From: Adlercreutzia sp. ZJ141
GTDB taxonomy: Bacteria; Actinomycetota; Coriobacteriia; Coriobacteriales; Eggerthellaceae
Assembly: GCF_011038965.1 (NCBI RefSeq)
Contig: NZ_JAAKEB010000006.1
Location: forward strand, 62,001 to 126,000
Reading direction: 5' to 3'
DNA: 64,000 bases
In this document: positions 1 to 64,000 of the stretch, one piece after another
Layout of the letters: each line of letters starts with the position of its first letter
Numbering within the stretch: the first letter of the stretch is position 1
The notes under the pieces: model-generated
What the model was told of the DNA's origin: nothing
Database searches by the model: none
What the model saw: only the letters and a program-made list of their open reading frames with translations
Program-made: the position numbers and the translations under genes

Positions 1-2001
1 TGTCGGATCGGTTTCACCCAGCTCACCGAGCTGCGTGAGTACACCAACTGTGGCAACTACGTTCTCTTTGGCAACCAGGCCGGTGACGCTCGTAACAGTC
101 GCTTGCCAATCGCCAAAGCCCAGCGGCACGAATATCCACGCCAAGGCGTTGCCGAGCATAGCCATGAAACTGTAGTTCAGATACCCATCCATTTCAGCAT
201 CGAGCAGGCCAAACGAGCCCTCATACACGCCGAAGTTCATAAGGAACCAAATGACAATGGTTGACAGGAATATGATGGTGCCGGCTTTCACAATGTAGTG
301 CTTCACGCGATCCCATGTGGCTAAAGCCACGCTTTTTGCGGCGGGCAGATGATACTGCGGCAGCTCCATGATAAACGGAGTCGCTTCGCCTGCAAACACG
401 CGCAATTTCTTCAGCATAATGCCGGACACGATGATGGCGATAACACCCAGGAAGTAGAACAGCGGAGCTACCCACCGCGCTGTTTCCATGTCGCCACCTG
501 CTAAAGCACCGAATACGAGCGCAATAATGGGCATTTTCGCGCCGCAGGGAATCATAGTGGTAGTCATAACCGTCATGCGACGGTCGCTTTCGTTCTCGAT
601 GGTTTTCGTGGCCATAACGGCGGGCACGCCGCAACCCGAGCCAATGAGTATGGGGATGAATGACTTGCCGGACAAACCAAATTTGCGAAAGATGCGATCC
701 ATCATAAACGCAACGCGCGCCATGTAGCCACAGTGCTCCAAAAACGCCAGCATGAGGAACAACAGGATCATCTGCGGAATAAAGCCGATGACTGCACCAA
801 CACCAGCGACAATGCCATCAAGTACGAGACTTTGCACCCAGCCGGCCGCACCAATTGCCTCAAGCGCCCCGCCGATGATGGGCGTAAGCCCTGGAATCCA
901 CAGACCCCACGAACCATCGGAAGGATCAGGTTCCTCTTCCGCAAGCGCCTCGGCAAGCGCGGTGTCGCCAGCTGCCTCAGCCGCGGCGACCTCTTCCTCC
1001 CACGCGCCGACCGCTTCCTCATACGCCGCACCACCTGTGTAGAGCCATCCGTCACCGGAAATGCCGTCGTTTGCCCAGTCGGTAACAACGCCGCCACCAA
1101 GCGTGACGGCGATGTAGTACACAAGCGCCATGACCACCACGAAAATGGGAAGGCCGGCCCAACGGTTGGTGACCACACGGTCGATTTTTTGCGTAAGCGT
1201 CATGCCCGCACCAGTTTTTTTCACGCACGTTATGGTGATGTCGGTGATAGCATCGTAGCGTTCGCCTGCGATAACACCCTCAATGTCGTCGTCAAGCAAG
1301 TGCTCGAGGCTGGCGCGAACGACATCTACGTTTTTCATGTCGGCCGCCGACAGTGACAACGTATTGAGGGAACACTGCTCGCCCTCGAGCGCCTTGATAG
1401 CGAACCACCGAGCGACGTTGGGTTTCACGCGCGAGCCGATGATGTCAATGATCTTGCCAATAGCCTCTTCGGTCGCATCTGAGAAGCGGTAGGTCGGTAC
1501 GGGCAGCGATCCCCGCTTTCCCGCCGCAATGGCGGCCTTTACCACATCGTCAAGACCGCGGCTTTTCAGCGCCGACGTCTCAATAACAGGACATCCTAGC
1601 TGTTTGGACAAGCCTGCGACATCCACCTTGTCACCGGCCTTTTCCACCAGGTCCATCATGTTGAGCGCCACCACCACGGGCACACCCAAGTCGATGATTT
1701 GCGTGGTAAGGTAAAGGTTGCGCTCGAGATTCGTGGCGTCAACCAGGTTGATGACAACGTCGGGGTTGCCGTCAAGCAGGTAATCGCGCGTAACAATTTC
1801 CTCGGGGCTATACGGCGACAGCGAATACACACCCGGCAAGTCGGTTATGGTGACGTCTTTGTCCTTTGTGTACTTTCCTTCTTTCTTCTCAACAGTCACG
1901 CCCGGCCAGTTTCCAACATATTGATTGGCACCGGTAAGCTCGTTAAACATCGTGGTCTTGCCGCTATTTGGGTTGCCGGCAAGCGCAATGCGAACTGTCA
2001 T
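1..2001 (-). CDS. feoB: Ferrous iron transporter FeoB, 3' end outside window
   Basis: The reading frame starts at the ATG at 2001 and stays open to the window edge, giving 667 visible residues. The N-terminus is a GTPase domain with the P-loop GNPNSGKTT at about residues 8-16 and the G3 motif DLPG. A set of hydrophobic membrane segments follows, including the conserved stretch ILIGSGCGVPA. FeoB imports Fe(II) across the cytoplasmic membrane. An Ala/Glu-rich acidic insert of about 45 residues sits between the first membrane helix and the core; it is longer than I expect for the family. feoA lies 145 bp upstream on the same strand, so the two probably form a feoAB operon. The C-terminal end is not visible. 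Confidence 0.95.
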   Translation of the reverse strand, partial: MTVRIALAGNPNSGKTTMFNELTGANQYVGNWPGVTVEKKEGKYTKDKDVTITDLPGVYSLSPYSPEEIVTRDYLLDGNPDVVINLVDATNLERNLYLTTQIIDLGVPVVVALNMMDLVEKAGDKVDVAGLSKQLGCPVIETSALKSRGLDDVVKAAIAAGKRGSLPVPTYRFSDATEEAIGKIIDIIGSRVKPNVARWFAIKALEGEQCSLNTLSLSAADMKNVDVVRASLEHLLDDDIEGVIAGERYDAITDITITCVKKTGAGMTLTQKIDRVVTNRWAGLPIFVVVMALVYYIAVTLGGGVVTDWANDGISGDGWLYTGGAAYEEAVGAWEEEVAAAEAAGDTALAEALAEEEPDPSDGSWGLWIPGLTPIIGGALEAIGAAGWVQSLVLDGIVAGVGAVIGFIPQMILLFLMLAFLEHCGYMARVAFMMDRIFRKFGLSGKSFIPILIGSGCGVPAVMATKTIENESDRRMTVMTTTMIPCGAKMPIIALVFGALAGGDMETARWVAPLFYFLGVIAIIVSGIMLKKLRVFAGEATPFIMELPQYHLPAAKSVALATWDRVKHYIVKAGTIIFLSTIVIWFLMNFGVYEGSFGLLDAEMDGYLNYSFMAMLGNALAWIFVPLGFGDWQATVTSVTGLVAKENVVATVGVLTQLGELGETDPT

Positions 2002-2072
2002 GTTCTACCTTTCATCTCTCGAAGTTAGCTTGAGGTCAAGTGTTTACCTTAGCTAACTAGCTGCCATTCAAA

Positions 2073-2135
2073 AAGCGCTTTCGCGCTTCTGTGTTCTGTG
2101 GCGTCCTGCTACAGCCCACGCGGCAAAACTGCCGC
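2073..2135. other. feoA-feoB intergenic hairpins
   Basis: The 145-bp gap between feoA and feoB contains two short perfect hairpins. One pairs AAGCGC at 2073-2078 with GCGCTT at 2083-2088. The other pairs GCGGCA at 2120-2125 with TGCCGC at 2130-2135. Neither has a clear T-tract on the minus strand, so they may be processing or attenuation structures rather than full terminators. This is inference from base pairing only. Confidence 0.35.
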
Positions 2136-2146
2136 ACTACCGGCCT

Positions 2147-2374
2147 TTACGCAACAACAACACGTTCTGCCTCCGACTTGCGCAGTGAAAGCTCGTAGCC
2201 GCGAACCGTCACTTCAACCGGGTCGCCCAAAGGAGCGACCTTGCGTACGTATACCGCGGTGCCCTTGGTGATACCCATGTCCATGATGCGACGCTTGATG
2301 GCGCCCTCGCCAACCAGGCGAACGACCGTGCCGACCTCCCCAATGCGCACGTCGCGCAGCGTTTTGTCTGCCAT
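2147..2374 (-). CDS. feoA: FeoA-family protein
   Basis: This 75-residue protein has the small SH3-like FeoA fold: an N-terminal strand region, the conserved RRIMDMGI segment (residues 28-35), and a final stretch with the usual GYELSLRKSEAE pattern. FeoA-family proteins are cytoplasmic partners of the FeoB transporter. Its length and position immediately upstream of feoB fit. It is preceded by a purine-rich ribosome site (GAAAGGAAGAG) next to the ATG. It is the first gene of the minus-strand feo operon. Confidence 0.92.
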   Translation of the reverse strand: MADKTLRDVRIGEVGTVVRLVGEGAIKRRIMDMGITKGTAVYVRKVAPLGDPVEVTVRGYELSLRKSEAERVVVA

Positions 2375-2804
2375 GCTCTTCCTTTCTCGCTTCGTTTCTT
2401 CTCATCGAAAGCTTTGGGAAGCGCCGATTGAAACCACCAGTCTTACTCAACACTTCCCCGTATGGTATGTCCGGAAAGTATTCTAAAGCAAACTTTTCGA
2501 AAAAGAAAGCCTTGGTGAACTTTTTTGTTATATATAGGAAACTTTTTCTAACTTTTCACCGTTCCCGTGAGTTCGGGGTTTGGTAGCCCTCCCTTTTTTC
2601 AGTGATTCCTTTTCCATAACCGAACTGCACCCCACCGAAGTCGCCCGAATTCACTCAAACCCGCCCGGATCTGACCGAACCTGATCGCAGGGTTTTTGCG
2701 GCTTTAGGCCATCTGCTGCACCTACCGTTGCGCGAAGTGGGTATACTTGCGAAGTCGCATCCGCATGACGGGCGCTCGTGTGCCCATTCGAGAAAGCGTG
2801 AGCC
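2375..2804. promoter_or_regulatory. feoA / thrC divergent intergenic region with candidate iron-regulator dyad
   Basis: This 430-bp gap separates feoA (minus) from thrC (plus) and holds no convincing gene. An AT-rich section at about 2480-2560 probably carries the feo promoter. Within it, 2535-2551 is an imperfect dyad (arms T..GAAA and TTTC..A on the minus strand), a plausible site for a DtxR/Fur-type iron repressor. The thrC-proximal half contains repeated CCGAA/CCCGAA words without clear symmetry. The regulator assignment is inference. Confidence 0.35.
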
Positions 2805-4355
2805 ATGTCAGAGAACCTCTACCTTGATACCCGCGGAGCATGCACCGAGCATGTGCCTTTCACCCGAGCAGTCATCGACGGCTTGGCCCAGGGCGGCGGG
2901 TTGTACGTGCCCGAGCATTTACCCGAGCTTACGCTCGATGACCTTGATGCGCTAGCGAAGCTGCCTTACGCGCAGCGCGCGGCGAGCATCTACCGGCTGT
3001 TCGACGTCGACCTACCCGACAGTGTGGTCGACACTTGTATGGAAGGTGCTTACGGCAAGAACTTCGATGACGAGCGCATCTGCCCCATTACGTCGCTTGA
3101 CGAACGCACACATGTGCTTGAACTCTGGCATGGGCCCACAAGCGCCTTTAAGGACATGGCGCTCCAATGCTTGCCGCGGTTCTTCAGCGCAAGTGCAGCG
3201 GCGCTTCGCGAACGTGGCGAGCTTGACCACCGGTTCCTCATTCTGGTGGCAACGTCGGGTGACACCGGTAAGGCGGCGCTGGAAGGATTTAAGGACGCCG
3301 AAGGAACATCCATTGCAGTCATGTACCCGCACGGTGGCGTGAGTGACATTCAGTACAAGCAAATGGCCACCCAAGCGGGCGAAAACGTGCAGGTATGGGC
3401 CGTGCGCGGAAACTTTGACGACTGCCAAACCGGCGCAAAGAATGTGTTTGGCGACGCTTCGTTCGCCGAGTCGCTCATGCGCGAGCACGGTGTGGCGCTT
3501 TCCAGCGCGAACTCCATCAACTGGGGTCGCCTGTTGCCGCAAGTGGTGTACTACGTGAGTTCGTATGCACAGCTCGTTGCCGACGGCAAGGTTGACCGCG
3601 GCGCCAAAATTGACGTTTGCGTGCCGACTGGCAACTTCGGCAACATTTTAGCGGCGTACTACGCTAAGCGCATGGGCGTGCCAATCGAAACTCTCATGTG
3701 CGCAAGCAACACGAACCGCGTGCTCACCGACTTCATAAGCACGGGCACCTACGACATCTCCAACCGCGAGTTCGTACTCACACCGTCACCCTCCATGGAC
3801 ATTTTGGTGTCGTCAAACCTCGAGCGGCAACTGTTTGAATTGACCGACCGTAACGCCGAAGCGATATCGCAATGGATGACCGACCTGCGCGAGAAGCGCT
3901 GCTTCCGTGTTGATCGCGATACGTTCGCCCGCATGCGCGAGCTGTTCTGCGCCGATTCGGTGGATGACCAGGAATGTCTGGAAACTATCAAGCGCGTGTT
4001 CGAGAAGCACAACTACGTACTTGACCCCCACACCGCTGTTGCCTACCGCGCTGCCGAGCGACTGCGCGGCGATAACCCCGTGCTTATTGCCAGCACGGCG
4101 CACTGGGCCAAGTTCGGCGACAACGTGTACCGCGCGCTGCACGACATTGCACCCGGCGACCCGTTGCCCACCGACGTGGAGGCGCTTTCCGGTTGTCAGT
4201 TAAACGAGCTTATCGCGAAAGAAACCGGCGACACCCGCATTCCTGCCGGACTCGCACAGCTTGACAACCTGCCCATTCGCTTCACGGAAATTATCGACAA
4301 CGGAACAGCCGACATAGAGAGCGCCGTGGTTGCCTTCTTAGGCAACGCTGAATAA
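2805..4355 (+). CDS. thrC: Threonine synthase
   Basis: This 516-residue PLP enzyme converts O-phospho-L-homoserine to threonine. The N-terminal region has the threonine-synthase leader (YLDTRG, GGLYVPE). The PLP-binding lysine is visible in the motif TSAFKDMAL (Lys116), followed by the ATSGDTGKAAL loop at about residue 150. The length matches the longer bacterial class. It stands alone, divergent from feoA and convergent with the signal peptidase gene. The start is preceded only by a weak purine stretch (GAGAAAG). Confidence 0.95.
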   Translation: MSENLYLDTRGACTEHVPFTRAVIDGLAQGGGLYVPEHLPELTLDDLDALAKLPYAQRAASIYRLFDVDLPDSVVDTCMEGAYGKNFDDERICPITSLDERTHVLELWHGPTSAFKDMALQCLPRFFSASAAALRERGELDHRFLILVATSGDTGKAALEGFKDAEGTSIAVMYPHGGVSDIQYKQMATQAGENVQVWAVRGNFDDCQTGAKNVFGDASFAESLMREHGVALSSANSINWGRLLPQVVYYVSSYAQLVADGKVDRGAKIDVCVPTGNFGNILAAYYAKRMGVPIETLMCASNTNRVLTDFISTGTYDISNREFVLTPSPSMDILVSSNLERQLFELTDRNAEAISQWMTDLREKRCFRVDRDTFARMRELFCADSVDDQECLETIKRVFEKHNYVLDPHTAVAYRAAERLRGDNPVLIASTAHWAKFGDNVYRALHDIAPGDPLPTDVEALSGCQLNELIAKETGDTRIPAGLAQLDNLPIRFTEIIDNGTADIESAVVAFLGNAE

Positions 4356-4363
4356 TTCCGTGA

Positions 4364-4397
4364 TTATGCCCGCCCTGCGCAGATAGAGCGGGCATAA
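4364..4397. terminator. Hairpin between convergent thrC and sipW-like gene
   Basis: TTATGCCCGC at 4364-4373 pairs perfectly with GCGGGCATAA at 4388-4397. It lies 8 bp after the thrC stop and just before the end of the convergent minus-strand gene, so it may serve both. There is no strong T-tract on either side. Confidence 0.55.
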
Positions 4398-4399
4398 AG

Positions 4400-5119
4400 C
4401 TACCGAGCATGCCGACCGCGCCTGATTGGCTCGGTCGGCAGCTCGTTTTCGGTAGGTACCCGCAGGCACTCAACCCGCAACCGCGCTATTTCTGCTTTCA
4501 GCGCCTCAATTTGTTGCCGCTGCTTTTCGATTTCGTGAAGTTGAGCTACTGCCTGCTGCTCCTTTTTCTTGTTCACCAGGCGAAAGAAGTTGCGCATCTG
4601 TAGCCCAATGAGGATGGCAAACGGGATGAGAACCAGCACGACATAGCCCGCAGGAGATTTGAAAAACTGGAAAAGATAACCCGCCTTAGGAATGGCAAAG
4701 GCAAACTCGCCGGTAACGTGACTGGCGAGCGCCGGGTAGGCATCATCGATTCCCGTGGTTGTTCCATACGTGATGAATGCCAATTCGCCTTCGTACTCGG
4801 TACGCTCGCGAACCTTGTGGGTAACCGCCTCACCGTAGGCGTTGGGGTCGATAGATAAAAACGTTATGATGTCACCTGCCTGCACGTTGTTTGGATCGAC
4901 GACATGCGAGACAGCGATGTCGCCCACCTGAAACTCAGTCTGCATCGAATCGGACAACACCACATACGGCTTCCACCCGAAAAAGGACACCTCGCCACCC
5001 TTCGATGTAAGCGTTGTTCCCACCACAATCAGGGTAAACGCAAGGGCTGCCACGAATATGGCGGTAGTTGCAACATTGAGAGCAACGTCGAGCGTTCTAT
5101 TTGAGGAAGCTTCAGGCAT
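4400..5119 (-). CDS. SipW-type signal peptidase I
   Basis: This 239-residue protein has an N-terminal membrane helix (about residues 13-35). It then carries the box SDSM at 56-59 with catalytic Ser58, and VTHKV with His101 in the position of the usual general base. Ser/His rather than Ser/Lys is typical of the ER/archaeal/SipW branch. A second membrane helix (about 156-174) is followed by a charged coiled-coil-like tail rich in Lys, Gln and Glu. SipW enzymes cleave camelysin/TasA-type precursors, and three such precursors lie directly upstream, so they are its likely substrates. It is separated from the first by a strong hairpin. Confidence 0.88.
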   Translation of the reverse strand: MPEASSNRTLDVALNVATTAIFVAALAFTLIVVGTTLTSKGGEVSFFGWKPYVVLSDSMQTEFQVGDIAVSHVVDPNNVQAGDIITFLSIDPNAYGEAVTHKVRERTEYEGELAFITYGTTTGIDDAYPALASHVTGEFAFAIPKAGYLFQFFKSPAGYVVLVLIPFAILIGLQMRNFFRLVNKKKEQQAVAQLHEIEKQRQQIEALKAEIARLRVECLRVPTENELPTEPIRRGRHAR

Positions 5120-5150
5120 ACGAAATCCTAAAACAAGCGGAAAACGGGCA

Positions 5151-5187
5151 GATCATGCCGCCCCACTATACGCAAGGCGGCATGATC
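5151..5187 (-). terminator. Strong hairpin between fibre-like gene and signal peptidase
   Basis: A 12-bp perfect stem pairs GATCATGCCGCC at 5151-5162 with GGCGGCATGATC at 5176-5187. It lies after the stop of the 528-residue exported protein and before the signal peptidase start. A partial terminator or mRNA-stabilising hairpin here would let the structural protein be made in excess of its peptidase. The role is inference. Confidence 0.55.
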
Positions 5188-5207
5188 GGTGGAGGGACTC
5201 AGAAGCT

Positions 5208-6794
5208 CTACTGAAGAGCCTTGGCGTTTGTGTTAATGAACATCACAGGATTAGCGTCCTTAATCTTGTTGTTATACGTGCAATTCGAAACAACAATGCT
5301 CTCTGGTACAGCTGCGTAATCCCGTGCTACATACTTAATTGCGTAGGCTACTGCTTCACTCCCACCCTGAAGGGAGATTTCAGTATTGAAGACGACGTTT
5401 TTGATTGAAACACCGCTGAGCGTATACCCATCACGATTGTCATAAATCAGAATGGAGTCACCAAAATTACAAGCGCTTCCACTTGGCAAGTTCTTAATAT
5501 AGGTTGCACTATCTTCCGCATACCATATCTTATCCTGTTTGCTAAACCCAGTAGCCGTGTACGTGCCTCCATCGATGTTAACGGTTCCACCAGAAATAAA
5601 AATATGGCCAGTCGCAGTACAGTTCTTCAGCGTTATCGTTCCAGCAGGAAAATAACCTACATAACCCTTGTTGTTGTCATCTGATCCGGCAATGATCTTA
5701 GAGTCTGTGATGGTTATTGTAGCCTCTTTAGAATGAGCGCCGTTTGTCACCACAGCGTAGGTTTTGTTTTTCGTTGACGTGATAACACACTTATCAACAG
5801 TAACCTTCGATGAACCCCCTGCATATAACGCTGATGAGGTTTCTTGACTGGAGTTCGACTCTATCGTGCCATTCAGAATTGAAACGGTACCTGAATGAAT
5901 ATCCACCACACCATCGATGTTGCTTTCTGCAGGCGTTGAAAGTTTCTTTCCGTTGAGATCGATGCTGATAGGATCCTCCGCATTACTACTGATGTTCAGT
6001 GTTTCCGTTATAGAAACATCCTGCGTTAAACAAACGCTTTCACCTGCCGCAAGAGCTTCTTTCAGCTCACTATTATCTGAAACTGGAACAGGGTATTTCG
6101 CCTCCTTATCATACTGGTTATTGCCAAAGCCATCTGCTTCATAGGTATATTGCGTAGCGAGGATAGTTACGTCGGCTGAGAACGATTTGCCCTGATAATT
6201 GTTGTCCGCCTCTTCATACATGCCATATACGAGAATGAAGCTTACCGAATTGGGGAAATCAGCATCAGCTGCGACACCCTCGTTTGATGGTCCCACTGGG
6301 AGTTCAAGACCACTCGCGAACGTGTTCAACGTGTTCATAGGGCGCTGGGTGAATTGTCCGGTTGCTTGACCGTTTTTAACTTGCACGAAATCGAACCAGA
6401 GCGCATCTTGAAGACCTTCGTCTTTTATGTCGAACTGCAGCTTTACCTGAGCAGCAAGGTTGCCCTTGTTGGTAACGGTAAGCAGCTTGGCATTCGTTGC
6501 GCCCGGTTCCCACTTCTCTTCGGCAATGATCGGACCTGGCGTAGTGATATCAACCGCATTGCCAAAGCCAAATGCAACACCACCGTTCACGCCGTCAATC
6601 TGATATTTCGTCGTTGCATTAGCTTCAACATTCGCCACCGTAGCCTCAATATCTAGTGTTCCCGCCTGAATCTTGTTATTCGAGCTCACTGCGCTATCGG
6701 TGAACCAGGCAAAGGTGAGGCCCGCGAGCAGCACGAGCGATGACACCATAAGCACCACACTTGCTACGAGCTTCTTGTTGTACGTTTTCTCCAT
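5208..6794 (-). CDS. SipW-dependent (camelysin/TasA-like) exported protein with beta-helix-like C-terminal half
   Basis: The start at 6794 is chosen because GGGAGG lies 7 bases upstream. It gives 528 residues. The N-terminus is the SipW-type signal: MEKTYNKK, a hydrophobic helix, then TFAWFTDS. The first ~220 residues resemble the camelysin/TasA beta-sandwich (GTLDIEATV; EPGATNAKLLTVTNKGNLAAQVKL). The second half has repeated short strands with conserved Asn, Gly and Thr (GTVSILNGTI, KVTVDKCVI, GTITLKNC, GTVNIDGGTY), as in right-handed beta-helix surface proteins. It is probably a secreted or cell-wall-associated fibre or adhesin processed by the neighbouring peptidase. The fusion of the two parts is unusual. 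Confidence 0.82.
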   Translation of the reverse strand: MEKTYNKKLVASVVLMVSSLVLLAGLTFAWFTDSAVSSNNKIQAGTLDIEATVANVEANATTKYQIDGVNGGVAFGFGNAVDITTPGPIIAEEKWEPGATNAKLLTVTNKGNLAAQVKLQFDIKDEGLQDALWFDFVQVKNGQATGQFTQRPMNTLNTFASGLELPVGPSNEGVAADADFPNSVSFILVYGMYEEADNNYQGKSFSADVTILATQYTYEADGFGNNQYDKEAKYPVPVSDNSELKEALAAGESVCLTQDVSITETLNISSNAEDPISIDLNGKKLSTPAESNIDGVVDIHSGTVSILNGTIESNSSQETSSALYAGGSSKVTVDKCVITSTKNKTYAVVTNGAHSKEATITITDSKIIAGSDDNNKGYVGYFPAGTITLKNCTATGHIFISGGTVNIDGGTYTATGFSKQDKIWYAEDSATYIKNLPSGSACNFGDSILIYDNRDGYTLSGVSIKNVVFNTEISLQGGSEAVAYAIKYVARDYAAVPESIVVSNCTYNNKIKDANPVMFINTNAKALQ

Positions 6795-6846
6795 AGGTAA
6801 CCTCCCTCTTAGTATCCTTTCGATGGTTTCGCTTCGCATCTACGTC

Positions 6847-7425
6847 CTACACACCACCTGCCTTATCGTCTCCGCCATTTGACGGCAAAGCGGAGTCCAC
6901 TTCGTCATGCTTTTTGTTGTCCTCTTCTGAGCCCGACAACGATTCGCTTGTTGAGCTGTCTTTGATACCTTCTTCGGATTCAAGGTTGGAATCAGGTTGA
7001 ACGGTATCGGGAGAAGTATCTGACGTGTTCTTACTTGAGTTTGATAGACCGTCAGACACCATTGGCGTGCCAGGATTCTCAAGACTGGTATCAGTTCCCT
7101 CCACCACGTCGGATTGCGCGGCAGAGTTCGCTTTCGTTGGAAACGTGTCACTTGCCTTGATAACGTTTCCTCTGATCGTAATTGCGTCGGTAAACCACGC
7201 AGAGCTTGCTCCCGCAAGCAAGACAAAGCTCGCCAACAACATAAGAACGCTTGCTACAAGCATCGTTTTTCTGTATACGTTTTCAAGCTGGGGAGCGGTT
7301 TTATCTGCCGAACACTCAGCAGCGGGCATGCGAGTATCGGCGTGTATAGAGTTGTCATTTCCGCCAGCATGTGCGCAGGTGGAAACAGTGTGCCGCCATG
7401 CTCTTAAGCGCGTCAACAGGGGCAT
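6847..7425 (-). CDS. SipW-dependent exported protein with acidic Ser-rich tail
   Basis: I take the ATG at 7425, one base after the stop of the upstream gene and behind GGGAGGGAG. The protein is 192 residues. After a charged N-terminus, a hydrophobic helix ends in ASSAWFTDA, matching the SipW-type cleavage region of its neighbour. The mature part is low-complexity, rich in Ser, Asp, Glu and Thr, and lacks a folded domain I recognise. It may be an anchor, linker or minor component of the same surface structure. Confidence 0.7.
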   Translation of the reverse strand: MPLLTRLRAWRHTVSTCAHAGGNDNSIHADTRMPAAECSADKTAPQLENVYRKTMLVASVLMLLASFVLLAGASSAWFTDAITIRGNVIKASDTFPTKANSAAQSDVVEGTDTSLENPGTPMVSDGLSNSSKNTSDTSPDTVQPDSNLESEEGIKDSSTSESLSGSEEDNKKHDEVDSALPSNGGDDKAGGV

Positions 7426-7426
7426 A

Positions 7427-8767
7427 CTAGAACTCCCTCCCCTCGTTGTTACGCACCTGCGTAGCGTCGGCCCGCAGATCGAACGAAACGCCTTTTCCCT
7501 GGTAGGAATCACTTGAGTCTTCACTCATGCGAACCGCCGCGGTAAACACCTGTGTTTGCCCCGGCTCAAGCGCGTCGAAAGTCATACATGCCGTCTTGCT
7601 CTCTAAAGCAAGCAAATCGCCTTTGTACAGCACGCTGCCCGAAGCTTTGTCTGATATTGATATTTCGAGTGATGGAGCAAGTAACCCTTGGATGCTATCT
7701 GCATACACACGAACATAGCAACTTACAGTTCCCGTATTGGTAACCGTAAAGTCCTCAACGATGGCGCGACCGGGTTCTGCGAACACGCCGTCATCAAACA
7801 CAGGCTTGCCGCTATTGAGGTCAACGCCCACTGTTGCCGTTTCGAACGTATGATTGGGCAACACCACGTGCGATCGCGTGACAGCCCATGCGATCAGCAC
7901 CACAACAAGCACCATAGCAAGCGCCGCTAAACCTGCAAGTATTCCGGCACTCCTCTTGGGAATATCGCTCTGGCCCGCAGTAATCACGCGGGGTGGTGCA
8001 ATATTGTTCGGTCCTTCAGGCATGCCCAACAAACTTGGCGAGCACGAAGTGGCTACCGCAACAGCCCGAGACTGTCGGCAGCACGCAGATACCAACAAAG
8101 CCACCCCGCCACATACGATAAGAACTACGATCGCCACAACAAGCAGCCAAACCGCATCGCCTGTTTGGGAAAGTGGCACAAGCTTGCCTTCGTCTTCCGT
8201 TTGAATATACCAGTGCAAGTCGAAGACACAACGGGAGGCTTGATACTCGTTTCCAGCCGAAGTTGGCAAACTTACCTCAACAAGCCACTGTAACGTTGAA
8301 GTGCCTGTAGCCGTTGCGGGCACGGAAATACCCAACACATCTTGAACATCAAGCTGTCGGACGGTTCCCTCACACACCAACTCACCTGTCGGAAGGTCAA
8401 CGATATGCACCCTAAGAACGTCGGCAAGTCTGCTGTCGTCTTCCGTAAGAGAAAGCTCAAACCACACCGTCAGCTCATCGCGATGGCTAACCTCGATAAC
8501 GCTCTTCGTTGTTTGCTTATCGCCGGGCAGCATTCCCGAAACGCTGAAAGATTTGTTTGCCGATGGCTCGCCTTGAAAAAGCGACACATCAACAGAACCA
8601 ATCTCATCCGCCCATGCAAAACGAACACATCCCATCGCAGTAAGGAAGAAGGCGATTGCAACAACAAGAAGAAGAGCAGCTTTGCCCCTTGAAGAAAAAC
8701 GTGCTCTTCGAGAAGGCATACAGCGCAGCATTCGCACAGTGGCACCCCGGTACGCTTCACAAGCCAT
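7427..8767 (-). CDS. Membrane protein with two TasA/camelysin-like extracellular domains
   Basis: The ATG at 8767 sits about 10 bases after GGGAGGGGG; a GTG at 8791 is an alternative. The protein has about 446 residues. It shows a signal-like helix (AALLLVVAIAFFLTAMGC), an extracellular domain, a membrane helix (WLLVVAIVVLIVCGGVALLV), a cytosolic Cys/Pro-rich linker, a third helix (LAALAMVLVVVLIAWAV) and a second extracellular domain with the camelysin-like phrases VGVDLNSGKPVF and EPGRAIVEDFTVTNTG. It leads the four-gene sipW/fibre operon and could anchor or scaffold assembly; that role is inference. Confidence 0.7.
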   Translation of the reverse strand: MACEAYRGATVRMLRCMPSRRARFSSRGKAALLLVVAIAFFLTAMGCVRFAWADEIGSVDVSLFQGEPSANKSFSVSGMLPGDKQTTKSVIEVSHRDELTVWFELSLTEDDSRLADVLRVHIVDLPTGELVCEGTVRQLDVQDVLGISVPATATGTSTLQWLVEVSLPTSAGNEYQASRCVFDLHWYIQTEDEGKLVPLSQTGDAVWLLVVAIVVLIVCGGVALLVSACCRQSRAVAVATSCSPSLLGMPEGPNNIAPPRVITAGQSDIPKRSAGILAGLAALAMVLVVVLIAWAVTRSHVVLPNHTFETATVGVDLNSGKPVFDDGVFAEPGRAIVEDFTVTNTGTVSCYVRVYADSIQGLLAPSLEISISDKASGSVLYKGDLLALESKTACMTFDALEPGQTQVFTAAVRMSEDSSDSYQGKGVSFDLRADATQVRNNEGREF

Positions 8768-8955
8768 GAAGCAAGGCACCCCCTCCCGCACTATTGCTAC
8801 ATTACAAACTCATTACAAAAGGTAGCTAGGTGCAGTGTAGATGAGATTTTGACAATTCAAAGAGCGGCGTTTACTCAACATGGTACGTATGTCCAGATCA
8901 TCGTTACGTTTCGTTGCAGTTGTATCGCTGACAACCCCTCCCCCGTTCCAATTCA
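8768..8955 (-). promoter_or_regulatory. Intergenic region ahead of the fibre/sipW operon
   Basis: About 190 bp separates the end of the Tad operon from the first fibre gene. It is AT-richer than its surroundings, and no further gene is visible. It probably carries the fibre/sipW promoter, but I do not see a confident -35/-10 pair. Confidence 0.3.
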
Positions 8956-9051
8956 TCAGATGAGGCGTACCCGCCCTGTCGGTAGATCAGCCACAAGCGC
9001 AAGCTCGCCTCCCACAGCTTCAATGTAGCGACGAATTGCACCGAGACTCAT
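8956..9051 (-). pseudogene. 31-codon XRE-family C-terminal tail, ATGA-coupled to prepilin peptidase gene
   Basis: An ATG overlaps the TGA of the prepilin peptidase gene (9048-9051) and opens a 31-residue frame: MSLGAIRRYIEAVGGEL through LPTGRVRLI. This matches the C-terminal segment commonly seen in XRE-type antitoxin regulators (RRYIEALGGELELVA pattern), but the helix-turn-helix half is absent. It is either a remnant left by a recombination event or a tiny expressed peptide. I favour a remnant. Confidence 0.5.
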
Positions 9052-9545
9052 ACAATGACTTGGAAAGCGGCATAGGCGAACCAGCAGCAGAAAAAGGGGA
9101 TGAGCGGTAAGGTATCGCCGAGGCGCAAGCGCTTTGTTGCGAGACCCGCAAGCGAAAACGCACCCGCAACGGCGAAACAGCATGCGAACCCCATTGGTGC
9201 ATCGAAGCCGCTTGCTAAGCACAGCCCCACCATGCAGATCACATCACCTTCGCCGAGGGCGACCGCGCAGCGATCCGCCGTGTGACGGCGCGCAACAGCG
9301 TTCACCGCTACCCAAAACGCGATGCACGCTACAGCCCACAGCGCACCGGCACAGAGCGAACTTGCGCCTCCGCAACACGCCTGAAACACCGCACACAGCG
9401 CTACGAACACAAAGCACCTTCCGCCCGGCACCGTTTTTCGTCGCACATCCTCAACTGCCAGCACCACCAGCACAACCGCCGCCGCAAACAGCACTACTAA
9501 ACCGAATGCAGGAGCGAGCGCCAAAAGCGTGTCTCCTACGCTCAT
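9048..9545 (-). CDS. Prepilin peptidase (A24 family, TadV/CpaA-like)
   Basis: This 165-residue, highly hydrophobic protein has about five membrane helices. The two aspartyl active-site regions are visible: DVRRKTVP near residue 33, and GEGD near residue 98, which corresponds to the family GxGD motif. It should cleave the leader of the Flp pilin and pilin-like proteins encoded upstream in the same operon. Its length fits the short TadV/CpaA class without an N-methylation domain. Its ATG overlaps the stop of the zinc-ribbon gene by four bases. Confidence 0.85.
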   Translation of the reverse strand: MSVGDTLLALAPAFGLVVLFAAAVVLVVLAVEDVRRKTVPGGRCFVFVALCAVFQACCGGASSLCAGALWAVACIAFWVAVNAVARRHTADRCAVALGEGDVICMVGLCLASGFDAPMGFACCFAVAGAFSLAGLATKRLRLGDTLPLIPFFCCWFAYAAFQVIV

Positions 9546-9928
9546 GCGCTACAAGCGACCGGCTCTGGAGCAGGTTGCACACTCAGCTGTATGATCAGCC
9601 CTGCCGGAGCCGAAAGCGAGAAAACGTTACCCTCTATGGGAACAACCGTATGCGCAGGAACAGCCATCATGGGACTTGTTGGCAACACTGAGGGCAACGA
9701 GCGCGTTTGCCCGCAAGTTTGATCGAGGCTATTCGGTGGTACAGACACACCTACAGCATGTACTGGCTCAGACTCTTTCGGCTCTTCAAGGGAATCGGAC
9801 TGCACCGCTTCCTCAGTTGCACCGAACGCGCATTGGTCGAGCCTTTCTTCCGCAAAGCGGTGAAGACATCCGTAACACACCTCAGCATCATCAAATGCTC
9901 GGGCACCACACACAGGACATACTTTCAT
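9542..9928 (-). CDS. Zinc-ribbon protein of the Tad operon
   Basis: This 128-residue protein opens with CPVCGARAFDDAEVCYGCL, a CxxC-x11-CxxC zinc ribbon within the first 22 residues. A low-complexity acidic and Pro-rich linker and a C-terminal strand-rich segment follow. It lacks a signal peptide and is presumably cytoplasmic. The position between the DUF192 and prepilin peptidase genes, with tight spacing on both sides, ties it to pilus assembly or its regulation. No specific function can be assigned. Confidence 0.6.
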   Translation of the reverse strand: MKVCPVCGARAFDDAEVCYGCLHRFAEERLDQCAFGATEEAVQSDSLEEPKESEPVHAVGVSVPPNSLDQTCGQTRSLPSVLPTSPMMAVPAHTVVPIEGNVFSLSAPAGLIIQLSVQPAPEPVACSA

Positions 9929-9933
9929 CTTTA

Positions 9934-10263
9934 TTATCCTTTCAAACGTACGATACGTATCTGATCACCCGTGCGAAACCATTCGACGTCATCGCGCGAG
10001 AAGCGCTCAAGCGTCATCTTCGCCCGAGGATGGCGCACACGTCGGCAAGGTCCCACGTTGCAATGCGCTGCGAGCACCCGCCCGCATCCATCAACAAACG
10101 CGATGTCGATAGCGCGGCGCATCCCCCACGTGTGAACGTCGCTGCACGGAACGAGTACGAGCACTTCGTCGGTCGTTTCGCGCAGCAGTAATCCCCTCAA
10201 CCGTTCACGCCACGACACGGCAAACCGCATGCGCACACCATCGCTATCTTCCACAGCGATCAC
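9934..10263 (-). CDS. DUF192-family protein in Tad operon
   Basis: This 109-residue protein matches the DUF192 pattern: WRERLRGLLLR near the N-terminus, the central HTWGMRRAIDIAFVDGCGRV, and a final ERFSRDDVEWFRTGD. It has no obvious signal peptide, although many DUF192 proteins are exported. The start overlaps the upstream gene by four bases (10260-10263). The biochemical function is unknown. Confidence 0.72.
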   Translation of the reverse strand: MIAVEDSDGVRMRFAVSWRERLRGLLLRETTDEVLVLVPCSDVHTWGMRRAIDIAFVDGCGRVLAAHCNVGPCRRVRHPRAKMTLERFSRDDVEWFRTGDQIRIVRLKG

Positions 10264-10919
10264 CCTCCTTCCTGTTCGCTTTCACCCTCGCCCAATTCGT
10301 AGCGAACAACAACACTCGTCCATCCTTCTATAGGTACGCACTGCACAAACGCCCACTGGTATCGTCCACTAGACTTCGTGAAGGTCGAGCAGCCATCAAC
10401 GCCACTTCGAACTTCATCCCAACCCTTCGCTGTAAGCTGTTGGCGAATCTCATTTAGGGACTCATCAATGTTGGCATCCAGCGAGAAGCCCACTACCTGT
10501 GCATCCAAATCGCAACGCCGCTCGTAGTAACGCTCAAACGACATGACCTCATCCTCGAATCCGTCGGGCAGACTGGTCTGTTCCAAGAGGTCTACTTGGT
10601 GCAGCAGACTTCCCACGTGAGACACCAGCCCGACACTTGTCAGCTGAGCTTCCGGATCAGCTACCGCCGCTGAGGCGGGCACCAGGGCAATTATCGCAAC
10701 AACAATTGCCAACGCCCGAAGCGCGCGACGATACATGATGTAATCCCGCTTATCGCTGTCATCTGCATGGTGCCGCCGAACATAAGGTAGAACTTTTGCG
10801 CGGGTAAGCGTTCCAACAGGCGTGCTTTTTCCAACAGCACCGCGATCGTAAGCAGCATCATTCTGGCGCGCATGCGGCGCGGCTTGCCCTCTTAGGTAGG
10901 CACGGTTACGCGCACTCAT
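10260..10919 (-). CDS. Hypothetical exported protein of Tad operon
   Basis: The ATGA overlap with the upstream TadE-like gene favours the start at 10919 (219 residues). An internal ATG at 10736 begins a classic signal peptide (RALRALAIVVAIIALVPASAAVADPEA), giving 158 residues, and may be the true start. The mature region has two cysteines (Cys at RRCDLDA and DGCSTF) and a strand-rich pattern. No family is recognised. The export signal and context suggest an envelope factor for the pilus. Confidence 0.55.
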   Translation of the reverse strand: MSARNRAYLRGQAAPHARQNDAAYDRGAVGKSTPVGTLTRAKVLPYVRRHHADDSDKRDYIMYRRALRALAIVVAIIALVPASAAVADPEAQLTSVGLVSHVGSLLHQVDLLEQTSLPDGFEDEVMSFERYYERRCDLDAQVVGFSLDANIDESLNEIRQQLTAKGWDEVRSGVDGCSTFTKSSGRYQWAFVQCVPIEGWTSVVVRYELGEGESEQEGG

Positions 10920-11443
10920 AAGAACACCCCCGGTTTGTACGAATCGACGGTGAGTGACACAGCATGGGTCATGTTTGGTAAGCTCACACCCAGCACCGAC
11001 GAGCGCAATCCCATGCCGAACAGCGTCGGGCGCAACGTGAGCGTGCCGGTAAACGTCGCTATCCCACCCGTCGATCCCGAAACTGACACCGACGAGCTTT
11101 CAAACTCCCTGTTGAACCGCTCGGCCAGAGCAGCATCTATGCGAGTTACTGATTGCCCGGCATCCTCGCCATATGCGGGAGATGTCGCATTCACGCGCAC
11201 CGCTTCACAAAATGCGTTGTCGTAGGCCGCGCACTCTCCCAAGAACAACGTTACGTTCATCGCGATAACTGCAATAATCACCAGCACCGGAAACGCAACC
11301 GCAAGCTCGACCGTCATCTGCCCGTCGAACCTCTGACACAGTCGTTTTCGGGACACACTGTTTGACAAAGTGGCTCTACGGCGCGAAATCGAACGCAGGC
11401 ACGTTGCGTCAAGCCACCTATGCCCCGCAAGCCTTACTCCCAT
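10916..11443 (-). CDS. TadE-like pseudopilin
   Basis: This 175-residue frame overlaps the upstream gene by 10 bases. After a basic N-terminus it has the TadE pattern: GQMTVELAVAFPVLVIIAVI, where the Glu five residues into the hydrophobic segment is typical of prepilin-like proteins. The rest is a short extracellular domain. TadE/F proteins are minor pseudopilins needed for Flp pilus assembly. Translation may begin further in; the basic leader is longer than normal. Confidence 0.72.
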   Translation of the reverse strand: MGVRLAGHRWLDATCLRSISRRRATLSNSVSRKRLCQRFDGQMTVELAVAFPVLVIIAVIAMNVTLFLGECAAYDNAFCEAVRVNATSPAYGEDAGQSVTRIDAALAERFNREFESSSVSVSGSTGGIATFTGTLTLRPTLFGMGLRSSVLGVSLPNMTHAVSLTVDSYKPGVFL

Positions 11444-13554
11444 ACTTTTACCCCCACGACTTGGGCGTACACACCACGAATACCATCGGCAATACGATGA
11501 ATCAGCCCTGTTGCCGCATCCGCCACCGGCGGCGGCAACGCTATCTCGATGGGCACCTGCGGCCCATTGGGTCCAAGAATGCTGATCGTTGCAACCTCGA
11601 TCTTGCCACCATTCGTGGAAACGGCCTCGACAGCTGCCTGTTCCACACCGCCGACAAGCATCGAGAACAGCCCTCCGGAATCAGTCGCGGCGCGCTGCTT
11701 CACCGAGAGCAACGTGGCACAAAACGTCCCTTCACCGTTGCTTGCAACATGATGGGAGTTCACCAGCAACGGTTTCACTGCGTCGAGATCGGCTGGCTGT
11801 AGCCCCGCCCCTTCAACCGCTTCGGTCAAAGCGCGTGCAGCCCACGTTCCCAAACCACTTGCACTGGCCAGCGGAAGCGAGTCTGCGGCTTCGCTAACAG
11901 CCCCCGTTAGAGCCTGTTGTCCATCGGCGTAAGCCTTAAGCAGCGCCGACCAACAATCAAGCACAATGCCAGCCCCACCAACAAGCGCGCCTTCCGTATC
12001 GGCAAGACCATCAAGTACCGATGCGATAACATTCCCTGCTTCTGAGGCGGGCTCTTCAACCAGTGTGGCTGCCGACACCGCCGCGCGTGCACCCATCGAT
12101 TCAGGCGAGGCAACGAAGCTACTCTGAAAGCCCACTGGCACCGACCCCACATCGGCCGCAAGCACAATGACACCCTGGCTTCCCGGTGGTCGCATTGAAA
12201 TGCGCTGCTGCCCTGCTTGGCGCATCGCGTCAGTAATGTCGGAAAACAAGCTTGATGCGCCCTGCTTTACCTGGTTAGAAAGAGGATCGAGTTCTTCACG
12301 CGCCTGTTGATATTCTTGTGCCGCCTCTGCGACGATGCGGTAGTGGTACTCAAACCCGTTGTCGATGGACGACGATGCGGCCGCAACCTTTCCCATACTG
12401 GATGCGGTGAATCCACATTCGGAACACTCCCCAAAATTGCCCGCTTCCATTTGAGCGATGGATCCCACGCTACTTGCACCCGCAGCGTTCGGACAACCCG
12501 GCCATGCGTGCATGATTAGCCCCGCGTCCGACGAGGTTATCGGGTAAACTGCCTGCTCGTAGAGCGATGTTCCGCGCATTTCGGCAGTGTTTTTCGGCAG
12601 CAGCGGGAAATTCGCCGAAAACGAGTCTTCTGTTTCATGAACGTACGCCCCGCTCATCTGGTCGTTCGCGTATTCGTACAAGCGCTTTCTCAACGCCGAA
12701 CGAGCTTGATCTGCAACGGAAGCGCCCCCGGGTGCCTCTTGACTCAACCGTGCTGCATAATACGCTTTCGCACGATTAAGTGCCACGGAAAACGACCACG
12801 AATCGACACTCCCGTAGTACGGATTTACCGCACCAGCCATACCGGCAAGCGTAGCGGCGCGCTCATACATGCAGCGCGACGGACTCAGCCCGCAATCGTG
12901 CTCGTACGCAAGCAGTTTCGCTTCATTTGCCCGTTGCGCCGCCGCTTCCGCAGCTTCAGCCGCCGCACGCACGTCATCCGCACGAGCATCAACGTTGCCT
13001 TCGACCTCGTCGAAGGCGCCTTGAGAGCCAACCGATACTTCATCGCCCTCCCAGGGAACCAAAACAGCAAGCGAAACATAGGAGCTGCCGTCCTTGTTAT
13101 TTCCTGCCGCAACCGACTGTGCGTTCGCCGCGGCTAACAGCGGCAGCGCCCGTTGCAGCTTCTCGAGCGCGCGCTTCGCGTCAGCCGAAAACGTATCGCG
13201 GGCATCAAGCACCTTCTTACCAGCATCAATGAGCGTGCCCGACAACTCAAACGTAACCGGCGTACACAACGCCACAACGCCTAACCCCATAGCCGCAAGC
13301 CCTGTGAGGGACAGCGTGAGCACCACAGCATCGCACAAGCGCACCACGATGGTAAACTCCGCAACCTCGTTCATCGCAGCTAGCGCCGCTGCATCGGCAA
13401 CCGACTGTGCTTTTGCCGATGCAGCGTTGATTCGATACACCTGCGCCGACGAAAACACGAGAGCAAGCGTGAGTAATAAGGCAATAGCTGCGCCTACTGT
13501 CGTAAAGCCATTCTTATCGCAAAAGAGCCCTGATGAAACGCTGCGTTTCCTCAT
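11434..13554 (-). CDS. Large Tad pilus-associated protein with TadE/G-like N-terminus
   Basis: The ATG at 13554 overlaps the upstream TGA (ATGA), giving 706 residues. The N-terminus has a basic leader, then NGFTTVGAAIALLLTLALVF. This is followed by SVADAAALAAMNEV, the pattern of putative Flp pilus-assembly TadG-like proteins. A second hydrophobic helix lies near residue 80. The remaining ~600 residues are Ala/Ser-rich, contain heptad-like stretches around 130-210, and have a paired CPNAAG / CSECG cysteine cluster in the middle. It is probably surface-exposed at the pilus base or tip. Confidence 0.65.
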   Translation of the reverse strand: MRKRSVSSGLFCDKNGFTTVGAAIALLLTLALVFSSAQVYRINAASAKAQSVADAAALAAMNEVAEFTIVVRLCDAVVLTLSLTGLAAMGLGVVALCTPVTFELSGTLIDAGKKVLDARDTFSADAKRALEKLQRALPLLAAANAQSVAAGNNKDGSSYVSLAVLVPWEGDEVSVGSQGAFDEVEGNVDARADDVRAAAEAAEAAAQRANEAKLLAYEHDCGLSPSRCMYERAATLAGMAGAVNPYYGSVDSWSFSVALNRAKAYYAARLSQEAPGGASVADQARSALRKRLYEYANDQMSGAYVHETEDSFSANFPLLPKNTAEMRGTSLYEQAVYPITSSDAGLIMHAWPGCPNAAGASSVGSIAQMEAGNFGECSECGFTASSMGKVAAASSSIDNGFEYHYRIVAEAAQEYQQAREELDPLSNQVKQGASSLFSDITDAMRQAGQQRISMRPPGSQGVIVLAADVGSVPVGFQSSFVASPESMGARAAVSAATLVEEPASEAGNVIASVLDGLADTEGALVGGAGIVLDCWSALLKAYADGQQALTGAVSEAADSLPLASASGLGTWAARALTEAVEGAGLQPADLDAVKPLLVNSHHVASNGEGTFCATLLSVKQRAATDSGGLFSMLVGGVEQAAVEAVSTNGGKIEVATISILGPNGPQVPIEIALPPPVADAATGLIHRIADGIRGVYAQVVGVKVWE

Positions 13555-14057
13555 TCCAACCACACCCCTATCCAGCCAGGGGGATTCAACCCTCCTTCGG
13601 CCGCCTGTGCCCATTCGGGCTGCGCGGCCTGACTCGCTTCAACCTGAACTTCGAAGTTTCCCCGTCCGTTCGACGCACCGAGCAGCCCTGCTGCCATACC
13701 CACTAGCGGCAGCGGTTCAACCTCGGTCGATATGCGCACGCTCACGGCAGCAGACGACTCGTTTCCTTGCAACTCAACCTTCCACGTACACCCTCCGTCA
13801 TGCACGTGAAACACGTCGACCGAAGGGATAGAACCCAGCCGATGGCGCGCATATTCCTCACAACGTCCTTCATCAATGCCACCCGCAGGCGCTGCGGTAG
13901 CGAGCAGCCGACATGTTTCCGTAGCCGCCGCCTGCATGACCATGCGGTCGTACAACAGAATCGCTGGTTGAATGAGCAAGAGCAGCAGCGCAAATAGCAC
14001 CGGTATCATGCACGCCGCTTCAACAGTTGACTGACCGCGCAGCCCTGCCGCTACCAT
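13551..14057 (-). CDS. TadE-family pseudopilin
   Basis: The ATG at 14057 gives 168 residues beginning MVAAGLRGQSTVEAA, a prepilin-type junction followed by a hydrophobic helix (PVLFALLLLLIQPAILL). Three cysteines follow. The frame is open much further upstream, but that part overlaps the previous pilin gene in another frame. No clear ribosome site precedes 14057, so the exact start is uncertain and may rely on coupling. Confidence 0.7.
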   Translation of the reverse strand: MVAAGLRGQSTVEAACMIPVLFALLLLLIQPAILLYDRMVMQAAATETCRLLATAAPAGGIDEGRCEEYARHRLGSIPSVDVFHVHDGGCTWKVELQGNESSAAVSVRISTEVEPLPLVGMAAGLLGASNGRGNFEVQVEASQAAQPEWAQAAEGGLNPPGWIGVWLE

Positions 14058-14095
14058 CGCGCTGCTACTGCGAGTAGGTGCGCCGCACTGTCGAA

Positions 14096-14347
14096 TCAGA
14101 ACAAAAAGACGTCGGAAAGAAACCCCGCTGGCGACGCGATCACGCACCGCGCCGCTGCCGCCAAGGCATGAGAGACGATTTCGCCATTCGACATCAAGCG
14201 CCACATCGCACCAAACGCGACAGCTACGGCCATAAACGCCGCCGTTACGATCGCGTACTCGACCGTGCTCTGTGCCCGTAACCGTGCGGTGTTCCCGTTC
14301 GCGCGAAATCCTACAAACCGTTGATACCCGACGCGATCGCATCCCAC
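14096..14347 (-). CDS. Second pilin-like protein, frame-overlapping the Flp gene
   Basis: A prepilin-like sequence, RAQSTVEYAIVTAAFMAVAV, is followed by a short tail ending DVFLF. No ATG lies near it in frame. The nearest start is a GTG at 14347 inside the 3' end of the Flp gene, 2 bases after AGGAG, giving 83 residues with a ~28-residue leader. Translation may depend on ribosomes finishing the Flp gene, whose stop is at 14311. It is probably a minor pilin. Confidence 0.6.
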   Translation of the reverse strand: MGCDRVGYQRFVGFRANGNTARLRAQSTVEYAIVTAAFMAVAVAFGAMWRLMSNGEIVSHALAAAARCVIASPAGFLSDVFLF

Positions 14348-14523
14348 AGCTCCTGGATCTTCGGCTTGAATAGCGTGATAGCCAGAATAGCGATCACCAC
14401 CAGCACACCTACTAAGATTGCGTATTCGGTCGTTCCCTGTCCGCTTCTTCTTCGAAGCAGCGTGCGAAACGCTACATCTGCACGAATCGACAGCTTCCGG
14501 CATGCACCCGCAAGCATTTTCAT
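14311..14523 (-). CDS. flp: Flp/Fap-type major pilin
   Basis: Starting at ATG 14523, preceded by GGGAGA, the protein has 70 residues. The leader is basic (RTLLRRRSGQ). The processing junction is followed by GTTEYAILVGVLVVIAILAI, with Glu at +5 in the Flp pattern, and a short C-terminal tail. This size and pattern are those of the structural Flp pilin that the Tad machine assembles. It follows tadC by 22 bp. Confidence 0.85.
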   Translation of the reverse strand: MKMLAGACRKLSIRADVAFRTLLRRRSGQGTTEYAILVGVLVVIAILAITLFKPKIQELWDAIASGINGL

Positions 14524-14545
14524 GGTCAAATCTCCCTTCCATCGG

Positions 14546-15493
14546 TTAAAACCCATTCATGAGTTCAAGCAGTACCGGACCGAGCACGAGCAACAACATC
14601 GCCGGCAGAATAAGTGTCCCTGTGGGAACCATCATCTTTACCGGAGCCTTCGCAACGCGTTCCTGCACGTTGGCACGGTGGGCCTGCCGAGCTTCGGCAG
14701 CCGCCTGTTCGAGCACCTCGGCCAGCGACGACCCGAATCGCAATGACCTGATCACACTTTCCATAACTCGTTCCAGCTGCGGCGAATCATATGAAGTAGC
14801 TAGATCGCGCAGCGCTTGCTCGCGCGGCACTAAGCCATATATCCACCGGCACCGAGCCGCTTCGCACGATCGCGCAAATGGCGTTGAAAAATGCTCACAA
14901 TACAACCGAAATCCCCGGTCAAACGAAAGGCCGCTGCGCAGTCCCAAAGCCACTACCTCAAGCATTTCTGACAACTCACGCTCAAGCAAAGCTGCACGAC
15001 GCGCCTGTAGCTTCAACATCGCCCGAGCAGGTAAAGACACCCCAAAAGCCACGCCTGCAACTACTCCGAGAACGCCAAGCTCAGACGAGAATGCTAACCC
15101 GAACGCGCCGAACAACGCCGCGAACATAAGCGCAGCCCGAACGCTCGTTTCAACCAGCCCTTCCGCCGTTGCAGCCGTCTGATCCATCCCCGCCTTCCGA
15201 ACGTGGGCATCAAACCAACGACGTACACGCTGCGGCGTACGCGACGCTGCAATCGGACGACAAGCGCTCAGCGTTATCTTTCGCGACAGGTCCGCTACCG
15301 CCCGCGCAACACTCGCCCAAAAATCGTCGTTGCGCATTGTGCCAGAGCGCGCTTCCGTCGCACCAACCGCAGACAACAACCTTCGCCGCGAACGAGCATC
15401 ACGCCGAACGCCAAGCACCCAGGATCCCGCAAACGCACCTGCTGCGCCTGCTGACACCAACGCAGTGCACGCGAGTGCTGAGCTATCAACCAT
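14546..15493 (-). CDS. tadC: Tad inner-membrane platform protein TadC
   Basis: This ~315-residue protein has the type II secretion F domain in its C-terminal half (LSEMLEVVALGLRSGLSFDRG; VMESVIRSLRFGSSLAEVL) and four hydrophobic segments. TadB and TadC form the membrane platform on which TadA acts. The start could be ATG 15493 or GTG 15496, both with GAGGTGA upstream; a TTG at 15502 is less likely. It follows tadB within 10 bp. Confidence 0.85.
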   Translation of the reverse strand: MVDSSALACTALVSAGAAGAFAGSWVLGVRRDARSRRRLLSAVGATEARSGTMRNDDFWASVARAVADLSRKITLSACRPIAASRTPQRVRRWFDAHVRKAGMDQTAATAEGLVETSVRAALMFAALFGAFGLAFSSELGVLGVVAGVAFGVSLPARAMLKLQARRAALLERELSEMLEVVALGLRSGLSFDRGFRLYCEHFSTPFARSCEAARCRWIYGLVPREQALRDLATSYDSPQLERVMESVIRSLRFGSSLAEVLEQAAAEARQAHRANVQERVAKAPVKMMVPTGTLILPAMLLLVLGPVLLELMNGF

Positions 15494-15502
15494 CACCAGC
15501 AA

Positions 15503-16474
15503 TCACCTCACCTCGACCGACAACATACGCCTGACCAGCACAATTCCCGCAGCCTGCATACTCAAAGCCAGCGTGAGTAGCATGATTCCAGCGGCACTCG
15601 AAAAAAACGGTGTTAGAAAATCGTCACTCATGACCGAAAACAACGCCACCAAAACGAATGGCATGATAGAAACCACCTGCGCCGACAGCTTCGCCTGTGC
15701 CGTCTGCACTCGAAGCGACCGGGCGAGCTCGATTTCGCCCTCAACCGTCTCGCGCGCCGCATCGAGCACTTGTCGCATGCTGCCACCCGATTCATGTTGC
15801 ACGTCCAACGCAACAGCAACAAAAGCAAGCCCAGGCGACGAGTCGCTTCCCTTTAGAACCGCAAGCGCCTCTTCTGCCGAGTGGCCGGTTTCCAAATGGT
15901 GCGCAGCCCGTGCGAACAGTTGAGACAAAGGTCCTTTCAGCTCGGAAGACACCTGCCGAAACGTTTGCAGCAACGACAACCCCGACTGAAAGCACACACC
16001 CATCGCCCGCAGCGCGTCGGGTACCGCATCACGAAGCGCCTCCTGGCGTCGATCATCCGCGGATCGCAGTACCGACATACCTGCAACCGCAAGACACAGC
16101 GGAACCGCCGCCGCGCACACCGACGAACGGGTTGCCACAAATGCCACGCCGGATACGGTGAGCAACACGCCAAGCACAACCGAAAGCGCAGCTTCGCCCG
16201 ACGAAGGAACCCCTTTCGCCTCGAGACACTCGGCGGCCTCATCCGAAATACGCCGTATGCGACGCGTCTTCCGAAGCACTCGAGAGAAGGGAACAAGCGG
16301 CACAATACCATTGCGAAGCGCATGAGCAAGTAAGCCAGACAAGCCGGTTTTTCCTGCGAGCACCCCTTGCCTGCGAGCCGACAACAGCACTGCACGAACA
16401 AGCAGCGCTGTTGAGGCGAAAGCCCCTGTAACCGCCATCACGCCGCACAGGGCAAGCGCAGTTGAAGCTTCCAT
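15503..16474 (-). CDS. tadB: Tad inner-membrane platform protein TadB
   Basis: This 323-residue protein has a type II secretion F domain (LRAMGVCFQSGLSLLQTF; HHLETGHSAEEAL; VQHESGGSMRQVLDAA) and membrane helices at residues ~10-35, ~95-135 and ~260-315. It is the partner of TadC in the pilus assembly platform. Its start overlaps the 3' end of tadA by 37 bases. Confidence 0.87.
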   Translation of the reverse strand: MEASTALALCGVMAVTGAFASTALLVRAVLLSARRQGVLAGKTGLSGLLAHALRNGIVPLVPFSRVLRKTRRIRRISDEAAECLEAKGVPSSGEAALSVVLGVLLTVSGVAFVATRSSVCAAAVPLCLAVAGMSVLRSADDRRQEALRDAVPDALRAMGVCFQSGLSLLQTFRQVSSELKGPLSQLFARAAHHLETGHSAEEALAVLKGSDSSPGLAFVAVALDVQHESGGSMRQVLDAARETVEGEIELARSLRVQTAQAKLSAQVVSIMPFVLVALFSVMSDDFLTPFFSSAAGIMLLTLALSMQAAGIVLVRRMLSVEVR

Positions 16475-17808
16475 GCCTGAACCTCCTTAGCAGTGGCAAC
16501 GCCGCAATCGACAAGGCCGTCAACCCATGAGGGTATTGCCAACCATCGACCTTCGTCTGCTGGCGACATTCTGCGAAACATCGTGCTAACCTGGCAAAGA
16601 CGACGTTGCCGATCGAATGAGAACTCGGCGATCTCACTGACAAAGCGTGACCCATCCAAGCTGCGCGCTGTCTGAACGACCACATCAAGTGCGCTCGCGA
16701 TGTTCGCCTCGATGACATCGACCGGTAGATCGACCGCATAACGTACCATCGTGGTCAAACGCGACACCGATTCCGCTGGTGAATTCGCATGCAACGTGGT
16801 CAGCGACCCGTCGTGTCCCGTGTTCATGGCTTGCAGCATGTCAATCGCTTCAGCAGCGCGACATTCGCCCACCACAATGCGGTCAGGCCGCATGCGCAAG
16901 GCATTCACCACCAAATCGCGAATAGTCACCTCACCTGAACCCTCCGCATTCCGCGGGCGCGCCTCCAACCGCACCACGTGTGGATGCTCTAAAAACCGAA
17001 GTTCGGCGGAGTCTTCGATGGTGACAATGCGTTCACGGACGGGAATCTCACACGACAGCGCATTGAGCAACGTAGTCTTGCCGCTGCCCGTGCCCCCCGA
17101 CACAGCAATACTCTTGCGCGAGCGCACCGCCCATTGCAGAAAGCGTCTCATGCGCTCATCAAACGACCTGCGCGCAACCATGTCCTCGAGCGTCATAACC
17201 CCCTTCGGAAATTTCCGAATGGTTACCACAGGGCCATCGAGTGCCAGCGGCGGTATGATCACGTTTACGCGATGCCCCTCCGGCAAACGCGCGTTCACCA
17301 GCGGCGACGACTCATCGACACGCCGCCCAAGTGGCCCTAAGATACGGTCGATGAGCGCGCGTAACTGCCCTTCGCCGGAAAACGTCTGCGAGCTACGCTC
17401 GATCACGCCATCACGCTCGTAGAATACTCGGTTAGGGCCGTTCACCATGATCTCGGTAATGCTGTCATCAGCGAGCAGCCCCTCCAACGGGCCGAACCCA
17501 AACACGGAATCCATCAGCTGTTCGGTTAGCGCGCGCCGATGCATCTCGTCAACCGCACGCCACTGCTCGCCCTCGAACACCTGCCGACACGCACTCCGAA
17601 GCTCGCTGCGCGCCCTGCTGGGATTATCCGCCATCATCGCTGCCATGTCGTCGACAGACACGAACTTCTGCACCTGCTCCTGCAAGCGCTCAAACTGGCG
17701 AGCAGCGTCGATACGTCGCACATCGGCCACCTCAATCGACGCAAATGAGCCCGCAGACACGTTTCCACTCGCGCCCGCTACACACATCGCCCGTTCTAGT
17801 AACGTCAT
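16438..17808 (-). CDS. tadA: Tad secretion ATPase TadA (CpaF)
   Basis: The ATG at 17808 overlaps the tadZ stop (ATGA) behind GGAGG and gives 456 residues. It is a type II/IV secretion ATPase. The Walker A is GGTGSGKTT (residues 238-246), the Asp box is ERIVTIEDSAELRF, and the Walker B/His region is RPDRIVVGECRAAEAIDML followed by GHDGSLTTLHA. It powers Flp pilus extension and possibly retraction from the cytoplasmic face. The start further upstream at 17895 is rejected because of this coupling. Confidence 0.93.
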   Translation of the reverse strand: MTLLERAMCVAGASGNVSAGSFASIEVADVRRIDAARQFERLQEQVQKFVSVDDMAAMMADNPSRARSELRSACRQVFEGEQWRAVDEMHRRALTEQLMDSVFGFGPLEGLLADDSITEIMVNGPNRVFYERDGVIERSSQTFSGEGQLRALIDRILGPLGRRVDESSPLVNARLPEGHRVNVIIPPLALDGPVVTIRKFPKGVMTLEDMVARRSFDERMRRFLQWAVRSRKSIAVSGGTGSGKTTLLNALSCEIPVRERIVTIEDSAELRFLEHPHVVRLEARPRNAEGSGEVTIRDLVVNALRMRPDRIVVGECRAAEAIDMLQAMNTGHDGSLTTLHANSPAESVSRLTTMVRYAVDLPVDVIEANIASALDVVVQTARSLDGSRFVSEIAEFSFDRQRRLCQVSTMFRRMSPADEGRWLAIPSWVDGLVDCGVATAKEVQAWKLQLRLPCAA

Positions 17809-19115
17809 CGGGACCCTCCTTCCGCCCGGCGCGACCGCTTGCGACCGAACAATCCGCGCTTCCGTTGCGACCCAGACGCTGATGTCGGCGAACAAGCAGC
17901 GGGCATCAATTCAGCAAGCGTTTTTTCGACGCTTACGCACAAGGCACTACGATCGCGGAAAAGCTCGAGTGGTAGCCCGGCGCCAAGCAGCCCTTCGACG
18001 TCTTCGCCCCCGTCGGCAAGTTCGATCACGCGCGGCCCGCCGAGTGCACAAGACACATCAACCGACGTGAACGGGGCCCCTTTTGCGCACCGGTTCAGCG
18101 CAAACGCAAACGGGCCGGTTGCAATGCCACATCGAGCACAAAGATCGAGTGCGTGCTGACATGCCCACAGCGACGATGGCCGCTGATCAACGAGAAACAG
18201 CACCCGTGAAGCCGATTCCAGCAATACAGCATGCTGCTCACCCCAAAATGCACCCGTGTTCACAATTATTACGTCGAACCGATCAGATAGGGCATCTACG
18301 AGCGTTGGCACAGCGGTAATGGCAAGCTCACAGCGCTCCAAACGACGAGGGGCTGCCAGCACCGCAGGCATGTTGTCCTGAGGCGTTAAGCGCTCGATTT
18401 TACTGGGATCGTCCATCACGTCATCAATGGACAAAGCATCAGATGCGCCCACCAACCGGGCAACGTCGCCAAACTGCAGGTCAAAGTCGGCAAGAAGCGT
18501 TTTACGCCCCGCTTGCTGGCTCGCCAACGCCATCAACACTGCCACCGTACTCTTGCCTGCTCCGCCACTACCGCTCACCACGGGAAGCACGAACGCTTTG
18601 CCCGCAGTCGCCTGCGTTGCCTGCATTGCCTGCGCAGGAAATACGTCTACAACCGGAGTCGAAGCTGGAGCAGTCAACACACCGCCCCCTTCGCACGAAA
18701 CGTTGCCCCGTATCGCATGCGCTGAATTGTCGCTATAAGCTTCTCCGCGGGCAATGCGTTTCCGTTCGGCATATCGTCGCGCGAAATCGCGAGGAAGCAG
18801 CGGATCATCGAGTCCGGCTTTTCCCATTCTCGTGGCAAACGAGCCGGTCAACTCACCACACGTAACCAAATGTACCCTGCGGGAGCGTCGATCAGCCTTG
18901 ATTGCAGCAGCAAGATTGATCGGCTCCACGTCGTCACATGACGCCACCCACACCTCGTCAACCTCGTCATCTTGCGCAAGAGCGCGCCGCAACTCATCTC
19001 CCGAAGAGAACAACTTCAGCCATTGTTGAGACGACAGATCTTCACCACCCAGCCCCAAAATCTCTGGGGACCTCATACTCGCCTCGTCGGCGCAAAGCGC
19101 TACAGCCTTTCCCAT
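17805..19115 (-). CDS. tadZ: Pilus localisation ATPase TadZ/CpaE-like
   Basis: This 436-residue protein has an atypical receiver-like N-terminus (residues ~1-110) and a MinD/ParA-type ATPase domain with the deviant P-loop SGSGGAGKSTVAV at about 180 and the switch LLADFDLQFGD. Such proteins place the Tad apparatus at its cell site. The linker (~140-175) is Ala/Thr-rich. The start overlaps the cpaB stop as TGATG. The C-terminus is basic. Confidence 0.85.
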   Translation of the reverse strand: MGKAVALCADEASMRSPEILGLGGEDLSSQQWLKLFSSGDELRRALAQDDEVDEVWVASCDDVEPINLAAAIKADRRSRRVHLVTCGELTGSFATRMGKAGLDDPLLPRDFARRYAERKRIARGEAYSDNSAHAIRGNVSCEGGGVLTAPASTPVVDVFPAQAMQATQATAGKAFVLPVVSGSGGAGKSTVAVLMALASQQAGRKTLLADFDLQFGDVARLVGASDALSIDDVMDDPSKIERLTPQDNMPAVLAAPRRLERCELAITAVPTLVDALSDRFDVIIVNTGAFWGEQHAVLLESASRVLFLVDQRPSSLWACQHALDLCARCGIATGPFAFALNRCAKGAPFTSVDVSCALGGPRVIELADGGEDVEGLLGAGLPLELFRDRSALCVSVEKTLAELMPAACSPTSASGSQRKRGLFGRKRSRRAEGGSR

Positions 19116-20041
19116 CAGCGTTCCTCCTTCCGCTCTTCTTCGTACAGCAACTTCGCGATAGTCTGCGCATCGGTGGAACCAGCCATTTCGGCCCCATCAG
19201 TCTTGTTACCCTTCGAGCCGTTTTTGTTTTTCGACGGCTCAATGCCGTCCTTCTTTTCGCCAGCATCCTGTTCACCATCCGCTGCATTACCTTCTGTGAC
19301 GGCATCCTTTTGCGATGTATCATCGGAGGCGTTCCCGCCGTCGGCAGCGGACGAACGTTTGTCTTTGTCAGCGGTGTCGTTCGCTTTGGCCTTCACAGCC
19401 TGCGCCCCCTCACCGGGCAACGTGAAGTACAGCTCCATTTTCTGGGCGGCGGCAACAATACCCTGAGCGATATCGGGCTTCACGGCGATGGTTATCCACG
19501 AAACGCTTTCATGGGAATCAGTGTCGCGTTCTCCTGCACTCGTCGCCAACACCAACACGTCACTTGCTATGAGATCGGTCGACGTGCCGCCTGTGGCGTA
19601 CATGTCGACACGCGATCCAGCCGTTATGGCACCACCGACTGCTTGAACGTCTTTCGCTGGAACGCTAACTGCAATCAACCCAGCAGGCACATCAAGCTGG
19701 CGCGTTTCGCCTTCGAAGCGTCGCTCGCTCACCACTTCTCCGGCCAAAATCGTCGATGCAGTAACGCGGTCCTGAACGTCCTCGATCGACGTCGCGGCCC
19801 CTTCTGGCAGCAAATCGGCAACCCAAAGCTGAGTTTCAACCGCCGAAGCGTCAACCGCTTCACCAGCAAAGATGTCTCGCTTCGCCACAACAACTTCAAC
19901 TTGCTCGCCACCATAGCGCGCAAGTGCCTCGGCGCGAGCTTCGTCAACTTCGCCGCGCACCCCCTGTAAGTACAAGCCCACACACAGAGCACACACCACG
20001 CCACATGCCAAGCCGAGCACAACCGTTGTCTTTCGCTTCAT
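19115..20041 (-). CDS. cpaB: Flp pilus assembly protein CpaB/RcpC-like
   Basis: The start at 20041 follows GGAAGGA and gives 308 residues. An N-terminal membrane helix (VVLGLACGVVCALCVGLYL) leads into a SAF-type domain (VVVAKRDIFAGEAV) and the RcpC region (DVPAGLIAVSVPAKDVQAVGG; GSRVDMYA). The C-terminal ~100 residues are low-complexity, rich in Lys, Asp and Ser, and probably disordered. This is the first gene of the Tad operon. No RcpA/CpaC secretin is present, as expected for a single-membrane cell. Confidence 0.85.
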   Translation of the reverse strand: MKRKTTVVLGLACGVVCALCVGLYLQGVRGEVDEARAEALARYGGEQVEVVVAKRDIFAGEAVDASAVETQLWVADLLPEGAATSIEDVQDRVTASTILAGEVVSERRFEGETRQLDVPAGLIAVSVPAKDVQAVGGAITAGSRVDMYATGGTSTDLIASDVLVLATSAGERDTDSHESVSWITIAVKPDIAQGIVAAAQKMELYFTLPGEGAQAVKAKANDTADKDKRSSAADGGNASDDTSQKDAVTEGNAADGEQDAGEKKDGIEPSKNKNGSKGNKTDGAEMAGSTDAQTIAKLLYEEERKEER

Positions 20042-20353
20042 TCCTTCCCCTTCTGATCGGATGCACAGCTGAGTATGAACGGAAGGTTCTCGCACTGCGT
20101 AGCAGACTCTTTGACGCAACGCAGCACTTTTCCAACGCAAATCAAGCGAAACCTCATGACATTCCTTGCACGACCACACGAAACATCTTGCAGAAACCTT
20201 GCAGAAACCAAACGCCAACCAGGTGGAAGTCCAAGGGAAACAAGATCACTGCCTACCGCAGGCAGTAACGAGCGGTACGAAACAAGCCATTCGGCAGCTA
20301 TTCCAAACTAGCTATATAAACGTACGTTGATCTTCTGTATAAAGCGAAAGCAA
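20042..20353. other. Intergenic region upstream of Tad operon
   Basis: About 310 bp lie between cpaB and the hip operators. They should contain the Tad promoter (minus strand), but I see no convincing consensus. A small hairpin, ACTGCCT/AGGCAGT, is at about 20250-20268. No gene is supported. Confidence 0.3.
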
Positions 20354-20410
20354 TATTAACGAACGCTTATATATTGTGATATAGTGCAAAAATATTAGCG
20401 AACGTTAATA
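20354..20410. promoter_or_regulatory. hipBA promoter with two HipB-type operators
   Basis: Two 18-bp palindromes share the half-site TATTARCG: 20354-20371 and 20393-20410. The second is palindromic except for one pair. Their centres are 39 bp apart. A -10-like TATAGT with a weak TTAACG 18 bp upstream lies between and within them, and AGGAGA precedes the hipB ATG at 20421. This is the layout expected for autorepression by a HipB dimer on paired operators. Confidence 0.7.
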
Positions 20411-20420
20411 GGAGAGCAAA

Positions 20421-20645
20421 ATGAGGATAGTCAATGCATCCGATTTTGGAGCCGCCATTAGAAAGCGCAGAAAGGAGCTTGGCTACACTCAGGCGGAGCT
20501 GGCAAGCTACTGTGGATGCTCGGCGGTGTATTTGTCAAACTTGGAGAACGGAAAAGAAACCGCTGAAATAGGCAAGGCCCTGTTCATAGTGGGGCGTCTT
20601 GGCTTGGATCTTTTTGCGATGAAAAGGACCGGTGAGCCGCTATGA
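20421..20645 (+). CDS. hipB: HipB-like XRE antitoxin/repressor
   Basis: This 74-residue helix-turn-helix protein carries the XRE core IRKRRKELGYTQAELA ... VYLSNLENGKETAEIGKAL, with the terminal strand GLDLFAMKR. It overlaps the hipA start by four bases (ATGA). By family it neutralises HipA and represses the pair through the palindromes upstream. Base composition is AT-richer than the Tad genes beside it, consistent with acquisition. Confidence 0.88.
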   Translation: MRIVNASDFGAAIRKRRKELGYTQAELASYCGCSAVYLSNLENGKETAEIGKALFIVGRLGLDLFAMKRTGEPL

Positions 20646-21901
20646 AACTGGAGGTTTATGCCGAAAAGAATGGTGTCAGCATCCACGCTGGCGCGATAGA
20701 GACCCAGCCGGGTGTTGGGGAGTCCTTCTCGTATGATGAAGAATGGCTTTCTGCTCCCGACGCTAGGCCATTGTCAGTAACGCTCCCTTTGCAAAACGAG
20801 GCGTTTGTGGCGAAAAAGATGCGACCATATTTTGAGGGGTTACTCCCGGAAGGTAGTGCGCGCAGCGCGCTTTCATCGCGAGTTCATGTCTCTTATGCCG
20901 CTTATGTCAAGCTGTTGGCTGCAGTGGGTCGCGAGTGTATAGGTGCTGTATCGCTTCAGGGTCCAGCTGCAACCAGAGAGGACAGCTACGTCGAGATAAA
21001 AGATGACATTTTCGAGCGTCTTGCGAAGCGAAGTTATTCTGTGGCGGCAGAGGTCAGCGAGAGAGTTCGCTTCTCCCTTGCGGGCAGCCAGGCAAAGATT
21101 GCGTTATATCGAGGGCCTCATGGCACATGGTATGAGCCAACTGGCTTGGCACCGTCCACTCACATCCTCAAGCCTGCTGGGGAGAGGTTTCCTGATTCGG
21201 CGGTTAATGAGTGCATATGTACGCTCGCAGCAGGGATAATGGGGCTTACTGTTCCGAAGATCGAAATATTGGATATTGATGGGCCCATTGTTTGCACGGA
21301 GCGCTTTGATCGTGATTTATCAAGGTCGATTCGTAAGCTTTCCGGTTTGCCCGTGCCTATCCGTTTGCATCAGGAGGATTTCTGCCAAGCAACGGGTACT
21401 GTACCTGAGCACAAGTATGAAGAGGGGGGCGTTCGGTATCTGGACAAGGTGGTTGACCTGATAGGATCGATGTCGACGGATCCAGTTGCCGATCTCCGGA
21501 TGCTATGGGATGTTGTGGCGTTCAACTATCTGATAGGTAACTGCGATGCTCATTTGAAAAATATCGCCTTGTTGAGAGATTCGACGTGGCGGGAGCTGCG
21601 TCTTGCGCCTGCATATGATCTTATTTGCACGTCGCGCTATAGCGGTTTGTCTAGACGGATGGCTATGTCTATTGGTGGAACCTATGCGCTTGAAGATGTT
21701 ACTGCAGGGTCATTCGAGAATATGGCAAAGTCGATGAAACTTCCCTGTGGTCGTGCTATGAAAAGGCTCGAAGAACTTGCGGGATCTGTTGAAGGTGCAA
21801 TAGAGCAATCGCTTACCCAATTGGAGGACGGCGGAGTGAACTGCGCTGAGCTTGGTGAAATGATTCTTGATGAAGTGCGCAACAATATCGCCAGGCTGTA
21901 A
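20642..21901 (+). CDS. hipA: HipA-family Ser/Thr kinase toxin
   Basis: This 419-residue protein has the HipA N-terminal domain (LSVTLPL; FEGLLPEG) and the kinase core. The glycine-rich SLAGSQAK is at 145-152, the catalytic loop NCDAHLKN at 300-307, and the metal-binding YDLICT at 325-330. HipA kinases phosphorylate tRNA synthetases and slow translation. All key residues appear intact. It is coupled to hipB. Confidence 0.9.
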   Translation: MKLEVYAEKNGVSIHAGAIETQPGVGESFSYDEEWLSAPDARPLSVTLPLQNEAFVAKKMRPYFEGLLPEGSARSALSSRVHVSYAAYVKLLAAVGRECIGAVSLQGPAATREDSYVEIKDDIFERLAKRSYSVAAEVSERVRFSLAGSQAKIALYRGPHGTWYEPTGLAPSTHILKPAGERFPDSAVNECICTLAAGIMGLTVPKIEILDIDGPIVCTERFDRDLSRSIRKLSGLPVPIRLHQEDFCQATGTVPEHKYEEGGVRYLDKVVDLIGSMSTDPVADLRMLWDVVAFNYLIGNCDAHLKNIALLRDSTWRELRLAPAYDLICTSRYSGLSRRMAMSIGGTYALEDVTAGSFENMAKSMKLPCGRAMKRLEELAGSVEGAIEQSLTQLEDGGVNCAELGEMILDEVRNNIARL

Positions 21902-21966
21902 AAGTTAGCATCGAGTTTTGGAAGTCACACAACAAGCAGTTTGCACAAGATTACCAATTTGCACTG

Positions 21967-21995
21967 TTGCGCGATGCGGCTCGATGTGGCACAAT
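21967..21995 (+). promoter_or_regulatory. Candidate promoter for tRNA-Val
   Basis: TTGCGC (21967-21972) and CACAAT (21990-21995) are 17 bp apart and would start transcription about 25 bp before the tRNA. Matches to consensus are moderate. Confidence 0.35.
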
Positions 21996-22027
21996 GTGCA
22001 ACTGTTGCTTCGGCAATGAACGAAACC

Positions 22028-22102
22028 GGTCGCTTGGCGCAGCGGGAGCGCAACTGCCTTACAAGCAGTGGGTCGCAGGTTCAAATCCTGCAGCGACCAC
22101 CA
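22028..22102 (+). tRNA. tRNA-Val (anticodon TAC)
   Basis: A complete cloverleaf is visible. The acceptor GGTCGCT pairs with AGCGACC. The D stem is GCGC/GCGC, the anticodon stem ACTGC/GCAGT with loop CTTACAA (anticodon TAC), and the T stem GCAGG/CCTGC with loop TTCAAAT. The CCA end is encoded. Total length is 75 nt. Confidence 0.95.
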
Positions 22103-22112
22103 TGAACAATGT

Positions 22113-22144
22113 GCGGCCCCTTGGATGTTCACCCAACGGGCCGC
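22113..22144 (+). terminator. Hairpin after tRNA-Val
   Basis: GCGGCCC at 22113-22119 pairs with GGGCCGC at 22138-22144, 10 bases after the tRNA end. The T-tract is weak. Confidence 0.5.
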
Positions 22145-22464
22145 TTGCATTCGTCCTTTAAAAGAAATACGCTGCCTTTGTCCTGTCCCAGAATACGAAC
22201 GTTCTCCTACAGCCGAAGCAAAAATCAGACCTGTAATCAACCGTAGTCCCCTCGCCGCAAACGAAAGCAATGCTGAAGTTCTCGCTTCCGTTACAGACGT
22301 CCAAAAATGTAGAAGCTTTGTTGCCGAATGAGTTTAATGTCTTCGTTCGAAGACTCGTGCTACTATCCGTATCGAAGCACGGCGGAGGCTCTCCCTCCCT
22401 CCCCATTCGCCTCCGTATCGTGCAATAAGGCCAAGCGATTCATCCCCGCTTGGCCTTATTTTTT
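22145..22464 (+). ncRNA. Possible small RNA ending in a strong terminator
   Basis: This stretch has no convincing gene. It contains a perfect hairpin GTCTTCG/CGAAGAC around 22338-22353 and a second, CGGAGGC (22383-22389) with GCCTCCG (22409-22415), flanked by GCAC/GTGC. It then closes with a textbook terminator: AATAAGGCCAAGC at 22424-22436 with GCTTGGCCTTATT at 22448-22460 and a T-run to 22464. A transcript must end here, and the only gene upstream on this strand, the tRNA, already has its own hairpin. It does not match tmRNA, 4.5S or RNase P motifs that I know. Confidence 0.4.
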
Positions 22465-22535
22465 CTCGAGAAACGCTGCTTGAAGCCAAACAAACGCGCG
22501 ATGCGCCCAACAACAACCACGGAAAGGATCAGCCC

Positions 22536-23204
22536 ATGAAACGACTGTCCCGCATAGCACTGGTGTGCGCCATCGCCTGTGCTGTTGTAGTTGGGGGATC
22601 AAATATCTGGGTTATCGCCTCCACAAAGTCGAGCATTCTCACCTACGAGGAAGCAACCACTCGCGCGCAGGCGGGGTATATCGCCGACGCTATTGTGGTG
22701 CTTGGCGCAGGACTGCGCGCCGACGCAACGCCTTCGAGTATCTTGCGCGACCGCCTTGACGACGGTATCGCACTGTATTTTGCCGGCCTTGCGCCGAAGC
22801 TTATCATGAGTGGTGACAACGCAACCGTCTCACACAACGAAGTTGCCGCAATGAAAGCATACGCTATCGAGAAAGGCGTGCCATCCGAGGACATATTCTG
22901 CGACCACGCAGGCTTTTCCACCTACGACAGCATGTACCGCGCGCAAAGCATCTTCGGCGCACGCAGTATCGTAGTTGCCACGCAGTCATACCACCTGCCA
23001 CGTGCACTCGCCGTGGCGCAAACCCTTAAAACCCAGGCAATTGGCGTGCCAAGCGACTACCAAAGTTACAGCGCGCAGTTCTGGTATGACGTGCGCGAAA
23101 TTCCAGCACGAACAAAAGACCTGTTCAAAGCCATTGTTGGGGTACCTTCGACCGTAGGCGGCGAAATGATCAGCCTAAATCAGTCGGGCAATGTTACCAA
23201 CTAA
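22536..23204 (+). CDS. SanA/YdcF-like DUF218 protein
   Basis: This 222-residue protein has an N-terminal membrane helix (LVCAIACAVVVGGSNIWVI) and a DUF218 domain: AIVVLGAGLR, ILRDRLDDGIALY, KLIMSGDN, and VATQSYHLPRAL. DUF218 proteins such as SanA affect envelope permeability; their reaction is not established. The start follows GGAAAGGA by 8 bases. It is a single-gene unit. Confidence 0.82.
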   Translation: MKRLSRIALVCAIACAVVVGGSNIWVIASTKSSILTYEEATTRAQAGYIADAIVVLGAGLRADATPSSILRDRLDDGIALYFAGLAPKLIMSGDNATVSHNEVAAMKAYAIEKGVPSEDIFCDHAGFSTYDSMYRAQSIFGARSIVVATQSYHLPRALAVAQTLKTQAIGVPSDYQSYSAQFWYDVREIPARTKDLFKAIVGVPSTVGGEMISLNQSGNVTN

Positions 23205-23357
23205 CTGAAACACAGGGGGCAAACACTGAGTAATTGCAGCTTCGTTAGCACAGCGACCTTCCGGTGAAGCTCACCGAAGTGGCGGGAAGCACTAATTAAC
23301 TCCGGCCTCGCCAGCACAGAACAAGACCCCCAACAGTCAGTGCTTCGCTCGTTGCTG

Positions 23358-24608
23358 TTAGTTGCCGCCCGCAACATCACCGTTTTCTGAAGTGTCCGGC
23401 ATCCGCCAGAGCAGCACGAAGCCCAAGATGAACAGGATCACCAACGACAGCACGCCTGCGCTCGAATTGCCCGTGATCTGCGTGAACACGCTTACTAAGA
23501 ACGTCCCCATAACAGCTGCATACTTGCCGAAAATATCGAAGAAGCCGTAGTACTCATTGGCGTGCTCCTTCGGAATAAGCTTGCCGAATTCGCTGCGGGA
23601 AAGCGCCTGGACGCCGCCTTGGAACATGCCCACGCAAAACGCCAGCACCCAAAACTCGACGGCAGTGCGCAGGAAGAACGCCGCGAATAGCGTGATACCC
23701 GCATACGCCGCAACCGCAACCATCAGCATGCGACGACATCCGAAACGCTTCGACAAGCGCCCGTATGCGATAGCCGAGGGAAACGCGACGAATTGTGTCA
23801 TCAGCAGCGCCAGCACTAGCTGCGTCGAATCGATGCCCAAATCGGTACCGTAGCTCGTAGACATCTTAATGATGGTGTGCACGCCGTCGATGTAGAAGAA
23901 AAACGCGAGCATGAACAGGCGCAACTTTCGGTCGCGCACAATATTGCGGCACGTGCGCAACAAACCAGAGAACGTGTCGCGCACCAGGTTTGGCGTGCGC
24001 TCTTTGTAGTGGGTCTGATGCACGTTGCGACACAGCGGAATACTAAACGCAACCCACCACGCAGCCGTCAGTACAAAAGCAATCTTCATACCCAACGCGG
24101 TGTCGATACCAATCGCGCCACCACCGAGCACAATAGCCAAGCTAGCGATGAACGGAATGCACGAACCAATGTAGCCCCACGCATAGCCATGCGATGACAC
24201 CTCGTCGAAGCGATCTTCGGTGGTAGCGTCAACCAGAAACGCATCGTAGAACACCATTGATCCATTCAGCATAACCGATGACACTACGTACACGATCAGA
24301 AACGGCAACGCCGCCTGCGGCAACCCCAACGCCGCACAGGCAACTGCACCCGTTCCGATGGTTCCCACTAAAAACTTCTTCTTGTTGCCGCGCAGGTCGG
24401 CCAAACTTCCCAGAATCGGCATGAGGAGCGCCAAAATAAGCGAGGCCACCGTTTCGGCATAGCCCCACGCCACCACCACCGACGAGCCCTCTTCTGCAAG
24501 CGATGCAAAGTAGATGGGAATGAGCGCCGTTGACAACATAACAAACGCCGAATTTCCCACGTCATAGAGGATCCAGCTTTTCTCCTGTTTGGTTAGCTTT
24601 CCCTTCAC
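23358..24608 (-). CDS. MFS transporter, Atg22/UMF1-like
   Basis: The GTG at 24608 is preceded by GGAAGGA at good spacing; an upstream ATG at 24644 lacks a ribosome site. The protein has ~416 residues and 12 hydrophobic segments. The family signature is clear: WILYDVGNSAFVMLSTALIP at the N-terminus, and later GGVQALSRSEFGKLIPKE and the EYYGFFDIFGKYAA region. These proteins are thought to export small solutes or amino acids; the substrate here is unknown. The 150-bp gap downstream of it holds nothing recognisable. Confidence 0.85.
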   Translation of the reverse strand: MKGKLTKQEKSWILYDVGNSAFVMLSTALIPIYFASLAEEGSSVVVAWGYAETVASLILALLMPILGSLADLRGNKKKFLVGTIGTGAVACAALGLPQAALPFLIVYVVSSVMLNGSMVFYDAFLVDATTEDRFDEVSSHGYAWGYIGSCIPFIASLAIVLGGGAIGIDTALGMKIAFVLTAAWWVAFSIPLCRNVHQTHYKERTPNLVRDTFSGLLRTCRNIVRDRKLRLFMLAFFFYIDGVHTIIKMSTSYGTDLGIDSTQLVLALLMTQFVAFPSAIAYGRLSKRFGCRRMLMVAVAAYAGITLFAAFFLRTAVEFWVLAFCVGMFQGGVQALSRSEFGKLIPKEHANEYYGFFDIFGKYAAVMGTFLVSVFTQITGNSSAGVLSLVILFILGFVLLWRMPDTSENGDVAGGN

Positions 24609-24771
24609 GGAACGTCCTTCCAGACAATCATGTGAAACGTACATAGCAAAATTATGTGCTCTGGTTTCGCATTGTATAGTATGCGGAACAGTGCGACAGG
24701 TTAATTGTTAGTTAACTTCGTGTAATATTAACCCTATTCTGACCAGGTGTTTTGTAGTTCATGAATGTAAA

Positions 24772-24793
24772 ATATCCTAACTTATCCTAAGTT
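24772..24793. repeat. Left direct repeat of putative CRISPR-bearing island
   Basis: The 22-base sequence ATATCCTAAC + TTATCCTAAGTT spans the stop codon of the integrase remnant. A copy differing by one inserted base lies at 34065-34087, 9.3 kb away in the same orientation. Position at an integrase 3' end suggests an attachment-type core. This is inference. Confidence 0.5.
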
Positions 24794-25152
24794 GCTTGAA
24801 CTTTGCGAGGGAAGCCTGATTTTGCGTACGCCTTCGCGAGGGCTTCGGCGAGCTTTTCTGGCGATGGTTTTAGGTAATGTGTGCCGGTTACTCCGGGAAG
24901 CTTATGACCCATTAAAAGCTCCAAAGTGTCGTAGTCGATGCCCCAATCGTATTGCGCGAAAGTGCGCCATGATTTGCGCAAGTTGGCGAATGGAACGTCG
25001 GCTGCCAAAGAGTAAGGCTCCCACAAGCGATTGAGTGCATGCGTGTTCAGCGGGAGCCCGTCGCCACGGTCGGCAAGCCACTCGCGCCCGTCAGATATAA
25101 GGGCGCACGCTATCTCATGAAGCCGTGTGCTTACGGGTCGTTTCACCGCCAT
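24787..25152 (-). pseudogene. Tyrosine recombinase/integrase C-terminal fragment
   Basis: Only 121 residues remain. They match the C-terminal catalytic part of phage-type integrases: FANLRKSWRTF, then LLMGHKLPGVTGTHYL with the catalytic His and Tyr. The N-terminal DNA-binding part and the first catalytic Arg region are missing, so it is probably inactive. The stop codon lies within the left direct repeat. It suggests that an integrative element once entered here. Confidence 0.8.
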
Positions 25153-25239
25153 ACCCGCTTTCGTGGGCAGGGGTGTTTGCTGTTCCCCGCGCAGGGTTGC
25201 CGCCCATATGCGCGGGGATTCTTTGTATCTGAACCATCT

Positions 25240-25683
25240 TTAAGCAAGTATCGCTTTCTTGGGGCGTCCCGCCTTAGGGGATTCGGCCTTGCGGGCTTCC
25301 ACGCTGTGGCGAGTTATCCAGGTGCGGCCTTCATAGTCGAAGGTTTCCAACAATCCTGCCTTCACCATCTGAGATACACGCCCAGGCGTTATACCAAGCT
25401 CTCGTGCCGCCGCAGCAGATGTCATGCGGGGTACTGTGTCCTTGCCAGCATTAACGGCTACTACCAGGTTTTGACCGCCGTGTTCCGGCTTGTTTCCGAA
25501 TGTTGGTTCGGGGAATACTTGGTCATGCATTGCCCGGTGCTCCATTTCTGCTTGGAGCCAGTCGGCAGTCATCTCACACACTTCGCGAAAGTTTGCACCC
25601 TGGGTGCCGCCATCCATGTCATAAGGGAAGGCAAGAAACAACCCATCATCTTCAAAGACTTCAAACTCGTATACGTAAAGCAT
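25240..25683 (-). CDS. HicB-like protein with helix-turn-helix and AT-hook-like tail
   Basis: This 147-residue protein starts behind AGGAG. The first ~70 residues follow the HicB pattern of a degenerate RNase H-like fold (YVYEFEVFEDDGLFLAFPYD). The C-terminal part has a MerR/HTH-like segment (AAAARELGITPGRVSQMVKAG) and ends in a GRPKKA AT-hook-like tail. HicB proteins are antitoxins, but no intact HicA toxin is beside it; a cut-off gene end lies just upstream. Confidence 0.6.
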   Translation of the reverse strand: MLYVYEFEVFEDDGLFLAFPYDMDGGTQGANFREVCEMTADWLQAEMEHRAMHDQVFPEPTFGNKPEHGGQNLVVAVNAGKDTVPRMTSAAAARELGITPGRVSQMVKAGLLETFDYEGRTWITRHSVEARKAESPKAGRPKKAILA

Positions 25684-25714
25684 CTCTATGCTCCTTTCAT
25701 ATCGCTGTGAGGGG

Positions 25715-25771
25715 CTATTTGAGACCTGCTTGCTTCTTCATTTCATCGAAAAGCTTAAGCTTGATTTCCTT
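25715..25771 (-). pseudogene. Truncated gene end abutting the CRISPR trailer
   Basis: An 18-codon frame reading KEIKLKLFDEMKKQAGLK then stop (TAG at 25715-25717) runs from the last CRISPR repeat toward the HicB-like start. It looks like the natural C-terminus of a gene whose body has been replaced by the array. A toxin partner of the HicB-like gene is one guess; the fragment is too short to identify. Confidence 0.4.
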
Positions 25772-26533
25772 GTTTGATTACCAGTCAGAATGTCACTGCT
25801 CCAAAACGATGTGGTGAGCTGGTCGCTTTGCCACGCCGTTTGAGTACCAGTCAGAATGTCACTGCTCCAAAACAACACCTCGTTACGCGTGCGCAAAGAG
25901 GTGGTTTGAGTACCAGTCAGAATGTCACTGCTCCAAAACTACTACTCAATCTCCTAGATTTGCATTGCTCGTTTGAGTACCAGTCAGAATGTCACTGCTC
26001 CAAAACTTACTGGTTCCAGCGTCAATGCTGATTTAGGTTTGAGTACCAGTCAGAATGTCACTGCTCCAAAACATTCCAATTACCTTGCAAACAAAACCAA
26101 CCGTTTGAGTACCAGTCAGAATGTCACTGCTCCAAAACTCGCAGAGCGCGGTAAGCTCTTCGGGCGTGTTTGAGTACCAGTCAGAATGTCACTGCTCCAA
26201 AACGCCAGACCAAGGGGGTATTTTGAACTTATGGTTTGAGTACCAGTCAGAATGTCACTGCTCCAAAACCATATCGTCGCTAATTGGTGACTTAATCACG
26301 TTTGAGTACCAGTCAGAATGTCACTGCTCCAAAACTTACTGGTTCCAGCGTCAATGCTGATTTAGGTTTGAGTACCAGTCAGAATGTCACTGCTCCAAAA
26401 CTACAACCACAACATGGTGCGGCGGCGTGGAGTTTGAGTACCAGTCAGAATGTCACTGCTCCAAAACTGGTTAGGTATCATTTGCCCAGTTCATAGGGTT
26501 TGAGTACCAGTCAGAATGTCACTGCTCCAAAAC
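25772..26533 (-). CRISPR. Type II-A CRISPR array, 12 repeats, 11 spacers
   Basis: Twelve 36-base repeats start at 25772, 25838, 25904, 25971, 26037, 26103, 26168, 26234, 26300, 26366, 26432 and 26498. Spacers are 29-31 bases. Read on the minus strand, the repeat begins GTTTTGGAGCAGTG and ends GTACTCAAAC, the orientation that pairs with the tracrRNA. The copy at 25772 has one substitution, as expected for the old trailer end, so the leader end is at csn2. The spacers at 26007-26036 and 26336-26365 are identical. The first repeat overlaps the end of csn2. Confidence 0.98.
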
Positions 26534-27272
26534 CGTTGAAGCAAATCCTTCCCTGCGTAGAAGGCGTACGATCTGACTGTCCGATCAGCAAAGTCTCAAG
26601 AAATCGCTGATCAATAAGCAGTTTTCTTTCTTTGCAGTATACCGAACAAGAAGAACCTCCCTCTAATACCAGCACCTTAATTCCAAGAAAAAGCACGTGT
26701 TCATAGAAGGATTCGAGCTCATTCTCGGCCAAAAAGGTATGCAAATTGATGAAAAGAAGTACCCCGTCAAAACCCATATCAGCTGCATATTCAACAAAGC
26801 ACATAAGATTGTCAAAGAGCGAAGCATCCTCGGGCACTTCAACATTGAAGTTAAAAGCCTTAAGAAATGTGGCCAGATCCCATTCTACCTCGAAAGCGTA
26901 GTCGCCTTGCATCTGATACCCCAGCTGAGATACCACCACCCTCAGTTGAGTACCCAGTCTTTCAATTTGCCCCCTTAGATCATCATCCTCATGTGCAATT
27001 CCAACCGTCTTTGCGTACAAACCCCCAAATAGTTTCTTATGTTTCCACGGTAATGCAAAGGGATTGACTATTGGCAAGAACGCCGCACCAGCATTCACTG
27101 CCTCACCTTCATCATCCCACACCGTATAAGGCTCTATCGAGTCCTCTCCTTTTCCCGATAAAACAGATTGACAAATTCGCGCAAAAAACGCTGGAGATTC
27201 TATTTGCAAAACAGAAACATACTGGGAATCAATCTCGACCGCATGCTCTATCCCTGCAAAGCAAACTTTCAT
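26511..27272 (-). CDS. csn2: CRISPR adaptation protein Csn2
   Basis: This 253-residue protein is the fourth gene of a cas9-cas1-cas2-csn2 set, which defines type II-A. The sequence fits Csn2: a strand-rich N-terminus with a PFALPWKHKKLFGGLY segment, a helical region, then a GFDGVLLFINLHTFL / GIKVLVLEGG core. Csn2 forms a tetrameric ring on DNA ends during spacer capture. Its ATG overlaps the cas2 stop (ATGA). The last seven codons and the stop lie inside the leader-proximal CRISPR repeat, leaving no intergenic leader. Confidence 0.85.
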   Translation of the reverse strand: MKVCFAGIEHAVEIDSQYVSVLQIESPAFFARICQSVLSGKGEDSIEPYTVWDDEGEAVNAGAAFLPIVNPFALPWKHKKLFGGLYAKTVGIAHEDDDLRGQIERLGTQLRVVVSQLGYQMQGDYAFEVEWDLATFLKAFNFNVEVPEDASLFDNLMCFVEYAADMGFDGVLLFINLHTFLAENELESFYEHVLFLGIKVLVLEGGSSCSVYCKERKLLIDQRFLETLLIGQSDRTPSTQGRICFNGFGAVTF

Positions 27273-27622
27273 AGCACTAAAAGCTCTTCCATGGTGTCCA
27301 CTTCATCATAAGCCCCGCGACCCCCGGTGATGTAGACCATAGTGGCAAATTGCTTCTCCGTTACCTGCAGCACCTGGACCAAGCCTTCAGACGGCCTGTT
27401 CTTTCGCAAGCGCGCAATCGCGCTGTTTGCCGCATTGTCGTTTACCACCAGTTTCGCATACACCGACTCTTGAATCATCAAGTAGCCCTCCTTGATCAGG
27501 TGTTTACGAAAGAGTCGGTATTGTTTACGCTGTCGTGCCGTTTCAACGGGAAGGTCAAAGAACACAATCAGTCTCATATAGCGAACCCTCCCTTTCTTCT
27601 GATCGCTTTGTGTCGTGCTCAT
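27269..27622 (-). CDS. cas2: CRISPR adaptation protein Cas2
   Basis: The 117-residue frame starts at ATG 27622, overlapping the cas1 stop (ATGA). An internal ATG at 27577, behind GGGAGG, gives 102 residues and a more standard N-terminus (MRLIVFFDLPVET). The Cas2 ferredoxin-like pattern is clear: strand with the conserved Asp, then FRKHLIKEGYLMIQESVYAKL, and the II-A ending QVTEKQFATMVYITG. It bridges two Cas1 dimers in the integrase. Confidence 0.9.
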   Translation of the reverse strand: MSTTQSDQKKGRVRYMRLIVFFDLPVETARQRKQYRLFRKHLIKEGYLMIQESVYAKLVVNDNAANSAIARLRKNRPSEGLVQVLQVTEKQFATMVYITGGRGAYDEVDTMEELLVL

Positions 27623-28497
27623 ATGAGGGCAAAGTCATCAATGTCATCTACAGCAATTCGCTTATTGAGCGCATTGATGCATTGCTGGACATACTGAGAG
27701 ACAACTGACACCAAACGATACAATCCGCCACGATAGGACACCTCTTTGTTTGCAAGGTCGGCAAGCTGTCTGCGCATGACGGCATCAAATTCTCCCGCAA
27801 GGCAATCCACCACCAATCTGTCCACGGCAGGGCGGAAAGGCTCCATCAGATCGCACGTGAGATTGAACTGGTTGTACTCATTTCTATGACAGATCCCCAC
27901 CTGCGTGATGCATCCACGAGAGGTTACCTCTCGGTTAACCATGGAAAGCAAAATGGCATACCCGTAGTTCAGTGCCGCATTAATTGGTGTGTTTGTCTCA
28001 CGAGAGAAATCTGGTCCAAACAAAGCCGCAAAATATAACCGAGCCGCCTGAGCTTCCCTGTTCGTCACGTCCCCCGAACGAACTTCTGGAATAACCCCAT
28101 ACAACGTCTTTGCCTCACGATCATAGTCGCGTTCTTCCAAGAAACGCGCTTGCTCCCGAATCTTGTCGCGTACAACCTTCTGCCACACACGCTTTTTGAT
28201 GGGCTCGCCCCACTCCATCTGCTCTGCTATGCGCTTACTGGTGTTATGCGCTCCATAGAGGGGTAAGTACTGCCCCACCGGATTGCATTTATCGTCGCTC
28301 ACCAGCAAAGAAATCTTGCTCTGTGCCAGTTCCGCCATAAGATACGCACTGATATAGACCTGTCTGGTCTGCAATATAATGGTTGAGATTTCAGACAAAT
28401 GCACCTTTGCGGTGCCATCCTCTTTGCGCACCACTAAGTAGCCACTTTTGTACGACAAGCGACAAGGGCTTTCTACGAATACCGTCCTAAAGGCCAA
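27619..28497 (-). CDS. cas1: CRISPR integrase Cas1 (type II)
   Basis: The TTG at 28497, with AGGCGG upstream, gives 292 residues starting MAFRTVFVESPCRLSYK, the normal Cas1 N-terminus; a further TTG at 28515 is possible. Family motifs are intact: INAALNYGYAILLSMVNREV with the catalytic Glu, then ICHRNEYNQFNLTCDLMEPF with the His and Asp. It inserts new spacers next to the leader. It overlaps the 3' end of cas9 by about 11 bases. Confidence 0.92.
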   Translation of the reverse strand: MAFRTVFVESPCRLSYKSGYLVVRKEDGTAKVHLSEISTIILQTRQVYISAYLMAELAQSKISLLVSDDKCNPVGQYLPLYGAHNTSKRIAEQMEWGEPIKKRVWQKVVRDKIREQARFLEERDYDREAKTLYGVIPEVRSGDVTNREAQAARLYFAALFGPDFSRETNTPINAALNYGYAILLSMVNREVTSRGCITQVGICHRNEYNQFNLTCDLMEPFRPAVDRLVVDCLAGEFDAVMRRQLADLANKEVSYRGGLYRLVSVVSQYVQQCINALNKRIAVDDIDDFALI

Positions 28498-31400
28498 TAT
28501 GCGTCCGCCTTTCAAACATTCCCGTCACAGACTGGTCGATAAAGGTGATACCACCTCCTTTGGTCAAAATGTTACTGTAGGAGGGATGGATACACCCCGC
28601 ATATTTGGAACCCCCAGCACATTCCAAAATCACCATATTTCGCGCTCCACTGGCCGCTTCAACCAACGCTCGCAAAACAACTCCCTGAGATTCCGCCCCC
28701 AATCCAGAAAAAACACCTTCAAGCCGCTCAATTTGAAGCAGCTGCGATAGCTTCGGTGAATACCCTTTAAGCGAGCTAACAATTGTCAGAAATACCCGAT
28801 CTCGTTCTGCACTTGTAGTCGGCTTTCCTTCAATGACTCGCAGCATTGTCCACATCTCATCGCGATTGAAAGCAACCGCCACGGCATTTCTTGCCTCTCT
28901 CTTTCCTGTCAGATACAAGCGATTTCCGTCAAACTCCATCAGCTGACGCTTGTATATTTTTGGGCGAACGATTTTAACGAACTCAAATCCCTTTTCCTTA
29001 GCAAGACCTCGGGCGTATTCAGCTAAGGCGTCACTATGGGAAGTAATGCTCGACGCCACAGAAACCGGGACCTGCGCAAATTCCAGCACGGATACACCCT
29101 TTTTATTCATAGCTTTATAAATGAAAAAGTATGCAAACTCGGTTCCCGAATATCCACCGTACTTCATGGGGTCAAGCCCCTTTTTCAGCGAAATACCTGG
29201 GGCTTTCTTCCCTCCACGCGGAGAGTAGATGGTCGCTGTCCAGAACGCTCCGCTTGTCTCTTCGGGCATCCTTGAAATGAAACATTGGCGGCAATCAAAA
29301 TAACGCTTAAGGCGTTCCAGCTCTTTATTTGGAGCCCAGTCATCTATGACAATCTCGCCTGTCTCCGTGTCGTACCCTGGACGCATAAAACTCTTGATCA
29401 AAAACGACGAATCACCAGGCAGATGCCCCCGACGTGCCTCGTTTGCTTCCCTTTTCACAAAGGCTCTTAGCATTTTCGCGTATCGAATTGGATTCTCGTA
29501 CACATCGTTATGACGCTTCAAGATAAAGCGTCCGATTTCTGCCGCCAGCAATGCATCGTGAGCATGATGGAAATCATTCGCCTCACGACACTTCGGGAAA
29601 AGCGGTGGGATGCCATCTTTTTCTCGTTTGTGCTTACCAGGAAATTCGCGCAGCTCATGAGACAGAGCCGCTTTGATCGGCACAATGCTCACCTCTGGAT
29701 ACTGCGCATCCAAAAGCATTTGCACTGTCTTTACAACTTGATGCGTTTCTACCAGCTGGCGCGCAACAAAACCCTTCATCTGCCTTTCAGAAATACCTGA
29801 GCGCATAAGGTTGTTGTATTTCTTGTCTCCAATGAGCTTTGCGTCGTGAAGAGCCCTCCAATACGGTGCCATCTTCCTGCGAACGCCCTGGTCAATCAGC
29901 ATCTGATCAGACTTTGCTTCATTTTCAGAGGCCAACACCAGAGCTTTGTTCTCGAAACTATCATCTTTGATATATGACTGGGGAATGATATGGTCAACAT
30001 GATAGTCGCCTGAAGAAAGCCGCTCGATTTTGATAGGCGTACCCGAATACAACGACTTGCCACCTTGCATGAAATACAACGTCAAGCGCTCATTCAGATC
30101 GACGTTCCCCTTTGCGTGTTCAGCCAGCTCTTTCGATACTTCGCTATCCCAAAAACCAGACGCATTTTCCTTCAGCTTTGTCATGGCGTCCTTCAACGCA
30201 TCGTAGCGCCTTTTTGTGCGTTGCCCCCGTTTTTTAGCATCTTCCCCACGCGCAACCTCAACAAAGATATTGGCAGGCGCATGTCCCGCTATATCAACAA
30301 TCTCTTTAACAATGAGCAATGCCTGGCTGATACTACGACGCAACGCCGGTGATCCGGGAAGATCTTCCAAATTCAATCCCGCACCCAAAAGATGCTCTTT
30401 ATTCCAATCATCAATTACCTTGGTAAACTCCAGATTGTCATCATGCAAGACTTCCATAAGAACCATGGCGTTCCCATGCGACTTACCCGTGTAATTTGGA
30501 TTCCCCTCACGTAGCACATCCATAATTGAGCGTTCACCGTCATCCGTGGAGACCTTTATCTCACACAACAGCTTTTTCGACAGCTTTCCCCAGCCCGTAA
30601 ATCGCTTACGAACGATTTTGTCGATTTTCTCACTTGTTAAACGCTCGCCATACTTTGTCTTGAGCTTATCGCGAAATATGCCGCGATCTTCGAAGAGAGT
30701 GCTCCACAGAATGATTTCTTCAACCATATCGTAATCTGAGCCCGTGATATCCTCAACACCAAGAACATCCTTGAAGAAGTGATACGACGTCAACTTTGAC
30801 TCAAAGCCGCTTTCGCCTTGCCCACCCGACACATGCACATGACTATGACAGCGCGGGCTCTGCGCCATCCAATCAGATACTTTTTTGTAAGTTATTTTGC
30901 CCTTGCGCTGTTTGAACAGCTCTTCCATCATGTCAGTGCGATCAGCATAATCGAAGCGATGCTTCTTGTCTCCATCTTGTGTAAATCGTGCCCCGTTGAG
31001 CTCGTTAAGCACGCAAAACTCTTCATAAAGCAGCGAGCTTTTAGGAAGAACCGGTTCACCCTGCAAATACGTACACGTGCCCGTCATGCGACGGATAAAT
31101 GCCTCGGCACTGGCATCCTTGTCAATAATGTCTTCCCAGTTCCAAGGATAGATCTTCGTATCCTCCATACCAGGCTTGCGAATTGACCACGCAAAGCGCG
31201 GATCTCCGTCGGGCTTGTCGCCTGCTCTGCGCGCGCCCTTTTGCGTAAGTGGCCCCACGTAATAGGGGATGCGAAACTCAACAAGCGATTCCAGCTCTTT
31301 TTCATGTTCAGCCAAAAACGGATAGAACCGCGACTGGTTTTGAATAATGGCGTGCATTTCTTCAAGATGCAATTGGAAAGGGATGGCTCCATTATCGCTC

Positions 31401-32743
31401 GTTTTAAGACGGCGCAGAAAGCGCTCATTCTCAAAGTCTTCTATCATGCGAAGATAGCGCCCGTCTGCTTCTGCGGCCGTACCCTTAAAAAGACCTTGTG
31501 TCTCTTTTTTGAATTCATCATATGAAGTCATACCATGCACTTCGTTGTACTTCGTATAACCCTTGGCCTTTGCCTTGTCATACATATATTTCTGTGGATG
31601 CATCTCAGTAGCCGGATAAAATGAACCGCGGAAGAAAGCATCGAACTTCTCAGGCGCATAATCCTTCACCAGGGCTTTGAGCATCTTGAGCTGGTCTTTA
31701 TACCTGTTGTATTCGGCTACTTTGTTCTGAGAAAGCGATCCTCCAGGATTAGCTGAAAGTAACCCCTGTAGAACATAAGAAGAGTAGACCGCTCTCATAG
31801 AGTCAAAGAACAGGCGAGCTTCTTCGGGGCAGATTGCTTCGAAATCCTCTACCTCATCATCTTTGGAAAGGCTTATCTTGGTCTTTTTGTCCTCGGGCGC
31901 TTCTTCGCCGATAAAGAACACGTGAGCAAGTTCCGCACTTACACCCACAATAGCTCCAGCCAGAGCCTTTGCCATGTTCTTTGCCGCCTTCGCATTAAAC
32001 CCAGCAAGCGCATCTTCGTCTGCATCGCTCAGTGCCGCAATTCCAAGAAGCGGAACGATGCGTTCTTTGATAGCTGTGCGTGACTGCTGTGTATTACCCA
32101 AAGCCTCGGCTATCGCCTCTGCATTATCCTGAGCGGTGCAGCTAATGCCTTTTTCATCACACCATTCACTTAGCTTAAGGCACAAATCTTGTACTGAAGC
32201 ATCCATGTCTGCATGTTTGGAAGAAAGCTCCTTATTGCCCTGCTGAAGGAAGTTCCCGCGATGCTTGACAATGTTATGCAAAGCCAGATAGATAAGCCTG
32301 ATATCTGCCTTTTCGTCTGTTTCCATCAGATATGCACGCAGGTGATATATCGTAGGAAACGCTTTGTAATAGTCCTTTTCAGAGAAGTTAGAATTATTAA
32401 AGAGGGGCCAAGTATAACTTACGTGACCTTCTTCGCGATCTTCTGACAACAAGCGCGATTGCCCGAGGCGCACAAAGAATTCTGGATCGATTCGGTTCAT
32501 CTCTTCTAAGAAAAACTCTTGTAGCAAATCAAGACGCCACCGCCTTCGCACATAACGACGCCGCTGGCCACGCGGAACACGCGCCGCTGAAGCCGGTTCA
32601 GCATTAGGAAACAAACGACTACCCCATGTAGGCTTGCCCTTGAAATGGCACAGATTGCCCTCGGCATCAGTAACCGCCCACCCCACGGAGCCTGTTCCGA
32701 TATCGAGGCCTATGCTGTATTCGTCAACATTTCTCAGGTTCAT
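28487..32743 (-). CDS. cas9: Cas9 RNA-guided nuclease (type II-A)
   Basis: I choose the ATG at 32743, behind AAAGGAAA; an ATG at 32752 is possible. The protein has 1418 residues. RuvC-I is SIGLDIGTGSVGWAV with Asp14. RuvC-II is IFVEVARGED, the HNH core is YHVDHIIPQSYIKDDSFENK, and RuvC-III is HHAHDALLAAEIG. The Arg-rich bridge helix (RRRYVRRRWRLDLL) and a PAM-interacting region with DPMKYGGYSGTEFAY also resemble S. pyogenes Cas9. All nuclease residues are present. It uses the crRNA and the tracrRNA encoded divergently just upstream. The region is AT-richer than the flanking chromosome. Confidence 0.97.
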   Translation of the reverse strand: MNLRNVDEYSIGLDIGTGSVGWAVTDAEGNLCHFKGKPTWGSRLFPNAEPASAARVPRGQRRRYVRRRWRLDLLQEFFLEEMNRIDPEFFVRLGQSRLLSEDREEGHVSYTWPLFNNSNFSEKDYYKAFPTIYHLRAYLMETDEKADIRLIYLALHNIVKHRGNFLQQGNKELSSKHADMDASVQDLCLKLSEWCDEKGISCTAQDNAEAIAEALGNTQQSRTAIKERIVPLLGIAALSDADEDALAGFNAKAAKNMAKALAGAIVGVSAELAHVFFIGEEAPEDKKTKISLSKDDEVEDFEAICPEEARLFFDSMRAVYSSYVLQGLLSANPGGSLSQNKVAEYNRYKDQLKMLKALVKDYAPEKFDAFFRGSFYPATEMHPQKYMYDKAKAKGYTKYNEVHGMTSYDEFKKETQGLFKGTAAEADGRYLRMIEDFENERFLRRLKTSDNGAIPFQLHLEEMHAIIQNQSRFYPFLAEHEKELESLVEFRIPYYVGPLTQKGARRAGDKPDGDPRFAWSIRKPGMEDTKIYPWNWEDIIDKDASAEAFIRRMTGTCTYLQGEPVLPKSSLLYEEFCVLNELNGARFTQDGDKKHRFDYADRTDMMEELFKQRKGKITYKKVSDWMAQSPRCHSHVHVSGGQGESGFESKLTSYHFFKDVLGVEDITGSDYDMVEEIILWSTLFEDRGIFRDKLKTKYGERLTSEKIDKIVRKRFTGWGKLSKKLLCEIKVSTDDGERSIMDVLREGNPNYTGKSHGNAMVLMEVLHDDNLEFTKVIDDWNKEHLLGAGLNLEDLPGSPALRRSISQALLIVKEIVDIAGHAPANIFVEVARGEDAKKRGQRTKRRYDALKDAMTKLKENASGFWDSEVSKELAEHAKGNVDLNERLTLYFMQGGKSLYSGTPIKIERLSSGDYHVDHIIPQSYIKDDSFENKALVLASENEAKSDQMLIDQGVRRKMAPYWRALHDAKLIGDKKYNNLMRSGISERQMKGFVARQLVETHQVVKTVQMLLDAQYPEVSIVPIKAALSHELREFPGKHKREKDGIPPLFPKCREANDFHHAHDALLAAEIGRFILKRHNDVYENPIRYAKMLRAFVKREANEARRGHLPGDSSFLIKSFMRPGYDTETGEIVIDDWAPNKELERLKRYFDCRQCFISRMPEETSGAFWTATIYSPRGGKKAPGISLKKGLDPMKYGGYSGTEFAYFFIYKAMNKKGVSVLEFAQVPVSVASSITSHSDALAEYARGLAKEKGFEFVKIVRPKIYKRQLMEFDGNRLYLTGKREARNAVAVAFNRDEMWTMLRVIEGKPTTSAERDRVFLTIVSSLKGYSPKLSQLLQIERLEGVFSGLGAESQGVVLRALVEAASGARNMVILECAGGSKYAGCIHPSYSNILTKGGGITFIDQSVTGMFERRTHIGL

Positions 32744-32766
32744 GCTTCCCATTTCCTTTCCTGCGT

Positions 32767-32774
32767 GCTAAAGT
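32767..32774 (+). promoter_or_regulatory. Extended -10 element for tracrRNA
   Basis: TGCTAAAGT has the TG-N extension; a weak TTCCCA lies 17 bases upstream. The predicted start, about seven bases downstream, coincides with the first base of the anti-repeat. Confidence 0.5.
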
Positions 32775-32780
32775 GGCAAC

Positions 32781-32908
32781 GTCTTGATACCAGTCAGGAC
32801 GTTACTGCGAGTCAAAATACGGCTTAGCCAAAAATGCCTTTCTCGAAGGCGCCACGTAGGTGGCATATTCTGACTCACGAAGAACCCTTTCGAGGGTTCT
32901 TTTCTTTT
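32781..32908 (+). ncRNA. tracrRNA
   Basis: On the plus strand, 32781-32820 is an anti-repeat complementary to the minus-strand crRNA repeat, with a mid-stem bulge like other II-A systems. It continues into TCAAAATACGGCTTAGCC, matching the lower stem and nexus of known tracrRNAs. Hairpins follow at 32836-32850 (GCCTT/AAGGC) and 32851-32864 (GCCAC/GTGGC). A terminator AGAACCC/GGGTTCT at 32881-32900 ends with a T-rich tail. An extended -10, TGCTAAAGT (32767-32774), would start the RNA exactly at the anti-repeat. Confidence 0.9.
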
Positions 32909-33069
32909 CTTAACCTACGCTCTGTATATGACGTTTTTACCATACTTTCGTAGATTATTTGTCCCATACAAGGGAAATGTCCAACGAGCTGTATCGGCAG
33001 TGGAAGGAATACGATAATTAGGCAAGCTTAGGCTGACTTCAATATACGTTAACGAGTAGGTGGTGTGAT

Positions 33070-33246
33070 ATGAAGGAATACGACGAGGTTATCGTACCCG
33101 ATGGACGGATTGGCCACATCATCGAGCTTTTCGATAACGGCGACTGCTACGTTGAGTTTAGAACACCAGATGGACCCGATGCATACGAAGACGAGTTTTT
33201 CAAAGCGAACCAGGTGAAACTTGCTGATATTTATGTCCGTGATTAA
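33070..33246 (+). CDS. 58-residue DUF4926-like small protein
   Basis: This short gene starts at the ATG at 33070, behind AGGTGGTG. The product begins [20 protein letters not shown] and continues with [12 protein letters not shown], a beta-barrel-like pattern similar to DUF4926 proteins (small, often next to phage or toxin genes). There is no signal peptide. It overlaps the following LysM gene. The function is unknown. It lies between tracrRNA and the right island end. Confidence 0.55.
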
Positions 33247-33403
33247 CAGCAATGTGTCAGCAGGGCGTACATACACCGTCAAGCCTGGTGATACGCTTTC
33301 TCGTATCGCTGCAAAGTACGGTACAACTTACGTAGACATTGCGGCAAAGAACGGTATTGCTGACCCGAACAAAATCTATCCAGGGCAAAGGCTTGTAGTC
33401 TAG
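33233..33403 (+). CDS. Small single-LysM protein
   Basis: The ATG at 33233 gives 56 residues; a TTG at 33221 behind AGGTGA is an alternative start. Almost the whole protein is one LysM domain: [20 protein letters not shown] ... NPGQRL-like ending with IYPGQRLVV. LysM binds peptidoglycan or chitin-type glycans, yet there is no export signal, as in some phage tail or lysis proteins. The start overlaps the preceding gene in another frame, suggesting coupling. Confidence 0.75.
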
Positions 33404-33407
33404 CGAC

Positions 33408-33441
33408 AATTTGGGGCACCGTGGAATCGGTGCCCCAAATT
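33408..33441 (+). terminator. 14-bp hairpin after LysM gene
   Basis: AATTTGGGGCACCG at 33408-33421 pairs perfectly with CGGTGCCCCAAATT at 33428-33441, directly after the LysM stop. The loop is TGGAAT. Confidence 0.8.
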
Positions 33442-33471
33442 CGTGCGTTAGAGAGCGATTACGAAAGTTGT

Positions 33472-33654
33472 CTATCTGATCTTTTTCATATCGTCTGCAA
33501 CAAGTGTTTTCAGATACTCGGTGACGTTTTCTTGAGATTTCAGCCAATCGTACATGGCTTCATCTTCGGCATTCGGATAGAACCGTAGTACAAGCTGCTT
33601 GACGCTCTTTTTCCTGTAGGTGTTCTCTGCCTTTCTCTGTGCATCTGTTTTCAT
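33472..33654 (-). CDS. 60-residue mobile-element-type hypothetical protein
   Basis: The product is basic and helical (TDAQRKAENTYRKKSVKQLV; FYPNAEDEAMYDWLKSQENV; TEYLKTLVADDM). It resembles small phage or conjugative-element proteins of ribbon-helix-helix type, in which a short strand (VKQLVLRF) precedes two helices; such proteins usually bind DNA. No good ribosome site is seen before the ATG. It could bind the dyad at 33846-33869, but this is a guess. Confidence 0.55.
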   Translation of the reverse strand: MKTDAQRKAENTYRKKSVKQLVLRFYPNAEDEAMYDWLKSQENVTEYLKTLVADDMKKIR

Positions 33655-33686
33655 ATCTATAGCGATGGTATGATGGGCGGTGAAGC

Positions 33687-33714
33687 GGTGCCGCCCGCTT
33701 TTGCAAGCGGCACC
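33687..33714. terminator. Hairpin between two small minus-strand genes
   Basis: GGTGCCGC at 33687-33694 pairs with GCGGCACC at 33707-33714, followed by TTTT on the plus strand. It could end either plus-strand readthrough or transcription of the 30-codon gene. Confidence 0.5.
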
Positions 33715-33720
33715 TTTTGG

Positions 33721-33813
33721 CTATCGGGTGGCTTTCCGGTTATTCTTGCGGTGCCAAACGCTAAAACGAATAACCCAGTCACCCAGAGCCAGCTCCACGC
33801 TAACCCTTTTCAT
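33721..33813 (-). CDS. 30-residue peptide gene behind near-consensus promoter
   Basis: AGGAGGTGAAGCG immediately precedes the ATG at 33813. The peptide (MKRVSVELALGDWVIRFSVW, then a basic tail) is amphipathic and basic. The very strong ribosome site and promoter argue that it is expressed. It resembles in style the tiny toxin-like or leader peptides of Gram-positive mobile elements, but I recognise no family. Confidence 0.5.
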   Translation of the reverse strand: MKRVSVELALGDWVIRFSVWHRKNNRKATR

Positions 33814-33845
33814 CGCTTCACCTCCTTTCGTTTCCTGGCACTTGA

Positions 33846-33875
33846 TATTATATGGTATACCACATAATAATGCAA
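33846..33875 (-). promoter_or_regulatory. Near-consensus promoter with overlapping 24-bp operator dyad
   Basis: On the minus strand, TTGCAT (33870-33875) and TATAAT (33847-33852) are separated by exactly 17 bases. The interval 33846-33869 is a palindrome centred on GGTATACC with only one mismatched pair, occupying the -10 and spacer. This is a classic repressor-controlled promoter. It drives the 30-codon gene and perhaps the 60-residue gene beyond it. Confidence 0.8.
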
Positions 33876-33892
33876 GAAAAATTTTGAAATAA

Positions 33893-34257
33893 TATGAGGT
33901 GAATCTCTATATTTTGTACGTTTGACAAGGATTGCGGTGAAAGTTGAGCTGGTGTCGCCGATCGGTTTCAACTCACGCATATTAAGGGCTCAATAATCTG
34001 CGGTGTGTCCTTCGGAATTCCCCGCTCTTTGTGCGTTTTATGTGCCGGAGATTGTAAACTTTTCATATCCTAACTATATCCTAAGTTAACGCTATTAGCG
34101 TGTTTCTCGTAACTCTCGAATATGTAGAGCCAGTTCACGGGCTTGTAAAAAGCATATGGGGCAGTTAGAGTTCACTGTTAGTCAAGAACGAGCGGGGTGG
34201 CGAAATTAATCAGCGGTTCCCTCGCTGTTGGAACAAAAACGACAAGGAGGGCATAAC
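33893..34257. repeat. Right island boundary: non-coding DNA with direct repeat at 34065-34087
   Basis: This 365-bp stretch has no gene. It contains the right copy of the direct repeat (ATATCCTAAC + TATATCCTAAGTT, 34065-34087), one base longer than the left copy at 24772-24793. Shortly after, CGCTATTAGCG forms a small palindrome. Immediately beyond is ordinary chromosome with the phospholipase-like gene, so this repeat plausibly marks the right junction of the island. Confidence 0.45.
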
Positions 34258-35247
34258 ATGCCAGCGATCATAACCCACGACTTCTTTGGCCGAGATGTAT
34301 ACGACGACCTGTTCCAACTCATTGGCGGCTCGAAGGACGAAGCGGATGCGTTCCTGCTCGGAAACCAAGGGCCCGACCCACTGTTCTACAGTGTCATCAC
34401 ACCTACAGTCGCGCGCTTCCACACACTGGGCACACGCATGCACCTAGATGCGCCTTCCGAACTCATACATGCCTTGAAGGCGTCCATTTTCGAGCTTGAC
34501 GAGCACGACCGCGCAATCGGTCGAGCCTACGCCTTAGGGTTTATCTGCCATTACTCACTCGACAGCACGATGCACCCATTCGTTTACGCAAGCCAGTTCG
34601 CCCTATGCGATGCCGGCGTACACGGACTTTCGCGCGAAGACGGCTCTGAAGTACATGCCATTATCGAAAGCGAGTTCGACGAAATGGTGCTGTTCACCAA
34701 ACGAGGGCTTACCATTGCGTCGTTTAATCCCTCACGCGAAATCCTGCAGGCAAGCGAACGCGTACTGCGCATCATAAGTGCCATGTATGCCTTCGTTGCG
34801 AGCACCACCTATGGCGTGCGCGTGCCTAAGCACTTGTTCTCTATCGCCGTACACGATTTCCGCATCGCGCAGCGTGCGTTCCGCTCGCCTTCCGGCATCA
34901 AGCGCAGCATTGTGGGAGCCGCCGAAGAAATTGTTCGCCCGTACTCGTTCTTCCGCGCCATGAGCCATCGCAACGTTGCGCTTTCGCACAGCGCATTCGA
35001 CAATCACGACCATGCGCCTTGGACGTGCCCATTCACGGGAAGCACCAGCACCGATGGATTTTGGGAATTGTACGATCAGGCCCTTCATGTGGCGAAGCGC
35101 AACATTGTCGCATTCGAAAGCCCCTCTTTCAGCGAAGCCGAAGCCCGTGCGCTCACCGGCGAGTTGAACTTCTCGGGTGAACCCGCAGCCGCCTACATCA
35201 CCAGCGTCGAACCTATCGCCGCGAAGGAGGATGCATGCTCGAGGTAG
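34258..35247 (+). CDS. Zinc-dependent phospholipase C-family protein
   Basis: The start at 34258 follows AAGGAGGGC and gives 329 residues. Family features are visible: ITHDFFGRDVYDDL near the N-terminus, GNQGPDPLFY, and the His/Asp cluster GFICHYSLDSTMHPFVYA at about residue 95-112, likely zinc ligands. Such proteins are mostly uncharacterised; the catalytic assignment comes from fold similarity. There is no signal peptide, so it may act inside the cell. It overlaps the next gene by 13 bases. Confidence 0.75.
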   Translation: MPAIITHDFFGRDVYDDLFQLIGGSKDEADAFLLGNQGPDPLFYSVITPTVARFHTLGTRMHLDAPSELIHALKASIFELDEHDRAIGRAYALGFICHYSLDSTMHPFVYASQFALCDAGVHGLSREDGSEVHAIIESEFDEMVLFTKRGLTIASFNPSREILQASERVLRIISAMYAFVASTTYGVRVPKHLFSIAVHDFRIAQRAFRSPSGIKRSIVGAAEEIVRPYSFFRAMSHRNVALSHSAFDNHDHAPWTCPFTGSTSTDGFWELYDQALHVAKRNIVAFESPSFSEAEARALTGELNFSGEPAAAYITSVEPIAAKEDACSR

Positions 35248-36200
35248 TGCTTGCCATCCCCTACTGGCTAGAACTCACCGCAACGGTGTTTTGCGCCATC
35301 AGCGGTGCCATGGCGGCGGTACGCGCACATTACGACATTTTCGGCGTCGTGTGTCTCGCTATTGTCACGGGGCTTGCCGGCGGCATGATCCGCGACGTGT
35401 TCTTACAAAACTACGGCATTTACGCGTTCCAGCAACCCACACTCATCCTCGCCTGTGTGATTATGGGCTTGGTAGTGTTCTACCTGGGCAGGTTGGTCAC
35501 GTATTTCAATCCTATCACCGACTTCGTCGAGTGCCTGTCAACTGCCCTGTTCGTGGTACTGGGCACAGGAAAAGCGCTGTCGGCCGGGCAAGAGGTGGTG
35601 CCTGCCATCATCCTGGGCATGATAACCGCAATCGGCGGCGGTGTTGTGCGTGACATCTGCATGACACGCCCCCCGTCGACGTTTCAAGCAGGCCCACTGT
35701 ACTCCGTGGCAGCGCTCGTGGGAGCCACGGTGTTTGCGCTCATGAAGCAGAATCACCTGCTCGAACAATACGCCGCCACCTCATGCGTGATTCTGGTCAT
35801 TGTGCTGCGCTACGCCGCGCTGTATTTCAATTGGAGCACGCAAACCGCCCGCGACCATTCGGGCATCGTAGTACGTGCCATCACGAAGCCGGTAGTTATC
35901 GCCGCGCAGAAGGCACGCCCGCCGAAAGGAAAACTCGCCCGCGAAAAGTCGCTAAGCACCTACGGCAAAATCGCGGCGCGCCTGCAGCAGTGGGTCACGC
36001 AGTTCGAGGTTGACGAGGTAACCGTTATCCCTAAGAATACTGAGAACAACACGCAAAGCGGTAAGAATAAATCGATGTCCTGCCCCGATGAAGAAGAATG
36101 TATCGAAAGCGACCTGATAAGCGTCGACCGCGGCGAGCTGCGTAGCTTCCTCGAAGAGCTCTACGAGAAGCATCACCAGGTAAACGCCTCAAAACGCTAG
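35235..36200 (+). CDS. TRIC/UPF0126 family membrane protein with long cytosolic tail
   Basis: This 321-residue protein starts behind GAAGGAGG. Its first ~205 residues form the two-fold repeated TRIC/UPF0126 domain: ISGAMAAVRAHYDIFGVV ... GGMIRDVFL, then AIGGGVVRDICMTRPP, with about seven helices. TRIC proteins are trimeric monovalent cation channels. The final ~110 residues are charged and hydrophilic, which is longer than usual; they may be regulatory. It is translationally coupled to the phospholipase-like gene. Confidence 0.85.
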   Translation: MLEVVLAIPYWLELTATVFCAISGAMAAVRAHYDIFGVVCLAIVTGLAGGMIRDVFLQNYGIYAFQQPTLILACVIMGLVVFYLGRLVTYFNPITDFVECLSTALFVVLGTGKALSAGQEVVPAIILGMITAIGGGVVRDICMTRPPSTFQAGPLYSVAALVGATVFALMKQNHLLEQYAATSCVILVIVLRYAALYFNWSTQTARDHSGIVVRAITKPVVIAAQKARPPKGKLAREKSLSTYGKIAARLQQWVTQFEVDEVTVIPKNTENNTQSGKNKSMSCPDEEECIESDLISVDRGELRSFLEELYEKHHQVNASKR

Positions 36201-36237
36201 GAAACACTGAGTAAGCTGGCCTTGATCAGTGTTTTCC
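36200..36237 (+). terminator. Terminator after TRIC gene
   Basis: GGAAACACTGA at 36200-36210 pairs with TCAGTGTTTTCC at 36226-36237, starting at the last base of the TRIC gene. Confidence 0.65.
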
Positions 36238-36263
36238 TTGCGACCTTGCGCCGCACAGTAAAA

Positions 36264-36294
36264 GGCGGGCGCTTCCATTTGTGAAGCACCCGCC
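36264..36294 (-). terminator. Terminator of DUF47 gene
   Basis: GGCGGG-C-GCTTC at 36264-36275 pairs with GAAGC-A-CCCGCC at 36283-36294; on the minus strand it is followed by TTTT. Confidence 0.75.
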
Positions 36295-36335
36295 CTCATG
36301 GTAACTATCAAAGAGCTTATGTGAGCCTTGAGAGT

Positions 36336-36965
36336 TTACACGTTGCGCAACATGACGTCTTCCATGATGTTTGACACGTCTTCGCACGCATCGCAGCAAC
36401 GCTCCATGCGCTCGAAGATCTGCGACCACACATGCACGCGCATTGGCTCATCACGATCCTCAGTGTGCAAGCTGCGGATGACATCGATATAGAGCTGGTC
36501 GCCCTCTTCCTCACAGTCGTTCACCTTGATAATAAGCTTCTTGAAGTGCTTCGACTTCTTGAAGTTGCGGAAGTCACCCATAGCCTCTTCAACCGCTTGG
36601 CAGCTCTTCTTGATAAGCTTCGCAAAGTCAATCGCATGTTCGTGCATGAAATGAATGTCGTACATGTAGAAGCGCAGGATAACGTCTTCAATAAGGTCAA
36701 TAACACCGTCGAGGTTGTGAGCAAGCGCGAGAAGATCTTCGCGATCGAACGGCGTGATGAAGTCATTTGCCACACTTCTGCTAACCGCATGATTAATCTC
36801 GTCGCCCTGATGCTCGATTTCATGCGCCTTATCTATCACCGATTGCAACTTGTCGGCAGTGGTGAAGTTCTCGATGGCTTCGAGAAGCACCTCGGCCTCT
36901 TGAACTGCGAGCTTCGCCTGATGCTCAAATGCGTCGAAGTAGTCAAACCTGTCTTTCTTAGCCAT
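36336..36965 (-). CDS. DUF47 (PhoU-like) family protein
   Basis: The ATG at 36965 gives 209 residues. The protein is all-helical and acidic, with the DUF47 pattern: FDYFDAFEHQAKLAVQEAEVL, HEIEHQGDEINHAVSRSVANDF, TPFDREDLLALAHNLDGVID, and later VNDCEEEGDQLY and IFERMERCCDACEDVSNI. These proteins usually sit beside a Pit phosphate transporter; no pit gene is seen here. Likely metal-binding and cytosolic. Confidence 0.87.
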   Translation of the reverse strand: MAKKDRFDYFDAFEHQAKLAVQEAEVLLEAIENFTTADKLQSVIDKAHEIEHQGDEINHAVSRSVANDFITPFDREDLLALAHNLDGVIDLIEDVILRFYMYDIHFMHEHAIDFAKLIKKSCQAVEEAMGDFRNFKKSKHFKKLIIKVNDCEEEGDQLYIDVIRSLHTEDRDEPMRVHVWSQIFERMERCCDACEDVSNIMEDVMLRNV

Positions 36966-37065
36966 AGCAGCGCCTTTCTCCTTAAAGCCCGCGTTCAAAT
37001 AACGCGCAACTCAAGTGTAGCGCACTTTGAAACGTAAAAACCGCGTAAGGTGACAATTTGACACA

Positions 37066-37734
37066 CTACTGGGCAAATGCCGCGAACACGCGCTTTCTTT
37101 CCACACCAATGGTGGTGTAGTAGTTATGCCCAGGAAGCACGATGGTATCATCAGGCAGCGCCGCCAACCGCTTCAGCGATACTCGCATGTCATCCATACT
37201 GCTATCGTCGAAATCGGTGCGACCGATGGTTCCGTAAAACAGCGTGTCACCCGACAACAGTACCGGCTTCCCTTGCTTGTGTACTCCGAACTGCGGATCG
37301 AGATACAAGCAAATACCGCCTTTCGTGTGACCAGGCGTGGCGATAACCTTCCAGGCCATATTACCAATTTGTAAGATGTCGCCATGCTCAACCACATGGT
37401 CAACCGGGCATGGATCGGCCTTCACATGGCCTTCAGGAAGGGCAACGTCTCCCGAAATACGCGGCGCATCAACCGCCGAAGCGATGGTTATAGCCCCGGT
37501 CTTCTCGCGAAGTTCGCGCGCGGCACCCACGTGATCAGCGTGCCAGTGAGTGAGCACGATAGCGTCGATGGGCACACCACCCGCTGCTTCAATAATAGCG
37601 TCGGCCTGACCACCCGGATCGACCACCATAAGCCCTGCCCCATCGCTTATCTGGTACGTATTAACTTCCAAATAACCCGTGCGCTGATATGCGACGTCAA
37701 CGCAGGTATTCTCAATCGCGTACTTCCTCGGCAT
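37066..37734 (-). CDS. Metallo-beta-lactamase-fold hydrolase (glyoxalase II-like)
   Basis: The ATG at 37734 follows AAGGAT and gives 222 residues. The zinc-binding motif THWHADHVG is intact, as are the later His in TPGHTKGG, the bridging Asp in LLSGDTLF, and the last His in LPGHN. It is close to glyoxalase II-type hydrolases found at the end of recJ-rel clusters. The substrate is unknown. It is the third gene of the recJQ-rel-mbl unit. Confidence 0.85.
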   Translation of the reverse strand: MPRKYAIENTCVDVAYQRTGYLEVNTYQISDGAGLMVVDPGGQADAIIEAAGGVPIDAIVLTHWHADHVGAARELREKTGAITIASAVDAPRISGDVALPEGHVKADPCPVDHVVEHGDILQIGNMAWKVIATPGHTKGGICLYLDPQFGVHKQGKPVLLSGDTLFYGTIGRTDFDDSSMDDMRVSLKRLAALPDDTIVLPGHNYYTTIGVERKRVFAAFAQ

Positions 37735-37784
37735 TGCAATCCTTTCCGTTACAAACACTTGGGCGCATCCCGCGCATCGGCGCC

Positions 37785-40193
37785 TTACTTTGCCTTCTTC
37801 GACACACCGGGAACCATGCGGCGTGCGTCAAACACGCCCTCAATCCGGCGCAACTTGTCAAGCACTATCTCGATGCTGTTAATATCCGACACTTGGAACA
37901 AAAAGCGCATCTCAACCATGCTGTCGCGATGCGACGTGGTCGAACTCGACAAGACATTCGCCCCCATGTCGCTGAGTACAACCACCACGTCGCGTAACAG
38001 ATTCGTGCGATCAAGGCATTCCAAAAACACCTCAACCTTGTACGAGGTATTGCGCGGCAAATCGTTTTCCCACGACACTTCGATGATACGTTCCGGCGAG
38101 CGCTTGAGATCAACTGCGTTCGGACAGTCGGCTCGATGCACCGAAACACCGCGACCACGCGTCACGAACCCGAGTATCTCGTCGCCCGGAACAGGATTAC
38201 AGCACCGACTCAAGCGCACCAGTACGTCATCAACACCACGCACCACAATGCCGTTGTCGGCATGTGTTTCGTGTCGCTTGGGCCGCTTCACGCTAGTGAG
38301 CATGGGTGGCATCTTTCCCGTCGACATGGCAGAGTTGGCAATACGTACCTCTTCACCCGACTCTGACCCGCGATCAACCAGAATCTTCAGCAGGCGATTC
38401 GCCACAGCCTGAGGGTTCTCACGACCGGTGCCGATGGCTACCAGCATGTCTTCATCATCCTTGTAGCCCAGCGTATCGGCGACACCTTTAACGGCGCGTG
38501 TTGCCTGAGCGTTCGAAATGCCCAACCCATGCTTGCGCATTTCACGGACCAGACGGTCGTGTCCTTCCTGCAAATCGTCCGATCGACTCGCTTTACTGAA
38601 GAAGGCACGAATCTTATGGCGCGCCGAGGTAGTTTTCACCATATTCAACCAGTTGCGCGATGGAGTGGCGCTTTTCTGCGTGAGAATTTCCACACGATCG
38701 CCCAGCTGCAGCTCGTACGACAGCGGCACAATTGAGCCATTCACCTTCGCACCAACGCAGTGATTTCCTACCTCGGTGTGGATAGCATAGGCGAAATCGA
38801 TCGGGGTTGATCCCGCACGCAAGTTCATGACCTCACCCTTCGGCGTGAACACGAACACTTCGCTCGGTGCCAAGTCGACTTTTAAGTCTTTCAGGAACTC
38901 GCGCGAGTCTTGTGTGTCGTCTTGCCAGTCAATCATCTGGCGCAACCACGCAAGCTGCTGATCCATCGCAGCGTCGCGAGAGGCACCCTTTTCCTTGTAG
39001 CGCCAGTGAGCCGCCACGCCATACTCGCTGGCGTGATGCATGTCCTCAGTTCTGATCTGCACCTCAAGCGGACGACCCGCAGGTCCGATAACAGTGGTGT
39101 GCAGGCTTTGGTACATGTTGAACTTGGGCATAGCAATGTAGTCTTTGAAGCGTCCAGGCATGGGATGCCACAGGGTGTGTACCGCGCCGAGCGCCGAATA
39201 GCAATCCTTCACCGTTTTCACGATGATGCGCACGGCTATGAGGTCGTAAATTTCCGAGAATCCCTTTCCCTTGCGCGTCATCTTCTGGTAGATGGACCAC
39301 AAATGCTTCGGACGCCCCATAATCTGGGCATCGATGCTCACCTTGTCCATTTCGCCGCGCAGTACGCCAATAACAAGCGCTAGGTATTCTTCACGCTCGG
39401 CACGGCTTTCGGTAACCATGCGCGATATCTGCTTGAACTTGTTGGGCTCAAGGTAGAAAAACGCCAGGTCCTCAAGCTCCCATTTAATGGAGTTGATGCC
39501 AAGCCGGTGTGCAATAGGCGCGTAGATTTCCAGCGTCTCGCGGCTCTTGAAGATGCGTCGGTCTTCACGCAGCGCGCCGAGCGTACGCATGTTGTGCAGA
39601 CGGTCGGCAAGCTTGATGACGATGACGCGGATGTCTTTGCTCATGGCCACAAACATCTTACGGATGGTCGCCGCCTGCTTATCGGATAGGCTTTCCACCT
39701 CAATGCGCGTGATTTTCGTCACGCCATCGACAAGCTGGGATATCTGGGGGCTGAAGCGCTTCGCTACCAGCTCGCTTGTCACGTCGGTATCTTCAACCGT
39801 ATCATGCAGCAGCGCCGCGCACAGCGTTTCGACATCCATGCGCAAATCGGACAAAATGATGGCAACTTCCACCGGATGTGCAATGAAGGGCTCGCCGCTC
39901 TTGCGGCATTGACCCTCGTGTGCCTCGGAGGCGAAGCGAAATGCCCGCTCGAGCAGCGCCTCGTCGGTCTCGGACAGATAGATTCTTGTTAAGCGCTGTA
40001 ATTCGGCGAAACGTTCTTCGGGCGAGCCGTTCGAGGCCAGCCTGGTTTTGACGTCGGTAGCAAACGCCTTTTGCGCAACATGTGCGCGCCCGATCATGTC
40101 GTCGTGATGCTCTGCTACGATGCCAGGTGTTGGCTTCACAGCTTGCTTCGCGGCTTCGCCAAGCAGCTCTTCGCGGTCGTTCGATGCGTCCAT
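37785..40193 (-). CDS. rel: Bifunctional (p)ppGpp synthetase/hydrolase Rel
   Basis: The start at 40193, after GGAAGGAG, gives 802 residues, with a ~50-residue N-terminal extension compared with typical Rel. The HD hydrolase (LLHDTVEDTDVT; KLADRLHNMRT), synthetase (IYDLIAVRIIV; DYIAMPKFNMYQSLH), TGS (VFTPKGEVMNLRAGSTPIDFAYAIH) and C-terminal ACT domains follow in order. It makes and degrades the stringent alarmone. It lies 23 bp downstream of recJ-recQ. Confidence 0.93.
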   Translation of the reverse strand: MDASNDREELLGEAAKQAVKPTPGIVAEHHDDMIGRAHVAQKAFATDVKTRLASNGSPEERFAELQRLTRIYLSETDEALLERAFRFASEAHEGQCRKSGEPFIAHPVEVAIILSDLRMDVETLCAALLHDTVEDTDVTSELVAKRFSPQISQLVDGVTKITRIEVESLSDKQAATIRKMFVAMSKDIRVIVIKLADRLHNMRTLGALREDRRIFKSRETLEIYAPIAHRLGINSIKWELEDLAFFYLEPNKFKQISRMVTESRAEREEYLALVIGVLRGEMDKVSIDAQIMGRPKHLWSIYQKMTRKGKGFSEIYDLIAVRIIVKTVKDCYSALGAVHTLWHPMPGRFKDYIAMPKFNMYQSLHTTVIGPAGRPLEVQIRTEDMHHASEYGVAAHWRYKEKGASRDAAMDQQLAWLRQMIDWQDDTQDSREFLKDLKVDLAPSEVFVFTPKGEVMNLRAGSTPIDFAYAIHTEVGNHCVGAKVNGSIVPLSYELQLGDRVEILTQKSATPSRNWLNMVKTTSARHKIRAFFSKASRSDDLQEGHDRLVREMRKHGLGISNAQATRAVKGVADTLGYKDDEDMLVAIGTGRENPQAVANRLLKILVDRGSESGEEVRIANSAMSTGKMPPMLTSVKRPKRHETHADNGIVVRGVDDVLVRLSRCCNPVPGDEILGFVTRGRGVSVHRADCPNAVDLKRSPERIIEVSWENDLPRNTSYKVEVFLECLDRTNLLRDVVVVLSDMGANVLSSSTTSHRDSMVEMRFLFQVSDINSIEIVLDKLRRIEGVFDARRMVPGVSKKAK

Positions 40194-40216
40194 GCGCGCT
40201 CCTTCCTTCGCAGCGC

Positions 40217-43200
40217 CTATCGTAGCGCACCGGGGGTTTTGCATCCACCCGAATTCTCGTCATCATCGAAGCTGCGTGCATCGTTAGGCATGATCGGTCT
40301 CGATATGCGCCCGTGCACGGCATCCCGATCGCTTCTCATAACCCAGTCGCGAAATGCATGGAACACTTCGCGCTCATCGAGGCCCTCACGGTAGCGGATG
40401 CTGTCAGTGAGCTCGACTTTATTCTTCGTGTCAATCACGCGGATAGCATGTGCAACGCCATCGGCAACATGCGTCGTATGGGTTTCAATAAGTCCTAGCT
40501 CGCGGAATACCGCAACTCCACACGCCGCCGCAGCCGCACTTACCGGAAATGCGTCGGTACTCGCCGCCGCGGCAAGATCGGCGTTACCCACCGCAAAGGA
40601 CCCCGCCCCGCACTCGCGCTGCATCGCGCGCAGACGGCGATACACCTGCGCCATGCAATCGTGATCGGGCGTCATGTCATGTAAGATGCGCTCATTTATG
40701 GAGCAGTCCTGCCGGCTAAATAGAAGATGCACAAATGCTGGTTTGCCATCGCGACCAGCGCGGCCGCTCATCTGATTAAACTCGATCTCATTGAACGGTA
40801 AATGGTACAGTGCCACGTGCCGAATGTCAGCGATATTCACACCTTCACCAAACGCGCTCGTAGCCACCAGTACCGACAGCGACCCGGTGCGGAACAAATC
40901 CTCAATACGCTTGCGCTCAAGGCGCGAGAGCCCCGCGTTGTAGAAACCAATCATCGGTGCCAACTGGGGCACGCGGCGACGAAGAGCGCGCGCCACAGCG
41001 ACTGAGCGCTCGCGGGAATTTACGAAAATGAGCGTCTTTTGCCCCTGCGCAATGAGGTTCGCTAGGTAGTCGTCGCGGTTTCGGCAGTTGCGCTTGTCGA
41101 CAACTCGCAGATTCGGGCGATCGGAGAAATCGAACACACGCTCCTTAATGGGAAGCTCACGCATGATAGCGGCCTCTGCCACATCGTCAGCCGTTGCAGT
41201 GAGCGCCAAAACCACGACGTCGCCAAGCTTAGCCACCGACGACCCCAAGTTCGCATACGCGCTGCGCTGTCCGGCGCGAGCAAGGGCGATGTGGTGAGCT
41301 TCGTCCACTACTACGAAGCGAATGCGACGCGCGGCAGCGAACTCGTCGGCGTGCCAGGCAAGAAACTCCGGTGTAGTTAGCACGACATCGATCGAGCCAT
41401 CCGCCAGTCCATCAAAGGAGCGGCGCCGTTCCTCGGGTGTGCTTTCCCCCGTGAGCGTGGCCACGCCAACACCAAACGATTCAAGCGAAGCGCGCAAATG
41501 AAATGCCTGATCAGCGATAAGTGCTCGTAGCGGATACACGAACAAACTTGCCTCGCCATCGCGCAATGCACGCGTGGCGGCATGCACCTGAAAGGTGAGT
41601 GACTTGCCACGGCCTGTCGCCATAACAGCAAGCGTAGAGACATTTTGCCCCAAATGGTCGAGGATGCGCCTTTGTGCGGGATGCAACTTCGCGTCGCCAA
41701 TAATGGCGTGCACCACGGCGCGCTCCAAACCCTGCGGGTCGGCATCAGCAGTACGCCGCCAAATAGCTCGGCGACGTTCCTGCGCTGATTCGTACGCTTC
41801 CACCTCTTCAGGAGTGTGCTGATGATCGGTACACAAGTCGACATCGCTCATGGCGTACAAATCGGCCACGAAATTCAGGTTATCGGGGTCAAGACACGCT
41901 TCAAGCGCCGCACATGCGCGGGCGGGGGAAAGTGACTGCAACATGGCCTTCACACTGCGCCGACCACGCCATTCGTCAATTTGCACCTCAAATGCGGCAT
42001 TCACCACGCTGTCAGTGTGCATAAGCGTGTCGATGTTCGAGCAATGGAACATGATACCGGAAACCGTTCCTCGACCATCCGACAGCGTACAGGAGAAATG
42101 GTTCTTTTCTGCGCCCACGGCCCGACAGTTCGACAGCGTCACGTTACTCGCCAAAAACACCGGCGACTTGCGCTCCTGCCCAAACGGAGCCAGCATGTTC
42201 AGCTGCTGTGCACCTTCGAGCGTGAGCTCATCAAGCTCCACGCGAGCATCAATTTCGACAAGTGGGTGGAAATCGTCAGCAGGAAGCGCATCCATGTACG
42301 CACACAAGCGCCGCTCAAATTCAGGCAACACGTCGGCTGGCAACGTCACACCCACTGCCGCCTCGTGCCCACCAAAGCGAATACACAGATCAGATACGCT
42401 TTCCACTGCCTTGAACAAGTTTACCGTACCCACGCTGCGACCGCTGCCACGAGCCTCGCCATCCTCGATCGTAAACAGCAAACACGGCACGCCGTACGCT
42501 TTCGACAGGCGACTTGCAACAATGCCCTTAACGCCCTCATGCCAGCCTTCGCCCGCCACCACCAGTGCCCGCTGCCCATGGTAGGTCTTTTCGGCTTCAG
42601 CCTTGGCAATTTCCGATAGCTCGGCTTCGATGGCACGGCGCTGATCGTTCACTGCTTCGAGCCGCTCGGCTAAACGGTGAGCTTCTTCGAAATCATCGGT
42701 CATCAGCAGGTCGAGTGCCAATTGCGCGTCGCCCATACGTCCTGCCGCATTCAGGCGCGGCACCACGGAAAAGCTCATGTTGGTTGAGGTTACCTGCTTA
42801 CCGGCCGCACCGCTCGTTTCCAAAAGCGCCGCGATACATGGGCGCGGATGCGCGTTCATACGAGCCAGACCGTCAGCAACGAGCGCACGGTTCTCGTCAC
42901 GCATGGGCATGAGATCGGCCACTGTGCCTAACGTGGCGAAGTCGGTAAACTCGCGCCACAGGTGTGGCTGCCCAAAGCGCGCGCCTAGCACCTGCACGAG
43001 CTTGAGTGCCACGCCAACGCCTGCCAGAATGGCACTGGGGCAATCGTCTCCGATCTTTGGGTCGGCAACCGGCACACCAACGGGTACCGACTCGGAGGGT
43101 TCGTGGTGGTCGGTAACAGCAAATTTCAAGCCAGCATCCACGATCATGGCGGCTTCCTCCTTGCAGGAGATGCCGCAGTCAACCGTTACAATAAAGTCGG

Positions 43201-43606
43201 GTCCGAAACTGCACGCGCGCATGATAGACGCTTGCGACAGACCGTAACCCTCTTCGAAACGCCGCGGAATGAACGGCACAGCATCGGCCCCTAAGCAGCG
43301 CAGTCCACGCGTAAGTACCGTGGTAGCCGAAATACCGTCAAGGTCGAAATCGCCGAACACCAAAATGCGTTCGCCAGCACGCATGGCGCTCTCAAGCGCG
43401 TCGGCAACAGCGGCAAGACCGGGAATACTATACGGATCGAGCCAATCGCGACCGAGCGACGGCGTGAGAAAGCGTTTGGCATCTTCGACGGTGCGAATGC
43501 CGCGCGAAGCCATCACACGCGCCACAAACCGGGGAATGCCCAACTCGCGATGAATCAACTGAACGACGGCCGAATCGGCCGACTTAATGCTAAACTGAAC
43601 CGACAT
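40217..43606 (-). CDS. RecJ exonuclease fused to RecQ-like helicase
   Basis: This 1129-residue protein joins two repair enzymes. Residues ~60-560 are RecJ: FGDFDLDGIS, VTVDCGIS, VTDHHEPS, RLNAAGRMGDA, DHHA1 with RGSGRSV and FGGHEAAVGV, then an OB-like part. Residues ~650-1000 are a RecQ-type helicase: ATGRGKSLTFQ, VVVDEAHHIA, LALTATA and QMSGRAGRDGKPA. All catalytic motifs look intact. It should unwind DNA and digest the 5' strand in one chain, as RecQ and RecJ do together in RecF-pathway resection. Confidence 0.92.
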   Translation of the reverse strand: MSVQFSIKSADSAVVQLIHRELGIPRFVARVMASRGIRTVEDAKRFLTPSLGRDWLDPYSIPGLAAVADALESAMRAGERILVFGDFDLDGISATTVLTRGLRCLGADAVPFIPRRFEEGYGLSQASIMRACSFGPDFIVTVDCGISCKEEAAMIVDAGLKFAVTDHHEPSESVPVGVPVADPKIGDDCPSAILAGVGVALKLVQVLGARFGQPHLWREFTDFATLGTVADLMPMRDENRALVADGLARMNAHPRPCIAALLETSGAAGKQVTSTNMSFSVVPRLNAAGRMGDAQLALDLLMTDDFEEAHRLAERLEAVNDQRRAIEAELSEIAKAEAEKTYHGQRALVVAGEGWHEGVKGIVASRLSKAYGVPCLLFTIEDGEARGSGRSVGTVNLFKAVESVSDLCIRFGGHEAAVGVTLPADVLPEFERRLCAYMDALPADDFHPLVEIDARVELDELTLEGAQQLNMLAPFGQERKSPVFLASNVTLSNCRAVGAEKNHFSCTLSDGRGTVSGIMFHCSNIDTLMHTDSVVNAAFEVQIDEWRGRRSVKAMLQSLSPARACAALEACLDPDNLNFVADLYAMSDVDLCTDHQHTPEEVEAYESAQERRRAIWRRTADADPQGLERAVVHAIIGDAKLHPAQRRILDHLGQNVSTLAVMATGRGKSLTFQVHAATRALRDGEASLFVYPLRALIADQAFHLRASLESFGVGVATLTGESTPEERRRSFDGLADGSIDVVLTTPEFLAWHADEFAAARRIRFVVVDEAHHIALARAGQRSAYANLGSSVAKLGDVVVLALTATADDVAEAAIMRELPIKERVFDFSDRPNLRVVDKRNCRNRDDYLANLIAQGQKTLIFVNSRERSVAVARALRRRVPQLAPMIGFYNAGLSRLERKRIEDLFRTGSLSVLVATSAFGEGVNIADIRHVALYHLPFNEIEFNQMSGRAGRDGKPAFVHLLFSRQDCSINERILHDMTPDHDCMAQVYRRLRAMQRECGAGSFAVGNADLAAAASTDAFPVSAAAAACGVAVFRELGLIETHTTHVADGVAHAIRVIDTKNKVELTDSIRYREGLDEREVFHAFRDWVMRSDRDAVHGRISRPIMPNDARSFDDDENSGGCKTPGALR

Positions 43607-43775
43607 GGTAATCGCGCCTCACATGCTGTAAACGTCATTTGGCCTTATTGTCCCACAACCCTCCCTGCATTTCATCGCGAATTACTCGCCGATTAGGGTA
43701 CCCTGTAAGCGAACGCGTTTCGCCTTCGCTTTACACCCGCAAAGCAAAGCGAACCTTACGAACAGGAGAATGCCT

Positions 43776-44993
43776 ATGGGAAACTGTCTCGTCGCGCAAT
43801 CGGGCGGACCAACCGCCGTCATCAATGCCACTTTGGCGGGCGTCATCCGAGCAAACCAGCTCAACCCCATCTACGACCGCGTGTTTGGCGGCATCGGTGG
43901 TATCGAAGGCGTGCTGAACGGAGCGCTGTATGACCTGACAAATCTGACCAGCCATGAGCTCGACCTACTCGAACAAACACCCTCATCCACACTGGGAACG
44001 TGCCGGTACAAGATGAGACGCGACAACCCTGCCGATTTCGAGCGACTACTCAATGTCTTAGATGACGCCAATATCGACGCGATGTTCTACATCGGCGGCA
44101 ACGACTCGATGGACACCGTGGCTGCAATGGCGGAATACTCCATCACCCATGGTTCGGGCAAGCGCTTTATAGGAATACCGAAAACGGTCGACAATGACCT
44201 CGTGAACGTTGACCACTGCCCCGGATTTGCCAGCGCGGCAAAAGTGGCGAATCAGATCGTGCATGCAACCGCTCTCGATTACGCCGCATATACACGACCT
44301 GAAGTGTTCGTACTAGAAACCATGGGACGCGACGCCGGCTGGCTGGCGGCGAGTTGTTGCGTCACTGGCGACGTTGACCTGGTAGTGCTGCCCGAAGTTG
44401 ATTTCGACCGCGACTCGTTCCTTGACCAGGTAAAAGCATGTATGGAAGCAAAAGGCGAATGCTACATCGTGGTGTCTGAAGGAGCGCATTACGCAGATGG
44501 AACGTATGTTTCTGCAGGCAAAAGCGAAGATGACGGCTTCTCACATGCGGTGCTCGGGGGCGCTGGAGCCGTTATCAAGCAGATGATTATCGACGCGCAC
44601 ATCGCGCCACGCGGCTTGGTTCAGGACCTGTCACGCGCCGCGCGGTCGAGCAACTTCGCACAAAGTTTGGTTGATGTTACCGAAGCGTATGAGCTGGGGC
44701 TCAGTGCCCACATGCGCAGTGCACACCCCGACTTCACCGCACAAGTGGTGGGCGTGGCCCCACGCTCAGCCGAAGAGATTGCAGCTGGCGAATACAACGC
44801 TCGCTTCTTTGCCAGACCCGCACGCGAGCTCGCCAACTACGTGCGTCACTTTCCTACCGAGTGGATTCTTCCCGACTACCGCGGCGTGACAGACGAGGCG
44901 CTGTCGTACTTCCGTCCGCTGATCGAAGGCGAACCGAAGCTCATCATGGAAGGCGGCATACCTGCAACGCTGCCGCCATTCAGCCGGAGATAA
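43776..44993 (+). CDS. 6-phosphofructokinase, probably pyrophosphate-dependent
   Basis: The ATG at 43776 sits 6 bases after AGGAGA; one at 43770 is possible. The protein has 405 residues. PFK motifs are QSGGPTAVINA, GGND (107-110), PKTVDND (136-142) and METMGRDAGWLAA-like ETMGRDAGWLAA. ATP enzymes have Gly in the second position after GGD; here GGND carries Asp, the mark of PPi-using enzymes. It performs the committed step of glycolysis, reversibly if PPi-linked. Confidence 0.88.
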   Translation: MGNCLVAQSGGPTAVINATLAGVIRANQLNPIYDRVFGGIGGIEGVLNGALYDLTNLTSHELDLLEQTPSSTLGTCRYKMRRDNPADFERLLNVLDDANIDAMFYIGGNDSMDTVAAMAEYSITHGSGKRFIGIPKTVDNDLVNVDHCPGFASAAKVANQIVHATALDYAAYTRPEVFVLETMGRDAGWLAASCCVTGDVDLVVLPEVDFDRDSFLDQVKACMEAKGECYIVVSEGAHYADGTYVSAGKSEDDGFSHAVLGGAGAVIKQMIIDAHIAPRGLVQDLSRAARSSNFAQSLVDVTEAYELGLSAHMRSAHPDFTAQVVGVAPRSAEEIAAGEYNARFFARPARELANYVRHFPTEWILPDYRGVTDEALSYFRPLIEGEPKLIMEGGIPATLPPFSRR

Positions 44994-45069
44994 CGCACTC
45001 ACGACGCATGCCGATCAAAAGAAAATGTGTCAGCGTGTGACAGTGGGCGTCTCTGACACGCTCTGGCAC

Positions 45070-45111
45070 AACGATAGGAACCCGCGCCATTACAGCCGGG
45101 TCCCTATCGTT
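45070..45111. terminator. Bidirectional terminator between pfk and leuS
   Basis: AACGATAGG-A-ACCCG at 45070-45084 pairs with CGGGT-C-CCTATCGTT at 45097-45111, between two convergent genes. Confidence 0.75.
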
Positions 45112-45156
45112 GATATCGTAGAACAGCGTAAACGAGCAGCAGCGTGAACGAGCCGC

Positions 45157-47907
45157 TTACTTCGCCACGATGTTCACCAGACGACCTGCAATAACGATCA
45201 CCTTCACGACGTTTTTGCCCTCAAGCGCCCGCGAAACGGCCTCTTGCGCGGCGTCCTTCACCGTATCCTCGGCGGCGTCGGCGGCAACGGTGATCTTGGC
45301 CTTCACCTTGCCGTTCACCTGCACAGCAAGCTCCACCTCGTCGGCCTTGGCCTGATCGGGGTCAAACTCGGGCCACGCCTGGGTGTGTACGGAAATCCCT
45401 GCGTGCCCCAGCGCTGTCTGCCACAGCTCTTCAGCCCAGTGCGGCGCAATCGGCGCCATAAGCTTCACCAACACCTCGGCCACCTCGCGGCTGAAAGAAC
45501 CTGCCTTCTCACACCCCAACCGGCGCTCGGGCGAAGCTGCACGCAGAAATGCTCCAGCAGCATTCACGAGTTCCATGATCGCCGCGATGGCGGTGTTGAA
45601 GTTGTTGCGCTCGAAGTCTTCAATAACCTTACCCACCACGCGATGGCGCTCGCGTCGCAACTCGTCCATGGCCGCATGTGTGGCGTCCTTGTCGGCTTCA
45701 GTGCCGCTGAACAGGGTATCGTCGCCTGCCTCGCCCACCAGATCGCACACAGTGCGCCAGGCGCGGTTCAGGAACTTATACATGCCCGCCAGGCCGTCTT
45801 CGTTCCACAGCTTCTCCTTGTCGGGCGGACCCATGAACAGCATGGTAGCACGTACCGCATCGGCACCGTAATTCGCGATCATTTCCTCAGGCGACACCAC
45901 GTTGCCCTTCGATTTGCTCATAACCTCGCCGTTCGAATCAAGCACCATGCCTTGGCACAGCAGGTTGGTGAACGGTTCATCAAAGGAGAGCATTCCCATA
46001 TCGCGCAGCACCTTCGTGAAGAAGCGGCTGTACAACAGGTGCAAAATGGCGTGCTCGATACCACCGATATACTGGTCAACCGGCATCCATGCGTTGGTCT
46101 TTTCCGGATCGAACGGTGCCTGCGCATTGTGTGGATCGGTGTAACGCATGTAGTACCAGCTTGAACACGTAAACGTATCCATGGTGTCGGTTTCGCGCCG
46201 TGCGACCCCTCCGCAGACAGGGCACGTGCAGGACGCGAAACCCTCGTGTGTAGCAAGCGTTTCGCCAGCGGCCAGATCGATGTCTTCAGGCAGACGCACC
46301 GGCAGGTCTTCTTCGGGAACGGGTACCACACCGCACGTGGGGCAATGGATGGCAGGAATAGGGTTGCCCCAATAGCGCTGACGGGAAATAAGCCAGTCGC
46401 GCAGACGGAACTCCACCTTACGACGGCCCGTGCCACTCCGCTCAAGTTCGGCGACTACGGCTTCCTCGGCCGGCGAGTGCTTGCCGCCCACAAGCCCCGT
46501 GTAAGGGCCGGACTGCACAAGAATACCCTCGGCTGCATAGGCGCACTCCCAATCAACCGTGGTAACTGCACGGTTTTGCTCGTCTTTGAGCTGGGGATAC
46601 AGCGGGTCATCCTCACCTAAGATAATCGGAATAATAGGCAAGTCGTACTTGCGAGCGAACTCGAAGTCGCGTTGGTCACCACAGGGAACGGCCATGACTG
46701 CACCGGTACCGTAGTCGGCCACCACGTAGTCGGCAACCCACACAGGCACCTTCTCACCGTTGATGGGATTCACCACGTAGCGGCCCGTAAACACGCCGTG
46801 CTTCTCGTGATCGCCCTGAGCGCGCTCCACGGCGCTTACCTTTGCCGCAGCCTCCACGAGCTCCATGACAGGCTTTTCATATTCGGTACCCGCTACCAAG
46901 TCGCGCAAGCCTTTGTATTCGGGAGCCAACACGAAAAAGCTGCAGCCGAACAACGTATCAGCACGCGTGGTGAACACGGTGATGGTTTCCCAGGAGGATT
47001 GGTTGTTCTGATCGTTTGGATTGTTTTGGTCGCCCTGGTCGTTCGTAGCGTCAGCGAGGATTTCTGTGGTGCCCGAGATTGACGGGCTGGCGGAGGCGAA
47101 GCCTACTTCGGTAGGCGAGCCTTCGTCAGCATGGCAAGATTGGGTGCCACAGAAAGTCGCAGCGTCGGCCTGTTCCGCTTGTCCCGTCAGGGCAAGCGGA
47201 ACTAATTTGAAATCGACTTCGGCGCCTTCCGAGCGACCGATCCAGTTCGCCTGCTGCTGCTTCACACGCTCCGGCCAGCCTTCCAGCTGATCGAGATCGT
47301 CGAGCAGCTCCTGCGCGTAGTCGGTAATCTTGAAGTACCACTGGGTGAGATCGCGCTTCTCAACCTCGGAGTTGCAGCGCCAGCAGCGGCCTTCGGTAAC
47401 CTGCTCGTTTGCGAGCACCGTAGCGCAGCTCGGGCACCAGTTCACCGGCGAGTTGCGACGCTCAACCAGCCCACGCTTCCAGAACTGCAGGAAGATCCAC
47501 TGCCCCCAGCGGTAGTACTCGGGGTCGCACGCCACCACGGTGCGGTCCCAGTCATAAGAAAACCCCATGCGCTTAAAGCTTGCCTTTTGCGTGTCGATGT
47601 TCGCATATGTCCACTTCGCGGGATGACTCTTGTGCTTGATGGCGGCGTTTTCCGCTGGCAGGCCAAACGCATCCCAACCCATAGGATGCAGCACATTGTA
47701 CCCGCGCATCCGGGAATACCGCGCAACCACGTCACCATAGGTGTAGTTGCTCACATGCCCCATATGAATGTCGCCCGAGGGATACGGGAACATCTCGAGC
47801 ACGTACTTTTTCGGCTTCGAAGGATCTTCCGTCACCTTATACAGGTCGGCGTCGGCCCAGGCCTGCTGCCAGCGAGGTTCGATCTCGTGCGGATTATAAG
47901 CTTTCAT
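45157..47907 (-). CDS. leuS: Leucyl-tRNA synthetase with inserted palindromic element
   Basis: The ATG at 47907, after GGAAGAG, gives 916 residues. Class I motifs are intact: [11 protein letters not shown] (HIGH type), VMSKSKGN (KMSKS type), and the editing region (CP1) starting [12 protein letters not shown]. Between EVDFKL and ETITVF, about 70 extra residues are present. They comprise a peptide encoded by a two-hairpin palindromic element (47095-47202), followed by an Asn/Asp/Gln-rich run. The insert lies at the entrance to CP1, a surface position, so activity is probably kept. Confidence 0.95.
47095..47202 (-). repeat. Two-hairpin palindromic element, copy 1 (inside leuS)
   Basis: Read on the minus strand: stem 1 is GTTCCGCTTG/CAAGCGGAAC (47202-47193 with 47081+ positions 47181-47172). 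The linker GCCGACGCTGCG follows, then AATCTTGC, then stem 2 GCCTAC-CGAA-GTAGGC (47116-47101). The same layout, linker and tetraloop recur in porD with different but still complementary stem sequences. It has no stop in the leuS frame and adds about 36 residues. Confidence 0.75.
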
Positions 47908-47996
47908 GATCGCTCTTCCTTGCGTTGTAACGGGGTAAAATCGCAGGTGCCATTGTAGCAGTCTTGGCAAGGTTGCGTGCTTGATTCCACGTTGTC

Positions 47997-48935
47997 CTAT
48001 ACCCAATCGCGGCGCATTGCTTCCCATTTCGCATCGCGGCCGGCCACTACACTGGCAACTTCGTCGTCGGTGAGCGCGCGGAAGCGTCCTTGCCGACGCA
48101 GGTAATGCTCGACGCTGCCAAACGCCACTGGATCGGCCTCGAAGCGCTTTGGGTTGCGGCTCAACTTGAAACTGCCACCCGGCACGCCCGACACGTCCGC
48201 ACCCTCATACTCAGCCAAATACCACAGCCCGCAGTCGACCATTTCCTTCGCGATATCAATGGTGTCGTCCACCGCACAGCCCCAACCCGTCGGACACGGC
48301 GCAATCACATGGATGTACTTCGTGCCGCGAATGGAGGCTGCACGCTGCACCTTGCGCATGAAATCGGGTAAATACCCGACAGACGCCGTGGCAGCATACG
48401 GAATACCATGCGCGGCCACGATTTCGAACATATTCTTCTTCTGCGTCAGGCACCCGTGCGCATTTTTCCCCGCAGGTGTCGTCGTGGTCTTCGCGCCGAA
48501 CGGCGTCAGCGACGACTTCTGGATGCCCGTATTCATGTACGCCTCGTTGTCGTAGCAGATGTACAGGATGTCGTCGTTGCGGTCGATAGCACCCGACAGC
48601 GCCTGGATGCCGATATCAGCCGTGCCTCCGTCGCCAGCAAAGCCCACTACCGTACAATCCTCGAGCTTCTTACCCTGCACGCGCAGCCCTGCCTCGATAC
48701 CCGACAGCACGGCGGCGGTGGCAGCAAACGGTGTGATGATGGCATTGGTGGAAAAGCACAGCTGCGGAAAGTTAAAACCCACAGCACTCATGCAGCCCGC
48801 TGGCAGCGCCACAACGGCATGTGGCCCAAGCACCTTGAGCGCCGCACGTACCGCAAGCGATCCGCCGCAACCCGCGCATGCTTTGTGGCCGAAAAACAGC
48901 TCGTCATCGGTGATGTTGCGTGCATTGATGGCCAT
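47997..48935 (-). CDS. porB: 2-oxoacid:ferredoxin oxidoreductase beta subunit
   Basis: The ATG overlaps the alpha-subunit stop (TAATG) behind GGAGG and gives 312 residues. The TPP-binding subunit is recognisable by [17 protein letters not shown] (cluster Cys), [20 protein letters not shown] (TPP motif) and [14 protein letters not shown]. It catalyses ferredoxin-linked oxidative decarboxylation of a 2-oxoacid with the other three subunits; pyruvate is the usual substrate of this gene set. It is the last gene of porCDAB. Confidence 0.9.
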
Positions 48936-50278
48936 TACCGCACCTCCGTTTCGCGTACCGAGAAAACCTGCGCTTTGCTGGAGTCGCCGTCGCCATCGCA
49001 GCTCGGCGCGGCGCACCCGGCGCCGTTGTCGCGAAGCTCGCCACCAAGCACTCGACCGCAGCCAGGTTCAGGGTCAAGAGAATCGACACCCAAAAACGTT
49101 ACACGCGGTAGCTCGGTTGCCGCAGCACGCCCCTGCTCGCGCACCTGAGCAGCCACGCACTGCAACGCACGAAATATACTCACAACGTGATCTTCCGAAA
49201 TATTGTCGCCACCCAAGCCACCAATGAAGTTGTACGTAGGAGCGGTTATCCCCGCCTGTTGCAGCGCCGAATTGACATTTGTGAACACCGTGCCCTCCGC
49301 ACCGAAGGAGATATCTTTTTCCAGCACGGCCACCGCTTCTGCACCGTGCAGCGCACGCGCGATCTGACGCGCCGGAAACGGACGCATGTAGCGAATCTTC
49401 AGCAAGCCGGCACGCACGCCGCTTGCACGCAAGTGGCTCACAACACCACGGGCGAGCCCGGCAACCGACCCGAGCGTAACTAACACCACTTCGGCGTCAT
49501 CGCAATCAATCGCCTCTATCATGCCTGGGTACCGCCGTCCGGTAACCTCTTCGAAACGGCGCTCCACAACGGATACCACCTGCGGCACCGCTTCGGCCAT
49601 ATCGCGATGTGCCCAATACTTGTAGTAACGATTGAACTCCGGACCCGCAGAATACCCCATGTTCACCGGATGGTCGAAATCAAAGCAGTTGCCCGCCGCA
49701 TCGTACGGAGGCAGAATCGCGTCAGCTTCGCTGGGTTCGGGAATGTCCACGTTCTCGTACGTATGTGTGAGCGCAAATCCATCAAGGTTTACCATGAACG
49801 GCATACGAACACGCATGTCTTCCGCAACAGCGTAGGCCATGAGCGCCAAATCGAGTGCTTCTTGGTTGTTTTCGGCGTACGCTTGAATCCACCCGTGATC
49901 GAGCAGCGCCAGTGAATCGCGCTGGTCGCCGTAGATGTTCCAGGGCAGTGCCGTTGCTCGGTTGGCGTTCATCATAACAATGGGAAACCGCCCGCCTGCC
50001 GCGTAGGTTAGCACCTCGGCCATGTACAACAGCCCTTGGCTGCTCGTTGCTGTAAACGTTCGGGCACCGGTGGCGGCAGCGCCCATGGCAGCAGACAGAG
50101 CCGAATGCTCGGATTCCACATGAATGTACTCGGCGGCAAGCTGGCCCGATTCCACCATTTCGGACAATCGCTCGACCACCACCGTCTGCGGCGTGATGGG
50201 ATAGGCGGAAATTACCTGCGGGCGAGCCAGACGCACGCCTTCAGCAAACGCCTCGTCACCAGAAAGAAAGCGCTTCAT
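48935..50278 (-). CDS. porA: 2-oxoacid:ferredoxin oxidoreductase alpha subunit
   Basis: This 447-residue protein has the alpha-subunit start FLSGDEAFAEGVRLARPQVI, the SAYPITPQT motif, ATSSQGLLYMAEVL and the C-terminal domain with EKDISFGAEGTVF. The last ~45 residues are Gly/Asp/Cys-rich and are not typical for the family. It starts directly after the porD stop, and its own stop overlaps porB. Confidence 0.9.
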   Translation of the reverse strand: MKRFLSGDEAFAEGVRLARPQVISAYPITPQTVVVERLSEMVESGQLAAEYIHVESEHSALSAAMGAAATGARTFTATSSQGLLYMAEVLTYAAGGRFPIVMMNANRATALPWNIYGDQRDSLALLDHGWIQAYAENNQEALDLALMAYAVAEDMRVRMPFMVNLDGFALTHTYENVDIPEPSEADAILPPYDAAGNCFDFDHPVNMGYSAGPEFNRYYKYWAHRDMAEAVPQVVSVVERRFEEVTGRRYPGMIEAIDCDDAEVVLVTLGSVAGLARGVVSHLRASGVRAGLLKIRYMRPFPARQIARALHGAEAVAVLEKDISFGAEGTVFTNVNSALQQAGITAPTYNFIGGLGGDNISEDHVVSIFRALQCVAAQVREQGRAAATELPRVTFLGVDSLDPEPGCGRVLGGELRDNGAGCAAPSCDGDGDSSKAQVFSVRETEVR

Positions 50279-50848
50279 CTACTCATTCGCCTCGCTTTCA
50301 GGAATCATGCGAAGGGCCCAAAAGCGACACATCCGCACGCAAATGCCGCAGCCCTTACAGAAGTCGTAATCAACAGCAACACCACCTGGGCTAACCTGCC
50401 GACTTGTACCTCCCTGGTCCACATCAGTCAGCGAGGGCGCACAGGGTACGTCAGATTGCGGTGAGAGTCCGAGGAAGCGGCCTTCGGGCCGCGACGAGGG
50501 ATCGGAGCCGCAAGATGGCGTGGCCTGTGCGGCCGCAGCGTCGGCGAGTTCCGTCGGTCGGCAGACCGACGGAACTCTATAAATAGCGCCATCGGGACAA
50601 TAGAGATAGCATTGCAGGCAGTTTGTACACTTCTCGGCATCGATGACGGGGCGTATGTTGCGCCACCCGGCGTTCTTCGCCACCAAGTGGCCCGCCGGAT
50701 AACACGTAGTACGCGCATACACGGCATGATCTAAGCTCGGTGGGCAGGCAAGATGCGAACGCAGAACGGGAATATGCTCGCAGGTGCGCACCACATCGCC
50801 AACTGGCACATTCGCCGCCGTACCAATGCGAGAAACGTCGTTGTTCAT
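50279..50848 (-). CDS. porD: 2-oxoacid:ferredoxin oxidoreductase delta subunit, split by inserted peptide
   Basis: Two 4Fe-4S motifs are present: CTNCLQCYLYCPDGAI and CKGCGICVRMCRFWAL. In normal PorD they are about 20 residues apart; here some 65 extra residues intervene. The insert begins VPSVCRPTELADAA and is encoded by a palindromic element (50466-50577) plus a further Ser/Pro-rich run. Both clusters look intact, so electron transfer may still work, but the distance between clusters must be kept by folding the insert outward. An N-terminal extension of about 60 residues precedes the clusters. The ATG overlaps the porC stop (ATGA). Confidence 0.88.
   Translation of the reverse strand: MNNDVSRIGTAANVPVGDVVRTCEHIPVLRSHLACPPSLDHAVYARTTCYPAGHLVAKNAGWRNIRPVIDAEKCTNCLQCYLYCPDGAIYRVPSVCRPTELADAAAAQATPSCGSDPSSRPEGRFLGLSPQSDVPCAPSLTDVDQGGTSRQVSPGGVAVDYDFCKGCGICVRMCRFWALRMIPESEANE
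50466..50577 (-). repeat. Two-hairpin palindromic element, copy 2 (inside porD)
   Basis: Minus strand: stem 1 is GAGTTCCGTCGGTC with GACCGACGGAACTC (50577-50564 and 50559-50546, loop of four). Then the linker GCCGACGCTGCG, then CATCTTGC, then stem 2 GCGGCC-CGAA-GGCCGC (50492-50477). It shares order, linker, tetraloop and reading phase with the leuS copy, while stem bases differ in a compensating way. Confidence 0.75.
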
Positions 50849-51429
50849 CGGAGTGTTCCTTCCTTGCCATCGACACTACCCTCTCGCATTACACGGCGCG
50901 CCTCGTCAACGATACGCTCGTTCTTCTCGTGCAGTTTCGCTGGCATGTACTGACGAATGGCTTGCTTCACCTCGTCGGCAGAAAGCGTGTTGCCAAGCGC
51001 CGAAATGGCTCCTAAGAATACTGTATTAGGAATGGGTCTGCCAAGCAACGCTTCGGATATCCCGTTCGCGTCGATGGCGATAATGTGGGCGTCCGCCGAG
51101 TCTCCGAAGGCGGCAGTCAGATCGACTGCCGAGCGAGCGCTGTTTACCAGCACGCAACCGCCCGGCTTCACCTCAGCCTGCCATCCGCTCGAAAGCAGCG
51201 TTTCGTCCAGATATACCACATAATCGGCGCGCGTGACAGCGCTGCGGTCGCCAATGGGCGCATCGGACACCTTCGTAAACGCACGCATGGGCGCACCACG
51301 CCGCTCCGGCCCAAACGACGGGAACGCTAGCGCATAGCGCCCTTCACGCAGCGATGACGCTGCGCCCAACAGGCGCGCCGCCGTGAACGCGCCTTGTCCG
51401 CCGCGTCCATGCCACAGTATTTCGATCAT
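50845..51429 (-). CDS. porC: 2-oxoacid:ferredoxin oxidoreductase gamma subunit
   Basis: The ATG at 51429, after AGAGGGA, gives 194 residues. The gamma-subunit signature is clear: EILWHGRGGQGAFTAARLLG at the N-terminus, FPSFGPERRGAPMRAF, and IDANGISEALLGRPIPNTVFLGA. First gene of porCDAB. It lies 230 bp downstream of the LysR-effector-domain gene, with a hairpin between. Confidence 0.9.
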   Translation of the reverse strand: MIEILWHGRGGQGAFTAARLLGAASSLREGRYALAFPSFGPERRGAPMRAFTKVSDAPIGDRSAVTRADYVVYLDETLLSSGWQAEVKPGGCVLVNSARSAVDLTAAFGDSADAHIIAIDANGISEALLGRPIPNTVFLGAISALGNTLSADEVKQAIRQYMPAKLHEKNERIVDEARRVMREGSVDGKEGTLR

Positions 51430-51585
51430 GCACGTCCCTCTCTGACGAATAACTCTCATCCAGTTACAGAGAATGCAAGTATACCGCTCCCGCGCTGCTT
51501 CAGAAAAAGTCGTCGACAGATGGCTCGCCCTCGCACACCGCCACCCGCAACCGTCCGAACTGCCCGCGCTTCTAACAACAACAGC

Positions 51586-51612
51586 GGCCCGCCCCCTGCG
51601 GGGAGACGGGCC
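51586..51612 (-). terminator. Hairpin between effector-domain gene and porC
   Basis: GGCCCG at 51586-51591 pairs with CGGGCC at 51607-51612, with a further CCCC/GGGG inner pairing. It may separate the paaK unit from porCDAB or allow partial readthrough. No T-tract is seen. Confidence 0.5.
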
Positions 51613-51659
51613 TCCACATATCACGCGAGCGCGGTACGCACGAACCTCGAACCTACCGC

Positions 51660-52313
51660 TTACTCCCGAGCGTAACGCTCCAGGCTCTTCTTCAGGCCAC
51701 TCACGAAGCGCTCACCAAGTGGGCTTAAGCACGCGCCCTGCTTCGTAACAATACCTAGGTGCAGCTTCACATCGGTATCAAGCTCAACCGTGGTCAAGCT
51801 CGTACCGTCGGCAATGCCCACCAAAATGCCGCTGGTAACCGTGTAGCCGTTCAGCGCCGTGGCCAGCTCACTTAAGGTAGCGCGGTCGGTGCAGATGATC
51901 GTCTTGTCGCGCGCCACGTCCGACAGCGCTTCCTCAAAGAACTCCTCTGGCACATCAGCACCCTGATCGAAGCGGATGTAAGGCCAATCCTCCAGATCGT
52001 CTAAGGAAAGACGTGACGCATTCGACAGCGGATGGCTTACCGGCAGCGCCACACGCGGCGCGCTTTTCGCCAGTTCGGTGAATTCCAAACCAGCCTCGGC
52101 GATAGCCGCGTCGAGCACCGCTTCCGACGTGGTAGTACGCATAATCAGGCCCACTTCGCTCACGCCCGAGGAAACATCGTCGAACACGCCTTGCGTAGTG
52201 GTGTCGCGCAGCAGATAGCGGTAAGAATCGCCGCCCGCAGCCAAAACGGTATGGGCGAACGTTTGGACACCGAACAGGTAGTGCTGTTGGGAAACGGAGA
52301 ACGCGATAGACAT
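51660..52313 (-). CDS. LysR effector-binding domain without DNA-binding domain
   Basis: The ATG overlaps the paaK stop (TAATG). The 217 residues correspond to a LysR substrate-binding domain only: SIAFSVSQQHYLFGVQTFAH ... SEVGLIMR ... ALPVSHPLSNASRLSLDDL ... TLSELATALNGYTVTSGIL. It aligns along its length with the C-terminal part of the full LysR encoded divergently at 54040 (AVSTQHYAFSVQAFVN; SEVGILYM; LSQLLSSHNGYTLSTGVL). The helix-turn-helix is absent, and the coupling suggests that this is a stable arrangement rather than decay. It may sense the ligase product or titrate ligand. Confidence 0.8.
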   Translation of the reverse strand: MSIAFSVSQQHYLFGVQTFAHTVLAAGGDSYRYLLRDTTTQGVFDDVSSGVSEVGLIMRTTTSEAVLDAAIAEAGLEFTELAKSAPRVALPVSHPLSNASRLSLDDLEDWPYIRFDQGADVPEEFFEEALSDVARDKTIICTDRATLSELATALNGYTVTSGILVGIADGTSLTTVELDTDVKLHLGIVTKQGACLSPLGERFVSGLKKSLERYARE

Positions 52314-53650
52314 TAGTTGCCCCTTTCGTCGATGAAGCGGGATGCCTTGTGCTCGGAAGACGTTCCCAGCTTGCCGGCATCGTACACCAAAACCTTGGCC
52401 GGACGCACGCCACAATGGGCCTTCAGCGCCGCCTCTACACGGCGAGCCACCTCGTCGAAGGGCTCAGCGCTGCCCTGCGCGCGCTCAACCGACACCTCGT
52501 ACTTCGTGGTGTAGTTCTGATCGTATACACGAATCAGGTACTCGCCAGTCAGCCCCTTCTCGGCGCGAACCACGTACTCGACGTCGCTGGGGAATACGTT
52601 CACAGCACCCACAATGAACATCTCGTCTTTGCGGCCGGTAATGTGAATGCGCGCCAGCGTTCGACCACATTCGCACTTCTCGGTTGACACGTACCCGATA
52701 TCACCCGTGCGGAAACGAATCATCGGACGAGCCTTCTTCATGAGCGTGGTGTACACGAGCTCACCGGTCTTGCCGGGTTCAAGTACCTCCCCAGTTGCCG
52801 GGTCAACTGTTTCGACCAGAATTTGGTCTTCCACGATATGCAGACCATCGTGTGCTTCACACGCCGCGGCGCACGCGCCGTAGATGTCGGACAGACCGAA
52901 GAAGTCAACCACCTTCGCGCCCCACAAATTCTCGATAGCCTCGCGCGTGCTCTTGATGGAACCGCCCGGCTCACCAGCAACGATGATAGTGTGAATGTTG
53001 AAGTCGGTGCGCGGGTCGTAGCCCTTTTCCTTGGCCTTTTCGCCCAAAGTCCACGCATAGCTAGGGCTTGTCCAAATGACCGTCGGCTGGTACTGCTTCA
53101 GCACGAACAACAACCGGTCGGACGGCACGGCACCCACCCAAATGGCGAGCGCGCCCAAACGTTGCGCGCCGATGACGTCGGGGCCGCCCACGTATAGAGC
53201 GAAGTTTAGGCCGTGCACGTAGCGGTCGTTCGGACGCATGCCCGCCTGCCAGAACAGGCGCGCTTCGGTGTCTTGCCACAGGTCGAAGTCCTCCTGCGTG
53301 AACGGCGACACCGTGGGCACGCCGGTTGAGCCCGACGAAGTTGCCATAAAGATGACGTCTTCCTCAGGAACCGTACACAGCTCACCGAAGAAACTGCCCA
53401 CATGCTGTGTTTCACGCTCGGTCTTCTTATCGATGAAGGGGAACTTTGCGATGTCGGCGAGACACGTGATATCCTGCGGCGACACGCCCGCCTCGTCAAA
53501 CGAGCGCTTGTAGTACGGCGCATTCTCGTAGGCATAGCTCACCATGGCTTGCAGGCGCTCAAGTTGCAGCGCCTCAAGCTCTTCGCGCGGCATGCACTCG
53601 ATTTCCGGGTCGTAGTACTTCTGATCGTACGGAATGTCCTTCTTTGCCAT
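52313..53650 (-). CDS. Phenylacetate-CoA ligase-like (PaaK family) enzyme
   Basis: The ATG at 53650 gives 445 residues. Adenylate-forming motifs are present: MATSSGSTGVPT (P-loop), VAGEPGG, FGLSDIYGACAAACEAHDG, RFRTGDIGYV and the C-terminal GRKDEMFIVGAVNVFPSDVE. PaaK enzymes join aryl- or alkyl-acids to CoA. Placed with a 2-oxoacid oxidoreductase, it could instead run toward ATP, releasing the acid from the acyl-CoA that Por makes. The substrate is unknown. Confidence 0.87.
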   Translation of the reverse strand: MAKKDIPYDQKYYDPEIECMPREELEALQLERLQAMVSYAYENAPYYKRSFDEAGVSPQDITCLADIAKFPFIDKKTERETQHVGSFFGELCTVPEEDVIFMATSSGSTGVPTVSPFTQEDFDLWQDTEARLFWQAGMRPNDRYVHGLNFALYVGGPDVIGAQRLGALAIWVGAVPSDRLLFVLKQYQPTVIWTSPSYAWTLGEKAKEKGYDPRTDFNIHTIIVAGEPGGSIKSTREAIENLWGAKVVDFFGLSDIYGACAAACEAHDGLHIVEDQILVETVDPATGEVLEPGKTGELVYTTLMKKARPMIRFRTGDIGYVSTEKCECGRTLARIHITGRKDEMFIVGAVNVFPSDVEYVVRAEKGLTGEYLIRVYDQNYTTKYEVSVERAQGSAEPFDEVARRVEAALKAHCGVRPAKVLVYDAGKLGTSSEHKASRFIDERGN

Positions 53651-53756
53651 GTCGGTCGCTTTCTCTCGTATCCTCTTGAAAACAGCACCGCTTATGAAAC
53701 CATGGCGACACGTATCGATCAACCCTTGGCGTCATTCGATGTTTTGATGCTTTGTT

Positions 53757-53912
53757 ATCTGTATAATAGATTGCCAGGTGAAATAAAAGACTGAGATGAT
53801 GTCGCTTCAACTTCTGCCGGAATCCGCCCTTGCAAGAACGAGTCCTCATCTCGCCTTGCGTTCACCCTTTCTTCGACCCCCTCCCCTTTCACATACCGAT
53901 AACCTATTATCG
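53757..53912. promoter_or_regulatory. Candidate LysR-type operator dyads between paaK and lysR
   Basis: ATCTGTATAATAGAT at 53757-53771 fits the T-N11-A LysR box with TCT/AGA arms. CGATAACCTATTATCG at 53897-53912 is a second dyad with six-base arms. Both lie in the 390-bp divergent gap, which otherwise contains no gene. Assignment to the adjacent LysR is inference. Confidence 0.45.
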
Positions 53913-54039
53913 CTATATTGTATTGCCACGTTTTCGTTATTACCGTTAAGCTATGGAAACACCTCGCGCGTCGCACGCTGCGCAGCGCATTGCCACCGAA
54001 TCCGATTGTTTACGCCCACTGCTTCAACGGAGGTCCCTC

Positions 54040-54966
54040 ATGACCCTCACCCAGCTTCGATACCTCATTGCCATCGCCGAGTACGGCTCCATTAACGCCG
54101 CCGCCCAAAACCTGTACGCATCGCAGTCGAACCTGTCGACTGCGATCAAGGAGCTCGAACGCGAGCTGGGCATTAGCATTTTCACGCGCAGTAACCGCGG
54201 CGTCACCCTCACCAACGACGGCACCGAGCTTTTGGGTTACGCCCGCCAGGTCATCGAACAGGCCGACATGTTGGAGGCGCGCTACGCCGGTCAGGACAGC
54301 TCGCACGTACGCCTCGCTGTTTCCACACAACACTATGCGTTCTCGGTGCAGGCGTTTGTGAACGTCATCGAGTCGTGCGAGGGAGAAGACTACGAATTCA
54401 TCATGCGCGAATGCGCAACGAGCGAGATCATCGATGACGTACGGTCGTTTCGCAGCGAAGTGGGTATCTTATATATGGACAGCTTTAATAAGCGTGTCAT
54501 TCAAAAAGCGCTTGACGATGCCGACGTGGCGTTCTTTCCCCTGTTCGACGCGAAGGTACACGTATTCGTGGGCGAGCGACACCCACTGGCAAACCACACA
54601 TCGCTAACTCCCGAAGACTTAGAGCCGTACCCGCGCTACTCATTCGAGCAGGGTTCCATGAACTCGTTTTACTACGCAGAAGAGCCACTGTCATACCTGC
54701 CACATTCCCGCAACATCCGCATCTCCGACCGCGGCACCCTTTCACAGCTGCTTTCGAGTCACAACGGCTACACGCTGTCAACCGGCGTGCTTTCAGGAGA
54801 AATGACATCGGGAATCAGCCGTATTCCGCTTACCTGCGACGAAGTGATGCAGGTCGGCTACATCATGCACAACGAGCGCAAGCCACATGCCCTGCTTCGC
54901 AGCTACTTGTCGGAACTACACCGCATCATTGAAGCGAACCCCACTGTCACGCACTATTTGGGGTAA
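54040..54966 (+). CDS. LysR-family transcriptional regulator
   Basis: The ATG at 54040, behind GGAGG, gives 308 residues. The helix-turn-helix is MTLTQLRYLIAIAEYGSI then AAAQNLYASQSNLSTAIKEL and RELGISIFTRSNRGVTLTNDG, and an effector domain of two Rossmann-like lobes follows. It is divergent from paaK and probably controls it. Its effector domain is the closest visible relative of the HTH-less protein downstream of paaK. Confidence 0.92.
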   Translation: MTLTQLRYLIAIAEYGSINAAAQNLYASQSNLSTAIKELERELGISIFTRSNRGVTLTNDGTELLGYARQVIEQADMLEARYAGQDSSHVRLAVSTQHYAFSVQAFVNVIESCEGEDYEFIMRECATSEIIDDVRSFRSEVGILYMDSFNKRVIQKALDDADVAFFPLFDAKVHVFVGERHPLANHTSLTPEDLEPYPRYSFEQGSMNSFYYAEEPLSYLPHSRNIRISDRGTLSQLLSSHNGYTLSTGVLSGEMTSGISRIPLTCDEVMQVGYIMHNERKPHALLRSYLSELHRIIEANPTVTHYLG

Positions 54967-55076
54967 GTTGAAACGCAGCGGCACTCCACAGTTATGGGAA
55001 AGCGTTAAAGCGGAGAATAAACCGCCGCATTCTATAGGTTGAAACAAGCGGCACCCCGCAGTTAAGGGGTGCCGCT
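54967..55076. terminator. Tandem related hairpins; terminator for guaB-like gene
   Basis: AGCGGCACCCC at 55047-55057 pairs with GGGGTGCCGCT at 55066-55076. A weaker related copy, TTGAAACGCAGCGGCACTCC, lies at about 54967-54990; both are preceded by TTGAAAC. The stronger one lies between the convergent lysR and IMP dehydrogenase genes and probably ends both. Confidence 0.65.
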
Positions 55077-55097
55077 ATACATCGTTATTGTTCGATA

Positions 55098-56618
55098 TTA
55101 TCGCGCGTTACTCACGTACGGCGCTTTGTCCTTCAGCAGCACGTCATGTGCACCGCCCTCAACAATAGATGTTGACGACACGAGCGTTAGTTTTGCCTTC
55201 TGCTGGAATTCAGGAATGGTAAGCGCACCACAGTTGCACATGGTCGACTTCAGCTTCAGCAGTGTGACATCCATGTTATCCTTCAGGCTGCCGGCGTAGG
55301 GTACGTACGAGTCAACACCCTCTTCGAACGACAGCGCCTTCTTCTTGCCGCCCAAATCGTAGCGCCCCCAGTTGCGTGCACGCGCAGAGCCTTCGCCCCA
55401 GTATTCCTTCATGTAGGTGCCGTTGACCATCACCTTAGCAGACGGGCTTTCGTCAAAGCGGGCGAAGTAGCGACCCAGCATCACGAAATCGGCACCCATG
55501 GCAAGCGCCAGCGAAATATGATGGTCATACACGATGCCACCATCGGAGCAGATAGGCACGTACACACCCGTCTCCTTGAAGTAGGCATCGCGAGCCTTGG
55601 CAACCTCGATGGTGGCAGTTGCCTGGCCGCGGCCGATGCCCTTCGTCTCGCGGGTAATGCAGATGGAACCGCCACCGATGCCAATCTTCACGAAGTCGGC
55701 ACCTGCGTCGGCCAAGAAGCGGAAGCCTTCGTCGTCAACGACGTTACCAGCGCCAATCTTCACGGTGTCGCCGTAATTCTCGCGTACCCACTCGATAGTC
55801 ATCTTCTGCCAGTCGGAATAACCCTCGGAACTGTCGATGCAGATCACGTCGACGCCGGCCTCCACCAGCGCCGGAACGCGCTCGGCATAGTCGCGCGAGT
55901 TGATACCCGCACCCACCATGTAGCGCTTCTGTGAGTCGAGCATCTCGTTGGGGTTCGACTTGTGTGAATCGTAGTCCTTACGGAACACCATATACTTCAG
56001 ACAGTCGTTCTCATCAACCACGGGAAGCGAGTTCAGCTTGTGATCCCAAATGATATCGTTGGCAGCCTTCAGCGTGGTATCGGCCGGTGCCACGATCAGC
56101 TTTTCGCGCGGAGTCATGAAATTGGCAACCTTCTCGTCTAAGCTCATGCGCGAAAGACGGTAGTCACGCTCAGTTACAATACCCAACAGCTTGCCGTTGG
56201 ATTTTGCGCCCACGGTAACCGGCATGGTAGAGTGTCCCAGCCGCTCCTTCAGCTCCACAACATCGGCTAAGGTCATGTCGGGCGACAGGTTCGCATCGCT
56301 TTCCACGAAGCCGGCTTTGTGGTCTTTAACGCGCTTCACCATGGCAGCCTCATCCTCAATAGACTGGTTGCCATAGATGAACGACAAGCCGCCTTCGGTC
56401 GCCAACGCCACCGCCATGTGATCATCCGACACGGCAGCCATGATGGCGCTCACCATGGGTGTATTCAGCGACAGCGGGCATTCCTCTTCGGCGGGGCGAT
56501 ACTTCACCAGCGGCGTTTTCAAGCTGACTGCAGTCGGAACGCACGTGGAAGGAGTGTGCCCCGGAACGAGCAGATACTCATTAAATGTACGGGACGGCTC
56601 TTCGAAATAGTAGGCCAT
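55098..56618 (-). CDS. guaB: IMP dehydrogenase-family protein with CBS domains
   Basis: The ATG at 56618, after GAAGGAGA, gives 506 residues. The order is: N-terminal barrel half, two CBS domains (about 95-215), then the catalytic half. Visible motifs are [47 protein letters not shown] with the active-site Cys, [20 protein letters not shown] and [12 protein letters not shown]. It makes XMP from IMP for GMP synthesis. The catalytic loop [10 protein letters not shown] is slightly different from the common GPGSICTTR, so a divergent IMPDH subgroup is likely. Confidence 0.85.
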
Positions 56619-56720
56619 GAGATCTCCTTCTTCACTCGGCACGATGGATGAACGAATATCGCGCTATTGTACTACGCAAAGCACGGGAATACCTGGCGCA
56701 GTCCCGCACACGGCAAAAAA

Positions 56721-56744
56721 GAACGGGCCCGAATGGACCCGTTC
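56721..56744 (-). terminator. Rubrerythrin terminator
   Basis: GAACGGG at 56721-56727 pairs with CCCGTTC at 56738-56744; on the minus strand six Ts follow. Confidence 0.85.
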
Positions 56745-56782
56745 GTCACACGCGATGGTGCTGTTCTGCGATTCCGCACAGC

Positions 56783-57394
56783 TTAGAAGCGCTGGAACTT
56801 GTCGGCGGCGCAACCGCAGATGGGGCACTTCTCGAAGTTGTCACCCTTCTCGATGTAGCCGCAGATGGGGCACAGGAAGTAGTCGTCGTTATCGACGGCA
56901 TCCAGGTTGTTGTACGCCTCCATATACTTCTCTGCATGCACCGACTCAGCCAGCTTGGCGCGGGTAAACACGCGAACAGCCTTGGCGTTGCCCTCTTCGA
57001 TAGCCTTGTTGATGAAGGTAGGATACATGTCAGCAGTCTCGTAGATTTCGCCCTGCGCAGCACCAATGAGGTTCAGGTCAGTTGCCTCAACAACAACCTC
57101 ATCAGCGGTAGGGCGCTCATAGCCTTCCTCCAGCTCGGCAATAAGAGCTGCTTCCATGCCAATGTGAATCTGCTCGGCAGCGGAAGCGGCGCGGAACAGC
57201 TTGGCAGCCTGCGCGAATCCTTCCTCGTCAGCCTTAACGGCGCACGCAGCGTACTTGGCGGAAGCTCCTGTTTCGCCGCAAACGGCTGCCTTCAGGTTGT
57301 CCAGCGTGGTGCCAGCCGTGGTGGCGGACTCAGTTACCGCATGGAAGTTGGAAGAATTCTCAGGGGTGGGAATAACGTCGCGAACGATCATCAT
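56783..57394 (-). CDS. rbr: Rubrerythrin
   Basis: This 203-residue protein (or 202 from the second ATG at 57391) has a ferritin-like diiron domain with ExxH pairs (AAEQIHIG; LAESVHAEKY) and a C-terminal rubredoxin-like ribbon CPICGYIEKGDNFEKCPICG. It reduces hydrogen peroxide in anaerobes using electrons from rubredoxin. It is monocistronic, with its own terminator and purine-rich ribosome site (AAAAGGAG). Confidence 0.93.
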   Translation of the reverse strand: MMIVRDVIPTPENSSNFHAVTESATTAGTTLDNLKAAVCGETGASAKYAACAVKADEEGFAQAAKLFRAASAAEQIHIGMEAALIAELEEGYERPTADEVVVEATDLNLIGAAQGEIYETADMYPTFINKAIEEGNAKAVRVFTRAKLAESVHAEKYMEAYNNLDAVDNDDYFLCPICGYIEKGDNFEKCPICGCAADKFQRF

Positions 57395-57542
57395 GATCTC
57401 CTTTTCGTCTTCGGGATAGTGCTTCAGGATTCCTCTGCAATCCGCCGAAACGTTGGCAGCGCATTTCCTCCCTCAAGCTAGCGCAAGTGTATCTTATTGA
57501 TACAAAATATCAATAAGCTTCGCAAGGTTTACAAGTTGATAC

Positions 57543-59318
57543 CTAAGCGCATGCAACGACTACGTTTTTTCCACTCGCAGCCACGCCGAAGTACTGTACT
57601 CCGGCAGCGCCGTGCGCACTCGCCGCTCCATAAGCACGATCGATTGCTTGTGTAAGCGCAGCAGTGGCAAGAGCGGCCAAGTCGGCTGCGCCAGGTGTAT
57701 CAGGTGCAGCGTACTTTAACTCGATGACAATAGCAGGATTGCGGTCAGGCTCACAAGGAGTGAGAAGGATATCAAAACGTCCGCGCCCTGCTTCACGATT
57801 CGACACCGGATCTGCATAGCCGCGCAAGCCAAACAAGAGACCCAGCATAAGCATGTGGTAGCTGTTTTCGCGCGTTAAATCGAAGAAACTAGCCGAGCTC
57901 AGCATAATACGTGTGAGCTCTTCTTGCACAGCCTGCGCCTCACCACAAATCAACGCCCGATGCAAAGCACTCAACCGATCTCGCCCACCAGCTGCTTCGG
58001 AAAACCGTTGGAGGATTTCGCTGCGGAATAGTTTCGCCACCTCCAAATTAGGAATACGCAGAAGGCGCATTACATCGGTGTCATTCGGGAATTCCGTGTC
58101 GTCGGTCGTCAGATAACCGGCCAGATACAGCATGCTCCATACTGCTTCCTCCCGTACACCCAGATCGGGAAAAACAACGCGCAAATCAAGCGGGGAAGCA
58201 ATCGTGCCGCCTTGCTCTAACAGGGAAAACAACTCAGCCAGCACATCCTCGCTTGCATTACGCACCACTTCACCGATTACCGAGTTGCTGGAGGTGTTGC
58301 CCCAATATACGTCGGTCTGATATCCCTGGCTGAAACAGCTCACCACACTCCAAGGGTTGTACACGTCCACTTTGCCAAACCGATAGCCATCGTACCAAGT
58401 TTGCACGTCATCCATGCATGATGTCGTTCCGCAGTACTCCGCAAGCGCATCCACCTCCTCCTTGGTGAATCCGTAACGCTCATCTGAATCGACATTCAAT
58501 GATGTGTTTACCACAAGATTATTGAGATCGGAAAAGATTGACTCTCTCGAAATACGCTGCACACCTGTGAGCACAGCGAATGCAAGCGCCTCGTTATCCT
58601 TAAGAGCGCCCGTGAGCCAAGCTTTTAAAAAAGCAACAACCTCGTCATAGTAGCCGTAGGAATGCCCGGCCATTACCGGTGCATCGTATTCATCGATCAA
58701 CACCACAGAACGGCGACCATAATGCCTGGCCAGAAGCGTCGACAGTAGCAACAACGATTGCACGAGAGAGCCTTGGTCTGTCTCGCCTGTGGCAATACGA
58801 GCAAAAAGCCCTTGGTCGATATCGCTCAAACGATCACTTTCCGCAAGATAACCATGCCGACGGTACTCTGCAGCAATTGAAGCGGCAATGCCACTCAGAA
58901 AACCCTCCCAGTCCAGGCTTTTTAAGTTGTTGAACGAAAAACGGATAACGGGATATGCTTGATAGTACTCACGGTAGCGCCCACCCTCTGCATCCCAGAT
59001 AGCAAGTCCACAAAACAGAGGTTTTGTATCCGCACCAACAAAGTCGTTCGGAGAAGGAATTTCGAAAAACCGCTGCAGCATACTCAAATTGAGCGATTTG
59101 CCAAAACGGCGCGGGCGACAGAACAGCATGGCGACCGACCCACTATCGAGTACGTCAGCTATAAGCATGGATTTATCGACAAACACTGCGTTCTCAACAA
59201 CAGAGGTGAAACTGCTGTTACCAACAGGCAACACCTTGCGGCCCGCCAGATCGGATATACGCACGTTGCCCTTACGAAAGATCCCGTTTTCGTAGATGCC
59301 GGGAGTTCCTTTGTCCAT
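57543..59318 (-). CDS. AAA-ATPase-like / PD-(D/E)XK nuclease-like protein (DUF1703 type)
   Basis: This 591-residue protein has the AAA-ATPase-like N-terminal domain: FVDKSMLIADVL, a P-loop variant CRPRRFGKSLNLSML, and a Walker B-like SVVLIDEYDAPV. It ends in a PD-(D/E)XK-like segment: GLRGYADPVSNREAGRGRFDILL ... AIVIELKY. This family is common and mobile in gut anaerobes; its role is unproven, with phage defence and element maintenance both proposed. All core residues are present. It is a single gene, unrelated to neighbours. Confidence 0.85.
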   Translation of the reverse strand: MDKGTPGIYENGIFRKGNVRISDLAGRKVLPVGNSSFTSVVENAVFVDKSMLIADVLDSGSVAMLFCRPRRFGKSLNLSMLQRFFEIPSPNDFVGADTKPLFCGLAIWDAEGGRYREYYQAYPVIRFSFNNLKSLDWEGFLSGIAASIAAEYRRHGYLAESDRLSDIDQGLFARIATGETDQGSLVQSLLLLSTLLARHYGRRSVVLIDEYDAPVMAGHSYGYYDEVVAFLKAWLTGALKDNEALAFAVLTGVQRISRESIFSDLNNLVVNTSLNVDSDERYGFTKEEVDALAEYCGTTSCMDDVQTWYDGYRFGKVDVYNPWSVVSCFSQGYQTDVYWGNTSSNSVIGEVVRNASEDVLAELFSLLEQGGTIASPLDLRVVFPDLGVREEAVWSMLYLAGYLTTDDTEFPNDTDVMRLLRIPNLEVAKLFRSEILQRFSEAAGGRDRLSALHRALICGEAQAVQEELTRIMLSSASFFDLTRENSYHMLMLGLLFGLRGYADPVSNREAGRGRFDILLTPCEPDRNPAIVIELKYAAPDTPGAADLAALATAALTQAIDRAYGAASAHGAAGVQYFGVAASGKNVVVACA

Positions 59319-59460
59319 GAATGCCGCTTTCTCGCTTGATACCTCATCTGCGCGGTGAAGTGCGCGCCGCGCGAGCTTTCGGGTAATTATACGCTATCTC
59401 CAACTTCCGCCCGCTTCAGCAAGCCATAGCGCCCACTGTCCGCCAACGTAAACCGACAGT

Positions 59461-59492
59461 AAAAAACGCCCCCTTCCGTTTTGGAAGGGGGC
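59461..59492 (-). terminator. Terminator of fix operon
   Basis: GCCCCCTTCC at 59468-59477 pairs with GGAAGGGGGC at 59483-59492; on the minus strand it is followed by GTTTTTT. Confidence 0.92.
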
Positions 59493-59530
59493 AGCAGTTT
59501 CAGGAGACTGTGAGGTTACAGGACAATGGC

Positions 59531-60214
59531 CTACATCTGGGGCTTCTCGTAGCCAATGCGGGTATAAAGCTCTTCGGGAATATCATTGGGATCCTTGTAC
59601 AGGGAAATCTTGCAAGGAGCCGATCCAACCGGATTCGCATGCTCATAAGCAAACCAAATGCGTCCCGTCTCTTCAATGGCGATCTTGTCGATGATGGGCG
59701 CATGCACACCATAAACGGGGAAATCATCCGTATCCCACGTCGTAGAATGCTTAGACATCGCGGCGAAGGGGCCGTCGCAACCATAGCATCCGTCCTCACG
59801 CTGACGCTGGCAAGCCCCGCAGTGCTTCATGTTCACGGTGAGTTTCTCGTCGTCCTCGGAAATCTCAAGAGGCTCCAGATGGCACATATACGTCATGACC
59901 ATCGCTTGCACGGCCTGTTCGTAGGTCATCTGGGGAAGCATGCGCAGCGTATCGGCCATGGATGCACGCACGCTGGGTGTAAATGCCTTCTCCAGAGCAT
60001 CAGCGCCCTCGTTCTCGTAGATGTAGGTCATCAGAGCAGTGCACCAATCGAGATACATATCATGTACCATCTTGAAATAACCCATGACGCCTTCGAAACC
60101 CTGCTTAGCGGTTTCCACGTCGCCATTCTCAAGCGCCTCACGAGTAATCTCGACCGGCGTCTTTGCCATCTGCTGCAGTTCCTCGTCGGTGTAATAACGC
60201 TTCTTCTCTGCCAT
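59531..60214 (-). CDS. Cys-rich protein of unknown function in fixABCX cluster
   Basis: The ATG at 60214, following GAAAGGAAGAG, gives 227 residues. The first ~115 are helical. A CxxC-x7-CxxC motif follows at Cys132, Cys135, Cys143 and Cys146, able to bind zinc or an iron-sulfur cluster, and then a strand-rich C-terminus (RIWFAYEHANPVGSAPCKISLY). No membrane segment is present. It is the last gene of the acyl-CoA dehydrogenase/fix operon and could be a redox partner, a substrate-handling protein, or a hydrolase. I do not recognise the family. Confidence 0.6.
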   Translation of the reverse strand: MAEKKRYYTDEELQQMAKTPVEITREALENGDVETAKQGFEGVMGYFKMVHDMYLDWCTALMTYIYENEGADALEKAFTPSVRASMADTLRMLPQMTYEQAVQAMVMTYMCHLEPLEISEDDEKLTVNMKHCGACQRQREDGCYGCDGPFAAMSKHSTTWDTDDFPVYGVHAPIIDKIAIEETGRIWFAYEHANPVGSAPCKISLYKDPNDIPEELYTRIGYEKPQM

Positions 60215-60298
60215 GACTCTCTTCCTTTCTTTTCTAGGGAGCCTCCTTGCTCCCCCTTGTACTTCAACGCGCCTTGCACAAGCGCGTATCAGCCTCAC

Positions 60299-60610
60299 CT
60301 ATCCGAACCGATACTGAACACCCATCGTGGGACCCGGTTGCTCCCATTTGGATACAATGGTCCCTTCGCAGGCTATGCGGCACGTACCGCACTCAAGACA
60401 ACCTGCATAGTCAAACGACTTGTGGCCGTCGGAATCGACCTTGTACAAAGCCGCCGGACAAACACGCACGAGCTTTCCAAACTCAACGTCATCAAGACTG
60501 TCGATATCCTGAGAATTCAGCTCGATATGGGCATTGTCTTCATCAACCTCGTACCTGTTAACGCTAATCAATTCGTCAACGTTTACGATTATCTCGGGAA
60601 AGCTCGTCAT
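60299..60610 (-). CDS. fixX: Ferredoxin-like protein FixX
   Basis: This 103-residue protein ends with the FixX pattern: VRVCPAALYK, then CLECGTCRIACEGTIVSKWEQP. The motif carries one cluster. It serves as electron carrier with FixC in the FixABCX flavin-based bifurcation complex. It follows fixC by 15 bp. Confidence 0.9.
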   Translation of the reverse strand: MTSFPEIIVNVDELISVNRYEVDEDNAHIELNSQDIDSLDDVEFGKLVRVCPAALYKVDSDGHKSFDYAGCLECGTCRIACEGTIVSKWEQPGPTMGVQYRFG

Positions 60611-60625
60611 CTTCTGGCTCCCTCT

Positions 60626-61939
60626 CTACAATGCTCGCAACGCGCGGCGAACCTCACCGGCAAGCTTGAGCAACCCTCGACGCTTGATGATGGGAAACAT
60701 GCGCTTACCTAATGGCTTCATCGGGGTGCCGTCCACCACAAACATCGTGTCAAACAACTCTCCTACCATTTGGGGATAGTCACTGAACATGGAGTCCCAT
60801 CGCTCCATTGTCTCCGGCCATTCCTTAAACGTCTTCATGTCCTTCACGACAAAGGAATTCTCAAGCCGACTCTGATATGAGCTCAAACCCTTCGTGCTCA
60901 CATCGTGGTTGTCTATGGCTTCGCAAGCAGTCTCGGCGGCGAAACGGCCCGAGGCAATAGCCAAATCCATTCCCCGAACCATATAACCGAGATTCATGCA
61001 CAGCATGGCGGCATCCCCTGCAACAAGCGCCCCATCATATACGTAACGGGGAATCATATTGAAGCCGCCTTCAGCAACCATGTGACCAGAATGTTCGACC
61101 ATTTCCGCACCACGGATAATGGGCGCAACAGCAGGATGATGTTTGAAATCCTCCATAGCCTGATAAATCGTTGTGTCTGCCTTCTCCATCTCGGATATCG
61201 TTGACACCAAGCCTAAACTCACGCTCTCTTTGTTGGCGTACATGAACCCCCCGCCAACAACTCCATGCGTACAGTCGCCCACAAAAAGCATGGCAGCGCC
61301 TTCATCCTTCTGACAAAGGAAACGATCGCCAATCACATCGGAATCAAGCGCAAACACCTCTTTGATGCCAACTGCCATCTGATTGGTTTTAGGTCGCGGA
61401 GCACCAAGTTCACGTTCAGTAAGAAGCGAATTCTGACCTTCGGCGATGATGACAACCTGGGCGGTAATCTCATCATCGCCAGCTTTTACGCCAATGACAG
61501 CACCCGATTCATCCTTCACCAGAGACTCTACGGCAATGCCCGTTATCATTTCGCAACCGGCAGACTCGGCCAGATCAAATAGCCACTGGTCAAACGTCGC
61601 ACGCAGTACTGAGTAGCTCTCTTGCCCCTCACGACCAAACGCCTCCGACGTGTAATCGACAGTCATCGCAGATGACGTACCGAGCAGTGACATTCGCTCA
61701 TGAGTGATCTTGCGCTCAAAAGGAATATCGTCCCAATCCACCTCGCCATCGGCATATGCTTCAAGCACCGCCCGAAGTGAATGGGTGTAAAGACGACCAC
61801 CGGTCATGTTCTTAGCTCCGGCAAATTCTCCTCGCTCGACCACAAGAACCGACTTGCTCTGCTTCGCAGCCACATATGCCGCTATAGCTCCAGCACATCC
61901 ACAACCGACAACGATGATGTCGAAATCTCGCTCTTCCAT
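60626..61939 (-). CDS. fixC: Flavoprotein FixC (ETF-quinone oxidoreductase-like)
   Basis: This 437-residue protein has the FAD-binding start FDIIVVGCGCAGAIAAYVAA, the second FAD motif ALVAGDAAMLCMN, and the family phrases GEFAGAKNMTGGRLY and YSVLRATFDQWL. It receives electrons from FixAB and passes them to FixX or a quinone. It is located in the middle of the operon. Confidence 0.92.
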   Translation of the reverse strand: MEERDFDIIVVGCGCAGAIAAYVAAKQSKSVLVVERGEFAGAKNMTGGRLYTHSLRAVLEAYADGEVDWDDIPFERKITHERMSLLGTSSAMTVDYTSEAFGREGQESYSVLRATFDQWLFDLAESAGCEMITGIAVESLVKDESGAVIGVKAGDDEITAQVVIIAEGQNSLLTERELGAPRPKTNQMAVGIKEVFALDSDVIGDRFLCQKDEGAAMLFVGDCTHGVVGGGFMYANKESVSLGLVSTISEMEKADTTIYQAMEDFKHHPAVAPIIRGAEMVEHSGHMVAEGGFNMIPRYVYDGALVAGDAAMLCMNLGYMVRGMDLAIASGRFAAETACEAIDNHDVSTKGLSSYQSRLENSFVVKDMKTFKEWPETMERWDSMFSDYPQMVGELFDTMFVVDGTPMKPLGKRMFPIIKRRGLLKLAGEVRRALRAL

Positions 61940-61969
61940 ACTTAACCGCCTCTCGAACGTACCGCGCGG

Positions 61970-62860
61970 TTATGACAGTGCAGCAGTCAGTGCGGGAAGA
62001 ACTGTTGCGACGTCGCCGATCAGCCCGTAATCGCATTGCTTGAACACCGGGGCATTCTTGTCCTTGTTAACCGCAACGACAAGACCCGACTTCGCGCATC
62101 CAACCATGTGCTGCATCTGGCCGGACAAGCCAGCAGCAACGTACACTTTCGGTGCAACAACAAGCCCCGACACTCCGATATAGGTTTCTGCGGGCATCAA
62201 ATCGGCACCTTCGGCAAGCGGGCGTGTACAACCCACGCCACCGCCGAGCGATGCAGCCAAATCCTCTGCTACTTGCAGTTCCTCGGCACTGCCGAACCCA
62301 CGACCCACCGCAACAACGACATCGGCCTTCGTTAAGTCGACACCTTTCTTCTCAATCGGAGTAGTACTGAGAACCTTTAGAGCCGCTGCAGGAGCAACCC
62401 AGTCCAGGACAACGACCTGGTTCTCACCAGAAGGCACGCACTCGGCAAAAACACCTGGCTGAATCGTATACATCGCGCAACTCGTTGTCGGCCTTTGATC
62501 TCTCTGCCCCACGCCTCCGTAGTACATGCCGCGCGCAACACCGTCTTCAAGCGCTGCAACATCGGTAATCACGGCCGTTCCCATATAGGCCGCCAACCTA
62601 CCGGCAACCGACTTCATACGCTTGGTCGGCTCCACCAAAACAACTTCGGGGCCTTCTTCTTCAAGAAAAGGTATGAGCGTCGCATAGGCATCGTCTAGAG
62701 CACAGCCGCTCGGCACCTCGACCGCCGCTACGCGGTCGGCACAATTATCTGGAGCCGCACAAAACGCCACCAGCACCACTTCATCAGCAAGAGATCGTGC
62801 TCCGGCGCAAAGTTCGCGTGCCGCATCGACATGCTCCGCAATTACCATTGCCTTAGTCAT
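61970..62860 (-). CDS. fixB: Electron transfer flavoprotein alpha subunit FixB
   Basis: This 296-residue protein has the ETF-alpha FAD domain: VGRGFGSAEELQVAEDLA, ETYIGVSGLVVAPKVYVAAG, LSGQMQHMVG and NKDKNAPVFKQCDYGLIGD. With FixA it forms the ETF that takes electrons from the acyl-CoA dehydrogenase or from NADH in bifurcation. It starts 10 bp after fixA. Confidence 0.93.
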   Translation of the reverse strand: MTKAMVIAEHVDAARELCAGARSLADEVVLVAFCAAPDNCADRVAAVEVPSGCALDDAYATLIPFLEEEGPEVVLVEPTKRMKSVAGRLAAYMGTAVITDVAALEDGVARGMYYGGVGQRDQRPTTSCAMYTIQPGVFAECVPSGENQVVVLDWVAPAAALKVLSTTPIEKKGVDLTKADVVVAVGRGFGSAEELQVAEDLAASLGGGVGCTRPLAEGADLMPAETYIGVSGLVVAPKVYVAAGLSGQMQHMVGCAKSGLVVAVNKDKNAPVFKQCDYGLIGDVATVLPALTAALS

Positions 62861-62870
62861 GGAATCCTCC

Positions 62871-63626
62871 TTACAGAGCAGCGCGAATGGCTGCAGCGAC
62901 CTTTTCTATAGCTCTGTCTTCTCCCGCTTCGAGCACTTCACATGCCCGCGATGCCTGATCAGGAGCTTTAACCGAAACAACTTCAACCGATGCACTCAGA
63001 TCTGTCTCCAAAACCAGTGCCTCTACGGGTTTTTTGCCTGCCGCCAGAATGTCCTTCATACCTGGAACACGGGCCTCTGCGATTGAGGGCGTCACCGACA
63101 CAACGGCCGGCAAGGAAACCTCAACTGTTTCAATCGAGGATTCGAGCGCCCTCTCGCAGACGATGCATCCATCTTGGAGCTTGATGGAGGTCACCCCGTT
63201 AACACTTGGAGCGCCAAGAGCTGCAGCAAGCTGCACATCTACCTGCTGAGCGTAGTTGTCCGCCGATCCATCACCGCACAGGATTAGATCCCATCCGGCT
63301 TCTTTCTCGGCAATTTGGGTCAAAACGGCTGCTGTAGCGTGAGAATCCAAGTTGTCGCACGTATCATCTGCCACCATCACCAGTCGATCCAAACCCCGGG
63401 ACAGCGCGTTCTTTTTCACCTTGGAATCATCGATAGCTGAAGAGCCCACCGTAATTCCCACCACTTCAGCACCGCACGCTTTCGCCAACTGCGCTGCCTC
63501 TTCCATAGCGTTCGCATCGTAAGACGACACGATTGGTTTCGCCTTGGAGAAATCGAGACTTCCGTCAGCTGCCACCCTGATGTCTTGATCATCCGGGAGA
63601 ATTTTGAAAGCGACCAGTATCTTCAT
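62871..63626 (-). CDS. fixA: Electron transfer flavoprotein beta subunit FixA
   Basis: The ATG at 63626, behind AGGGAAGAG, gives 251 residues. ETF-beta motifs are visible: KILVAFKILPDDQDIRV, SSYDANAMEEAAQLAK, and DLILCGDGSADNYAQQVDVQLAAALG, then SLPAVVSVTPSIAEARVP. It pairs with FixB. The 67-bp gap to the acyl-CoA dehydrogenase gene suggests co-transcription. Confidence 0.93.
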   Translation of the reverse strand: MKILVAFKILPDDQDIRVAADGSLDFSKAKPIVSSYDANAMEEAAQLAKACGAEVVGITVGSSAIDDSKVKKNALSRGLDRLVMVADDTCDNLDSHATAAVLTQIAEKEAGWDLILCGDGSADNYAQQVDVQLAAALGAPSVNGVTSIKLQDGCIVCERALESSIETVEVSLPAVVSVTPSIAEARVPGMKDILAAGKKPVEALVLETDLSASVEVVSVKAPDQASRACEVLEAGEDRAIEKVAAAIRAAL

Positions 63627-63711
63627 CTCTTCCCTTTCGCTCATTGGCAGGTATCAATTTCGTCAGAATTATCGCTACCCAACAGTTCTTGTGCTGTTGT
63701 CGACAAGGCGC

Positions 63712-64000
63712 TTAGAACGCCGCATTCACCGCACCCGGGAAGCCCATCTGAGCTGCCAGGGAGGACAGATGCATGTCCGTAGTGCAGTCAGCAATGGCCA
63801 GACCAAGCGTATCGCGGTAATAGCGTTCCACACCAGTTTCGACAGCGAAGCCCAGACCGCCAAACAGCGTAACGAGCTCGTAGCACACCGGAGCACCAAG
63901 ATCGTTGGCCATAACCTTCGCGCAATGCACCAACTCCATGTTGGGCTTGCCTTCTTCGCTCAAACGCGCGGCATCGTAGAGAACAGCACGCAGCGCCTCG
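63712..64000 (-). CDS. Acyl-CoA dehydrogenase, C-terminal part only
   Basis: The frame enters from the right window edge and ends at 63712. The visible 95 residues are the C-terminal helical bundle of an acyl-CoA dehydrogenase: LVHCAKVMANDLGAPVCYEL, TLFGGLGFAVETGVERYYRD, and LGLAIADCTTD. The YYRD segment and following region match the family end. It heads the fix operon and is the likely electron donor or acceptor for FixAB. The substrate cannot be told from this part. Confidence 0.85.
   Translation of the reverse strand, partial: EALRAVLYDAARLSEEGKPNMELVHCAKVMANDLGAPVCYELVTLFGGLGFAVETGVERYYRDTLGLAIADCTTDMHLSSLAAQMGFPGAVNAAF

Follow-up and report, generated by a model that had tools for sequence, protein, structure and literature searches.

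Where does the leader of a CRISPR array lie when the cas gene in front of it ends inside the first repeat? The question is raised by a locus of Adlercreutzia sp. ZJ141, contained in the window analyzed here, a stretch of 64,000 nucleotides of contig NZ_JAAKEB010000006.1 to which all positions refer. The stop codon of csn2, TGA at 26511-26513, lies within the leader-proximal repeat, repeat 1 (26498-26533), of which it forms nucleotides 21-23. An earlier note on this DNA placed both features correctly and concluded that the locus has no intergenic leader, so that the leader must lie within csn2 coding sequence.

Judged by its sequence, the locus is a type II-A CRISPR-Cas9 system. On the reverse strand, a single operon runs in the order cas9-cas1-cas2-csn2-array. 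The cas9 gene (28487-32752; 1421 aa) matches Pfam and NCBIfam profiles, profile matches were also obtained for type II cas1 (27619-28515) and cas2 (27269-27622), and the Csn2 profiles Pfam PF09711 and NCBIfam TIGR01866 score 114 bits against csn2 (26511-27272; 253 aa). The tracrRNA gene adjoins cas9 in divergent orientation on the forward strand (32781-32908, ends approximate). It contains an anti-repeat and a terminator hairpin, and the duplex of its anti-repeat with the repeat was computed at -39.7 kcal/mol, as expected of a type II-A tracrRNA.

The array (25772-26533, reverse strand) has 12 repeats of 36 nt and 11 spacers of 29-31 nt. Its first 11 repeats are identical, and the lone mismatch is at nt 30 of the distal repeat. 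Because the mismatch is confined to the distal repeat, the leader end of the array is the csn2 end; a leader next to the csn2-side repeat and a degenerate distal repeat are both as expected for type II-A. The distal repeat (25772-25807) carries GTAATC, the other 11 carry GTACTC. Since GTAATC is the usual form in relatives, the repeat of this array was probably altered after the distal, oldest repeat had been laid down. Spacers 3 (26336-26365) and 8 (26007-26036) are identical, CTAAATCAGCATTGACGCTGGAACCAGTAA, which may reflect either duplication of a repeat-spacer unit or more than one capture of the same sequence.

The seven last codons of csn2 had been described as repeat sequence. This is true of six; the first of the seven, GGT, is split by the junction, its first G being contributed by the leader. 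The Csn2 profile ends at amino acid 226, and codons 227-253 (26514-26594, reverse strand) form a C-terminal extension encoded by the leader together with nt 1-20 of repeat 1. This extension is missing from most relatives, and solved Csn2 chains (219-235 aa) align just up to profile position 205-210. Read from the sequence, the extra tail of 24-27 aa (QGRICFNGFGAVTF and similar in five genomes) is what leader and repeat encode in that frame; compared with relatives, no sign was seen that tail or leader differ in the overlapping genomes. Two of the three reading frames of the repeat contain a stop codon (TGA at nt 13-15 in one, TGA at nt 21-23 in the other), so an end of csn2 in the repeat is unsurprising once the usual stop has been lost. 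The TGA at nt 21-23 is retained in 12 of 12 repeats of the array. Together with the identity of the first 11 repeats, this bears out the claim that each acquisition preserves the csn2 end.

The position of the leader can be understood from relatives, whose csn2 genes were gathered from whole-genome sequences within its family and order. Among 44 csn2-array junctions of the order, 41 have a complete csn2 and array and three lie at contig ends, the latter agreeing with the former. In most of the 41 complete junctions csn2 ends at about residue 224-232 and its stop lies 48-56 nt before the repeat. This gap is a leader that abuts the repeat and is conserved in sequence across the relatives; it is separate in 38 relatives and partly overlapped by csn2 in one more. 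In the window, the homologous leader (26534-26582, reverse strand; about 49 nt up to the repeat) is complete. By reading of the sequence, csn2 lacks its usual stop and its frame is translated through the leader. The leader indeed lies wholly inside the ORF in the window and in four relatives, so the location given in the earlier note stands. Its statement that there is no intergenic leader holds for the window and not for the relatives, in which a separate leader is clearly present, an outcome that the note itself had set against its reading; only the position of the csn2 stop differs.

A natural series of csn2 ends is observed. Most relatives stop before the leader, one stops within it, and five genomes (the window, G016, G175, G176, and G225) end in the repeat with identical geometry, a stop-to-repeat gap of -23. 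Between the window and G016, the frame across the leader aligns without gaps. In G157 (locus L039), csn2 has 240 aa and stops 16 nt before the repeat, within the leader structure; by sequence, it is an intermediate between the separate and the fully overlapped leader. The csn2 codons ATT GAT CAG of the window (26607-26615, reverse strand) correspond to a motif nTTGACcaG of the relatives, with conserved third positions. The distance between this motif and the repeat is 80-82 nt in 39 of 41 loci and 78 nt in the other two, regardless of where csn2 stops. An apparent frame bias of the relatives toward the repeat stop is accounted for by this rigid 80-82 nt spacing. The overlapping csn2 genes cluster on the csn2 tree (2 changes versus 4.8 after shuffling; 0 of 500), and one origin for all five is possible. 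From these comparisons, it is most likely that the csn2 stop drifted downstream across a leader of fixed length into the first repeat. No csn2 relatives were found in viral contigs. At one further locus (L077/L114, genome G331) the leader-repeat model described below matches at 50 bits and the csn2 profile search listed no match; this locus is possibly csn2-less or broken.

What is the leader whose length is so well kept? It is predicted to be an RNA anti-repeat split by a small hairpin, forming with repeat 1 a three-way junction of helices P1, P2, and P3 (26504-26582, reverse strand; covariance model R1, 70.5 bits, E=1.5e-14). The 5' strand of P1 (26566-26579, CAGTCAGATCGT) is the leader anti-repeat to repeat nt 14-27, with the 3' half of the repeat as predicted partner; with two mismatched pairs, P1 is the weakest helix in the window and ranks among the weaker P1 helices of the loci compared. 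P2 (26547-26564) is a leader-internal hairpin, CCTTCTACGCAGGGAAGG, with the stem CCTTC..GAAGG. P3 (26523-26543) is a hairpin across the leader-repeat junction, TGCTTCAA-CGGTT-TTGGAGCA, in which the 3' end of the leader pairs with TTGGAGCA in the 5' third of the repeat. In the computed fold, P1 and P3 together cover most of repeat nt 3-28. When a 360-nt segment of the window was folded, leader pairing had a mean probability of 0.57 for repeat 1 and at most 0.06 for repeats 2-4. Nine leader sequences folded singly gave similar three-helix shapes, as did most of the set, and in the five overlapping genomes the structure is kept under the csn2 frame, with minimum free energies from -28.8 to -40.5 kcal/mol.

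Applied to the raw MAFFT alignment, RNAalifold found P2 and missed the leader-repeat helices, because indels misalign the arms. A gapless subset and a covariance model were used instead. In the gapless alignment A3, which was not fitted to the model and whose 13 loci were picked for matching the predicted fold spacing and are not structure-blind, 12 of 30 pairs are changed on both sides, against 6.4 in shuffled alignments (0 of 500); sliding the partner lowered pairing from 88% to 28-51%. In the alignment of 44 loci (A5), which was fitted to the covariance model and hence favors it, 20 of 30 pairs are changed on both sides and 89% of cells are paired (0 of 500 shuffles). Pairing of leaders is also stronger with the cognate repeat than after repeats are swapped (mean -19.5 versus -15.9 kcal/mol; 0 of 20,000 permutations). 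Two loci, L046 and L047 (G148 and G153), have divergent repeats, CTGGGTAA versus CTGACTGG, and leaders changed to match, TTACCCAG; as judged from these sequences, they form a clear compensatory case.

Complementarity of leader and first repeat above chance, as in the type II-A hairpin of Liao et al., is present across the order and weak in the window alone. The window leader shows no preference for its own repeat (-15.1 kcal/mol versus a mean of -16.7 kcal/mol with other repeats), and its cross pairs are equalled by 14% of shuffled leaders. The structure in the window itself is supported mainly by homology. Among 396 phylum-sampled genomes, the covariance model has a single site in each of six, all of the same order, and a search of Rfam gave no match to a CRISPR or leader family in the locus. 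The leaders of Listeria and of G759, an actinobacterial relative at the level of the class whose leader ends differently, also fold into similar junctions, which suggests that the shape may be general in type II-A. Constraint on the leader by repeat pairing is present in all relatives, covered by csn2 or not. Departures of P1 from the exact complement are G-U pairs rather than A-C (57 versus 17; p=7e-4 after composition correction), which favors RNA over DNA. The G-U excess in P3 is not significant (p=0.65).

A role for such a structure has been reported in type II-A systems, whose leaders are said to pair with the extra first repeat, to suppress the extraneous crRNA, and to make the newest crRNA mature faster (Liao et al. 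2022, Nat Microbiol 7:530, as described in PMC13187072 and PMC12080349). As far as that hairpin is described there, the locus in the window has the same subtype and a leader directly upstream that is predicted to pair with the extra first repeat; it differs in that the csn2 ORF extends over the structure as far as repeat nt 23. In the window, the leader arms would pair with repeat 1 around P2 and cover the region that tracrRNA must bind. By analogy with the type II-A mechanism, repeat 1 thus occluded would give no useless extraneous crRNA, and repeat 2, which defines the newest spacer, would stay free for processing. The predicted fold takes up the stretch of repeat 1 to which tracrRNA would bind and leaves repeats 2-4 almost free, so that an identical role is the best inference here.

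The end of the leader may serve a further function. The type II-A integrase of S. thermophilus reads the last ~10 bp of the leader (PMC6895254), and in the window these would likely be the Cas1-Cas2 docking site. If the integration signal is the last 10 bp as in S. thermophilus, it would lie in the csn2 codons for I-C-F-N. The proposal of the earlier note that selection on csn2 and on the leader is tied together is plausible. The overlap would be tolerated because the TGA at repeat nt 21-23 does not depend on the spacer and is recreated by each acquisition. A leader that follows csn2 is also found in the systems described by Van Orden et al. 2017 (PMC5382924). The window leader ends in CG and those of relatives mostly in CG or TG, like the weakly conserved third group of that work; the window junction reads CAACG/GTTTT, with neither ATTTGAG nor CTRCGAG. 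That survey used sequence downstream of csn2, and the text searched mentions neither an overlap nor the Coriobacteria genera that were looked for.

Nucleotide signals inside csn2 were also found upstream of the leader. The motif nCGnTCnTTGA (26811-26822, reverse strand; csn2 codons 151-154) has third positions that are 94-97% conserved where the amino acids vary, and it is the best -35-like site of csn2. The motif TAgAaTGGGA (26878-26888, reverse strand; codons 129-132) is, across genomes, the site within csn2 that most resembles a -10 element. In both, third codon positions are 89-97% fixed across the order while residues vary; by the same criterion, csn2 has seven such constrained codons, cas1 two, and cas2 none. 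These embedded motifs may be the array promoter or another cis element. The two do not form a single promoter, as the -10-like site lies upstream of the -35-like site and they make no pair. No -10/-35 pair was found from the csn2 end to the repeat, and TTGAC at csn2 codons 220-221 was rejected as a -35 element since no -10-like sequence follows 16-18 nt on. Pairing of nCGnTCnTTGA with the repeat was likewise dismissed, as the motif, compared by eye, does not track repeat variants; near the tracrRNA, no second copy was found beyond chance.

The explanation that we consider quite probable is that of a type II-A locus in which the csn2 stop drifted over a fixed leader acting as RNA, the overlap being nearly neutral. 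The anatomy, the homologous leader, the stop drift, and the covarying structure are demonstrated by the analysis; from them we infer the RNA function, the integration role, and the near-neutrality. A sequencing error or frameshift that conceals a normal csn2 stop, which the earlier note had named as fatal to its reading, has a negligible probability: evidence in its favor was sought and none was found, the same end is present in four other genomes, and the G016 alignment is gapless through the extension. Because exactly this overlap recurs in four other genomes and csn2 of G157 stops inside the leader, the overlap is no sequencing or assembly artefact. We give little credence to the idea that there is no leader apart from csn2, and that selection acts on one sequence both as the C-terminus of the protein and as the integration signal. 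Such an idea agrees with an ORF that encloses the whole leader in the window and in four of the relatives; the homologous separate leaders of the relatives argue against it, as do the constraint on the leader with and without csn2 above it and a Csn2 profile that stops before the extension.

Two alternatives concern the function of the sequence. It is rather improbable that the inverted complementarity of leader and repeat is a DNA element, either a Cas1-Cas2-Csn2 integrase recognition site or a cruciform, and not RNA. The leader end and spacing are rigid, the integrase does read ~10 bp of the leader, and the absence of a significant G-U excess in P3 is consistent with a DNA role for the leader end. 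However, the pairing extends ~46 nt upstream of the junction, well past 10 bp, and the departures in P1 are mostly G-U, as RNA would give. There is also a small chance that Csn2 translation is mechanically coupled to array processing in the five genomes, the leader encoding both protein and a regulatory RNA. Ribosomes on the cas operon transcript would unfold the leader-repeat junction and terminate on repeat 1, linking Csn2 synthesis to the fate of that repeat, and an untranslated transcript from a csn2-internal promoter would keep the hairpin. In these genomes the ORF spans the 5' arm of P1, both other helices, and the 3' arm of P1 as far as repeat nt 23, the structure is retained under translation at the energies given above, and promoter-like motifs are embedded upstream in csn2. 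Yet most relatives are without the overlap despite an otherwise similar leader, leader and tail show no sign of difference where the overlap exists, and it perhaps has just one or two origins.

The preferred explanation, drift of the stop over a fixed leader, makes the locus an unusual arrangement of a known system, not a leaderless system. The literature searched contained no description of a csn2 ending inside a repeat. A partial parallel is the plasmid II-A system of Nicoliella spurrieriana (NZ_CP093360, L080), whose csn2 ends 30 nt short of the repeat and whose predicted leader-repeat pairing extends back into csn2 codons, as in the window. It differs in that the stop lies in the leader hairpin and not in the repeat, its leader sequence is unrelated, and it is a single example. 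Judging from this sequence, csn2-leader overlap may not be confined to the order of the window. In the type II-C pipeline of the group of Liao et al., leaders were trimmed at the nearest gene and those below 30 nt discarded (PMC12080349); a survey using this rule would drop the window locus.

CRISPR leaders are commonly regarded as intergenic sequence; the one described here, complete and structured, lies inside a cas gene. Leader inventories built by trimming at the nearest gene would miss such loci. The order-wide alignment provides a model of the leader-repeat junction that is supported by covariation. Moreover, the natural series of csn2 stops before, inside, and beyond the leader would allow a direct test of what it means to translate a leader.
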